NCBI GenBank assembly: GCA_020346225.1
Contig: CP070777.1
Span: 100,667 to 141,498 of the forward strand
Source: Candidatus Zixiibacteriota bacterium
Lineage (GTDB): Bacteria; Zixibacteria; MSB-5A5; GN15; FEB-12
DNA: 40,832 bases
Direction of reading: 5' to 3'
Below are positions 1-40,832 of the stretch, piece after piece. The position numbers and the translations under genes are program-made. The first letter of the stretch is position 1; each line of letters starts with the position of its first letter. A model generated the notes under the pieces. The model did not search any database. It saw only the letters and a list, made by a program, of their open reading frames with translations, and was not told the origin of the DNA.

Positions 1-94
1 CTTCGGTATGGATTGGCTCTCGTGCACCACCGAGCTCATAGAGAGCAAAAAGGATTATGTCCTTGTTGACGACGTCTTCTTCACGCTTGCTCAT
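1..94 (-). CDS. Hypothetical protein, N-terminal fragment
   Basis: An ATG at 92-94 on the minus strand opens a frame that runs off the left window edge after about 31 codons, starting MSKREEDVVNKDI and continuing through a helix-like stretch (ILFALYELGGA). A GAGG lies about 11 bases upstream, a poor but possible ribosome-binding site. The short N-terminus resembles the start of a small winged-helix-type module, but too little is visible to assign a family. A promoter-like pair (CTGACT, 17 bases, TTAAAT) lies at 140-168 in the right orientation. The C-terminus is outside the window. Confidence 0.5.
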   Translation of the reverse strand, partial: MSKREEDVVNKDIILFALYELGGAREPIHTE

Positions 95-139
95 AGAAAC
101 AACTGCCTCGCTGTCTTTCCATATGGATAATATTCTACT

Positions 140-168
140 ATTTAACTCTGTCGTCGCGGCGCAGTCAG
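140..168 (-). promoter_or_regulatory. Possible promoter for the gene at 1-94
   Basis: On the minus strand, CTGACT (163-168) is separated by 17 bases from TTAAAT (140-145). Both are 4/6 matches to the sigma-70 consensus, and a start near 133 would give a leader of about 39 bases. The A/T-rich stretch 120-145 stands out from its GC-rich surroundings. Confidence 0.3.
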
Positions 169-343
169 CTCAATAACTGATGTCAACAGCCGAATACCCA
201 CCGCGGCTTGAACGCGGCTATGCGGTCCCCGCGCTACTAAATGTTCATTTACCGGCTGTCAAACCCATCCTGTCTCTCGCTGGCAACCGCTCCCCGGTGT
301 GGTTGGTCGATGGTGAAATGTCGGTGGTGATTAGCGTTAGGGC

Positions 344-372
344 AAGATAAGGAAATTGGGCACGGGTGTCAA
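344..372 (-). promoter_or_regulatory. Sigma-70-like promoter TTGACA-17-TATCTT
   Basis: On the minus strand a perfect TTGACA (367-372) is 17 bases from TATCTT (344-349). Transcription would start near 337 and run leftwards, about 240 bases ahead of the gene at 1-94. It therefore drives either a long leader or a separate small RNA. Confidence 0.45.
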
Positions 373-385
373 TAATTGGGTTAGG

Positions 386-424
386 GGCAGACGGGGACCC
401 ACCACCGGCGGGCAGGCGTCTGCC
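386..424. repeat. GC-rich inverted repeat downstream of rel
   Basis: GGCAGACG (386-393) and CGTCTGCC (417-424) are perfect 8-base arms around a 23-base GC-rich loop. An alternative fold pairs GGCAG and CTGCC inside 411-424 with flanking G/C pairs. No T-run follows on either strand, so it is not a classical terminator. It could be a REP-like intergenic element or a 3'-end stabiliser for the rel operon. Confidence 0.4.
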
Positions 425-464
425 GCCCACGTACGGGGGAGCGAGATAAAGGGTAAGGCACTGG

Positions 465-2606
465 TTAGGCGGGGGTGGTGTCGGAACCGGTCTCCCTTGT
501 CACTGAAAGAACGCCCTTCACCTTGCGTACCTTGTCCAAAATACGGTTCAGGTGGGACAGGCTGGAGACTTCCACAACGAACTTGCCAACCGCCGTCGTG
601 TCCTGAGAATGCATCTCGGCCGCCCGGACATTGGTATCAGCATCAGCAATCGCCTGAGTAATATCACGCAACATGTTGCGGCGGTCCTCCACCACCAACT
701 TCAACTGCACCACGAACGACTGGCCGCGGGCCGTGTCCCAGCTGACATCAATCCGCCGCTCCGGAAACAAGCTGTGCAGATGAACGGCACTGGCACAGTC
801 GGCGCGGTGAACGGTGACGCCTCTCCCCCGCGTGATGAAACCAACGATGTCCTCGCCGGGGACAGGCTGACAACAACCGCCGAAACGGAACATCATGTCA
901 TCCATACCGTGGACGCGAATCCCCTTGGTGCCGCGAATGCGGTCGATGACACGGTTGACAAAGCCGGCGGGCTTTTCCTCCTGTTCGGGCTGAATCAACT
1001 CCATCAGGGGGCGGATCGACATGGAGCCGTTGCCGATGGCGGCGTAGAGGTCCTCGACGGACTTGCGGTCGAGCTGCTCGGCGTAGCCCTGCAGGATGTC
1101 GTCGGGGGGCAGTTTGAGGCGCTGTTCCCTGAGCTTGCGGTCAATCATCTGTTTGCCCAGAGCGACGGACTGCTCGAAGCCGGACTGCTTGAGCCATCGT
1201 CGAATCTTGGCGCGAGCCGTGGAGGTCTTGACCAGCTTGAGCCAGTCGTGGGAGGGGTTGCGGTTGGGGTTGGTGATGATCTCGACGATATCGCCGGACT
1301 GCAGTTCGGTGGAGAGCGGCTGCAGGCGGTTGTTGATCTTGGCGCCGGCACAATGGATGCCGATATCAGTGTGAATCTGAAAGGCGAAATCGAGCGGCGT
1401 GGAACCCTTGGGCAGGTGCACCAGCTTGCGGTTGGGCGTGAACACGAAAGTATCTTCCGAGTACAGGTCGATCTTGAGGTACTCGAGAAAATCGGAGGGG
1501 TTGGTCATGTCCTTCTGCCACTCGAGAACATCGCGCAGCCAGACCATCTGACGGTCGGAGCGGCTCATTTCGTGTTTGCCTTCTTTGTAGAGCCAGTGGG
1601 CGGCGATGCCGTTCTCGGCGACGTGGTGCATCTGGTGGGTGCGTATCTGGATTTCGACCATGCGGTTGTTCTCGCCGAAGACGGTGGTGTGAAGGGAACG
1701 GTAACCGTTGGGTTTGGGCGTGGCGATGTAGTCATGGAAACGGTCGGCGACGGGTTTCCAGATGGCGTGGAGGATGCCGAGGGCGTGGTAGCAATCGCGT
1801 TCGGTGTTGACGATGATGCGTATGGCGAAGAGGTCGTAGATTTCCTCGAAGGAGACGCCGCGTATCTGAATCTTGCGGTGGATGGAGTCGAGGTGTTTGG
1901 CGCGGCCGTAGATGTCGGCCTTGATATTGTCTTTTTCCAGGGCCTGTTTGATAGGCCCGGCCATGGTTTCGATGTAGGCCTGCCTTTCCTCGCGGCTTTC
2001 CCTGACGCGCTTGGTGAGATCGTCGTAGACCTCGGGGTGGAGATAGCGCAGGGAGAGGTCCTCGAGTTCGACTTTCACTTTGTTGATGCCGAAGCGATGG
2101 GCCAGGGAGCAATAGATGTCGCGTGTTTCCTGGGCCACGAGCTGCTGTTTTTCGGGGGGGACGTGGCTGAGGGTGCGCATGTTGTGGAGGCGGTCGGCCA
2201 GTTTGATGATAATGACGCGGATGTCGCGGGCCATGGAGAGGAGCATTTTGCGGAAGTATTCGACCTGGAGTTCTTCGCGCGAGGAGTATTCGACGGCGCC
2301 GATCTTGGTGACGCCGTCGACCAGTTCGGCGATTTCATCGTCGAATTCGCGGCGGAGCTGTTCGAGGGATAGATCGGTGTCCTCGACGACGTCGTGGACC
2401 AGTCCGGCGGCGATGGTGGCGGAGTCCATGTGCTGTTCGGCGAGGATGAAGGCGACCTCGAGGCAGTGTTCGACGAAGGGTTCGCCGGAGAGGCGTTTTT
2501 GTCCCTTGTGGGCGCGGTCGGAGAATTCGTAGGCCTTTCGGATGAGGGGGATGTTGACATTAGCGTTGAAGGCCTCGATGCGGATTATGAACTCGGCCAG
2601 ATTCAT
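465..2606 (-). CDS. rel: Bifunctional (p)ppGpp synthetase/hydrolase (Rel/SpoT family)
   Basis: This cytosolic stringent-response enzyme makes and degrades (p)ppGpp. The 713-residue length is normal for a long RelA/SpoT homologue. In order it shows an HD hydrolase domain (about 25-155) with an intact HD at 71-72 and ED at 75-76; a synthetase domain (about 235-345) with the G-loop-like GRAKH, RFHDYIA at 289 and EIQIRT at 318; a TGS domain (about 385-447); a Cys-containing insert (CCQPVPGEDI at 578); and a C-terminal ACT domain (about 630-705). The intact HD box together with RFHD, the basic type of the RXKD motif, argues for a bifunctional enzyme rather than a RelA-only synthetase. The ATG overlaps the stop of the upstream glycosyltransferase by 4 bases (ATGA), so translation is probably coupled. 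It is the last gene of the glycan operon. Confidence 0.97.
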   Translation of the reverse strand: MNLAEFIIRIEAFNANVNIPLIRKAYEFSDRAHKGQKRLSGEPFVEHCLEVAFILAEQHMDSATIAAGLVHDVVEDTDLSLEQLRREFDDEIAELVDGVTKIGAVEYSSREELQVEYFRKMLLSMARDIRVIIIKLADRLHNMRTLSHVPPEKQQLVAQETRDIYCSLAHRFGINKVKVELEDLSLRYLHPEVYDDLTKRVRESREERQAYIETMAGPIKQALEKDNIKADIYGRAKHLDSIHRKIQIRGVSFEEIYDLFAIRIIVNTERDCYHALGILHAIWKPVADRFHDYIATPKPNGYRSLHTTVFGENNRMVEIQIRTHQMHHVAENGIAAHWLYKEGKHEMSRSDRQMVWLRDVLEWQKDMTNPSDFLEYLKIDLYSEDTFVFTPNRKLVHLPKGSTPLDFAFQIHTDIGIHCAGAKINNRLQPLSTELQSGDIVEIITNPNRNPSHDWLKLVKTSTARAKIRRWLKQSGFEQSVALGKQMIDRKLREQRLKLPPDDILQGYAEQLDRKSVEDLYAAIGNGSMSIRPLMELIQPEQEEKPAGFVNRVIDRIRGTKGIRVHGMDDMMFRFGGCCQPVPGEDIVGFITRGRGVTVHRADCASAVHLHSLFPERRIDVSWDTARGQSFVVQLKLVVEDRRNMLRDITQAIADADTNVRAAEMHSQDTTAVGKFVVEVSSLSHLNRILDKVRKVKGVLSVTRETGSDTTPA

Positions 2607-3655
2607 AGGCGCAGTTTCCGGTCGGTTTTATTCAGGAGGTCGAGGACCTCGGTCATGACGCGTTCGGGTTTGATAGTTTCCATGCAGATGCAGCGGCGCG
2701 GGGGGCATTCGCACTCGACGCCGACGGGTTGAATGACTTTATCGGAATTGCCGAGGGGTCCCCAGCGGAGCGGCGACATGGCCTTGCGGCTGGGATACAG
2801 GCCGACGGCGGCGGTGCCGGCGGCGACGGCCAGATGCAGGGGGCCGGTGGAATTGGCCACGACGACGTGGGCGAGCGACAGGACCGCGGCGAGGGTTCTG
2901 AGGTCGGTTTCGCCGGTGATCTTACGGATGGGCATATTCAACTGGCCGCATACGGCCTCGATGCCGGCGCCTTCCTGCTCGGAACCCGAGACGACGAGAT
3001 CGACGCCCTCTTTTTCGAGCAATTTGTACAGGCGGATGAAGTTTTCCACGGGCCACCTTTCGGCGGAGCCGCCGGAGCCGGGGTGAATAACGACAAAATC
3101 CTCTTTGACACCGGCGTCGTTCAGAATTCGCCGGGCGTTTTTCAGCTCCTTTTCGCGGAGGTATACGTTCGGGAAGCGGATGGTTTTACCGCGCCGGAAG
3201 AACTTGAGGAAGTCGAAGTTGTACTCGAATTCGTGCTTCAGGTTTTTTTTGCGACTGTGCATCAGGTGCGTATTGAAGAAGACGGAATGGAAACGGCCGG
3301 CGGTGCCGATACGGTAGGGTATCTCCGCCTTGTAGAACAGCCTGGAGATCTGGCGCTCCGGGTAGAGGACAATTACCACTTTGTACTTTTCACGGCAGAT
3401 GCTCTGGAGGAGGTTCTTCTTGTAGAGCTTGTTGACCAGGAGCTGGTCGTTCTGCACGCGGAGGATCTTGTTGATCCGCCGGTTATTCTCGAGGATGGGC
3501 GAGGCGTACAGCGATGAAATGACATCGACCCGGCACTCCGGGTAACGCTCTTTGATGGTTTCCACAAAAGGCAGGGCCAGCACGAGGTCACCGAGCCGAT
3601 CGGTACGGCTTATGAGGATGCCGTCGTCCTTATCGAGATCCAGTAGTTTCGACAT
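2603..3655 (-). CDS. Glycosyltransferase family 9 (heptosyltransferase-like)
   Basis: The protein is likely to transfer a sugar (heptose-type) from a nucleotide donor onto LPS core at the inner face of the cytoplasmic membrane. The family 9 pattern is clear: an N-terminal ILISRTDRLGDLVLALP, the donor-domain motif HPGSGGSAERWP in the middle, and NSTGPLHLAVAAGT near the C-terminus. I chose the ATG at 3655 (350 residues) because an AAGGA-type sequence lies just upstream and homologues begin close to the RLGD motif. An in-frame GTG at 3694 has no ribosome-binding site and would overlap the previous gene by 65 bases. A Cys-rich tail (CECPPRRCIC) is visible and its role is unknown. The acceptor and exact sugar cannot be read from sequence. 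Confidence 0.88.
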   Translation of the reverse strand: MSKLLDLDKDDGILISRTDRLGDLVLALPFVETIKERYPECRVDVISSLYASPILENNRRINKILRVQNDQLLVNKLYKKNLLQSICREKYKVVIVLYPERQISRLFYKAEIPYRIGTAGRFHSVFFNTHLMHSRKKNLKHEFEYNFDFLKFFRRGKTIRFPNVYLREKELKNARRILNDAGVKEDFVVIHPGSGGSAERWPVENFIRLYKLLEKEGVDLVVSGSEQEGAGIEAVCGQLNMPIRKITGETDLRTLAAVLSLAHVVVANSTGPLHLAVAAGTAAVGLYPSRKAMSPLRWGPLGNSDKVIQPVGVECECPPRRCICMETIKPERVMTEVLDLLNKTDRKLRL

Positions 3656-4421
3656 ATTCCTTTTCCAGAACTTCCCCGGTTCGTTGGATTTCACGCACTT
3701 TGGCGTATTTTACCATGACGGCCAGAGCGGACAGAGCAGAGACCAAAAACCCCTCGAGGCCGTCGCGGAAACCCTGTCTGATCAGGTAGTGCGAGACGAA
3801 CGAGAGGGGCGGTTTGCCGGCTATATCGAGCCAGCCGGCGCGAAGGCCGCGCCTGGCGGCTTCCCGCGCGCCGAGAGTGGTATACCAGTCGAACTTTCTG
3901 AAATACTCTTCGAGCGTCGGGTAGCTGTAGTGCAGCATATCGTTTTTGAGATAACCGGCGGCGCCATCGATAACAACGCGTTCATGCACGACAGCGTCGT
4001 CGAAGTTGCCGCGCGATTTTCGGAACAGCCTCAAGACATGGTCCGGGTACCACCCGCAATGCCTGATCCAGCGCCCCAGAAACAGCGTTCGCCGGGGAAG
4101 GTAGTAGCCGTTATGACCGGCATGGCCGGAGAGCACGGCCTGAATTTCTTGGCGCAGCGGGGGGGTAATTTCTTCATCGGCATCGATGGACAGAATCCAG
4201 TCGTGGGAGGCTTTCTCGACGGCGGCCCGTTTGGCGGCACCGTAGCCGGACCAGACGTAGTCGTAGACGCCGGCCCCGTGCTGGCGGGCCAAGTCGGCGG
4301 TGCCGTCGTGGGACTGGCTGTCCATAACGATTATCTCGTCCGCCCACGACACCGAGCGAAGGCACCGTTCAATATTGCGCTTTTCATTTCGCGCGATGAT
4401 GACCACCGAAACCGGGTTCAC
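3630..4421 (-). CDS. Glycosyltransferase family 2, WaaE/KdtX-like
   Basis: This 263-residue GT-A fold enzyme resembles LPS core glycosyltransferases of the WaaE/KdtX type. It opens with PVSVVIIARNEKRNIERCL, the usual GT2 donor-binding strand, and carries the metal-binding DAD at 80-82 in the context WILSIDADEE. The rest (FDDAVVHERV and the aromatic HYSYPTLEEYFRKFDWY) is typical of the subfamily. A C-terminal hydrophobic amphipathic stretch (about 205-235) may sit on the membrane. The start is a GTG that overlaps the stop of the upstream gene by 4 bases (GTGA). Its 3' end overlaps the following GT9 gene by about 26 bases. Confidence 0.9.
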   Translation of the reverse strand: MNPVSVVIIARNEKRNIERCLRSVSWADEIIVMDSQSHDGTADLARQHGAGVYDYVWSGYGAAKRAAVEKASHDWILSIDADEEITPPLRQEIQAVLSGHAGHNGYYLPRRTLFLGRWIRHCGWYPDHVLRLFRKSRGNFDDAVVHERVVIDGAAGYLKNDMLHYSYPTLEEYFRKFDWYTTLGAREAARRGLRAGWLDIAGKPPLSFVSHYLIRQGFRDGLEGFLVSALSALAVMVKYAKVREIQRTGEVLEKEYVETTGSR

Positions 4422-5539
4422 CTGTTCACCAGACTGTATTCCTCGACCAACTCAACAAAGGTGTCATAGACCTGGTCGACCGTTATATCAAATATATTGC
4501 CGTCGCACCCGGACACGACCGCCCCGGAGTGCTGACCGTAGGGGCGCCACAGCAGGAAATTCTTCATGTAGCGGCTGTACAAACCGACCACCGGAACCTC
4601 GAAAGCCCGCGCGATGTGCACCAGCGACGTATCCGGCGTTATCATGATATCGAGATAATTGATGAGGGCCGAAGCGCCGATCAGGTCGATGCCGTCGGGG
4701 ACTATCTCGACACCTTCGCCCAGTTGCTCCTTCAAGCGCAGCCCGCGTTTTCTTTCCGAGGGCACCGTAAACAGAACAATGCGGCATCCGGGGCTGAAAC
4801 GAAGGAGTCTTTTGAGCAGGTCGGTGGACTTTTCCTCGGCCCATATACGGGTGGGCGAACCGGCCGACATGTTGTAGCCGATCTTCAGTATGCTCCGATC
4901 GCCGTTGGTCAGCGTTCCGATGAAGTCACGTGCCCTGGTGTCGGCCCGTTCGTTGATGTACGGGCGGCTATAGCAGCTAATGCTTTCGCTGTCGATGGCG
5001 AAAGCCTCCAGCAACTTCAGGGTATTCTCAATGATGTGACCGGTGTTGCCGCGACGGTGGTCGTAGTTGAAGTCGTAATATTCCCGGTACTTCTGCTTGC
5101 CCACGCCTATTCTCGGTTTGCCGGGGGCGCACAGCTGCGAGAGAAAGAGCGCCGTGACGGAGTCGTTGCCGATCATATCGATCACACAGTCATACTTCTC
5201 GCGGCGCATGGCCATGAGTTCGCGGATATCGCGCAGGGGACTTTTCCGATACAGGAACACCCGGTCAAAACGCGGGTCATTTTTTATAATGGCGTAATTG
5301 CGGGGCGAGCCGAGGACGGCGATTTTGATATGAGGGAAATGCCGCTTCAAACCATCAAAGACCGGGAACGAGATAATCATGTCACCGATTTTTTCCGGCC
5401 TGAGAAAGAGCACCCTGGCGGTCCGCCGCCCATCGACCGGGCGGAAATCGGTCCTTCCTTTCTTAAGGAAACCCCTGAAGGCACTGAAAAAGAGGTCCTT
5501 GAACCAGTGTTCTATCGGCTTAAACGGATTCTCTCGCAT
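4418..5539 (-). CDS. Glycosyltransferase family 9 (second heptosyltransferase-like)
   Basis: This second GT9 enzyme of the operon is only distantly like the one at 2603-3655. Visible features are ARVLFLRPEKIGDMIISFPVFDGLK near residue 45, a middle domain with GYNMSAGSPTRIWAEEKSTDLL, and DIMITPDTSLVHIARAFEVPVVGLY near the C-terminus. The last is the family's donor-binding region. An amphipathic basic N-terminus of about 40 residues (HWFKDLFFSAFRGFLKKGR) could bind the membrane. The ATG at 5539 lies 5 bases after the upstream stop. A TTG at 5548 that overlaps the stop (TTGA) is an alternative, matching the overlap style elsewhere in the operon, and neither has a strong ribosome-binding site. 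The role is presumably LPS or other surface-glycan assembly. Confidence 0.85.
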   Translation of the reverse strand: MRENPFKPIEHWFKDLFFSAFRGFLKKGRTDFRPVDGRRTARVLFLRPEKIGDMIISFPVFDGLKRHFPHIKIAVLGSPRNYAIIKNDPRFDRVFLYRKSPLRDIRELMAMRREKYDCVIDMIGNDSVTALFLSQLCAPGKPRIGVGKQKYREYYDFNYDHRRGNTGHIIENTLKLLEAFAIDSESISCYSRPYINERADTRARDFIGTLTNGDRSILKIGYNMSAGSPTRIWAEEKSTDLLKRLLRFSPGCRIVLFTVPSERKRGLRLKEQLGEGVEIVPDGIDLIGASALINYLDIMITPDTSLVHIARAFEVPVVGLYSRYMKNFLLWRPYGQHSGAVVSGCDGNIFDITVDQVYDTFVELVEEYSLVNR

Positions 5540-5544
5540 AACTT

Positions 5545-6651
5545 TCAACCGGCGATACTCGCCATATAGTTTTCCACCCTGTTCAGCATGATATCAATTG
5601 TAAAGTTTTCACGCCACCTTTTTTGTGCGGCCAGGCCCATACGGCGCATACGCTCGGGTGAGTCCAGCATTTCGATGACGGCCGCAGAGAGCGCGTCCAC
5701 CTGCCCCGGTTCCACCAGGACGGCACAGTCTCCGTTACCGACAACTTCGGGGATGCCGCCCACGTTGGTGGCGATCACGGGCAGCCCGGCCGCCATACCC
5801 TCGATCAGTGCGATTCCGAACGGCTCGATGATGGAAGGGTGGATCATCAGGTCCGCGCCGGTCAATTCCAGCCACAGGTCATCGAGCATCCCGGTAAATA
5901 CGAAGTGGCCGTCAAGACCGAGCCTGGCTATTCGCTGCTCGTGTTTTGTCCGCAGGTAACCATCACCCACGAACATAAACACAATATCCGGGTGCCTGGC
6001 CACGATGGCCGGAGCGGCTTCGATAAGAAAAGCGTGTCCCTTGTGATTAACAAGCCGTCCGGAAGTCACGGCAATAACGGCTCGCGGCGGCAGGTGGTAC
6101 TTTTTTCCAAGCTCATGGCGCGGCCGCTCGTCGGCGGGCGGCAGGCCTTTCAGCCGGCTGCCTATCGGAATCACCTCGACCAAATCCGGCCGGATGTAAC
6201 CGTGGCGAGTTATCTGTCCTTTAAGCGACCGGGACGGAACAATGACGCCGTCGACGAGACGCGGCGTGACGAGGCGGTGGACGAAAGAGTTTTTGGTGAT
6301 ATCCATACCAACCGACCACACCACCCGGGGTTTTGAGGCGAGCCGGGCGGCCACTCCGCCGAGGCGGAGGTCCTTGTTGAAATTAACGGAGATGACATCG
6401 ATTTTTTCCCGCCGCAAGTGGCGATACAGCCGGTTTATGGTGACGGGATTGAAATCCCCGGATATGGGCAGCGGCACCACGGCGGCGGCGGGCAGGCTGC
6501 CTCCGACGCGCGACAGGAAGCGTGAACCGGGACGCCCGATAAGATAGACCCGGTGGCCGCGATCAATCAGGCCCGAGGCCACCAGGCGAATCCATTCCTC
6601 CATCCCACCATAGGTTTCCGTTTCGATGGAATTGAGAAAAGCTATGCGCAT
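5545..6651 (-). CDS. Glycosyltransferase family 4
   Basis: This GT-B fold retaining glycosyltransferase probably adds a sugar to the surface glycan built by its neighbours. The N-terminal domain starts MRIAFLNSIETETYGGMEEWIRLV, containing the acceptor-side glycine loop of GT4 enzymes. The C-terminal donor domain includes TSGRLVNHKGHAFLIEA, FMFVGDGYLR and the E-x7-E motif region IEPFGIALIEGMAAGLPVIATNVGG. The ATG at 6651 shares one base with the stop of the upstream ABC gene (TGATG), and a GGGA lies about 9 bases upstream. A GTG one codon earlier is possible. Sugar specificity cannot be told from the sequence. Confidence 0.93.
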   Translation of the reverse strand: MRIAFLNSIETETYGGMEEWIRLVASGLIDRGHRVYLIGRPGSRFLSRVGGSLPAAAVVPLPISGDFNPVTINRLYRHLRREKIDVISVNFNKDLRLGGVAARLASKPRVVWSVGMDITKNSFVHRLVTPRLVDGVIVPSRSLKGQITRHGYIRPDLVEVIPIGSRLKGLPPADERPRHELGKKYHLPPRAVIAVTSGRLVNHKGHAFLIEAAPAIVARHPDIVFMFVGDGYLRTKHEQRIARLGLDGHFVFTGMLDDLWLELTGADLMIHPSIIEPFGIALIEGMAAGLPVIATNVGGIPEVVGNGDCAVLVEPGQVDALSAAVIEMLDSPERMRRMGLAAQKRWRENFTIDIMLNRVENYMASIAG

Positions 6652-8546
6652 CACACATCCCGAAACTGCATCGAGTAAAGGCGGTGATAGAGTCCGCCGT
6701 TCTTCATCAGCCGGTCATGGGAACCGGCCTCTACAATCCGGCCCCGGTCGATAACGAGAATCCGGTCGGCATGTTTGACGGTAGACAAACGGTGCGCGAT
6801 AACCAGGGTGGTACGGTTTTTCATGAGGCGGTCAATGGCCTCCTGAACCAGTATCTCGGCCTCGGTATCGAGGGCCGAAGTGGCCTCGTCGAAGATTAAT
6901 ATCTGCGGGTCCTTGAGAAGCGCGCGGGCGATAGCCAGACGCTGCCGCTGGCCGCCGGACAGCTTGACGCCGCGATTGCCCACGAGCGTATCATAGCCGT
7001 TTTCCAGCTGTTCAATGAAGTCGTGAGCGTTGGCCATCCGGGCCGTCTCGATGACTTTTTCTCTCGAGACATCGCCCAGGCCATAGGCGATGTTGTTGAA
7101 CACCGAATCATTGAAGAGATAGGTTTCCTGGGTAACGATGCCCAGCAGGGAGCGCAGTGATTCGAGGGAAAGGCTTTTTATGTCATGGCCGTCGATGCTT
7201 ATACGGCCGTGCTGGGGGTCGTAGAAACGCGGCAAGAGGTCAAGCAGGGTGGACTTGCCGCCACCGGAGGGTCCGACGAAAGCGACTACCTCGCCCAGCC
7301 TCACCTCGAAGGAGATATCGGTTAACACCGTATCGGTTCCGTTATAGCTGAAAGTGACATCGCGATAATCTATGCGGTCGGTGAAGCGTTCGATGGTCAC
7401 GGCGCCGGGGGCGTCTTTTACCTTCTCCTCAGCATCGATCACCTCAAAAACGCGCTGGGCGGCGGCCATGCCTTCCTGCAGCTTGATATGTATCTGGCTG
7501 AGGGACTTGACCGGTTTGATCATGGCGAACAGGGCCAGGATGAAGGTCATAAAATCGCCGGCGTCCAGTTCGCCGGTGCCGCTGATAATACGGCTGCCGG
7601 CAAAAAGCAGAATGATGATTCCGGCAATGGTAGCGAGAGTGTCATTTATCGGCGAGGCGAGGTGGCGTATGCGGGTCATGCGAAGCAGCGCCCGAAAATA
7701 GTTTTTGGTGGCGGAGAAGAACTTGCTCGTTTCGAATTTCTCCATGGAGAAAGCTTTAACGATGCGGACGTTGTTGACGGCCTCTTCCAGAACGGCGTTG
7801 ACGTCGGACATGCGCTCCTGAGAGCGCTCGGAGTACTTGCGCATCTTCTTGCCGATGAACCAGATAAAACCGAACACGACCGGCATAACGACCATGGCCA
7901 GCAGGGTCAGCTTCCAGCTGAGCAGGACCAGAAAGGAGAAGAACACGATGACCATGATGGAGTCGGTGACGAGACGGTTGAAACCAATATCCACGGCTTC
8001 GTTGAGGACCATGACATCGTTGGTGACGCGCGAGATAATCTGACCGGTCCGTCGGGTGTGGAAATAATCCAGGGAGAGGTGCTGGTATTTGTCGAAGAGA
8101 CGGTCACGAAAGGTGCGAATGACGGATTGCTGCACGAAGGCCATGAAGAACCCCTGCAGGTACAGAAAGACGTTCTTGGCGAGGACGACGATGAAGATCA
8201 CCCAGCAGAAGCGAATCAGGGTGTCCTGGCGGGTGGCTTCGGTGACGAGCGAGTCGACCCAGCTTTTCATGGTTTCCCTGGCGCCAGTGATGGAGGCGCT
8301 GATGGACTGGAAAAAGCCGGTCGATTCGGGTGATCCGGCATCGGCCGGCGCCGTCTGAGCCGAGGGGGCGACCAGGTCGGAAACGCCGGGCACGGTTTCG
8401 ACCTGAAAGAGGGTCATCAGCAGGGGGCCGAACATCCAGACGAGGACACCGGAGAGGACAGCGTGCACAGCCGCCGACAGCGAGGCTGTGACCAGCTGTT
8501 TCCAGAAGGGTTTAAGAACCGAAAATGTACGAGCGTAAAGATTCAC
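6651..8546 (-). CDS. ABC exporter, MsbA-like lipid/LPS flippase
   Basis: This half-transporter in the inner membrane fuses one six-helix membrane domain (about 15-350) to one ATPase domain (about 390-631). It very likely flips lipid A-core or another glycolipid, given the four glycosyltransferases that follow it. The ATPase has Walker A GPSGGGKST (425-433), Q-loop VTQE, signature LSGGQ (529-533), Walker B ILIFDE (549-554) and the H-loop His585. At 631 residues it is longer than MsbA (about 580). The extra length is a Pro/Ala/Ser-rich segment between helices 1 and 2 (about 50-105), predicted to lie in the periplasm. The GTG start is supported by GGGAG seven bases upstream. A promoter-like site lies at 8575-8605, so it is probably the first gene of the operon. 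Confidence 0.93.
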   Translation of the reverse strand: MNLYARTFSVLKPFWKQLVTASLSAAVHAVLSGVLVWMFGPLLMTLFQVETVPGVSDLVAPSAQTAPADAGSPESTGFFQSISASITGARETMKSWVDSLVTEATRQDTLIRFCWVIFIVVLAKNVFLYLQGFFMAFVQQSVIRTFRDRLFDKYQHLSLDYFHTRRTGQIISRVTNDVMVLNEAVDIGFNRLVTDSIMVIVFFSFLVLLSWKLTLLAMVVMPVVFGFIWFIGKKMRKYSERSQERMSDVNAVLEEAVNNVRIVKAFSMEKFETSKFFSATKNYFRALLRMTRIRHLASPINDTLATIAGIIILLFAGSRIISGTGELDAGDFMTFILALFAMIKPVKSLSQIHIKLQEGMAAAQRVFEVIDAEEKVKDAPGAVTIERFTDRIDYRDVTFSYNGTDTVLTDISFEVRLGEVVAFVGPSGGGKSTLLDLLPRFYDPQHGRISIDGHDIKSLSLESLRSLLGIVTQETYLFNDSVFNNIAYGLGDVSREKVIETARMANAHDFIEQLENGYDTLVGNRGVKLSGGQRQRLAIARALLKDPQILIFDEATSALDTEAEILVQEAIDRLMKNRTTLVIAHRLSTVKHADRILVIDRGRIVEAGSHDRLMKNGGLYHRLYSMQFRDV

Positions 8547-8574
8547 CGGACTGCTCCCATAGGACCATAGTTAA

Positions 8575-8605
8575 ATAATATCACCATTTTGGGGGGATAA
8601 GTCAA
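8575..8605 (-). promoter_or_regulatory. Promoter of the glycan/rel operon
   Basis: On the minus strand TTGACT (8600-8605) is followed after 19 bases by TATTAT (8575-8580). GATATT gives a 17-base spacing as an alternative -10. The start would be near 8568, about 22 bases ahead of the ABC exporter GTG. No other good promoter was seen down to rel. Confidence 0.5.
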
Positions 8606-8625
8606 CTCGTATAACTGTTTGGGGG

Positions 8626-9309
8626 TTAGAGGATTATCCGGACGGAGCCATCCCTGACCGGCGCCATGAATTTTTCCAGCTTGACGCCGGCGCCGCGACG
8701 GTACTTGCGCCGTTTGGCTTTCAGCGAAGTTTGGTCGCCATCGCTGAAGGTGAAGTCCTTGATGCGCCATCCGTCTTTCTGCTTAACGTAGGTAAGCTCG
8801 ATTTGCCAGGGGCACCCGGCGAAAGTGATTTCGTAGCCGGGATATTTGACGCTGTTGCCGATGCGAAATACGGTGGTGCTGTCGCCCAGGCCGGCGACGT
8901 CTTCGGGACGGTTGGCAAAGAACTGAAACAGGTTGAGGTGCGGCCGGCTGCCGACGCAATCGAAAGAGCCCATCAGGTCGGCCACTGCCTCGTAGACGTA
9001 CTCGTCGGTCGACGGGAAGTACACTTTTATGGAGTCGGCGGTGAGCCAGCCTTTGAGCGCTCCCTTGCCCAGGTAACCTTTCCCGGAGATACCGACCAGT
9101 GAATCGGTCTGGTAGAATTCGAGCCGGACCGAGTGCGTTTTACCGTGGCGTTTGAGTTTGGCGTCAAACAGGAAAGCTTCGGCTTCGATTTTCCTGTCGA
9201 GCCGGTTCTCATCGCCGACGGCTCCCTTTCGAGACACTCCCCCGCCGCAACCTGCGACCGCCAGGAGAGCCAGGGCAACAAGGACAGGTATGACGAAAAG
9301 CCGGCACAT
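8626..9309 (-). CDS. Putative lipoprotein, DUF4292/LolA-like
   Basis: The 227-residue protein begins MCRLFVIPVLVALALLAVAGC, a signal peptide ending in an AVAGC lipobox, so Cys21 is likely lipidated and the mature protein faces the periplasm. The rest alternates short beta strands (SVRLEFYQTDSLVGISGKGYLG, DSIKVYFPSTDEYVYE), which suggests a LolA/DUF4292-type open barrel, and it ends in a basic patch (KAKRRKYRRG). This family call is by pattern only. The ATG at 9309 follows the stop of the M50 gene by one base (TGATATG). An upstream in-frame start at 9345 would put residues ahead of the signal peptide and overlap the M50 gene, so I rejected it. The function is unknown. Confidence 0.75.
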   Translation of the reverse strand: MCRLFVIPVLVALALLAVAGCGGGVSRKGAVGDENRLDRKIEAEAFLFDAKLKRHGKTHSVRLEFYQTDSLVGISGKGYLGKGALKGWLTADSIKVYFPSTDEYVYEAVADLMGSFDCVGSRPHLNLFQFFANRPEDVAGLGDSTTVFRIGNSVKYPGYEITFAGCPWQIELTYVKQKDGWRIKDFTFSDGDQTSLKAKRRKYRRGAGVKLEKFMAPVRDGSVRIIL

Positions 9310-9310
9310 A

Positions 9311-9940
9311 TCAACCGATCTGAATTCCGGAGAACAGGTGGACAAAAAACCTGATGAACGGGCCGAGGATGAGCCAGAAGCCGCCCATAACGATGAGGAT
9401 TATCAGGATGAACGGCGAAAATCGGTCGAGCTGGTCCAGGGTGGGGCCGTAGTCGGGGGGCAGGACGCTCCTGAGGATGTGGGAGCCATCGAGCGGAAAC
9501 AGCGGAATGAGGTTGAAGAAAGCCAGGGAGACATTGATCATCACGGAGTAAAACAGGAACATGTAAAAGGCTTCGGGAAGCTGCATCTGGAGGCCTCCCA
9601 GCAGCCGAAAGAGCAATCCAAAGACAAGACCGAGGCCGAGGTTCGAGAACGGTCCGGCGGCTGAGATCCAGAAGTCGGCTACGCGCGGGTTGCGCAGGTT
9701 AAAGGGGTTGACCGGCACCGGCTTGGCCCAGCCGAACCGGAATTGCGACATGAACATCATCAGGGTGCCGAAAAAGTCGAGGTGGGCGAGCGGGTTGAGG
9801 GTGAGGCGGCCCATATCGCGGGCGGTGGTATCGCCGAATTTCAGGGCCAGGTAGGCGTGGAAATACTCGTGCACGGTGAGCGCGAAGAGGATGGCGGGAG
9901 CGGCGATAATCGCCCGCTGAATGAAATCTTCTCCAAACAT
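9311..9940 (-). CDS. M50-family membrane metalloprotease (site-2 protease type)
   Basis: This 209-residue polytopic membrane protein has the zinc motif HEYFH (24-28) in the first helix and LFPLDGS (147-153) in a later helix, whose Asp151 is the third zinc ligand. The short form without a PDZ domain matches the Rv/YwhC-like subgroup of site-2 proteases. Membrane helices are visible at about 8-30, 93-115, 126-147 and 176-200, and the NPLAHLD motif (49-55) is typical. It probably cuts a membrane-embedded substrate, which cannot be named. The ATG has no close ribosome-binding site: a GGAGG sits about 23 bases upstream. A promoter is visible at 9980-10010. The lipoprotein gene follows with one base between. 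Confidence 0.92.
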   Translation of the reverse strand: MFGEDFIQRAIIAAPAILFALTVHEYFHAYLALKFGDTTARDMGRLTLNPLAHLDFFGTLMMFMSQFRFGWAKPVPVNPFNLRNPRVADFWISAAGPFSNLGLGLVFGLLFRLLGGLQMQLPEAFYMFLFYSVMINVSLAFFNLIPLFPLDGSHILRSVLPPDYGPTLDQLDRFSPFILIILIVMGGFWLILGPFIRFFVHLFSGIQIG

Positions 9941-9979
9941 GAGTGATACAGGTCTTCCGATTAACCTCCAATCTTAGCC

Positions 9980-10010
9980 TTTATACGCCCCGGCACAAGA
10001 TTTATTTCAA
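9980..10010 (-). promoter_or_regulatory. Promoter of the M50 protease-lipoprotein pair
   Basis: On the minus strand TTGAAA (10005-10010) is 19 bases from TATAAA (9980-9985), each a 5/6 match to consensus. A start near 9973 would give a leader of about 33 bases that includes the GGAGG at 9963-9967. Confidence 0.5.
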
Positions 10011-10057
10011 GGCGGTGACATTTTGCGGCCGCCACGGGCACGTCGACGAGCTAACGC

Positions 10058-11395
10058 CTAAGCGTATATGCCCCGCAGCTGGACGACCTCGACGACGCGG
10101 AGAATGGCGAGCATGAAGGCCGCTATTCTCATGCTGGTGTCGTGATCCCTGGCCATTTTCATGACATCGTTGAAGGCGGCGACCATCTTTTCTTCGAGGC
10201 GGTGATTGACCTCTTCTTCGGTCCAGGCGAAGGCCATGCGGTTTTGCACCCATTCGAAGTAGGAAACGGTGACGCCGCCGGCGTTGCAGAGGATATCCGG
10301 TATGACCAGAATTTTCTTACGTTCGAGAATCTTGTCGGCCTCGGGGGTGACGGGGCCGTTGGCGCCTTCGGCCACGATACGGCACCTGACGCGAGCGGCG
10401 TTGTCACCGGTGATCTGGTTTTCCAGAGCGGCAGGAATGAGGATATCGACGTTGGCAAAGAGGACCTCTTCCGGTTCGATCCGTTTGGCGTTCGGGAAGC
10501 CGAGCACAGATTTCTTTTTCTCGACGTGCTTTATGAGGGCGGGGATGTCGATTCCGGCGGGGTTGTGGATGGCGCCGGTGACATCGGATACCGAGACGAA
10601 CTTGACGCCCAGTTCGTGCAGCAGCCTGGCCGAGATGGAGCCGACATTGCCGAAGCCCTGTACGGCGGCGGTGGTGCTGGCGAGGTCGAGTTTGAGACAT
10701 TTGGCCGCCTCGCGCACGGACAGCATGACGCCGCGACCGGTGGCCTCGTTTCGACCGAGCGACCCGCCGAGGACGATCGGTTTGCCCGTTACGGAGCCGG
10801 GGACGGAATGGTTTTCCTTCATCGAGTAGGTATCCATGAACCAGCCCATAACGCGGGGGCCGGTGCCCACATCGGGGGCGGGGATGTCATCCTCGGGGCC
10901 GAACAGCTTGATCATATCGGCCACGTAGCGGCGGGTCAGGCGTTCCAGTTCGCCTTCGGAAAGCTTGAAGGGGTCGCAGACGATGCCGCCTTTGGCGCCG
11001 CCGAAGGGGATATTGACGACGGCGCATTTCCAGGTCATCCATGCCGCGAGGGCCTGGACCTCATCGAGCGTAACGCCGAGATGATAGCGGATGCCTCCCT
11101 TGGAGGGACCGCGGGCGATGGAATGCTGGACGCGATAGCCGGTGAACATCTTGTAAGTGCCGTCGTCCATGCGCACGGGCAGATTGACGATGGTGGAGCG
11201 ACGCGGAATTTTGACGAACTCACAGATGGATCGATCCAGGCTGAGTTTTCGGGCGGCGGTGTCGAACTGCTTGAGGACATTGCCGAACACCGATATGGGA
11301 ATGGTGCGGTTTTTGCGCGAGGCCACTCCCTTCCTGTGGGTGGCGGCGGCCGGCCGGGGCCGGCGAGTTTTGTTAGCGGTCTTTTTTGCAGGCAT
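10058..11395 (-). CDS. gdhA: Glutamate dehydrogenase (Glu/Leu/Phe/Val family)
   Basis: It interconverts glutamate with 2-oxoglutarate and ammonia using NAD(P). The enzyme core is complete: the substrate lysine context GPSKGGIR (96-103), the catalytic GGAKGGI with Lys135, DVGTGPRVMGW (175-185), and a Rossmann NAD(P) motif GFGNVG (247-252). The 445 residues include a basic N-terminal tail of about 30 residues (11 Lys/Arg) that bacterial GDHs of about 415-420 residues lack. The ATG is well supported, with GAGG eight bases upstream, so the tail is probably real. The gene starts 36 bases after the DNA glycosylase stop and may be co-transcribed with it. Cofactor preference was not determined. Confidence 0.95.
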   Translation of the reverse strand: MPAKKTANKTRRPRPAAATHRKGVASRKNRTIPISVFGNVLKQFDTAARKLSLDRSICEFVKIPRRSTIVNLPVRMDDGTYKMFTGYRVQHSIARGPSKGGIRYHLGVTLDEVQALAAWMTWKCAVVNIPFGGAKGGIVCDPFKLSEGELERLTRRYVADMIKLFGPEDDIPAPDVGTGPRVMGWFMDTYSMKENHSVPGSVTGKPIVLGGSLGRNEATGRGVMLSVREAAKCLKLDLASTTAAVQGFGNVGSISARLLHELGVKFVSVSDVTGAIHNPAGIDIPALIKHVEKKKSVLGFPNAKRIEPEEVLFANVDILIPAALENQITGDNAARVRCRIVAEGANGPVTPEADKILERKKILVIPDILCNAGGVTVSYFEWVQNRMAFAWTEEEVNHRLEEKMVAAFNDVMKMARDHDTSMRIAAFMLAILRVVEVVQLRGIYA

Positions 11396-11431
11396 GGTAT
11401 AAACCTCGACTCTCCCTTATTTGAGTAATTG

Positions 11432-12022
11432 TCACTTTCTCGACACGGCGGCAGACCCGGCATCATAGAAACGCCAGCGGTGCTGGCGGCCGTGGTTTAT
11501 TCCAATCCGGGTGGTCGTAACGATTTCCCCGGCTGGTTTGTTTCGATCTTCCAGATAAATTTTATCGCCGGTCAAGTCAAGTCCGTTGTGAGCCCGGGTG
11601 AGGCCGAAAGCGCGGCAGAATTTGCCCGGCCCGGAGAGAAGGCGGTCGAGGCCCTGCCGGGAACCGCCTTTTTTCATCAGCCCGGTTCCCTCGGCAGGTT
11701 CGGCGGCACGAAGCAACAGAGCGGCCGGGCGCCCGGCCGGTTCGGTGACGAAATTAAGGCAATGGTACATGCCATAGATAAAGTAAATGTAGGTGACTCC
11801 GGCCTTGCCGAACATGACTTCGTTGCGCTCAGTTTTCCCGCGCGCGGCATGGCAGGCCGGGTCGCCCCGGCCGATGTAAGCCTCGACTTCGACAATCCGC
11901 GCCGACAGTTTGCCCTGCGGAGACCGATAAACGATGAATTTGCCGATGATGTCGCGGGCAACCTGGAGCGTGGGCCTAGCGTAAAACGACCGACGTAACT
12001 TTCTGAACCCACCCATGGTCAC
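11432..12022 (-). CDS. 3-methyladenine DNA glycosylase (AAG/MPG family)
   Basis: This base-excision repair enzyme removes alkylated purines from DNA. The family's motifs are intact: VEVEAYIGRGDPACHA with the catalytic Glu47 just before AY, then MFGKAGVTYIYFIYGMYHCLN, and LLRAAEPAEG. The length (196 residues) matches bacterial AAG proteins. I chose the GTG at 12022 because AAGGA lies five bases upstream. The ATG at 12016 is two codons later, and a TTG/ATG extension to 12124 would overlap the PHP gene and lacks family similarity. It lies 16 bases after the PHP phosphatase gene on the same strand. Confidence 0.92.
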   Translation of the reverse strand: MTMGGFRKLRRSFYARPTLQVARDIIGKFIVYRSPQGKLSARIVEVEAYIGRGDPACHAARGKTERNEVMFGKAGVTYIYFIYGMYHCLNFVTEPAGRPAALLLRAAEPAEGTGLMKKGGSRQGLDRLLSGPGKFCRAFGLTRAHNGLDLTGDKIYLEDRNKPAGEIVTTTRIGINHGRQHRWRFYDAGSAAVSRK

Positions 12023-12038
12023 GTAAATCCTTATGCCA

Positions 12039-12890
12039 TTACCCGTCGCAACTGCGAATAGAATTTGTCGCGAGGGCCAGGGCCGCCTCAAAGTCGAAGC
12101 CAACCTGCTCCGGCCGGTGAGCATCGGAGCCGAGGCGACTTACGTCCACACCGGCCTTTTTCGCGGCATTGATTACCTCGATCTGCGGGTAGTAGTCCCT
12201 CAAGCCGTGGCGCAGGGCCGAAGTGTTAATCTCGAGGCCGGTGTCGCCGGCGACGAGCAGCCTGAAAGTTTCCTCCATAAACGGCCGGTGAAGGGTGCTC
12301 ATCGACTCACCGTAATAATCGAGGCCGGAGCGCAGGTAATAATTCAAGTGAGCAATGCAGTCGAACAGGCCGGAGCGGGCGGCGATCCAGACGTACTCAA
12401 AATATTTCTCGACGGTTTTTTCGGCGGTATACCTCTGAAAACATTCACGGTAACTGTGCCGGCAGCAGAAGCAGATGTCGTCCAGCTCATGGATGCCGCA
12501 GAGGAGATAGTCGAAATCGAAGCGGTCTTTGAGCTTTGCGACCATCGATTCGCACCCGGGAAACCAGCCGACCTCAAGACCCAATTTCACGGACAACCCC
12601 TCGCGGTAGAACTTTTCACCGACGCGGCGGACGTGGTCAACATACGGCACCAGACTGTCGGCCGAGACCGGTTTCCTTTCACCCTTGACACAGATATACT
12701 CGGCCGAGCCGCGCGCGTCAGGGTTGGCATCGAAGTGGGTGGTGAAGCATATCTCGGCGAGGTTGCGTTTAAGGGCGGCCCGACAATATTCCTCCAGCGT
12801 CCCTTCGGCATCTACCGAGTAATCACAGTGGCAGTGATAGTCAGCCAGGCCCTCGACCGGCAGCGGCTGAAGCATATCGGCATCAGACAA
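12039..12890 (-). CDS. PHP-domain phosphatase, histidinol-phosphatase-like
   Basis: This metal-dependent phosphoesterase has the polymerase-and-histidinol-phosphatase fold. Metal-ligand motifs appear in order: DYHCHCDYS (His19, His21), TTHFD, LGLEVGW, GIHELDD, AHLN and the C-terminal GSDAHRP. Length (283 residues) and motif order match the HisJ/HisK histidinol-phosphatase class, but no other his gene is nearby, so the substrate may differ. The frame starts at a TTG overlapping the stop of the upstream hydrolase, with AAGG eight bases before it. The ATG at 12875 is an alternative without a ribosome-binding site. Confidence 0.85.
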   Translation of the reverse strand: MSDADMLQPLPVEGLADYHCHCDYSVDAEGTLEEYCRAALKRNLAEICFTTHFDANPDARGSAEYICVKGERKPVSADSLVPYVDHVRRVGEKFYREGLSVKLGLEVGWFPGCESMVAKLKDRFDFDYLLCGIHELDDICFCCRHSYRECFQRYTAEKTVEKYFEYVWIAARSGLFDCIAHLNYYLRSGLDYYGESMSTLHRPFMEETFRLLVAGDTGLEINTSALRHGLRDYYPQIEVINAAKKAGVDVSRLGSDAHRPEQVGFDFEAALALATNSIRSCDG

Positions 12891-13524
12891 AATAGTCGCC
12901 TTTCAAGAAAGGATTGTGGTTGCGTTCGGCTCCCACCGTGGTAGCCGGGCCGTGACCGGGATAACACACGACGGGGTCGGGCAGTTTCAAAATCTTGTCG
13001 TTTATCGATTGAATCAGGACCTGGTGGGAGCAGCCTGGAAAATCGGTCCGCCCGATGGAACCGTAAAACAGCGTGTCGCCGCAGAAGAGCGTCCCCTGCG
13101 ATTCGTCGAGATAGCAAACCCCTCCGGGAGAATGGCCCGGTGTGGCCAGTACCCTGAGGGAGATCGGGCCGAGGCTGATCAAGTCCTCGTCGATTACGGT
13201 ATAGTCCGGCGGCGGAGCCACAATCGGCTGACCGTACAGGGCCGAGGCGTTGGCGGACGGGTTGGCCAGGAGGTCTTCTTCCCCGGCGCCGACCCACAAG
13301 GGGACGCCGCAGGCTTCTTTGACGGACTTTACGGCGGCAATATGGTCACCGTGACCGTGAGTGAGCAGAATGGCCAACAGTTTCATTCGCGAGGCCTCAA
13401 TCTCGTCAAGAAGGCGGTCAGGCTCGGCCCCGGGGTCGATTATTATGCCGTCGCCGGAAGGCTCGTCCCAGTACAAATAACAGTTGGTGGCAAAAGGGCC
13501 GACTACTATGGTCTTCAGGTTCAT
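12883..13524 (-). CDS. Metallo-beta-lactamase-fold hydrolase, glyoxalase II-like
   Basis: This 213-residue cytosolic hydrolase binds two metals through the THGHGDHI motif (His56, His58, Asp60, His61), His131 in GHSPGG, Asp150 in FCGDTLF and His191 in YPGHGP. The SIGRTDFPG segment and overall size match the YcbL-type glyoxalase II/hydroxyacylglutathione-hydrolase-like group. The true thioester substrate is unknown. The ATG has no ribosome-binding site. A good promoter at 13536-13563 would start transcription only about five bases ahead, so the message may be leaderless. The PHP gene overlaps its 3' end by 8 bases, or follows it closely if its later ATG is used. Confidence 0.9.
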   Translation of the reverse strand: MNLKTIVVGPFATNCYLYWDEPSGDGIIIDPGAEPDRLLDEIEASRMKLLAILLTHGHGDHIAAVKSVKEACGVPLWVGAGEEDLLANPSANASALYGQPIVAPPPDYTVIDEDLISLGPISLRVLATPGHSPGGVCYLDESQGTLFCGDTLFYGSIGRTDFPGCSHQVLIQSINDKILKLPDPVVCYPGHGPATTVGAERNHNPFLKGDYFV

Positions 13525-13535
13525 AATATCAGGTC

Positions 13536-13563
13536 AAAATATCAAGTAGGCTTTGAATGTCAA
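13536..13563 (-). promoter_or_regulatory. Promoter of the MBL-PHP-glycosylase genes
   Basis: On the minus strand a perfect TTGACA (13558-13563) is 16 bases from TATTTT (13536-13541). The predicted start near 13529 is about five bases before the ATG at 13524. The CRP-type palindrome at 13595-13610 lies about 73 bases upstream. Confidence 0.55.
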
Positions 13564-13594
13564 CCGTTTTCGCCGGTCGGGGCCGGCCCGTTAT

Positions 13595-13610
13595 TGTGAA
13601 AAAAATCACA
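13595..13610. promoter_or_regulatory. Perfect CRP/FNR-superfamily palindrome TGTGA-N6-TCACA
   Basis: TGTGA (13595-13599), six A residues and TCACA (13606-13610) match the E. coli CRP core exactly. The site lies between the diverging promoters of the MBL gene and prfB. Its centre is about 61.5 bases upstream of the predicted prfB start and 73.5 upstream of the MBL start, both on the helical face used in class I activation. The regulator is not in this window. Confidence 0.6.
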
Positions 13611-13628
13611 TTTTTCGATGAATTACCA

Positions 13629-13657
13629 TTGACCGGCCGAGTCCGGGGGTATATATT
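13629..13657 (+). promoter_or_regulatory. prfB promoter TTGACC-17-TATATT
   Basis: TTGACC (13629-13634) and TATATT (13652-13657) are both 5/6 matches with the ideal 17-base spacing. A start near 13664 leaves a 26-base leader that carries GGAGG at 13675-13679. Confidence 0.6.
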
Positions 13658-13689
13658 TGATTTCATCTTTTTTTGGAGGAATTGCCGCC

Positions 13690-14812
13690 ATGGCCCTTGC
13701 CGATATCAGAAACCGCCTGCCCGAGATGAAGTTGAGACTGGACAAACTCGGGAGGTATCTTTGACCTCGACGGTCGACGCAAAAAGATACAGGAACTCGA
13801 AAAGAAAACAACGCTGCCGGACTTCTGGGACGATAACCAGGCCGCCCAGTCGATTCTCAAGGAAATCTCATCACACAAGAAGTGGGCGGAATCGCACGCC
13901 AAACTGGCCAGCGATCTGAGCGCCGTCGAGGAGCTGCTTGAGATGCCCGAGCTGGACGACACCTCGGACGACGCGCGCGAGATCGAGAAGACCTTCGGGG
14001 AACTGGTGACGGAAATCGAGAACTTCGAGTTTTCCTCCCTCCTGTCGGGACCGGACGATTTCCGGGATGCTATCGTCACCATCCACCCCGGGGCGGGCGG
14101 CACAGAATCCCAGGACTGGGCCGATATGCTCTTCCGCATGTACAACCGGTGGACCGAGCGCAAGCAGTTCACGGCCGAACTGATGGACTACCAGCCGGGC
14201 GAGGAGGCGGGCCTGAAGTCGGCCACGCTGAAGGTAAAGGGGGAGTTCGCCTACGGTTTTCTCAAAGCCGAATCGGGCGTTCACCGGCTGGTCCGCATCT
14301 CCCCTTTCGACGCCGCCTCGCGGCGGCATACATCATTCGTGTCGGTGCACGTGTACCCGGTAGTGGAGGGCAATATCGAGATAGAGGTCAAGGATGAAGA
14401 CATCCGGGTAGACACTTTCCGGGCGTCCGGGGCCGGGGGCCAGCATGTCAACAAGACCTCGTCGGCGGTCAGGATAACCCACAACCCGTCTGGAATCGTG
14501 GTCACCTGCCAGTCGGAGCGCAGCCAGCACAAGAACAAGGAGGCGGCGTTCACGGTGCTCCAGGCCCGGCTCTACCAGCTCAAGAAAGAAGAAGAAGCCA
14601 AGAAGATGGACAAGTTCGAAAAGGCCAAAAAGAAGATCGAGTGGGGTTCGCAAATAAGATCATACGTTTTTCATCCATACAACATGGTCAAGGACCACCG
14701 TACCTCGGTGGAGACCTCCGGTGTCCAGGCGGTGATGGACGGCGACATCGACCGTTTCATCCAGGCTTACCTGAGCGACCCGGCTTTCAAGGAAGACGAT
14801 GTGGCCACGTAA
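13690..14812 (+). CDS. prfB: Peptide chain release factor 2, with programmed +1 frameshift
   Basis: RF2 reads UGA and UAA stop codons and releases the finished peptide at the ribosome. The gene is split: 24 codons from the ATG at 13690 end at an in-frame TGA (13762-13764), and the rest continues in the +1 frame from GAC at 13763. The junction is the classical RF2 autoregulation site: GGGAGG, three bases, then CTT TGA C. The joined protein is 373 residues, against 365 in E. coli. The GGQ at 249-251 (peptidyl-tRNA hydrolysis) and the stop-recognition tripeptide SPF at 204-206 sit at the expected places. GGAGG lies ten bases before the ATG. An annotation starting at 13943 would lose the first quarter of the protein. 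Confidence 0.97.
13747..13765 (+). promoter_or_regulatory. RF2 programmed frameshift site
   Basis: The internal Shine-Dalgarno-like GGGAGG (13750-13755) precedes TAT, the slippery CTT (13759-13761) and the stop TGA followed by C. When RF2 is scarce the ribosome slips from CTT to TTT and makes more RF2. The three-base distance between the purine block and CTT is the same as in E. coli. Confidence 0.95.
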
Positions 14813-14836
14813 AGACGTGACAGAATGGAGCAATTG

Positions 14837-15829
14837 ATGGACACCCTGTCAATCATCAAGGAGAAGGCCAGGCAGAAGCGCCGACGGGTGGTACTTCCGG
14901 AGGGGACCGAGCCGCGCGTTATCATGGCGGCCAAAAAGATCGTATCGGACAGACTGGCGGGGGTGACCCTCCTGGGCGACCCGGCCGAGATCACGAGGCT
15001 GGCCGGCGAGCACGGGCTGGATTTGTCGACGGTTGAAGTCATCAACCCGACCGAGTCGCCGGATTTCGAAGGGTACGCGGCGGATTTCATGAAGCTGCGA
15101 GAGAAGAAAGGCATCACGGAAGACGAGGCCCGGGCCACAGTGGCGCGGCCGCTGTATTTCGGGGCCATGCTGGTTCGCCACGACCGGGTGGATGCGTCGG
15201 TGGCCGGCTCGGTCAACACCACCGGTGACGTTCTGCGGGCCGGGATCCAGGTGATCGGCCTCAAGGAAGGCATCAACACGGTATCCAGTTTTTTCATGAT
15301 GATGGTACCGGAGTACGGCGGCGAGCAAAACCGGGTGTTTTTCTATGCCGACGGCGCGGTGGTGCCCAACCCGACAGCGGAGCAGCTGGTTTCGATAACC
15401 GTTTCGACGGCCGAGTCGATGCGGAACCTGCTGGGCCGGGAGCCGAAGATCGCCATGCTGTCGTTTTCGACCAAGGGTTCGGCCCAGCACGACGACGTAA
15501 CCAAGGTGGTGACGGCTTTCGAGATGCTGAAGAAGGAGCACCCGGAACTCAAGGTGGACGGCGAGCTGCAGGTGGACGCGGCCATCGTGCCGGAGATTGC
15601 GGCCAAGAAGTCGCCGGGGTCGCCGGTCGGCGGCGAGGCCGACATTCTGATTTTTCCCGATCTCGACGCGGGCAACATCGCCTACAAGCTGACGCAGCGA
15701 CTGGCCAAGGCCACGGCCACCGGCCCGATTATCCAGGGGCTGGCCAAACCGGCCAACGATCTTTCGCGGGGGTGTTCGGCGGAGGACATAGTGGACGTGA
15801 CGGCCATCGCGGTTTTGATGAAGGGGTAG
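14837..15829 (+). CDS. pta: Phosphate acetyltransferase
   Basis: It converts acetyl-CoA and phosphate to acetyl phosphate and CoA. The protein is a short, single-domain Pta (330 residues) with VVLPEGTEPRVIMAA near the N-terminus, VAGSVNTTGDVLRAGIQVIG in the middle, and the C-terminal block ILIFPDLDAGNIAYKLTQRL plus GPIIQGLAKPANDLSRGCS, all diagnostic of the family. The ATG at 14837 has GGAG six bases upstream and is preferred over the in-frame ATG at 14825, which has none. It begins 24 bases after prfB and may share its transcript. No acetate kinase gene is visible here. Confidence 0.96.
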   Translation: MDTLSIIKEKARQKRRRVVLPEGTEPRVIMAAKKIVSDRLAGVTLLGDPAEITRLAGEHGLDLSTVEVINPTESPDFEGYAADFMKLREKKGITEDEARATVARPLYFGAMLVRHDRVDASVAGSVNTTGDVLRAGIQVIGLKEGINTVSSFFMMMVPEYGGEQNRVFFYADGAVVPNPTAEQLVSITVSTAESMRNLLGREPKIAMLSFSTKGSAQHDDVTKVVTAFEMLKKEHPELKVDGELQVDAAIVPEIAAKKSPGSPVGGEADILIFPDLDAGNIAYKLTQRLAKATATGPIIQGLAKPANDLSRGCSAEDIVDVTAIAVLMKG

Positions 15830-15922
15830 AAGGCATAGCAGAGGAGGCATACAGGAAGGGCAGAGACAGCGCAGGAGGACACCAGGAGAGCCGATTGACC
15901 GTGGGCGAACGGAAAATTTCGG

Positions 15923-15952
15923 TTGACACAATTTGACCGGAACGCTTATCTT
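15923..15952 (+). promoter_or_regulatory. Promoter upstream of the flotillin operon
   Basis: A perfect TTGACA (15923-15928) is 18 bases from TATCTT (15947-15952), the same -10 variant as at 344-349. A start near 15959 gives a leader of about 65 bases. That leader contains a hairpin (AGAGGC 15982-15987, loop TGCC, GCCTCT 15992-15997) shortly before the ribosome-binding site. Confidence 0.5.
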
Positions 15953-16023
15953 CGTGGTTTACATAAATTTTGGACGATAAGAGAGGCTGCCGCCTCTATA
16001 TTTCTTTTAAGGAGAACGTGACC

Positions 16024-17424
16024 GTGAATTCCCTCATAATCATTGTCGGTGCCATAGTCGTGGTAGCGGCTATCGCCATTGTCATTCTGAAGAACTACCG
16101 CAAAGTAGGCCCCAACGAAGTACTGATCATCTCCGGCGGCAAGAAGCGCAGCGTGACGATGCCCGACGGGACCACCAAGCAGGTGGGTTATCGCATGCGC
16201 ATCGGCGGCGGTACCTTCGTGAAGCCGTTCATTGAACAGGCCCAGGTATTGCCGCTCGAGATCATTCCGATGAATATCCAGGTCGATGACGCCATATCGA
16301 CGAACGGCATCAGGTGTACGGTGCGGGGCACGGCGGAGGTAAAGATCGCCAGCGACGAGGCCTCGATTCACCTGGCCGCGGAGCAGTTTCTGGGCAAACC
16401 TCTGACGGATATTCGGGATGTGGCGCTTCGCTCGCTGGAGGGTTCGACGCGGGCCCTTATCGGCACGCAGAACCTCGAGTCGCTGAACAAGAACCGCAAG
16501 GAATTCACGGGTCGGGTGTTCGAAGATGTCACCGGCTACTTTGCCAATATGGGTTTGAAGCTGCTTTCCTACAACCTGAAGGAGATCACCGACCCGTCGG
16601 GGTACCTGGAAGCCCTGGGTAAACCGCGCATCGTGCAGGCCCGGCGCGACGCCGAGGTGGCCGAAGCCGAAGCAGCGCGTGACGCCATCATAAAGTCGGC
16701 GGAGGCGCAGAAAGAAGGGGACATTGCCAAGATTGTGGCCGAGACCGAGGTGGCCGAGGCCAACCAGGACTTCGAGTTGAAAAAAGCCGATCTGGCCAAG
16801 GACCTCAATCGCAAGAAGGCGGACGCCGACTTTTCGTACGAACTGGAGCGTCACAAGCTGAACCAGGAACTCAAGTCGGAAGAGGGTAAGGTAAAGTTGA
16901 TAGAGAAGGATTCGGCGGTACAGATCGAGAAGAAGGAAATCGAGCGGGTGGAGCAGGAGCTGGAGGCCAAAGTGCGCCGGCCGGCCCAGGCGGAACAGTT
17001 TCGTCTCGAGGCCGAGGCGAGGGGTATGGCCGAGGCGAAGCGTCTGCAGGGCCTGATAGAGGCCGAACTGGTCGAGAAGGTGGGGCAGGCGGAAGCCGAG
17101 GCGATGCGGCGCAAGGCGGAGTCATTCAGCGCGTACTCGCAGCCGGCGGTGCTTCAGATGGTTTTCGATAAGCTGCCCGATATCGCCCGCGAGATGGCCA
17201 CGCCGATATCGAAGGTTGACAAGATCGTGATGGTTTCGAGCGACGGCAAAGGGGGGGCGTCGAAGATCACCGGCGAAGTTGCCTCGATGATGGCGCAGCT
17301 GCCGGAGGTTATCAAGTCGCTTTCCGGGTTCGACCTGGAAGACTGGCTGAAGCAGTTGGTGGAAAAGGGCCGGGTCGAGAAGGCCGGCGAGAAGAACACA
17401 AAGGGCGGCTCGGACAAGGAATAG
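16024..17424 (+). CDS. Flotillin-like SPFH membrane scaffold protein
   Basis: This bacterial flotillin is probably anchored in the inner membrane and gathers proteins and lipids into microdomains. It has one N-terminal membrane helix (about 3-23), an SPFH/band-7 domain (about 25-190), then a long Glu/Ala/Lys-rich coiled coil (about 205-360) with the repeated EAEA pattern typical of flotillins, and a C-terminal region that helps oligomerise. I placed the start at the GTG 16024, nine bases after AAGGAG. A GTG at 16018, three bases after it, is equally in frame, and a TTG at 15970 has no ribosome-binding site. The aminotransferase gene follows after three bases, so the two are surely co-transcribed. 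Confidence 0.9.
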   Translation: MNSLIIIVGAIVVVAAIAIVILKNYRKVGPNEVLIISGGKKRSVTMPDGTTKQVGYRMRIGGGTFVKPFIEQAQVLPLEIIPMNIQVDDAISTNGIRCTVRGTAEVKIASDEASIHLAAEQFLGKPLTDIRDVALRSLEGSTRALIGTQNLESLNKNRKEFTGRVFEDVTGYFANMGLKLLSYNLKEITDPSGYLEALGKPRIVQARRDAEVAEAEAARDAIIKSAEAQKEGDIAKIVAETEVAEANQDFELKKADLAKDLNRKKADADFSYELERHKLNQELKSEEGKVKLIEKDSAVQIEKKEIERVEQELEAKVRRPAQAEQFRLEAEARGMAEAKRLQGLIEAELVEKVGQAEAEAMRRKAESFSAYSQPAVLQMVFDKLPDIAREMATPISKVDKIVMVSSDGKGGASKITGEVASMMAQLPEVIKSLSGFDLEDWLKQLVEKGRVEKAGEKNTKGGSDKE

Positions 17425-17427
17425 GCG

Positions 17428-19773
17428 ATGATTTCAAACCGGATCGGGCGTTTGGAGCTGTCCCCCACGCTGCGTATCACCGCCAAGGCCAAGGTGATGG
17501 CGGCGGAGGGGGTTGACGTTATCGATTTTTCAGTGGGCGAGCCGGATTTTCCCACTCCTGATCCCGTGAAGGATGCGGCCAAGGCGGCCCTGGACAGCAA
17601 TTTCACGGGGTATACCGCCAGCGACGGCATTCCGGAACTCAAGGCGGCCATTCGGGCACGGTTCAAGGAAGATCACGGCCTTGAATACCGGGCCGATGAG
17701 ATTATCGTTTCCTGCGGGGCCAAGCACTGTTTGTACAATCTGTTCGTTTCCATTCTCAACCGCGACGAGGAGGTTATCATCCCGGCGCCGTACTGGGTGT
17801 CCTACCCGCAGCAGGTGTTGATGGTCAAGGGCAAGCCGGTTATCGTGCCGACCCGCGAAGAGAACGGGTTTCGGCTGACGCCGGAGGAGCTGAAGGCCAA
17901 CCTAAATTTCAACAGCAAGGCGCTCATCATCAACAATCCTTCCAATCCGACCGGTGCGGCTTACACGCGGGAGCAGCTTCAGGAAATATGCGAGATTGCC
18001 GTGGCTGAGGGTCTTTTGGTTGTAGCCGACGAGATTTATGAGAAGGTGATCTACGATGATTTCCGCTTTCATTCCATCGCGACGCTGAGCGACAAGATCC
18101 GGGAGCGGTGCGTGATCATAAACGGCGTGTCGAAGTCATATTCCATGACGGGCTGGCGTATCGGGTACGCGGCGGGGCCACGCGAGATAATCGCGGCCAT
18201 GAATATCGTGCAGTCGCACACGACCTCGAACGCGACCTCGATCGCGCAGAAGGCGGCGGCCGAGGCGCTGAGCGGGCACCAGAGTGAAATCAGCCGGATG
18301 GTGGCGGAGTTCAAGACCCGGCGCAATTACATGCTGAGCAAGCTGAGGCGCATTCCGGAGGTGTCGTGCTACGAGCCCCAGGGAGCGTTTTACCTGTTTC
18401 CCAATACATCGGCGTACTACAACAGCGAGTACGGCGGGATGAAGATCCGCAACTCCTACGGTCTGGCGTACTACCTCCTGAAAGAGGCGGCCGTGGCCGT
18501 CGTTCCGGGCAGCGCTTTCGGCGCCGAGCAGAATATTCGTCTTTCCTACGCGACGTCGATGGAGAAGATCGAGGAAGGCACCGACCGCATCATCGAGGCC
18601 ATGGCCAGGCTCAAGGAATCGCCCAAGTACAAGCGGATAGCGCTGCAGAATTTCATGACGGAACCGCGCGGCATGACCGATGTCAAGACCGATGTGGCGG
18701 TCGAGGAGCGCGACGCGCTGGTGCAGGAGGCGGAAACGGCGTTGCCCTATGACCGGTATTTCGAGTGGAACGCCAACATCAACGGAATCATCATTCAGCT
18801 TCGGACCAACGTGCCGCACCTTTACGATTTCTGGGTGGAGAACTGGTACCCGGCACAGCTGGAATCGGACCTGGAACCGCACGGTATCATTTACGCCGTG
18901 GACGGCGTGGCCGGCCGCACGCCGTACGGGTACTACAGTCCAAACCAGAAGACAGCCGTTCTCTTCAATACCAGCTACTACGGCCAGGTGCGAAGCTGGG
19001 CGCTGGGCATGGTGGCCGAGGCCAGCGAGAGGCTGCTTGACGTTCACGGGGTGCGTGCCGCCTGTCTCGATTTCGGCGGCAGGGGCCTAGCCCTTATCGG
19101 GCCCAAGGGACTCAAGCGAGGCTCGACCTTTTTCAGGCTTCTGGAAGACGATAAAGCCAAGTTCGTCACGAACGACTGGGTTTTCGTGCGCTACCGGGGT
19201 TCGGAGGCGATTGCCGATGCGCCGGAGCGAAAGTTTTATATCAAGACGCGCATCGCCCGCGCTCTCCCCCGTTATGAACGCATTTTCGACCGCAGCAAGT
19301 GCGAGAATGTCGTTACGACGCGGGCGGACTGGACCAACTGGAAAGAGCTGGTCGACGAGTGTCCGCTGGACCTGGGCGAGCCTTACTGCTTCTGGGGCTC
19401 GGACGCCTCGCGGGCCATGGTCGACCCGGCCTGGATAGGCGGACAGCACAAGTACGTCAAGCGTTCGCGCCTGCGGACAGTCGTCTTCCTCACCTATGAG
19501 CCGAACGCACCGGCGGTGGAGAAGCTGTCGGAGGAAGCGGCCCTCGAGCACATCACCCAGGGCAGCTATCGCCTGCCGTCCGAGGCGGGCATGACACCAT
19601 TTAAGACGGAGCCGTTCTTCAACCCGTATATGCTGTCGTCGTCCGCCGACCAGGAGGATCTGCAGCGGCGCAATTTCCACCAGTTGTTCCGCGTCGCGGC
19701 CGCGTATAAAGTCAACATTGCCGACATTCCGCCGGAGGCGCTCCGGACACGAATCAGGGAACTGGCGATTTAG
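17428..19773 (+). CDS. Aspartate aminotransferase fused to a PEPCK-like domain
   Basis: The continuous 781-codon frame has two parts. Residues 1 to about 395 form a class I PLP aminotransferase: NNPSNPTG, the PLP-binding Lys236 in SKSYSMTGWRIGY, and QGAFYLFPN. This is the aspartate aminotransferase type, giving oxaloacetate from aspartate. Residues about 420-781 are not an aminotransferase. By eye they follow the ATP-PEPCK/HPr-kinase P-loop fold of the protein encoded at 20213, including a YYGQ segment before the nucleotide site and KFVTNDWVFVRYRG after it. However, the Walker A equivalent is GPKGLKRGST (558-567), lacking the GK-S/T core, and the catalytic KKG is replaced. The second domain is therefore probably regulatory or structural. 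There is no stop or ribosome-binding site at the junction, so the fusion looks real. AAGGA precedes the ATG by seven bases. Confidence 0.88.
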   Translation: MISNRIGRLELSPTLRITAKAKVMAAEGVDVIDFSVGEPDFPTPDPVKDAAKAALDSNFTGYTASDGIPELKAAIRARFKEDHGLEYRADEIIVSCGAKHCLYNLFVSILNRDEEVIIPAPYWVSYPQQVLMVKGKPVIVPTREENGFRLTPEELKANLNFNSKALIINNPSNPTGAAYTREQLQEICEIAVAEGLLVVADEIYEKVIYDDFRFHSIATLSDKIRERCVIINGVSKSYSMTGWRIGYAAGPREIIAAMNIVQSHTTSNATSIAQKAAAEALSGHQSEISRMVAEFKTRRNYMLSKLRRIPEVSCYEPQGAFYLFPNTSAYYNSEYGGMKIRNSYGLAYYLLKEAAVAVVPGSAFGAEQNIRLSYATSMEKIEEGTDRIIEAMARLKESPKYKRIALQNFMTEPRGMTDVKTDVAVEERDALVQEAETALPYDRYFEWNANINGIIIQLRTNVPHLYDFWVENWYPAQLESDLEPHGIIYAVDGVAGRTPYGYYSPNQKTAVLFNTSYYGQVRSWALGMVAEASERLLDVHGVRAACLDFGGRGLALIGPKGLKRGSTFFRLLEDDKAKFVTNDWVFVRYRGSEAIADAPERKFYIKTRIARALPRYERIFDRSKCENVVTTRADWTNWKELVDECPLDLGEPYCFWGSDASRAMVDPAWIGGQHKYVKRSRLRTVVFLTYEPNAPAVEKLSEEAALEHITQGSYRLPSEAGMTPFKTEPFFNPYMLSSSADQEDLQRRNFHQLFRVAAAYKVNIADIPPEALRTRIRELAI

Positions 19774-19782
19774 GAGTCAAGC

Positions 19783-20205
19783 ATGGCCAATACTCTCGGA
19801 ATAGTCAAACCCGACGGCGTTCGCCGCAAGCTGGTGGGCAATATTATCAGTCGGATCGAGAAAGCCGGGCTGATTATTCGCGGCTTGAAGGCCCTGAGGC
19901 TGAGCAAGGAGCAGGCGGCAAAGTTCTACGCCGTGCACGAGGGCAAGCCATTCTACCGGTCACTGATCGAGTTCATGACTTCGGGTCCGGTGGTGGTAAT
20001 GGTTATCGGCGGTCACGATTCGATAGACCGCTGGCGGGACCTGATGGGTCACACGGACCCGGCCAGAGCCCGCTACAACACTATCCGGCGTGAATTCGGC
20101 ACCTCCATCGAGAAGAACGTCGTGCACGGCTCCGACAGCGCAACCACGGCACGGTCCGAAGTGGCCTTCTTTTTCGGGGATGACGAGGTTTTGCCCAAGG
20201 AATAG
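19783..20205 (+). CDS. ndk: Nucleoside diphosphate kinase
   Basis: It transfers the gamma phosphate between nucleoside triphosphates and diphosphates through a phosphohistidine. The 140 residues match the usual length. TLGIVKPDGV opens the protein, and the active-site His115 lies in NVVHGSDS. The GGAG of the ribosome-binding site begins inside the stop codon of the aminotransferase gene and sits six bases before the ATG, so translation of the two is linked. Its place between an aminotransferase and a carboxykinase suggests it balances the nucleotides used by the latter, which is inference. Confidence 0.97.
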   Translation: MANTLGIVKPDGVRRKLVGNIISRIEKAGLIIRGLKALRLSKEQAAKFYAVHEGKPFYRSLIEFMTSGPVVVMVIGGHDSIDRWRDLMGHTDPARARYNTIRREFGTSIEKNVVHGSDSATTARSEVAFFFGDDEVLPKE

Positions 20206-20212
20206 AAGCGAG

Positions 20213-22069
20213 ATGTCCGACTCGATATACAAAACCGAGATTTACTCCCGTTTCTGGCGGGACCTACAGCGGCGCCTGAACGGACCCAACATCAAGGATG
20301 TCAACCTCGAAGATCTGCGCGAACCGGCTGTCTCGACCGGGACGCAGACCAAGTTCGGCAGCTGGGGCTGGCGCTCGGCGGTATCGAGTCGCATCGCCGA
20401 GAAGACGGTGACGCTCGGTTCGGAAGCGGTCCGCGAGTACCACATATCGGATACCAAGAAGAAAATAATCACCGACGCCCCGGACCAGCTCGACAAGGTG
20501 CTGCACCTGATGGAAACGTTGCCTTTCGTGAGGCTGCGGCGGCAGATGGGCGACAACCCGCACTACAATCCCAAGTGCAACCTGTACATGTCGACGGCGG
20601 ATATCAAGAACCACCGGCTGCCGTACATGTGGGGCAACACGTTGACGTCACCGACGAAAGCCCCCGGTCCGGAGTTCGTCCTGATCCACATACCGGAGGA
20701 GCATCATATCCGGCAACAGGCGCTGGTCCTTCCCGACTACAACCTGACACTGGTTCTGGGCAGCGACTACATGGGCGAGGACAAGAAAGGCTTTTTGAGG
20801 AACGGTATGTTCGGGGCCGATGCTCTGGGCATGCTGGGCCTTCATGCCGGCACCAAGGTGGTGATTATTCGCGACCGGAAAACGAACAAGCTCAAGAAAT
20901 ACGGTGTCTTTCTGTTCGGTCTTTCGGCCACCGGCAAAAGCACGTGGTCGTGCCACCAGCTGGGGCTGGACTGGTCCAAAGGCGAGCGCACGCTGGTGTG
21001 CCAGGACGACATCTGTTTTCTGAAGAACGACGGTTCGGCGCTGGGTTCAGAGGCCAACTTCTTCGTCAAGACCGACGTCGACAAGAGGCTTCAGGAGGCG
21101 ATGTACAACTCGCTGGTGCACAAGAGCGCCCTTTACGAGAACGTGATGATCAACGCCGACGGTCGCCCGGATTTCCTCGACGAAAATCTCTGCGGCAACG
21201 GCCGGGCCATCATCATGAAGAAGCAGCTCAAGATAAAGCGCGGACGGGGGCCGTTCTCGATGAAGAACATCTGGTACCCGTCCTATGACCTGCCCCCGGT
21301 GGACGAACTGGACGGGCTGGTTTTTGCCTTTATCACCCGCCGCAACACGATCATGTCATTCGCCCAGCGGCTGACCCCGATGCAGGCGGTGCTGGCCTAC
21401 CTGTGGGGCGAATCCAGCCACAGCTATGCGTCCAACCCGGCCAAGGCCGGAGAATCCGTGCGCATAGTCGGGACCGACCCTTTCATCATCGGGTCCCGGG
21501 CCAAAAAGGTCAATCAGTTCTATGAAATCATCATGGACCTATACAACAACTACCCGGACAAGGTTTCTTTCTACCAGTACAACACGGGCGGCATGGGTGA
21601 AATTATCGAAACGGACGAAAGAGGCGCCAAGAAGGTTATCCGCAAAACCGAGCGGGTGCCCATCGATATCATGGCGGCCATCCAGCGGGGCGATTTGCGG
21701 GGGACGAACCGGTATGACACCAGCCTGCTCGGCACGGATGTGATCGTGTCGGCCGAAGGGGCCGATCTCAGCCCTTACGCCCCCGAGCGATATTACTCCA
21801 AGGGCCAGATCGATATGTATCTTCGCGACCTAGTGAATGGCCGGCGCAAGTTCACGGAGGGTGTGGCGGAAGAGGGCGGCCTGTCCCCGGAGGTACTTCG
21901 GGCGGCCGAGGAATCCTACACTATCGCTCCCGAAAAAGAAACCAAAGTCTATATGTCTTCCAAAAAGAAGGAGACGCCGCCCCCGCCGAAAGACAGACCG
22001 GCGGCAAAGCTGACCGACTGGAAGCCCAACCCGCGCCTGGTGCGCGACCGGGGCTGGCGCTACGGATGA
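20213..22069 (+). CDS. pckA: Phosphoenolpyruvate carboxykinase, ATP-type, divergent
   Basis: It likely converts oxaloacetate and NTP to PEP, carbon dioxide and NDP. The 618 residues align by eye with [19 protein letters not shown] matches the substrate-binding GEMKKG region, [11 protein letters not shown] (P-loop 236-244) matches the family's [17 protein letters not shown] keeps the metal-binding Asp pair, [13 protein letters not shown] follows, and [16 protein letters not shown] matches the RLT block. It is longer than E. coli PckA (540), with an N-terminal region and a Pro/Lys-rich tail of its own. An annotation beginning at 20090 would run into ndk. The ATG at 20213 is seven bases after the ndk stop, with only a weak purine stretch upstream. 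Nucleotide preference was not determined. Confidence 0.88.
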
Positions 22070-22098
22070 GCCGCGCCGACCGGCCGGTCAAAAGAGAA

Positions 22099-22401
22099 AT
22101 GCCAACTTACGAATACCGATGCACCGACTGCGGGAGGGAGTTTGAAGAGTTTCAGGCAATAAGCGACCCGCCCATTACCATCTGCGAGCGGTGCGGGGGC
22201 AAAACCGAGCGCATAATAAGCGGCGGCGCCGGTCTTATCTTCAAGGGCAGCGGCTTTTATATCACCGATTACGGCCGGGGCACCTCCGGCAAGCCAGCGG
22301 GCAAAAAAGAACCGGGCATAACCAAACCGTCCGGCAACGAGTCATCCTCGTCCGGTTCTTCGGGCGGCACCGACAAATCCTCCACCTCCGATTCCGGCTA
22401 A
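22099..22401 (+). CDS. FmdB-family zinc-ribbon protein
   Basis: The protein is small (100 residues). The first 45 residues form a zinc ribbon, [18 protein letters not shown] followed by CERCGG, with the two CxxC pairs of the FmdB/CxxC_CXXC_SSSS regulatory family. The tail is Gly/Ser/Lys-rich and low in complexity, as is common in this family. The ATG at 22099 begins at the conserved MPTYEY. An earlier ATG at 22066, overlapping the pckA stop, would add 11 residues not seen in the family. The role is unknown. The name comes from formamidase regulation in one organism and should not be taken as function here. Confidence 0.85.
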
Positions 22402-22433
22402 GAACGACCGGCAGGGCCGCGTAGAAACGGGGC

Positions 22434-23804
22434 ATGATGAATTCACGGGCAGCGGAAGAACTCTCGGCCAGGCTTTCCAGACCGGAGCTGCTGGTTACGG
22501 ATTTCTCCGATTACGAGGCTTACCTCCACGACGCCACCAATGACCGGGGAAAGCCCGGGGCGCTGGTCTTCGCGGAAACGGAGGGCGACGTGGCGGCGGC
22601 GGTGGATTTCTGCCGGGCGCACAGCCTAGCGCTGGTGCCGCGCGGCGCCGGAACGGGGCTTTCGGGCGGGTGCGTTCCGGCCGAAGGCAGCCTGGTTCTT
22701 TCCACCGAACGGATGCGCCGGCTGACGATCGACAGAGAGAGCAGGACGGCTTTGTGCGGGCCGGGCGTGATCACCAAAGAGCTTCTCGATAAGGCGGCCG
22801 AATTCGGCCTGACCTATCCCCCGGACCCGGCCAGCTACGATGAATCGACGCTGGGCGGCAACGTGGCGGAGAACGCGGGCGGTCTGCGGTGTCTGCGGTT
22901 CGGGGTAACCAGGGATTACGTAATCGGGCTGAGAGGCGTGACCGTGTCCGGCGAGCGGATGGCAACGGGAGTTCTGAGCAAGAGTAAGGGATTCAACCTC
23001 GGTGATGTGCTCATCGGTTCCGAGGGAACGCTGCTGATAATCACGGAAATCGCCGTCAGGCTCATTCCCACGCCCCGGGTCGGCGACACCATTCTGGCTG
23101 CTTTCGGCGATCCGGTCGATGCCGCGAGGACGGTTCGGGATATCACCCGGAGCGGCATGGTCCCGACGGTGCTGGAGTATCTCGACGGTGACGCGGCCGA
23201 GTGCTCCAACAAGTACGAGAAAACCGAGGGGGTCGAACGGGCGGCGGCGATTCTGCTGGTGGAAACGCCCGCGGAAAACCGCCAAGCCCTGACGGCCGCG
23301 GTCAGGAGCTTTTGCCGGAAGAACAGCTGCAGTCACCTGCGGGTGGAAAGCGATGAAAATCGGGTTGAGCAACTGTGGCGAATACGCCGAAACCTGAGTA
23401 ATGCCGTAAAGGAAATGGCCACCGTTCGGGTATCCGAGGACGTGGCGGTGCCGATCTCGAAATTCCCGGTTCTGATCGATTTCGTAGCCGAGATGAACCG
23501 AACCAGCCCACTTCGAATCAACGCCTTCGGCCACGCCGGAGACGGCAACCTGCATGTCAATTTTCTTTCGATGACGGGCGAGGACAAAGACTACCAGATC
23601 ATGGAGCAGGACATAGCCCGGCTGTTGAAAAGGACGGTGGAGCTGGGGGGTACGCTGTCGGGTGAGCACGGTGTCGGGCTGGCGAAACGTCGCTATCTGC
23701 CGCTGGAATTCGACGGGCCGACGCTGGACGGCATGAAGCGGATAAAATTCATCTTCGATCCCCAAAACCTTCTAAATCCGGGCAAAATTTTCCCCGGGCC
23801 GTGA
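22434..23804 (+). CDS. FAD-linked oxidase, GlcD (glycolate/D-lactate oxidase) type
   Basis: This flavoprotein oxidises a 2-hydroxy acid, probably glycolate or D-lactate. The FAD_binding_4 domain includes VPRGAGTGLSGGCVP near residue 70, then DPASYDESTLGGNVAENAGG and GFNLGDVLIGSEGTL. The C-terminal cap domain has INAFGHAGDGNLHVN and SGEHGVGLAKRRYLPLE, typical of GlcD/Dld2. The length (456 residues) is that of a stand-alone GlcD subunit. No GlcE, GlcF or Fe-S partner gene is adjacent. Two consecutive ATGs (22434, 22437) are available, and a GGGG just upstream fits the second slightly better. Confidence 0.92.
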   Translation: MMNSRAAEELSARLSRPELLVTDFSDYEAYLHDATNDRGKPGALVFAETEGDVAAAVDFCRAHSLALVPRGAGTGLSGGCVPAEGSLVLSTERMRRLTIDRESRTALCGPGVITKELLDKAAEFGLTYPPDPASYDESTLGGNVAENAGGLRCLRFGVTRDYVIGLRGVTVSGERMATGVLSKSKGFNLGDVLIGSEGTLLIITEIAVRLIPTPRVGDTILAAFGDPVDAARTVRDITRSGMVPTVLEYLDGDAAECSNKYEKTEGVERAAAILLVETPAENRQALTAAVRSFCRKNSCSHLRVESDENRVEQLWRIRRNLSNAVKEMATVRVSEDVAVPISKFPVLIDFVAEMNRTSPLRINAFGHAGDGNLHVNFLSMTGEDKDYQIMEQDIARLLKRTVELGGTLSGEHGVGLAKRRYLPLEFDGPTLDGMKRIKFIFDPQNLLNPGKIFPGP

Positions 23805-23834
23805 AATATTTGGGTCATTTTTGGCCCCCCCCTC

Positions 23835-23863
23835 TTGACAAGGTGAGGGCGGGATAGTAATTT
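23835..23863 (+). promoter_or_regulatory. Possible gltA promoter
   Basis: A perfect TTGACA (23835-23840) is 17 bases from TAATTT (23858-23863), a weak -10. A start near 23870 would fall directly on the CRP-type palindrome. A second TTGACA at 23907-23912 has only a poor -10 (TAAATA after 20 bases), so which one is used is open. Confidence 0.35.
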
Positions 23864-23870
23864 GGCCCAA

Positions 23871-23886
23871 TGTGAAATGTTTCACA
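23871..23886. promoter_or_regulatory. Perfect CRP/FNR-superfamily palindrome upstream of gltA
   Basis: TGTGA (23871-23875), six bases and TCACA (23882-23886) form a perfect core. The symmetry extends to nine bases per side (AATGTGAAA/TTTCACATT, 23869-23888). Its centre is 72 bases before the gltA ATG. Depending on the promoter used it would either block the start near 23870 or activate a downstream start near 23940. Confidence 0.6.
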
Positions 23887-23950
23887 TTATCTTTTCGGCA
23901 GGTGTTTTGACAGAACCAGTTGACCTAAGCACTAAATAAAGGAGTCCCCC

Positions 23951-25234
23951 ATGGCCAAGACTATCAAAGAGAAAATGGCCGGAATCATCCCGAAACTCCG
24001 CGAGGAACGAGTTGCCGTTCTTAAGGGGCACGGTGACAAGAAGATCTCCGATGTCTCGGTGGCTCAGGCATTCGGCGGTATGCGCGGTGTGAAGGGAATG
24101 ATATGTGATACCTCGGTGGTGGAACCGGATCAGGGCCTGATTATCCGCGGCATGCCCATCATGAAGATCAAGGACAAGCTGCCGGAGGAGATTTTCTGGC
24201 TTCTTCTGACCGGCGAACTTCCGTCCGAAGACGAGCTCAAGGGATTGCAGAAGGATTTAAGAGATCACGGCGAGGTGCCCAAATACGTCTGGAAGGTGCT
24301 CAAGGCGATGCCGAAGACGTCGCACCCGATGGCGATGCTGGACACGGCGATCCTGGTGATGGAGAACGAGTCGATTTTCCGCAAGCGCTACAACGAAGGC
24401 ATGACCAAGATGGATTACTGGGAAGCGGCTCTGGAAGATTCTCTGATCCTCATCGGTACGATCCACACCATCGCCGCCGGTGTCTATCGCATCCGGTACA
24501 AGAAAGGCGACCTGATCGAGCCGTCGAGCAAGCTGGACTGGGGCGCCGACTATGCCCGCATGCTGGGTATGGCGCCGCGCAAGGGGCAGAACTACGAGAT
24601 GATGCGTCTGTACCTGACGCTTCACTCTGACCATGAGGGCGGCAACGTGTCGGCGAATACCTGCCACACGGTTGGTTCGGCGCTGTCCGATCCGTTCTAT
24701 GCGGTTTCGGCCGGTCTCAACGGCCTGGCCGGTCCCCTGCACGGTCTGGCCAACCAGGAATGCCTCAACTGGATTCTCCGGACGATGGAGAAGTTCGGCG
24801 GGGTTCCGACCGAGAAGCAGATTGAAGACTACGCCTGGGAGACGCTGAACAGCGGTAAGGTCATTCCGGGCTACGGCCACGCGGTGCTTCGCGTCACCGA
24901 TCCGCGCTTCACGGCCTTCAACGGCTTCGGCAAGAAGTACCTGGCCAAGAACCCGGTTTTCCAGACGGTTGACCGCGTCTTTAACGTGGTTCCGAACGTC
25001 CTGAAGGCCCACGGCAAGGCCAAGAATCCGTGGCCCAATGTCGATGCCGGTTCGGGCGCGCTGCTTTACGAAGCGGGCTTAAAGGAGTTCGAGTATTACA
25101 CGGTGCTGTTCTCAGTGTCACGTGCGCTGGGCATGCTGTCTCAGCTGATCCTCAACCGTGCTCTGGGTACGGCCATCACCCGGCCGAAGTCGGTCAGCAC
25201 GGCCTGGGTCAAAAACCAGGTGACGCAGGCCTAA
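23951..25234 (+). CDS. gltA: Citrate synthase, eukaryotic (mitochondrial)-type
   Basis: It condenses acetyl-CoA with oxaloacetate to citrate at the entry of the TCA cycle. The catalytic residues are visible: His264 in GPLHGLANQE, His310 in GYGHAVLR and Asp365 in NVDAGSG. The sequence HSDHEGGNVSANTCHTVGSA and the general form match the mitochondrial-type enzyme rather than the hexameric E. coli GltA. The 427 residues are standard. AAAGGAG lies six bases before the ATG. An upstream palindrome and promoter, and a strong terminator at 25263-25294, make it a single-gene unit. Confidence 0.96.
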   Translation: MAKTIKEKMAGIIPKLREERVAVLKGHGDKKISDVSVAQAFGGMRGVKGMICDTSVVEPDQGLIIRGMPIMKIKDKLPEEIFWLLLTGELPSEDELKGLQKDLRDHGEVPKYVWKVLKAMPKTSHPMAMLDTAILVMENESIFRKRYNEGMTKMDYWEAALEDSLILIGTIHTIAAGVYRIRYKKGDLIEPSSKLDWGADYARMLGMAPRKGQNYEMMRLYLTLHSDHEGGNVSANTCHTVGSALSDPFYAVSAGLNGLAGPLHGLANQECLNWILRTMEKFGGVPTEKQIEDYAWETLNSGKVIPGYGHAVLRVTDPRFTAFNGFGKKYLAKNPVFQTVDRVFNVVPNVLKAHGKAKNPWPNVDAGSGALLYEAGLKEFEYYTVLFSVSRALGMLSQLILNRALGTAITRPKSVSTAWVKNQVTQA

Positions 25235-25262
25235 CGGCCCATTGCATCACTGTTGAAATAAG

Positions 25263-25294
25263 AAAGCGGCTCCACGGCGGGGCCGCTTTTTTTT
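25263..25294 (+). terminator. Rho-independent terminator of gltA
   Basis: An 11-base stem (arms 25263-25273 and 25279-25289, one G-T pair) closes a five-base loop and is followed by a run of eight T residues starting at 25287. It also separates gltA from the convergent histidine kinase gene, whose strand has a weaker T-rich tail. Confidence 0.9.
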
Positions 25295-25308
25295 GCTCTG
25301 ATATCGAG

Positions 25309-27330
25309 TCAGCGCGGCAGATTGATGACAAACTCGGCCCCGCCGAGTTTGCTTTGCTCGACCGAGATATCCCCGCCCAAGCCGGATACGATTCGATGCA
25401 CCGTGGGAAGACCCAGCCCGGTACCGGCATCCTTAGTGGTATAGTAAGGAGTGAACACCTGATCGCGGATTTCGTCGGCAACACCGGGTCCGCTGTCGGC
25501 GAAGCGCAACTGGACCCTGTCGGCCAGCGCTCTGGCGCTGATGGCAATGTCGCCCGGCTGACCGCCGAGAGCCTCCTTGGAATTGTTGAAGAGATTCGAG
25601 AGCACCTGTTTGATACCGTCGGGGTCGGCCGCCACGTGCAGGTCCGGCTCGGTGTCAACTTTCACAGTGATGGCCAGCTTATCCGCCTCGAACCTGATGA
25701 GGCCGACGAAGTCGTCGAGAAGACGGCTCAGGTTGATGCGCTGATGTCGTTCGTTCTGTTCGCGCGCCAGAGCCAAAAAGCGGGTGATGATATCATTGAG
25801 CCGTTTCGTTTCAGCCTTGATCTGCCGGGTGAAAGCGAGGTATTCGTCGCGTCCCTCGGAGGGTGTAAACTCGCCGGCGAGTCGCTGGGCGGCGATGGAA
25901 ATAGCGTTCAGCGGATTGCGGATTTCGTGGGCGACCCCCGCCGCCAGGTTGCCCATTTCGGACAGCCGTTCGCGGCGGGCCGATTTTTGCTCGAGCTCTT
26001 TGAGGCGGGTGATGTCGTATACGACGGCCACCATGCCCTCGAATTCACCGCTCGCGTTCAACATTTTCGATACGGCGATCAGGAGTGACTTCATGGCACC
26101 GGCCACGCGCGTCTCAGTTTCGAGTTCGCATGAGACGTCGCTCCCCTGCCTGATAGAATCGAAGGTCATTTCGGGGGCGACCGTCAGCTCATCCCAGCCG
26201 ATGCCGACAGGGTCGCTCTGTCCCATTATCCCGGCGAAAGCGTCGTTGGCCAGGGTAATGACGCCGCGGTTGTCAAAGGCGGCCACCCCGGTGCGCATTT
26301 CCTCGAATATCTTGTCGCTGATAGACTTTATACGCCGGTACTGACGGGCCATTTCTTTGCCGCGGCGGCGCGTGCCCAGATAGAGCATGGCCACAACAAC
26401 CAGTGAAAACAGGACGGCCGACAGGGTAATCATCTGCACGTCGTAGCCGCGCGAGACGGTCCGGTAGTGGTCAAGGGACAGGCCCACCCGCAGCAAGCCG
26501 AAAGGATAAGTATCGGTGGCGAAGGGCCGGACCAGTTCGAGCACTTTGCTGTCCTGGAAAGAATATTCGCGGTGCCGGATGCTGTCGGACTCAAGCGATT
26601 CAGTGAGAAAGGAGTCGGACTCGATCGACAGGAGCCGCCCGGTCTTCTTCGATGAAAAGATGATACCGTCGGTCGATTGATAGATTATGTACTCGACCCC
26701 TGTTTCGCGCGCCATTTTCTGCGTGAGGTAACCGATCTGGGTCTGGCTGAGAGCATCGACATAGTAAAGAGCGTCGGCTATAATCAGGATGACGCGGTCA
26801 AGGCGGTTGGTGATTTCAACGTAGTAGTGCACGGTTTCATCCGGGCTGTCGCCCTGGTCCAGCAGAAGAAGGTAGTTTTGTTCGGGGTCGGCGATAATCT
26901 GAGTGATTTCATCGTAGACGAAGTCGGGCGGTTTGACCACGGGGCCGGCGGTGACGGCACCGGCGACGAGGCTCGAGTCAGCGGCATAAACGAAGATTCC
27001 GTACAGATTGTGAGCCAGCGAAATATCGACGAGTAACTGGTCATTGATCGAGTTCAGTTCCAGCCCGCCCAGATCGACGACCAGTTCCGAATAACGCTTG
27101 TGAACGAGATAGTCGAAGAAGCGCTCGGAGACGATGGCGTTATTGGCGGACTCGGCCAGCGCTTCGACAAAGGCGGAACCCTGAAGAACGAGCAGCTGGA
27201 GGCTGTCGGACCGGCTCTCTTTGATGCCGAACCAGGTTATGGTGAAAACGGCAACGGCCAGGATAACTATCAGCAGAGCGATATAACGATGCTCGAAGCC
27301 GCGTTCGGCGGATTTTCCACTGCCCAGCAT
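25309..27330 (-). CDS. Membrane sensor histidine kinase (NtrB/ZraS-like), orphan
   Basis: The protein senses a signal, probably periplasmic, and autophosphorylates on a His. Order: transmembrane helix 17-36, a periplasmic domain of about 260 residues, a second helix (about 299-319), a PAS domain (about 335-440), a HisKA box with His468 in GVAHEIRNPLNAIS, and an ATPase domain (about 565-673) with the N-box NLFNNSKEAL, DSGPGV (612-617) and GTGLGL (636-641). It has no receiver domain, and no response regulator gene lies nearby. The ATG at 27330 has no clear ribosome-binding site. It starts 42 bases after the upstream kinase gene, with which it probably shares a transcript. Confidence 0.93.
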   Translation of the reverse strand: MLGSGKSAERGFEHRYIALLIVILAVAVFTITWFGIKESRSDSLQLLVLQGSAFVEALAESANNAIVSERFFDYLVHKRYSELVVDLGGLELNSINDQLLVDISLAHNLYGIFVYAADSSLVAGAVTAGPVVKPPDFVYDEITQIIADPEQNYLLLLDQGDSPDETVHYYVEITNRLDRVILIIADALYYVDALSQTQIGYLTQKMARETGVEYIIYQSTDGIIFSSKKTGRLLSIESDSFLTESLESDSIRHREYSFQDSKVLELVRPFATDTYPFGLLRVGLSLDHYRTVSRGYDVQMITLSAVLFSLVVVAMLYLGTRRRGKEMARQYRRIKSISDKIFEEMRTGVAAFDNRGVITLANDAFAGIMGQSDPVGIGWDELTVAPEMTFDSIRQGSDVSCELETETRVAGAMKSLLIAVSKMLNASGEFEGMVAVVYDITRLKELEQKSARRERLSEMGNLAAGVAHEIRNPLNAISIAAQRLAGEFTPSEGRDEYLAFTRQIKAETKRLNDIITRFLALAREQNERHQRINLSRLLDDFVGLIRFEADKLAITVKVDTEPDLHVAADPDGIKQVLSNLFNNSKEALGGQPGDIAISARALADRVQLRFADSGPGVADEIRDQVFTPYYTTKDAGTGLGLPTVHRIVSGLGGDISVEQSKLGGAEFVINLPR

Positions 27331-27372
27331 ACCGGAAAGCTATTTTGAGGGATAATCGGTGGCAAGTAAAAG

Positions 27373-29358
27373 TTATGCGGGCGCGGCCGAGGTTTCGGCC
27401 GGGGATACGTGCTCGTCGCTCTTTTTCGATGCCCGTTTCCTGACCGGGACGTGGAAGTAAAACAGGGCGCCGTCGGCGTATTCATAACCGATGGAGCCGC
27501 CGTGTCGATCGATAATACGCTTGCATGTAATCAGGCCTATCCCGTGACCCTTCGGCTTGGTTGTGAATCGGCGAGCGAACAGGAGTTCCCGCTTGTCCTC
27601 CCTGACCCCGGGGCCGTTGTCAAGCACCTCGACGCGAACAGGGCGGGCGCCTTCGCCGTCCGCCAGCGCCGTGCGGATGGTCACGCGGCGATCCGACGGC
27701 AGTTCATCGAGGGCCTCGGAGGCGTTGCGCAGCAGGTTCACCAGGAGCTGCTGTATCTGGCCGGTGTCAACATCGACCAGTGGTATATCGGTGGACAGTT
27801 CGGTGCGGATTTCGATATTGTCGAACCGGTTCTGGGGTTTGAGGAAGGCCACCACGGTTTCAATGAGCTGGTTGAGGTCGGCCGTTTCAAACTCGCCGCC
27901 GTCCTCGTGCGAATCCATCAGGCCGTCGGTAAAGCGGGTGATACGGTCGATAGTGCGGCGCATAACCTGAAGTTTTCCGTCGATTTTCTCGCGGTCGCCC
28001 CCCCTGAGCAGAATGGGCATAAGCTCGACGTTCCCGGAAAGTATGGCCAGGAAGTTATTTATTTCGTGGGCGATATCGCCGGCCATCTCCCCCCGCGTGT
28101 AATAACGGTCCAGTCGAACCATCATCTCCTGGAAGTTCTTGCTTTCGGAGATGTCTTTGATCAGGTGCAGGTATGCCCAGACGCCGCCGCCCCTGGTATT
28201 GACGGGAACCGAGATCAAATAGGCCGGGAACAGGCTGCCGTCGCCACGTCGACACAGGACCTCCATAGAGTGGTTGTCGGACATGATGGCCTTGACGGTC
28301 TTGATTTCGCTCAGGCGGTGAGTGAACAGGTCATCGAATTTTTTGCCGACGGCATCCCGGCGTTGCAGCCCGAACACCTGCTGCGCTTCGCGATTGAATA
28401 TGACAATCTCACCATCGGCCGATGTCGAAACGATGCATATGGGTGACGAGTCAATGAGGGTGCCGAGGAACTCCTGGGACTCGCGCAGGGCTTCGTTGGT
28501 ATTCTCGAGGCGCCGGTTGGAATCCTTCATGCTCTGCTGGTTTTCCCACATGGTCAGGGACATGTTGTTATAGGCGCTGGTCAGTTGCTGGAGTTCGTTG
28601 TCGAGGTCGGACTCGACGAGGCAGTACAGTTCGCCGCTGACGGTCTTCTCGAAACCCCGGGTAAGTCGTTCCAGCGGTCTCTGGAAACGCCTGTTGATCA
28701 GATGGACGGTGAGCAGCGATACCAGGGCGGAGGCCAGAAAGAGCAGCAGAAATGTGTAGCGAACGCCTTCGCCGCCCCAGGCGCCTTCGCGATGGTCGGA
28801 GATGGCCACCAGCACCAGCGGCAGATGCGGGGCCGTATCCACCCGGTAGTAATACACGAAATATCGCGAGCTGAATATGATCGGCGTCAGCAGTTCCTTT
28901 TCAAGCCCGGCGTGACGCTCGATGATGGAAAGATCGATAAGCTGTGCCGCGGAAACCTCGGTCTCGCCGTCGGCAAACAGCGGTCCGCTCTGGGGCGTTG
29001 AATGCAGTCGGGTGAGGGAGCCGTCCCCGGCACGGAGGAAAATAAACGACTGCACCACATCGTCGATATCAAGCACCTCATTGAGGCGTTGACCGACAGC
29101 AGGATCAAGCGTCCCGTTTCCCTGGCGGGCGTCACCCTGGCCCAGCAGGGCCGTAATCTGCCCGCCGGCCTGGCGCAACTTCTCCCGCATAAAAAGGTAC
29201 TCGGAATCGACGGATAGCCGGGGCTCCGGGAAAAAGAGGACCAGGGTCAGGGCCAGAAAGACGAAAACGACCTGGACAATGATGATATTTCCCAGCCGGG
29301 TAAGGAAAGCGGTCCTCCGACCCGAAAACCGGCGCAATATACCGTTAGAATCCGCCAT
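27373..29358 (-). CDS. Membrane sensor histidine kinase with HAMP and PAS, orphan
   Basis: The 661-residue kinase has transmembrane helices at about 24-43 and 200-222 flanking a periplasmic domain, then HAMP (about 222-275), PAS (about 295-405), a HisKA domain with His431 and a C-terminal ATPase domain (about 530-637; NLLRNASEAL, DNGPGV, HGIGLI). The H-box reads HEINNFLA rather than the common HEIRNPL, and the tail is Ser/Ala/Lys-rich. The ATG at 29358 is chosen because the frame upstream of it (to 29481) is Pro-rich and unlike any sensor. It has no ribosome-binding site, and -10-like sequences lie 3-7 bases upstream, so it may be leaderless. No response regulator is visible. Confidence 0.88.
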   Translation of the reverse strand: MADSNGILRRFSGRRTAFLTRLGNIIIVQVVFVFLALTLVLFFPEPRLSVDSEYLFMREKLRQAGGQITALLGQGDARQGNGTLDPAVGQRLNEVLDIDDVVQSFIFLRAGDGSLTRLHSTPQSGPLFADGETEVSAAQLIDLSIIERHAGLEKELLTPIIFSSRYFVYYYRVDTAPHLPLVLVAISDHREGAWGGEGVRYTFLLLFLASALVSLLTVHLINRRFQRPLERLTRGFEKTVSGELYCLVESDLDNELQQLTSAYNNMSLTMWENQQSMKDSNRRLENTNEALRESQEFLGTLIDSSPICIVSTSADGEIVIFNREAQQVFGLQRRDAVGKKFDDLFTHRLSEIKTVKAIMSDNHSMEVLCRRGDGSLFPAYLISVPVNTRGGGVWAYLHLIKDISESKNFQEMMVRLDRYYTRGEMAGDIAHEINNFLAILSGNVELMPILLRGGDREKIDGKLQVMRRTIDRITRFTDGLMDSHEDGGEFETADLNQLIETVVAFLKPQNRFDNIEIRTELSTDIPLVDVDTGQIQQLLVNLLRNASEALDELPSDRRVTIRTALADGEGARPVRVEVLDNGPGVREDKRELLFARRFTTKPKGHGIGLITCKRIIDRHGGSIGYEYADGALFYFHVPVRKRASKKSDEHVSPAETSAAPA

Positions 29359-29363
29359 TTTAC

Positions 29364-29393
29364 TATATATCGGCCGGGTTCGGGGAATGTTGA
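29364..29393 (-). promoter_or_regulatory. Possible promoter abutting the histidine kinase start
   Basis: On the minus strand TCAACA (29388-29393) is 18 bases from TATATA (29364-29369), and the ATG follows at 29358. A start six or seven bases after the -10 would fall on or beside the ATG itself. Confidence 0.35.
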
Positions 29394-29412
29394 CGAAGGC
29401 CAGATGGAGTGC

Positions 29413-29570
29413 AATAAAACATGGGAGTGGTGGAGGGGGGATGCCCGACTCTATCGTCAGGTGGCTGGATGTCCAGCACACACCACTCCCATAGATCTCT
29501 GCTATTCCTGCTGAGTAGCCGTAGAGTTATGGTGCAAGGGCCGTGCCGAAGGCAGCTCTGCTAACGTTCT
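29413..29570 (-). ncRNA. Candidate structured small RNA or leader
   Basis: On the minus strand, a start near 29570 (promoter 29577-29605) would give an RNA whose 3' part is closed by perfect 12-base arms ATGGGAGTGGTG (29481-29492, minus-strand reading) and CACCACTCCCAT (29421-29432), followed by GTTTTATT. Inside, GCTGG-ACAT-CCAGC forms a second hairpin. No protein frame explains the pairing. It may be a small RNA, or the leader of the kinase transcript. Confidence 0.35.
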
Positions 29571-29576
29571 ACCTTA

Positions 29577-29605
29577 AATATAATAGATAACCCATTGATT
29601 CGCAA
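29577..29605 (-). promoter_or_regulatory. Promoter-like site TTGCGA-17-TATATT
   Basis: On the minus strand TTGCGA (29600-29605) and TATATT (29577-29582) are 17 bases apart. It lies about 220 bases before the kinase ATG and directly ahead of the structured segment. Confidence 0.45.
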
Positions 29606-29749
29606 GAGATAATTGACTGAATCGTGGAGCGGGTTAATACCTGTTGCCGGGGTCGTCCAGAACCGACCAGCCGTATGTGCATGGCGCTGCATAGTGACGG
29701 GCTATTAGGGGCGTTATAACGAGTTAGCACGAATCTGAGGCCCCGGAGC

Positions 29750-30703
29750 TTATGCTCTGCGGGCGTGCTTATCCTCGAGCGCTTCGATGTATTTCTCGGC
29801 CGCCACCGCTGCCGTAGTACCGTCGCCAACGGCGTTGGTAATCTGCCGGACCAGTTGGGCGCGCACGTCGCCACAGGCGAATATGCCCGCAAGCGAGGTT
29901 TCCATCCGGTCATTGGTGACGATGTAACCGCCCTCGTTAGTCTGCAGTTTCTCGCGGGTTATACCGGAGTTGGGTCGAAAACCGATATACGGGAAGACGG
30001 CGCCGACGTCGAGTTTCGATTTCTCCCCGGTTTTGACGTTTTTGAGCATTACATGAGTGACCCGGGTGCCGTCGCCTTCAATGGATTCGGGCACGGTATC
30101 CCAGATGAACTCGACCTTGGGATTATCGAAGGCGCGCTGCTGAATTATTTTCTGTGCGCGCAGCTGGTCACGCCGATGGATGATGATGACTTTCGAAGCG
30201 AACTTGGTCAGAAACGTTCCTTCCTCGACAGCCGCGTCTCCCCCGCCGACAACGGCGATGACCTTTTCTCTGAAAAAGGCCCCGTCGCAGATGGCGCAGT
30301 AGGAGACACCTTTGCCGGTGTATTCTTTCTCGCCGGGGATACTGAGAAGGACGGGGGAACCGCCGGTACTGATAATCACGGCTTTGCCGCGGTACAGGTT
30401 GCCGGAAGCGCATCGGGTGATACGATAGTCGCCGTCGGTATAGACTTCCTCGACTTCCTCCATCCGGACCTCAAGGCCGAAACTCTTAGCATGGTCGGCA
30501 AACTTCATAGCCAGGTCGGCTCCCTGGATCCGTTCGAAGCCGGGGTAGTCCTCGACATCGCCGGTAACGGCGATCTGTCCGCCGGGCAGGTATTTTTCCA
30601 GGCAGACCACTTTGCGATTGGCCCTGGCTGTATATAGACCGGCGGTCAGCCCTCCCGGTCCGCCACCGACGATTACCACGTCGTAATCCATCATCTGTGT
30701 CAT
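29750..30703 (-). CDS. trxB: Thioredoxin reductase
   Basis: This flavoprotein reduces thioredoxin with NAD(P)H. The FAD motif is GGGPGG (13-18), the redox-active pair is Cys136-Ala-Ile-Cys139 followed by DG, the NAD(P) motif is GGGDAA (153-158), and HRRDQLRA (176-183) is the usual NADPH-binding pattern. A C-terminal FACGDVR closes the FAD site. The 317 residues are standard. TGAGGT lies seven bases before the ATG, and the gene starts four bases after the stop of the SDR gene, so it is the third gene of the cobO-SDR-trxB set. Confidence 0.96.
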   Translation of the reverse strand: MTQMMDYDVVIVGGGPGGLTAGLYTARANRKVVCLEKYLPGGQIAVTGDVEDYPGFERIQGADLAMKFADHAKSFGLEVRMEEVEEVYTDGDYRITRCASGNLYRGKAVIISTGGSPVLLSIPGEKEYTGKGVSYCAICDGAFFREKVIAVVGGGDAAVEEGTFLTKFASKVIIIHRRDQLRAQKIIQQRAFDNPKVEFIWDTVPESIEGDGTRVTHVMLKNVKTGEKSKLDVGAVFPYIGFRPNSGITREKLQTNEGGYIVTNDRMETSLAGIFACGDVRAQLVRQITNAVGDGTTAAVAAEKYIEALEDKHARRA

Positions 30704-30707
30704 TTCG

Positions 30708-31592
30708 CTACCTCAAGTATTTTTCAAGTCCCTCTTTCATTTTCAGCGGCTCGAGGCCGAACAGCTTTTTCATCTTTGAAATGTCTCCGGTATTACCCAT
30801 TTCCATCATCGTGAGCTGGTCACGGGTGATCGGGGCCGGCTTGAGCAGGCTCTCCAGAATGCGGGCAACGATTTTCATAACACCGATGGGGAGGTGCAGG
30901 TTCACCCGTGATTTCCCCAGCGTACTTTTGACCAGGTTCAGCAACTCAATATACTCAAGCTGCTCGGGCCCGCCAACCTCGATGATATTATTGCGGGCAT
31001 CCCGGCAGGTCAACCCGCCGGCCATAACGGCGACCAGGTCGTCGATATACACCGGCTGAAAGCGGTAGCGGCCGTGGCCGATTACCGGCGTCACCGGCGA
31101 GAGTTTAATCAATCGTGTCAGCAGTGAGACAAAGCCGTCGCCTTCGCCGTAGACAACCGAGGGCCGATAGATGACGTAGTCAAGGCCGGATGAAATCACG
31201 GCCTGCTCGGCCCGATACTTGGTTCGGTGATATTCGGTGGGGGCCGTTGGGGCGGTGCCCATGGCGGACAGGTAGATGATTTTTTTTACGCCGGCCGTCC
31301 GGCAGGCCCTGACCACGTTTTCGGTTCCTTCGACGACGGTTTTCTGAAATGTCTTTTGCCTCGTTTCGGCGATGATGCCGACCAGGTGAAAAACGGCCTC
31401 GGCGGCGGCAAAGGTTTTTTCCAGCGAGGAGACATCATCGAGCCGCCCGGGCAAGACACGGATGTTCGAGCCGGGCAGGTCACCGGCGGGTCGCCGGTGC
31501 GCCATGAGGGTGATTTCGTGATGGTCGCGGGCCAGTCGCCTGACCAGATGTCGGCCGATAAACCCCGTCCCCCCTGTCACGGCGATTCTCAC
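30708..31592 (-). CDS. Atypical SDR, NDUFA9-like NAD(P)-binding protein
   Basis: This 294-residue atypical short-chain dehydrogenase has the nucleotide loop GGTGFIG (7-13) at the very N-terminus, the active Tyr121 and Lys125 (YHRTK) and IYRPSVVYGEGDGF. The pattern is that of the NDUFA9/YfcH/NmrA-like complex I-associated group. Substrate unknown. The GTG start overlaps the stop of the upstream cobO gene by four bases (GTGA). The link with thioredoxin reductase hints at a redox role but does not prove it. Confidence 0.85.
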   Translation of the reverse strand: MRIAVTGGTGFIGRHLVRRLARDHHEITLMAHRRPAGDLPGSNIRVLPGRLDDVSSLEKTFAAAEAVFHLVGIIAETRQKTFQKTVVEGTENVVRACRTAGVKKIIYLSAMGTAPTAPTEYHRTKYRAEQAVISSGLDYVIYRPSVVYGEGDGFVSLLTRLIKLSPVTPVIGHGRYRFQPVYIDDLVAVMAGGLTCRDARNNIIEVGGPEQLEYIELLNLVKSTLGKSRVNLHLPIGVMKIVARILESLLKPAPITRDQLTMMEMGNTGDISKMKKLFGLEPLKMKEGLEKYLR

Positions 31593-32137
31593 CAGTCGAT
31601 ACCCTTCTGCGCAAGGATGCCCTGTTTGAAGGGATGCTTTACTTCGCGCATCTCGGTGACCAGGTCGGCCTGCGCGACAAGGGCATCGGGGGCGTTGCGT
31701 CCGGTGATAACAAGATGCTGCCGCTTACCCCGGGCGGCCAGGATCGCGTCCAACTGTTGCGGGTCAACCAGTCCCAGATTCACAGCTACATTGAGTTCGT
31801 CGAGAATAACGAGTTGGTATTGTCCGGAGGAAATCTTGTCAACGGCAAGTTCGACACCTTTCCCGGCGGCCCGGCGGTGCTCCTGGAAGGTCTTGTCATC
31901 GTCGATTATGCCGACGAAGCCTTCGCCGACGGTGTGCAGTTCGACGTCCGGCTCAAGCCTCCTGATGCCCTTGAGTTCGCCGTATTTCCAGCTTCCCTTG
32001 ACGAACTGAATAATGCATATCTTCCAGCCGTATCCGACAGCCCGGATGCACATGCCGAGGGCGGCGGTGGTTTTGCCCTTGCCGTCGCCGGTGTACACGA
32101 TGAGCAACGGTCTCGTTTTTTCCTTATTTTCAGCCAT
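31589..32137 (-). CDS. cobO: Cob(I)alamin adenosyltransferase, CobA/CobO type
   Basis: It adenosylates corrinoids with ATP, for salvage or synthesis of adenosylcobalamin. The 182 residues carry the P-loop GDGKGKTT (17-24), FVKGSWKYGEL, the WB-like LVILDELN and VITGRNAP, all typical of the CobA/CobO/BtuR family. AAGGAG lies seven bases before the ATG. A weak promoter (TTGACT, 16 bases, TACCTT, 32172-32199 minus) lies upstream. No cobalamin riboswitch was recognised in the 225-base divergent gap. Confidence 0.95.
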   Translation of the reverse strand: MAENKEKTRPLLIVYTGDGKGKTTAALGMCIRAVGYGWKICIIQFVKGSWKYGELKGIRRLEPDVELHTVGEGFVGIIDDDKTFQEHRRAAGKGVELAVDKISSGQYQLVILDELNVAVNLGLVDPQQLDAILAARGKRQHLVITGRNAPDALVAQADLVTEMREVKHPFKQGILAQKGIDW

Positions 32138-32171
32138 ATTTCGACTCCTTCCCTCTGGCCGCCAAGAGCTA

Positions 32172-32199
32172 AAGGTAGTGCAAACACGGGAAAAGTCAA
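32172..32199 (-). promoter_or_regulatory. Weak promoter-like site for cobO
   Basis: On the minus strand TTGACT (32194-32199) and TACCTT (32172-32177) are 16 bases apart. The -35 is good, the -10 poor. Confidence 0.35.
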
Positions 32200-32267
32200 T
32201 CCGGTACCTGGCCGCCGGGCTACGGCGGCGGTCGGTCGTTGATTTTGCGTGAAGGCAGCAAATTTGG

Positions 32268-32296
32268 TTGACACAGGTGGGGTCTGCGGATATATT
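32268..32296 (+). promoter_or_regulatory. rrf2 promoter TTGACA-17-TATATT
   Basis: A perfect TTGACA (32268-32273) is 17 bases from TATATT (32291-32296). A start near 32303 gives a leader of about 60 bases. Confidence 0.65.
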
Positions 32297-32362
32297 GGAA
32301 TGAAGATATTATTGATTATGATTAGACAATTGGAGAGCGCAGCTCTTTAGAAGGAGGGTATG

Positions 32363-32788
32363 GTGCAGTTTACCAAGGCTGAGGAATACGGGTTACTTGG
32401 CATTTTATACCTTGCCGGCAAAGAACCTAATGTAATAACCCCGCTTTCGGAAATATCGCAGGCTCAGGAGATTCCCGAGAAATTTCTCGCGAAGATTTTT
32501 CAGTCGTTGTCGCGGTCGGGCTTAGTCCGCTCACACAGGGGAGTGCGGGGCGGCTTCACGCTGGGTCGCAGACCCGAAGAGATAAGCATCAAGGAGATTC
32601 TTGAGTCTATCCAAGGACCCTATCATCTTTTGAAGTGCATACCGGAACCGAACCTCTGCACCAAATCGGATCCCTGTGCCCTGCGGGACCTGCTTATAAT
32701 CGCGGAAGACAAACTGGTATCGGTATTTGCGGAGCACACGCTGGCGCATCTTGCCCACGAGCAGACCGCCGAGACGACGACCGGATAG
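32363..32788 (+). CDS. Rrf2-family Fe-S transcriptional regulator
   Basis: The 141-residue winged-helix regulator begins QFTKAEEYGLLGILYLA and has the recognition segment FLAKIFQSLSRSGLVRSHRGVRGGFTLGR, the family hallmark. Three cysteines in KCIPEPNLC TKSDPC (92, 99, 105) are spaced C-x6-C-x5-C, close to the IscR pattern, so it probably holds an iron-sulfur cluster that senses redox or Fe-S state. AAGGAGG is five bases before the GTG at 32363 but only two before the ATG at 32360, so I chose the GTG. It stands upstream of dcd and PFOR, the latter a large Fe-S enzyme. Confidence 0.92.
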   Translation: MQFTKAEEYGLLGILYLAGKEPNVITPLSEISQAQEIPEKFLAKIFQSLSRSGLVRSHRGVRGGFTLGRRPEEISIKEILESIQGPYHLLKCIPEPNLCTKSDPCALRDLLIIAEDKLVSVFAEHTLAHLAHEQTAETTTG

Positions 32789-32821
32789 TCGAGAGAATGT
32801 GAATTTTTGAACTAATTCCGG

Positions 32822-32850
32822 TTTACAAGACAGCTTGAATCCCTTATCTT
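32822..32850 (+). promoter_or_regulatory. Possible dcd promoter inside the hairpin
   Basis: TTTACA (32822-32827) is 17 bases from TATCTT (32845-32850). A start near 32857 would fall in the loop of the terminator hairpin, so transcripts from here would not form it and would expose the dcd ribosome-binding site. Confidence 0.4.
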
Positions 32851-32888
32851 CCGAATCCTGTCTGGATTCGGAAGGAAAGGGATTTTTT
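32838..32888 (+). terminator. Terminator-like hairpin that buries the dcd ribosome-binding site
   Basis: Outer arms AATCCCTT (32838-32845) and AAGGGATT (32877-32884), and inner arms TTCCGAATCC (32849-32858) and GGATTCGGAA (32864-32873), form a long stem with one 3x3 internal loop and a T-run that ends right at the dcd GTG. It has the form of an intrinsic terminator for rrf2. The AAGGGA that serves dcd lies within its 3' arm. Confidence 0.8.
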
Positions 32889-33443
32889 GTGCCGGTAATG
32901 TCAGACCGCTGGATCATCGAGATGGCTTTGAAACGCGAGATGATAAAGCCGTTCTCGGAGAGTCAGGTTCGCCGCGGGATAAGTTTCGGCGTTTCCTCGT
33001 ACGGCTATGACATGAGCCTGTCCGATGAGTTTCGGCTGCTGGACCCGTCGAGTCTGCCGGAAATCGACCCCAAAAAAGACCTGTCGGAACACTTCACCGA
33101 GATCAAGGCCGAGTCGATCCAAATCCCGGCCAACTCTTTCGTTCTGGGGCGGTCGCGGGAGTACTTCAAGATACCGCGCGATATAATAACGATTTGCACC
33201 GGTAAGTCCACCTATGCCCGTTCGGGGGTGATTGTGAATGTGACCCCGTTCGAGCCGGAGTGGGAAGGGTTTGCGACTATTTCGATATCCAACACGGCTC
33301 CAGTTCCCACCCGTGTGTACGCGGGGGAAGGTATCGCCCAGCTGATATTTTTGCAGGCGGCGGAACTGTGCGAGCAATCTTACCGGGACAAGAAAGGAAA
33401 ATATCAGGCACAAAAAGGGATTACCATGTCGAAATCGGACTGA
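32889..33443 (+). CDS. dcd: dCTP deaminase
   Basis: It deaminates dCTP to dUTP (or dUMP in the bifunctional form) for thymidylate synthesis. The start GTG is six bases after AAGGGA, and the N-terminus MPVMSDRWI matches the MSIKSDKWI of known homologues residue for residue. An upstream frame to 32835 would run through the hairpin. Motifs: SSYGYD (36-41), the phosphate-binding GKSTYAR (105-111) and PEWEG with the catalytic Glu126, then GEGIAQL. The 184 residues match the family. The stop is 63 bases before PFOR. Confidence 0.95.
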   Translation: MPVMSDRWIIEMALKREMIKPFSESQVRRGISFGVSSYGYDMSLSDEFRLLDPSSLPEIDPKKDLSEHFTEIKAESIQIPANSFVLGRSREYFKIPRDIITICTGKSTYARSGVIVNVTPFEPEWEGFATISISNTAPVPTRVYAGEGIAQLIFLQAAELCEQSYRDKKGKYQAQKGITMSKSD

Positions 33444-33506
33444 GGGTCCCATGGAATTATATAACAGTATCATTATTTTCTTCATTGAGTAACTCAGGAG
33501 CTGATG

Positions 33507-36500
33507 ATGTCAAAGGAAGCCGTACAAAATAAAAAGGCCAAAGACAGTACCAAAAGAAACTCGGTTCGGCGGATGGTGACGATTGACGGCAACACGGCGG
33601 CGGCCTACGCCGCCCATGCCACCAACGAGGTGATTGCCATCTACCCCATCACGCCATCGTCCAACATGGGTGAGATTGCCGACGAGAAGTCGGCCGCCAA
33701 GGAGACCAACATCTGGGGCACCATCCCGGACGTGGTCGAGATGCAGTCCGAGGGCGGTGCTTCGGGCGCCGTTCACGGCGCCCTGACCTCGGGAGCGCTG
33801 ACGACGACATTTACCGCCTCTCAGGGGCTGCTTCTGATGATACCCAACATGTTCAAGATTGCGGGCGAGGTCACGCCGACGGTGTTTCATGTTTCGGCGC
33901 GGGCGGTGGCGACCCACGCCCTGTCGATTTTCGGCGATCATTCCGACGTAATGGCGACGCGGTCGACCGGTTTTGGTCTTATCGCGTCGGGGTCGGTGCA
34001 GGAAGTTATGGACCTGGCCATCATCGCCCAGGCGGCCTCGCTGTCCAGCCGGGTGCCGTTCGTTCATTTCTTCGACGGATTTCGCACCTCACACGAAGTG
34101 CAGAAAGTCGAGGAGGTGAGTTTTGACGACATCCGCGGGATGATCGACGAAGACCTGGTGACGGAGCACCGTCGGCGGGCCCTGTCGCCGGACAACCCGA
34201 CCATCAAGGGTACGTCGCAGAATCCGGACGTTTTCTTCCAGTCACGGGAAGCGGTGAACAAGTATTACCTGGCGGCACCGGACAAGGTTCAGGAATATAT
34301 GGATCGTTTCGCCAAGATAGTCGGCCGCGAGTACCGGCTTTTCGATTATGTCGGTCACCCCGAAGCGGAACACGTAGCGGTGATCATGGGGACCGGTGCC
34401 GAAGTTGTTCATGAGACGGTCGACCATCTGGCGGCGCAGGGCCAGAAGGTGGGTCTTATCAAGGTGCGCCTGTTCCGGCCGTTCTCGGCGGAAGCGTTTG
34501 CCAAGGCGTTGCCTTCGACGGTGAAGCGGATCGCGGCGCTTGACCGCACCAAGGAACCGGGCGCGGTGGGCGAGCCGCTTTATGTCGACATACAGGCGGC
34601 CATCAACGAGGCTCTGGACAAGGGTTTAGCACCCTTCTCGGAGCGCCCGCTGGTCATCGGCGGTCGCTACGGTCTAGGTTCGAAGGAATTCAATCCGCCC
34701 ATGGCCAAGGCCATATTCGACAACCTGAGTAAGGACAAGCCCAGAGACCATTTCACGGTCGGCATCAAGGACGACGTGACCATGACGTCGCTCGACCCCG
34801 ATCTTTCGTTCGATATCGAGGGCGAGAATTTCCGGGGCATGTTTTACGGTCTCGGGGCCGACGGGACGGTCGGGGCCAACAAGAACTCGATCAAGATCAT
34901 CGGGGAGAACACGGACAACTACGCCCAGGGGTATTTCGTTTACGATTCGAAGAAGGCCGGTGCCGTGACGGTATCGCACGTTCGTTTCGGCAAAGAGCTG
35001 ATCAGGAAACCGTACCTGATATCGTCGGCGCAGTTCGTCGCCTGCCACAATTACTCTTTCCTGGAGAAGTACGATATGGTCGACAAGCTGGTCGAGGGCG
35101 GCACTTTCCTTCTCAACTCTCCCTACGGGCCGGATGAAATCTGGGACCGCGTGCCGGTCGAGGTGCAGAAGCAGCTGATCGACCGGAAGGCCAAGTTCTA
35201 TGTCATCGATGCCATCGGCCTGGCCAAGGAACTGGGTCTGGGCGCCCGTATTAACATGATCATGCAGACGGCGTTTTTCCTGATTTCGGGGATTCTGCCC
35301 GGGGACGAAGCCATTAAGGCGATCAAGGATTCAATCGTGAAGACGTACGGCGCCAAGGGTGAGAAGGTGGTCAAGATGAATTTCGCGGCCGTGGACGGCG
35401 CCGCAGCAGCGGTGAAGGAGGTGAAGTACCCGGGCAGGGTAACCAGCCAGACACACCGTCCCCCCATCGTTCCCGACTACTCGCCGGAGTTCGTCAAAAC
35501 GGTGACGGCGGAGATCATCGCCGGTCGCGGAGACGATTTGCCGGTTTCGGCCTTCCCCGACGACGGCACCTACCCCACCGCCACGACGCAGTATGAGAAG
35601 CGCAACATCGCAGTGGATATCCCGGTCTGGGACAAGGAGCTGTGCATTCAGTGCAACATCTGCGCCATCGTGTGTCCGCACGCGGCCATTCGACCGAAGG
35701 TGTTCGAGCAGCAGCACGTCGAGAAGGCGCCGGCGGACTTCCAGTACACCGAGGCGAAGACGAAACAGTTCGCAGGCCTGCTGTACGCTCTGCAGGTGGC
35801 CCCGGAGGACTGCACCGGCTGCGTCATGTGCGTCAACGCCTGCCCGGTCAACGCCAAAGACGACCAGGGCAACAAGACGGATCGCAAGGCCATCAACATG
35901 ACACTGCAGGCGCCGATCCGGGAGCGGGAAGCGACGAACTGGAATTTCTTCATCAACGAGCTGCCCGATCCCGATCCCAAGCTGTTCAATACGGAGACGG
36001 TGAAGGGCTCCCAGTTCGTGAGGCCGATGTTCGAGTTTTCCGGTGCCTGTGCCGGGTGCGGCGAGACGCCGTACGTGAAGCTGATGACCCAGCTTTTCGG
36101 CGACCGCGCCCTGTGCGGCAACGCTACCGGATGCAGCTCCATCTACGGCGGGAACCTTCCGACGACACCGTACTGCAAGCGCGCCGACGGTCTCGGTCCG
36201 GCCTGGTCCAACTCGCTGTTCGAGGACAACGCCGAGTTCGCTATGGGCATGCGGCTTACGGTCGACAAGCTCAACGACTACGCTCTTCACCTGGTCAAGA
36301 AAGCGGTGCCGGACATGTACAATGACCTGGCCGGGGCCGACCAGTCCAACCAGGAGGGTATCGAGCAGCAGCGCCGGCGCGTGAAGTTGCTGATGCAGAA
36401 GCTCGATGAAATGAAACCGGACGACCAGATCCTGGCCCTGAAGAACGTGGCCAACTACCTCGTGAAGAAATCAGTCTGGGGCATTGGCGGCGACGGCTGG

Positions 36501-37127
36501 GCCTACGACATTGGTTTCGGTGGTCTGGACCACGTGATGGCCAGCGGTCGGAACGTGAACCTGCTGGTTCTGGATACCGAGGTTTACTCCAACACGGGCG
36601 GACAGATGTCCAAGGCTACGCCGCGCGGCTCGACGGCCAAATTCGCGGCGGCAGGCAAGCCGCTGGCGAAGAAGGACCTGGGTCTGATGATGATGTCGTA
36701 CGGGTCGGTTTATGTAGCCCAGGTCGCCATCGGCGCCAGCCATAATCAGACGGTGAAGGCGATGGTCGAGGCCGAGCGCTATAACGGGCCGTCGATTATC
36801 ATCTGCTACTGTCATTGCATTGCCCACGGTATCGACATGTCCCACGGGCTGCACGAAGAAGACAAGGCGGTGAAGTCCGGTCACTGGCTTTTGTACCGGT
36901 ACAACCCGGACCTGATCGACCAGGGCAAGAACCCACTTCAGCTCGACTGCAAGGCTCCGTCAATACCGTTCGAAGATTATGCGTACGGCGAGATAAGGTT
37001 CCGTACGCTGAAGAGCCAGGACCCGGAAAGAGCGCGGTGGCTGATAGAGCTGGGTCAGCAGGACTGCGACCGTCGCTGGCGGCTGTATTCACAGTTGGCC
37101 AAGATGGACTACTCGCTCGACAAGTAG
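33507..37127 (+). CDS. nifJ: Pyruvate:ferredoxin (flavodoxin) oxidoreductase
   Basis: It oxidatively decarboxylates pyruvate to acetyl-CoA and carbon dioxide, reducing ferredoxin, and is a central enzyme of anaerobic pyruvate use. This is the single-chain fused form of 1206 residues. From the N-terminus: the pyrimidine domain (AIYPITPSSNMGE), the gamma domain, a two-cluster ferredoxin domain (C713, 716, 719, 723 and C769, 772, 775, 779) and the TPP domain (CAGCGE with C848/C851, GGDGWAYDIGFGG from 994, then NTGGQMSKATPRG). The C-terminal CYCHC may ligate the proximal cluster. AGGAG is six bases before the ATG at 33507, whereas the ATG at 33504 is too close to it. A terminator follows. Confidence 0.97.
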   Translation: MSKEAVQNKKAKDSTKRNSVRRMVTIDGNTAAAYAAHATNEVIAIYPITPSSNMGEIADEKSAAKETNIWGTIPDVVEMQSEGGASGAVHGALTSGALTTTFTASQGLLLMIPNMFKIAGEVTPTVFHVSARAVATHALSIFGDHSDVMATRSTGFGLIASGSVQEVMDLAIIAQAASLSSRVPFVHFFDGFRTSHEVQKVEEVSFDDIRGMIDEDLVTEHRRRALSPDNPTIKGTSQNPDVFFQSREAVNKYYLAAPDKVQEYMDRFAKIVGREYRLFDYVGHPEAEHVAVIMGTGAEVVHETVDHLAAQGQKVGLIKVRLFRPFSAEAFAKALPSTVKRIAALDRTKEPGAVGEPLYVDIQAAINEALDKGLAPFSERPLVIGGRYGLGSKEFNPPMAKAIFDNLSKDKPRDHFTVGIKDDVTMTSLDPDLSFDIEGENFRGMFYGLGADGTVGANKNSIKIIGENTDNYAQGYFVYDSKKAGAVTVSHVRFGKELIRKPYLISSAQFVACHNYSFLEKYDMVDKLVEGGTFLLNSPYGPDEIWDRVPVEVQKQLIDRKAKFYVIDAIGLAKELGLGARINMIMQTAFFLISGILPGDEAIKAIKDSIVKTYGAKGEKVVKMNFAAVDGAAAAVKEVKYPGRVTSQTHRPPIVPDYSPEFVKTVTAEIIAGRGDDLPVSAFPDDGTYPTATTQYEKRNIAVDIPVWDKELCIQCNICAIVCPHAAIRPKVFEQQHVEKAPADFQYTEAKTKQFAGLLYALQVAPEDCTGCVMCVNACPVNAKDDQGNKTDRKAINMTLQAPIREREATNWNFFINELPDPDPKLFNTETVKGSQFVRPMFEFSGACAGCGETPYVKLMTQLFGDRALCGNATGCSSIYGGNLPTTPYCKRADGLGPAWSNSLFEDNAEFAMGMRLTVDKLNDYALHLVKKAVPDMYNDLAGADQSNQEGIEQQRRRVKLLMQKLDEMKPDDQILALKNVANYLVKKSVWGIGGDGWAYDIGFGGLDHVMASGRNVNLLVLDTEVYSNTGGQMSKATPRGSTAKFAAAGKPLAKKDLGLMMMSYGSVYVAQVAIGASHNQTVKAMVEAERYNGPSIIICYCHCIAHGIDMSHGLHEEDKAVKSGHWLLYRYNPDLIDQGKNPLQLDCKAPSIPFEDYAYGEIRFRTLKSQDPERARWLIELGQQDCDRRWRLYSQLAKMDYSLDK

Positions 37128-37153
37128 CCGTAAGCTCAAGTGAGACAACAGCT

Positions 37154-37181
37154 AAAGGCGGGTGTATGCCCGCCTTTTTTC
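37154..37181 (+). terminator. Rho-independent terminator of PFOR
   Basis: AAAGGCGGG (37154-37162) and CCCGCCTTT (37169-37177) are perfect nine-base arms around a six-base loop, followed by more T residues. Confidence 0.93.
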
Positions 37182-37272
37182 TATATCAGTGGCTGGTCTG
37201 CGGCCAATCAAGAAATCGAGCATCCATCCGATAATCTGTTTAAGCAGCTAAGTTTACAGACGAGGAGGAAAA

Positions 37273-38115
37273 ATGCGCCTCAGAACCTTCACGATGCTCG
37301 TGGGAGCCATTTTGATTTTGACGTCGGCGGCAACGGCCGGTTCCAGCTCAGAAGACGAGTTCGTTGCGGACTATCTGAAGAGACTCGAGAAGAAGCATAC
37401 GACGAGATTGACCTGGCTCTCCGCACATTTCACATTCAATCGCATCAACCGCGATAACGATTACAACAAATTCGCCAACTACGAATCGCTGTACATGACC
37501 GACGGAGCGTTTCCGTGGCTCGGTGACGGCAAGTCTTTCGGACTCGATTTCGGTATCGTGTTCGCGAAACGATTTGCCTGGATGCTGGGCGGCGAATACT
37601 GGCTGAAGATGGGGACGACACTCGACGGGACCTATTATTACACTCCCTCCGGAACGTACGTCGAGAATCCCAGCAGCGAGGTTCGGCTGATGGGCGCTTC
37701 GACAGGCATTCAGTACTACCTGTTCAACGCTCCGAAGAAGGAAGGTCGGTCGAACAAGCTGTCCGTCAGGGTCGGTGCCGGAGTCGGCTTCTACCAGGTG
37801 AAATGGGATCTCTGGGAAGAGTACCAGGACCTGAACCTGTCCACCGACGTGTCGGACGCGGGCACGGCCACCTTTATGGACACCAGTCCGGGCTTTACGG
37901 TGAATCTCGGGATCGATTACCCGACCAAGATCTGGGATATCGTGCTGGGAATCGACATGAGCGTGATGTATCTCAATTTCGACAATGTCGCCTGGTATAA
38001 CACCCAGGAACAGGAGATCGTCGCCACCTGGACCGGTGATGCCGACGGACGGGTTGACCTCGAATTCACCGGAATCAGGGGCAAAGTCGAGCTGAAGCAC
38101 TTTTTCGTCTGGTAG
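37273..38115 (+). CDS. Outer-membrane beta-barrel protein, function unknown
   Basis: The 280-residue protein begins with a signal peptide (residues 1-22, ending in AATA before GSS). The mature part is full of alternating aromatic/hydrophobic strands (SFGLDFGIVFAKRFAWMLGGEYWLKMG, FTVNLGIDYPTKIWDIVLGIDMSVMYLNFD) and ends in HFFVW, the aromatic C-terminal end typical of barrel proteins. I estimate an 8-10 strand barrel of the OmpA/OmpW-like size. AGGAGG is four bases before the ATG. It stands alone after the PFOR terminator. I do not recognise its family more precisely, and no ligand can be inferred. Confidence 0.75.
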   Translation: MRLRTFTMLVGAILILTSAATAGSSSEDEFVADYLKRLEKKHTTRLTWLSAHFTFNRINRDNDYNKFANYESLYMTDGAFPWLGDGKSFGLDFGIVFAKRFAWMLGGEYWLKMGTTLDGTYYYTPSGTYVENPSSEVRLMGASTGIQYYLFNAPKKEGRSNKLSVRVGAGVGFYQVKWDLWEEYQDLNLSTDVSDAGTATFMDTSPGFTVNLGIDYPTKIWDIVLGIDMSVMYLNFDNVAWYNTQEQEIVATWTGDADGRVDLEFTGIRGKVELKHFFVW

Positions 38116-38136
38116 GGACCGGCTGTCAGCTTTTAG

Positions 38137-38164
38137 TTGACTCCGGGCGGTAATATTCTATTTT
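38137..38164 (+). promoter_or_regulatory. Promoter of the TolB-like gene
   Basis: TTGACT (38137-38142) and TATTTT (38159-38164) are 16 bases apart. The leader from about 38171 begins with AAAGTGG, which pairs with CCACTTT at 38204-38210. Confidence 0.45.
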
Positions 38165-38225
38165 CACTGCAAAGTGGACGTCTGTCCGCAGGGATCAATG
38201 TAGCCACTTTCCCGCGAGATCAGGG

Positions 38226-39212
38226 ATGAGACCGGGACCATTATTGCTGCTTTTAGTTCTGGCGGTGTCAGCGGCGGCAACGGAGAAGCTGCCGCCGGAC
38301 ATGGCTGGAGAAATCTCTCCCCCGACCGGGCGCATAGCGTTCATACGCGCCGGTGATATCTGGGTCATGGAAGCTATCGGTACCAATCAGCAGGCTGTTT
38401 GCCGTGTGTCCAACGCGGAGGGGCGCCTCAGCTGGTCTGCGGACAACAAGAAGATCGTGTTTACGCGCTCCGGGATGGTCGATCTGAAGAGGCCCGACCT
38501 GGTGGGAGGACGCCACAAGGTATACGACCTGTTTATCTGTCTGCTCGACTCGGCTCAGGCGGGCAACCGCAAGTACTGGGTTCGTCTCACGCACGATGTC
38601 GGTTCGCGGGGTCCCGAGTGGAGTTCCGACGGTCGCAAAATCATCTTCTGGAAGGACATGAACGCCAACACCATCAGCGCCCGCACCCCCAATTACCAGT
38701 TGTGCACGGTCGAGCCGGACGGCTCCAACCTGGAGGTGTTGCGTCCCGGGTGGGAAGGCGAGGACGAGCAGTTTCTGGTGACGCCGAGTATCAACCAATG
38801 GGGCGATATTGCGTTTGTCTTCTTCGCCGAAATGCAACCGGGCGGCCTGGTGATTCTGCCGAGGGACGAAGTGACGTTGAGTCTGGATTCGATAAAGGTC
38901 CTGGCCGAAAAGGGCGAAGGCTGTATTGCCCCTTCCTGGTCACCCGACGGGCGCTGGCTGGCCGTGGTATGCCAGAGCGAAACCGGCAGCGGCCTGTATA
39001 TAGTCAGTCCCGATTTGCAGCAGCGGTATCTGGTGGCCGAACCGCCCAGCCGCACGCGAATAAGTAACCAGCCGCCGTCATTTTCTCCCGATTCGAAGTG
39101 GCTTACCTTCGCTACGGGCGACAATTCCATCTGGATTTGCGACATCACCGGCGGCGGACTGAGGCGGTTGACGTCTCCGGGAAAAGACCAGGCGCCGTGC
39201 TGGTCGCGATGA
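38226..39212 (+). CDS. TolB-like PD40-repeat periplasmic protein
   Basis: The 328-residue protein has a signal peptide (residues 1 to about 18, LLLLLVLAVSAAA) and then repeated PD40-type blades: GRIAFIRAGDIWVM, LSWSADNKKIVFTR, GPEWSSDGRKIIFW, APSWSPDGRWLAVV, PPSFSPDSKWLTFA and the last APCWSR. This is a WD40-like beta-propeller as in TolB, but the TolB N-terminal domain is absent, so it should not be called tolB. It is probably periplasmic, with a binding or scaffold role. The ATG follows a weak AGGG. A bidirectional terminator lies downstream. Confidence 0.82.
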   Translation: MRPGPLLLLLVLAVSAAATEKLPPDMAGEISPPTGRIAFIRAGDIWVMEAIGTNQQAVCRVSNAEGRLSWSADNKKIVFTRSGMVDLKRPDLVGGRHKVYDLFICLLDSAQAGNRKYWVRLTHDVGSRGPEWSSDGRKIIFWKDMNANTISARTPNYQLCTVEPDGSNLEVLRPGWEGEDEQFLVTPSINQWGDIAFVFFAEMQPGGLVILPRDEVTLSLDSIKVLAEKGEGCIAPSWSPDGRWLAVVCQSETGSGLYIVSPDLQQRYLVAEPPSRTRISNQPPSFSPDSKWLTFATGDNSIWICDITGGGLRRLTSPGKDQAPCWSR

Positions 39213-39228
39213 ATTTTCTTCATTCATG

Positions 39229-39258
39229 AAAAAGGCCGCTGTTGTCAGCGGCCTTTTT
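39229..39258. terminator. Bidirectional terminator between convergent genes
   Basis: AAAAAGGCCGCTG (39229-39241) and CAGCGGCCTTTTT (39246-39258) are perfect 13-base arms around TTGT. The A and T runs at the ends make it work for both the TolB-like gene (plus) and the aminopeptidase gene (minus). Confidence 0.94.
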
Positions 39259-39280
39259 ACTTCGGCAAGAAATCGGTAAT

Positions 39281-40774
39281 CTAAAGCTTTTTCCATCGAT
39301 AGAGAACCTGCGTAAGAAGCCGGGCGCCGAAACCGGTAGAACCTTTGGGGGTGTATGGTTTACCGGAGCGTTCGAGGTCGACGGAAGCTATATCGACATG
39401 CGCCCAGGGGTAATCGCCGATAAAGCTTTCCAGAAAGATTCCGGCCATGATTGTTCCGGCGGGCCGCCCGAAGGAATTGACCAGGTCGGCGATCGTGGAT
39501 TTCTTACGCTCACGGTAATCGTCCCACAAGGGCATTTCCCAGACTTTTTCGGAGGTGGCATCGGCAGCCTGCTTGATTCTTTTGAGAAGTCCGGGATGGT
39601 TGCCCATGATGGGAGCGCCGGAGTAGCCGAGGACAATCAGCGCCGCGCCGGTGAGGGTGGCGATGTCGATTACCGCCTGGGGTTTGAACTTACTGGCATA
39701 ATCAAGGCCGTCGGCGAGAATGAGCCGTCCCTCGGCATCGGTATTGGTGATTTCCACGGTCAGGCCCTTGCGCGAGGTGACGATATCGCCCGGCTTGGTG
39801 GCCGTGCCCGAAGGCATGTTTTCGGTTGCGGGGATGAGGCCGACTACGTTCTGGGGGATTTTCAGCCGGGCGGCATTGACGACGGTAGCCAGGACGTTGG
39901 CGGCGCCGGACATGTCGCTTTTCATCTCGTGCATATCGAGACTGGGTTTGAGGGATATGCCGCCGGTGTCGAAGGTGATACCCTTGCCGACCAGGACAAC
40001 GGGCCGACGGCCGGCGGGGGCACCGCGATATTCGAGGATGATGAATCGCGGCGGTTCCTTGGCGCCTCTGGCCACGGCCAGGAAGGCACCCATTTTCTCT
40101 TTGGCGATGGCCTTTTCGTCCAGAACGCGGCACGAGAATCCATGCTTTTTGGCCAGGTTCTGGGCCCTGGCAGCCAACAGGCGCGGGGTGAGGTGGTTGG
40201 AGGGAGTGGAAGCCAGGTCTCTCACGAGCACCTGTCCTTCGGCGAAGATGCGTCCCCGCTCGGCGGCTTTTTTGAGCCGGCCGACCAGACGGGGGCTGTC
40301 CACGGCACAGGTGATCTCGGCAAGGCGGTCGGTGTTTTTGCGGTCCTCGCCGGTTTTGAACTGGAGCATCCGGTAGGAGCCGAGAACACAGCCCTCAACG
40401 GCGGCCTGGAAATACTCTTCCCGTTCCACCTTTTCGAAATGGAAGACGGCCTTCTTCGACGATGTCAGCCCTTTGAAACGCGAGACATTCCCGGCGGCGC
40501 GTCGAAAGCTGTCGGCGGTGAGGCTTTTGCGTTCACCCAGGCCCACGAGGATAACCCGGTCGCTTTTGAATCCGTGCGGATGGTAGACGGCGGCGATCTC
40601 TCCCTCCTTGCCGGTGAACTCCGCGGACTTCAAGAGAGTCGTCACGGCACCGGAAGATGCTTCGTCGAGCCTTTTGAGGGTACGCCCGCTGATCTTTTCG
40701 AACTGTGGTACGAAGAGAACGGTACTGTCAGCGGCCAGATCCCCCATGTCACCGGCAGCATATTTCAACAACAT
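39281..40774 (-). CDS. pepA: Leucyl aminopeptidase (M17 family)
   Basis: This cytosolic two-metal aminopeptidase of 497 residues has the complete active site: Lys264 and Asp269 in GKGITFDTGGI, Lys276, Asp287 in MKSDMSGAA, and Asp346, Glu348 and Arg350 in NTDAEGRL. The N-terminal macro-like domain (about 1-170) is present, as in PepA. The ATG is supported by GGGAG seven bases upstream. It removes N-terminal amino acids from peptides. E. coli PepA also binds DNA, but there is no sign of that here. Confidence 0.95.
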   Translation of the reverse strand: MLLKYAAGDMGDLAADSTVLFVPQFEKISGRTLKRLDEASSGAVTTLLKSAEFTGKEGEIAAVYHPHGFKSDRVILVGLGERKSLTADSFRRAAGNVSRFKGLTSSKKAVFHFEKVEREEYFQAAVEGCVLGSYRMLQFKTGEDRKNTDRLAEITCAVDSPRLVGRLKKAAERGRIFAEGQVLVRDLASTPSNHLTPRLLAARAQNLAKKHGFSCRVLDEKAIAKEKMGAFLAVARGAKEPPRFIILEYRGAPAGRRPVVLVGKGITFDTGGISLKPSLDMHEMKSDMSGAANVLATVVNAARLKIPQNVVGLIPATENMPSGTATKPGDIVTSRKGLTVEITNTDAEGRLILADGLDYASKFKPQAVIDIATLTGAALIVLGYSGAPIMGNHPGLLKRIKQAADATSEKVWEMPLWDDYRERKKSTIADLVNSFGRPAGTIMAGIFLESFIGDYPWAHVDIASVDLERSGKPYTPKGSTGFGARLLTQVLYRWKKL

Positions 40775-40832
40775 AACATTGCTCCCTTATGTTATCTTCA
40801 TGGGTCGTTTTTTATCATCAGGTCACGGCGTC
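40775..40832. other. Upstream flank of pepA at the window edge
   Basis: Only 58 bases are visible. They contain the pepA ribosome-binding site and no clear promoter. On the minus strand two TGA codons in tandem (40815-40820) could end an upstream gene, but too little is visible to call one. Confidence 0.3.

Follow-up and report, generated by a model that had tools for sequence, protein, structure and literature searches.

The window analysed here is a stretch of 40,832 nucleotides from a Candidatus Zixiibacteriota bacterium, and every gene and every part of the fusion that we describe in it lies on the forward strand. Positions 17428-19773 form one open frame of 781 codons, encoding 781 residues, in which an aspartate aminotransferase is fused to a domain with the fold of ATP-PEPCK. 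The frame starts 3 bases past the stop of an SPFH/flotillin-like membrane scaffold gene (15970-17424; Pfam Band_7, E 9e-19, and Flot, E 2e-8), the first gene of a conserved unit, whose translation has a hydrophobic N-terminal stretch. Upstream of that gene, at 15923-15952, is a sigma-70-like promoter match (10/12), which rests on the consensus only. The fusion is followed by a nucleoside diphosphate kinase gene (19783-20205; PF00334, E 1e-52) and then by a gene for a divergent PEPCK (20213-22069; PF01293, E 5e-23), whose closest NCBIfam model is PRK09344.1-3, at a score under the cut-off. The kinase gene occupies the same place, between fusion and PEPCK, in the Zixibacteria relatives, and it defines the operon type of that group: it is 5' of the PEPCK in Zixibacteria, and 3' of it in an Ignavibacteriales locus (L032). 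Possibly, the kinase connects the pools of ATP and GTP on which PEPCK draws.

The first half of the frame (residues 1-395, positions 17428-18612) meets both criteria for a class I aspartate aminotransferase, that is, a match to PF00155 (Aminotran_1_2, spanning residues 30-388, E 7e-77) and a PLP lysine, Lys236. Its nearest solved structures are aspartate aminotransferases (1j32, E 5e-103; 6f77, E 3e-102). Ser235-Lys236, Lys99 and Arg371 are invariant across 40 aligned fusions; in this subgroup of aminotransferases, the residues at the positions of Lys99 and Arg371 bind the two carboxylates of the substrate. The resemblance to the bacterial enzymes of Thermus/cyanobacterial type (1j32, 6f77, 1bkg), of which the Thermus enzyme belongs to subgroup Ib (PMC4927141), extends over the whole N-terminal half of the fusion, whereas the C-terminal PEPCK-like domain is absent from all of the solved relatives listed. 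We conclude that an entire aspartate aminotransferase is present in residues 1-395. The family is established; aspartate as the substrate, rather than prephenate or others, is inferred, and bifunctional aspartate/prephenate aminotransferases, such as 5wmh, are among the near relatives.

A linker of approximately residues 396-417 (positions 18613-18678) joins the two halves; in a model of the full-length protein, its pLDDT falls below 50 at residues 400-411, and the pTM of that model is 0.52, so that the relative placement of the halves is unreliable. The second half (residues 418-781, positions 18679-19770) has, taken alone, no Pfam match (none to PF01293 up to E 1) and no NCBIfam match. An AlphaFold2 model of this half, built from a family alignment of 64 sequences, has a mean pLDDT of 91.3 and a pTM of 0.88. 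Foldseek places the model on ATP-PEPCK with a best E of 7.5e-17, and VIA-align matches ATP-PEPCK over the entire length of the domain (Z 27.9, rmsd 2.9, 326 residues, 15% identity), with GTP-PEPCK next in the structural ranking (Z 22). Thus, residues 418-781 have the ATP-PEPCK fold, as seen in a predicted structure.

Residues of this domain are compared below with those of E. coli PEPCK, whose numbering was transferred through a profile alignment of standalone relatives of the domain to canonical Zixibacteria PEPCKs, and by aligning the E. coli chain with the neighbouring PEPCK in HMMER. The profile alignment covers 304 columns (E 1.8e-9) and matches Tyr207, Lys212, His232, the P-loop, the Asp-Asp pair and Arg333; the fused and standalone domains align with one another at E 8e-106. 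Where ATP-PEPCK reads GEMKKG, the fusion reads GQVRSW. Arg522 (positions 18991-18993) stands at the position of Lys212, a serine at that of Lys213, and Arg543 (19054-19056) at that of the metal ligand His232. In E. coli PEPCK, His232 and Lys213 are Mn ligands. The P-loop has degenerated to GPKGLKRGST (residues 558-567, positions 19099-19128) and fails the GxxGxGK[S/T] criterion, having Arg564 for the Walker lysine (Lys254) and Gly565 for the following Ser/Thr (Thr255). Asn582-Asp583 (19171-19176) replaces the Asp268-Asp269 pair, so that of the metal-binding and catalytic set only Asp269 is kept. PDB titles among the structural matches name PEPCK mutants at several of these positions (Lys213Ser, Asp269Asn, Lys254Ser, Tyr207Phe). 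A further stretch, WNANINGIIIQLRTNVPHLYDFWVENW (residues 447-473, positions 18766-18846), is a signature of the family; it runs between the invariant alignment columns W30 and W56 and is kept in intact standalone and fused members alike.

The domain therefore shares with ATP-PEPCK (PF01293; E. coli Pck, Thermus 2pc9/1j3b) its whole-domain fold, the order of its motifs and the position of Tyr207, but it is only about 15% identical, lacks the N-terminal part and, in the window, has replaced Lys212, Lys213, His232, the P-loop Lys/Thr and Asp268. The other family to be considered is HPr kinase/phosphorylase (1knx, 1ko7, 1jb1), which has been placed in one group with PEPCK (PMC1079889). Here the likeness is a weak profile match at the P-loop region (E 0.004-0.008), with no HPr kinase signature beyond it. 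The Pfam model Hpr_kinase_C does not match the window domain, and relatives of the domain reach only 13-20 bits against a cut-off of 33.3.

A first-pass annotation, made from the sequence alone, had described a 781-codon frame with a complete PLP aminotransferase, some 360 residues with the ATP-PEPCK fold, a P-loop without the GK-S/T core, and RSW in place of the catalytic KKG. All four claims held, and both motifs are exact; the P-loop claim is true of the window's clade and not of all fusions.

The same annotation had proposed two outcomes that would refute it, namely a match to an unrelated fold, and relatives encoding the two parts as separate genes, in which case a sequencing error would have removed a stop. 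Neither occurred. Our scan of genome contigs found 74 loci, of which 55 are fused in one frame, 18 are standalone and 1 is cut at a contig edge. The fused copies belong to Zixibacteria, Calditrichota, Bacteroidota/Ignavibacteria and Aminicenantes, and the standalone ones to Deltaproteobacteria, Nitrospirae, Acetothermia and Planctomycetota; the window's own phylum adds two further standalone copies (genomes G048 and G049). All fused copies fall in a single clade with support 1.0, and no relative in that clade has two genes. Other Zixibacteria have the same frame, some 780 codons long, at 75-87% identity, and other lineages have it at roughly 44-68%; between the two halves, pairwise identities show a correlation of 0.93, as expected if the halves travelled together. 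The fusion is old and present in at least four phyla. Within the window genome itself we found no close unfused copy of either half, its other aminotransferases being at most 38% identical.

Two loci are filed under other groups, L054 (as a Thermoplasmatota archaeon) and L044 (as a Clostridiales bacterium). Both group with Aminicenantes by sequence, and their bins are likely contaminated or misnamed.

These results bear on the simplest rival explanation, that the frame is an artefact, either of a sequencing or assembly error that joined two genes or of a decaying PEPCK-like remnant. We found no support for it beyond occasional frameshifts, one of which splits the fusion (L082:6276-8716) and another the PEPCK (L021); both are probably assembly errors in metagenome-assembled genomes (MAGs). 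Against it, the same frame recurs in dozens of independent MAGs from several phyla, and both halves are under strong purifying selection, with dN/dS-like ratios of about 0.06 and 0.08, synonymous sites being near saturation. We regard an artefact as all but excluded.

Conservation within the fused clade is uneven. Across the 69 fused copies scored, Tyr207 is kept in every one, and both Lys212 and His232 have become arginine in every one; in the 20 standalone copies, neither exchange occurs, and the two positions are Lys and His throughout. Conversely, the positions of the P-loop, Asp268 and Arg333 drift among fused copies. A fixed arginine pair beside a retained Tyr207, amid such drift, indicates selection on the pair and not plain decay. 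The domain meets the criterion for a pseudoenzyme, which requires a PEPCK fold, purifying selection and the loss of catalytic residues relative to an intact related family, and we accordingly call it a pseudo-PEPCK. The fold and the residue losses are shown, and the absence of catalytic activity is inferred from them.

The P-loop itself has eroded to different degrees. Some fusions have it fully intact (APKGTGKS, GQPGTGKT, APPGTGKS); in Calditrichota, Bacteroidota and most Aminicenantes the Walker lysine and Ser/Thr are kept and the preceding glycine is lost (GTKKT, GTRKT); in the window's clade, where decay has gone furthest, the lysine and Ser/Thr are lost as well. The notion that the P-loop is lost in all fusions is therefore rejected, since the Walker lysine is gone in only part of the clade. 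From intact standalone proteins, to fusions with an intact P-loop, to fusions with an eroded one, the series shows a pseudoenzyme in the making, marked by a sharp two-residue signature.

This gradient leaves room for a second rival, in which the fused domain has some other enzymatic activity, such as HPr-kinase-like phosphotransfer or nucleotide hydrolysis, at least in the lineages whose P-loop is intact. In its favour, some fusions retain GTGKS and the Asp-Asp pair, and the weak Hpr_kinase_C similarity appears in standalone members and in fusions with an intact P-loop. However, the window's clade has Arg for the Walker lysine and Gly for the Ser/Thr, and Lys212 and His232 are absent from all fused copies. 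We therefore consider this explanation unlikely.

One further element varies among relatives. Most fused copies outside the window's clade carry an insert loop with four cysteines, C-x4-C-x6-C-x9-C (for example L046, L027, L040 and L031), with a Cys-to-His exchange in Bacteroidota; the pattern is partly present in the standalone copies L077 and L079. In the window's clade half of it is lost, and the corresponding loop (residues 629-657, positions 19312-19398) has only Cys645 and Cys654. The sequence pattern, whether four Cys or Cys-His-Cys-Cys, suggests that the insert is likely a zinc site.

The standalone relatives keep Tyr207, Lys212, His232, the P-loop and Asp268-Asp269 in 20 of 20 copies, but they have serine for Lys213, also in 20 of 20, which suggests that they are probably not ordinary PEPCKs either. 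The intact members (L066:7935-9017, L060, L067, L073 and others) are about 360 residues long, with the motifs APTGTGKST, SDDW, HSIHG[SA]C and HLYDFWVENW; the copies in G048 and G049 (L143:5645-7387 and L144:5423-7222) represent a longer variant of some 580-600 residues, in which an insertion of some 65 residues follows the Asp-Asp pair. For most of the intact standalone relatives tested, the best curated match is NCBIfam PRK09344.1-3 (NF006821; E 3e-13 to 5e-11), as it is for the PEPCK at 20213; all of these matches lie far under the cut-off of 369 bits, and the fused window domain does not match the model at all. The intact standalone proteins form an apparently undescribed PEPCK/HprK-like family of Deltaproteobacteria and Nitrospirae, and it is likely that the fused domain, which is related to a standalone PEPCK-fold nucleotide-binding protein, descends from it. 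The neighbourhoods of the standalone copies offer no clue to function, and no neighbour is constant across phyla: purine genes and an S49 peptidase are found in Deltaproteobacteria, an ABC transporter in Nitrospirae and DnaJ-TPR in Planctomycetota.

We turn to the PEPCK of the operon. The protein at 20213-22069 keeps the equivalents of Tyr207, Lys212, Lys213, His232, Lys254, Thr255/Ser, the Asp-Asp pair and Arg333, that is, its catalytic residues are intact insofar as they can be aligned (the Arg65 region cannot). Members of this divergent group are about 60% identical between phyla and about 38-41% identical to a neighbouring PRK09344.1-3 member. The gene follows the fusion in Zixibacteria, Calditrichota, Bacteroidota/Ignavibacteria and part of Aminicenantes.

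Among 132 genomes of the window's phylum, the pseudo-PEPCK-type domain occurs in 42 (40 as the fusion and two as standalone copies) and the divergent PEPCK in 37, always accompanied by the fusion (37/37). Among 142 Aminicenantia genomes, the domain is found at high score in 77 and the divergent PEPCK in 28, the PEPCK again never without the domain (28/28). Fisher tests of co-occurrence give p 1e-29 for the phylum and 3e-9 for Aminicenantia, uncorrected for kinship. In about 10 genomes of the phylum the two genes lie far apart or on different contigs, and thus linkage alone does not explain the rule. Six Aminicenantia genomes carry an approximately 40%-identical PEPCK of the neighbouring subfamily without any fusion, and so the rule is confined to the divergent subfamily.

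The converse dependence does not hold. Aminicenantia with the fusion and without the divergent PEPCK have a GTP-PEPCK in 22 of the 25 genomes tested and an ATP-PEPCK in none, as against a GTP-PEPCK in 1 of 10 genomes with the divergent PEPCK (p 3e-5). The two enzymes are therefore nearly exclusive, one replacing the other in fusion-bearing Aminicenantia, and the idea that the fusion works only with the divergent PEPCK is rejected. Across 41 relatives, no other PEPCK was found in 5 of 10 genomes with the cassette, whereas no PEPCK was found in 2 of 31 without it (p 0.006), some of the genomes being incomplete; in three genomes of one genus (G001-G003) the divergent PEPCK is the only PEPCK found. 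Taken together, the co-occurrence, the replacement of GTP-PEPCK and the genomes without another PEPCK make it very likely that many of these cells use the divergent PEPCK as their working PEPCK; it is likely an uncharacterised subfamily of working enzymes, its activity being inferred in either case. From the same co-occurrence and displacement we infer that the place of the fusion is at the oxaloacetate-PEP node, regardless of which PEPCK the cell has.

An in-frame TGA flagged in distant Aminicenantia relatives of this PEPCK had suggested selenocysteine. The candidate was rejected when tblastn showed no TGA inside the gene; for three of those loci, moreover, Rfam reported no family at all, not even SECIS.

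The most constant neighbour of the fusion is the SPFH/flotillin-like gene, which lies directly 5' of it in all 45 fused loci with room for it, even where no PEPCK is adjacent. Pairwise identities of SPFH protein, fusion and PEPCK covary with r 0.97, mostly through shared ancestry. That the SPFH protein acts as a membrane scaffold for the fusion, at the membrane and in physical contact with it, is an inference. The constancy of this neighbour supports a third rival, an SPFH-centred membrane role, in which a flotillin-like assembly has the fusion as its client or its anchor, and the link of the fusion to PEPCK is secondary, a matter of shared operon history. However, the divergent PEPCK needs the fusion even when encoded elsewhere in the genome, and both halves of the fused enzyme are metabolic. 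As the primary explanation, this one seems to us unlikely.

The reading that we favour, to which we would give no better than equal chances of being right or wrong, is that of a pseudo-carboxykinase whose metal site has become a two-arginine anion site, and which, at the oxaloacetate-PEP node and on a membrane scaffold, tunes or docks an aspartate aminotransferase. The fusion looks bifunctional, but would have one catalytic activity, aspartate + 2-oxoglutarate to oxaloacetate + glutamate, by which its aminotransferase half would make or consume oxaloacetate. Of the former active site, the pseudo-PEPCK half would retain the oxaloacetate/PEP side and have abandoned the ATP side, the two arginines and Tyr207 forming a putative site that binds oxaloacetate, PEP or an anion like them without a metal. 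Occupancy of that site may set how active the aminotransferase is, or how it docks to PEPCK; the domain would keep the aminotransferase near the cell's PEPCK, and the SPFH protein would hold the set at the membrane. Such an arrangement is predicted to gate the oxaloacetate-PEP node, where nitrogen flow through aspartate and glutamate meets gluconeogenesis. The fold, the losses of catalytic residues, the fixed arginines, the fusion, the operon, the co-occurrence and the displacement of PEPCK are shown. The ligand, the allostery, the contacts with PEPCK and SPFH protein and the membrane location are inferred, there being no ligand, activity or interaction data. It also counts against this reading that the full-length model leaves the relative placement of the halves unreliable, and that the arginine pair could be structural instead.

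A possible alternative is that of a pure scaffold, in which the pseudo-PEPCK is a docking module for the true PEPCK and the SPFH protein, oxaloacetate is handed over directly, and binding in the cleft is unimportant. The absence of any divergent PEPCK without the fusion in two phyla, the shared operon and, for what shared ancestry leaves of it, the covariation of identities speak for it. On the other hand, no fused copy departs from Tyr207, Arg212 and Arg232 in the cleft, a constancy of which a passive surface has no need, and most Aminicenantia fusions occur without the divergent PEPCK, usually with a GTP-PEPCK of another family. In one genome that is 96% complete (G117), the fusion is present with no match to ATP- or GTP-PEPCK. 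Since the fusion persists with a different PEPCK, and there without a PEPCK match, contact with one particular PEPCK is not its whole function, a limit that weighs on the favoured reading as well.

The first-pass annotation had offered the domain as a partner of the intact PEPCK, a proposal that co-occurrence strongly supports, physical contact remaining inferred, and as a regulator or oxaloacetate channel, which remains inference. It had missed the SPFH partner, the intact standalone relatives and the invariant Lys-to-Arg and His-to-Arg swap. It had also stated that it knew of no described enzyme of this form; in the open-access literature that we searched, with most subscription journals and preprints outside its scope, nothing relevant was found on an aminotransferase-PEPCK fusion, a pseudo-PEPCK or a link between PEPCK and flotillin. 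Pseudoenzymes are well known among kinases. A pseudoenzyme domain on a metabolic enzyme is likewise of a known kind, and it is the pairing of a pseudo-PEPCK with an aminotransferase that we did not find described in that literature.

A bolder version, which we suspect is rather more apt to fail than to hold, would see here a widespread module: a metal-free two-arginine sensor of oxaloacetate/PEP on an oxaloacetate-making enzyme, with a flotillin-like tether, needed by the divergent PEPCK subfamily. If the proposed mechanism is true, amino-acid and sugar metabolism would meet at a gate that a pseudoenzyme controls and a membrane scaffold carries. The results suggest what two central-metabolic proteins may do in phyla from which hardly any member has been cultured, and the notion that a bacterial flotillin-like protein organises metabolism becomes testable here.

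Finally, a canonical ATP-PEPCK is encoded in the window genome as well. Another class I aminotransferase adjoins it on the opposite strand (contig C1, 1481665-1484517; locus L103), making a second aminotransferase/PEPCK neighbourhood in the same genome.
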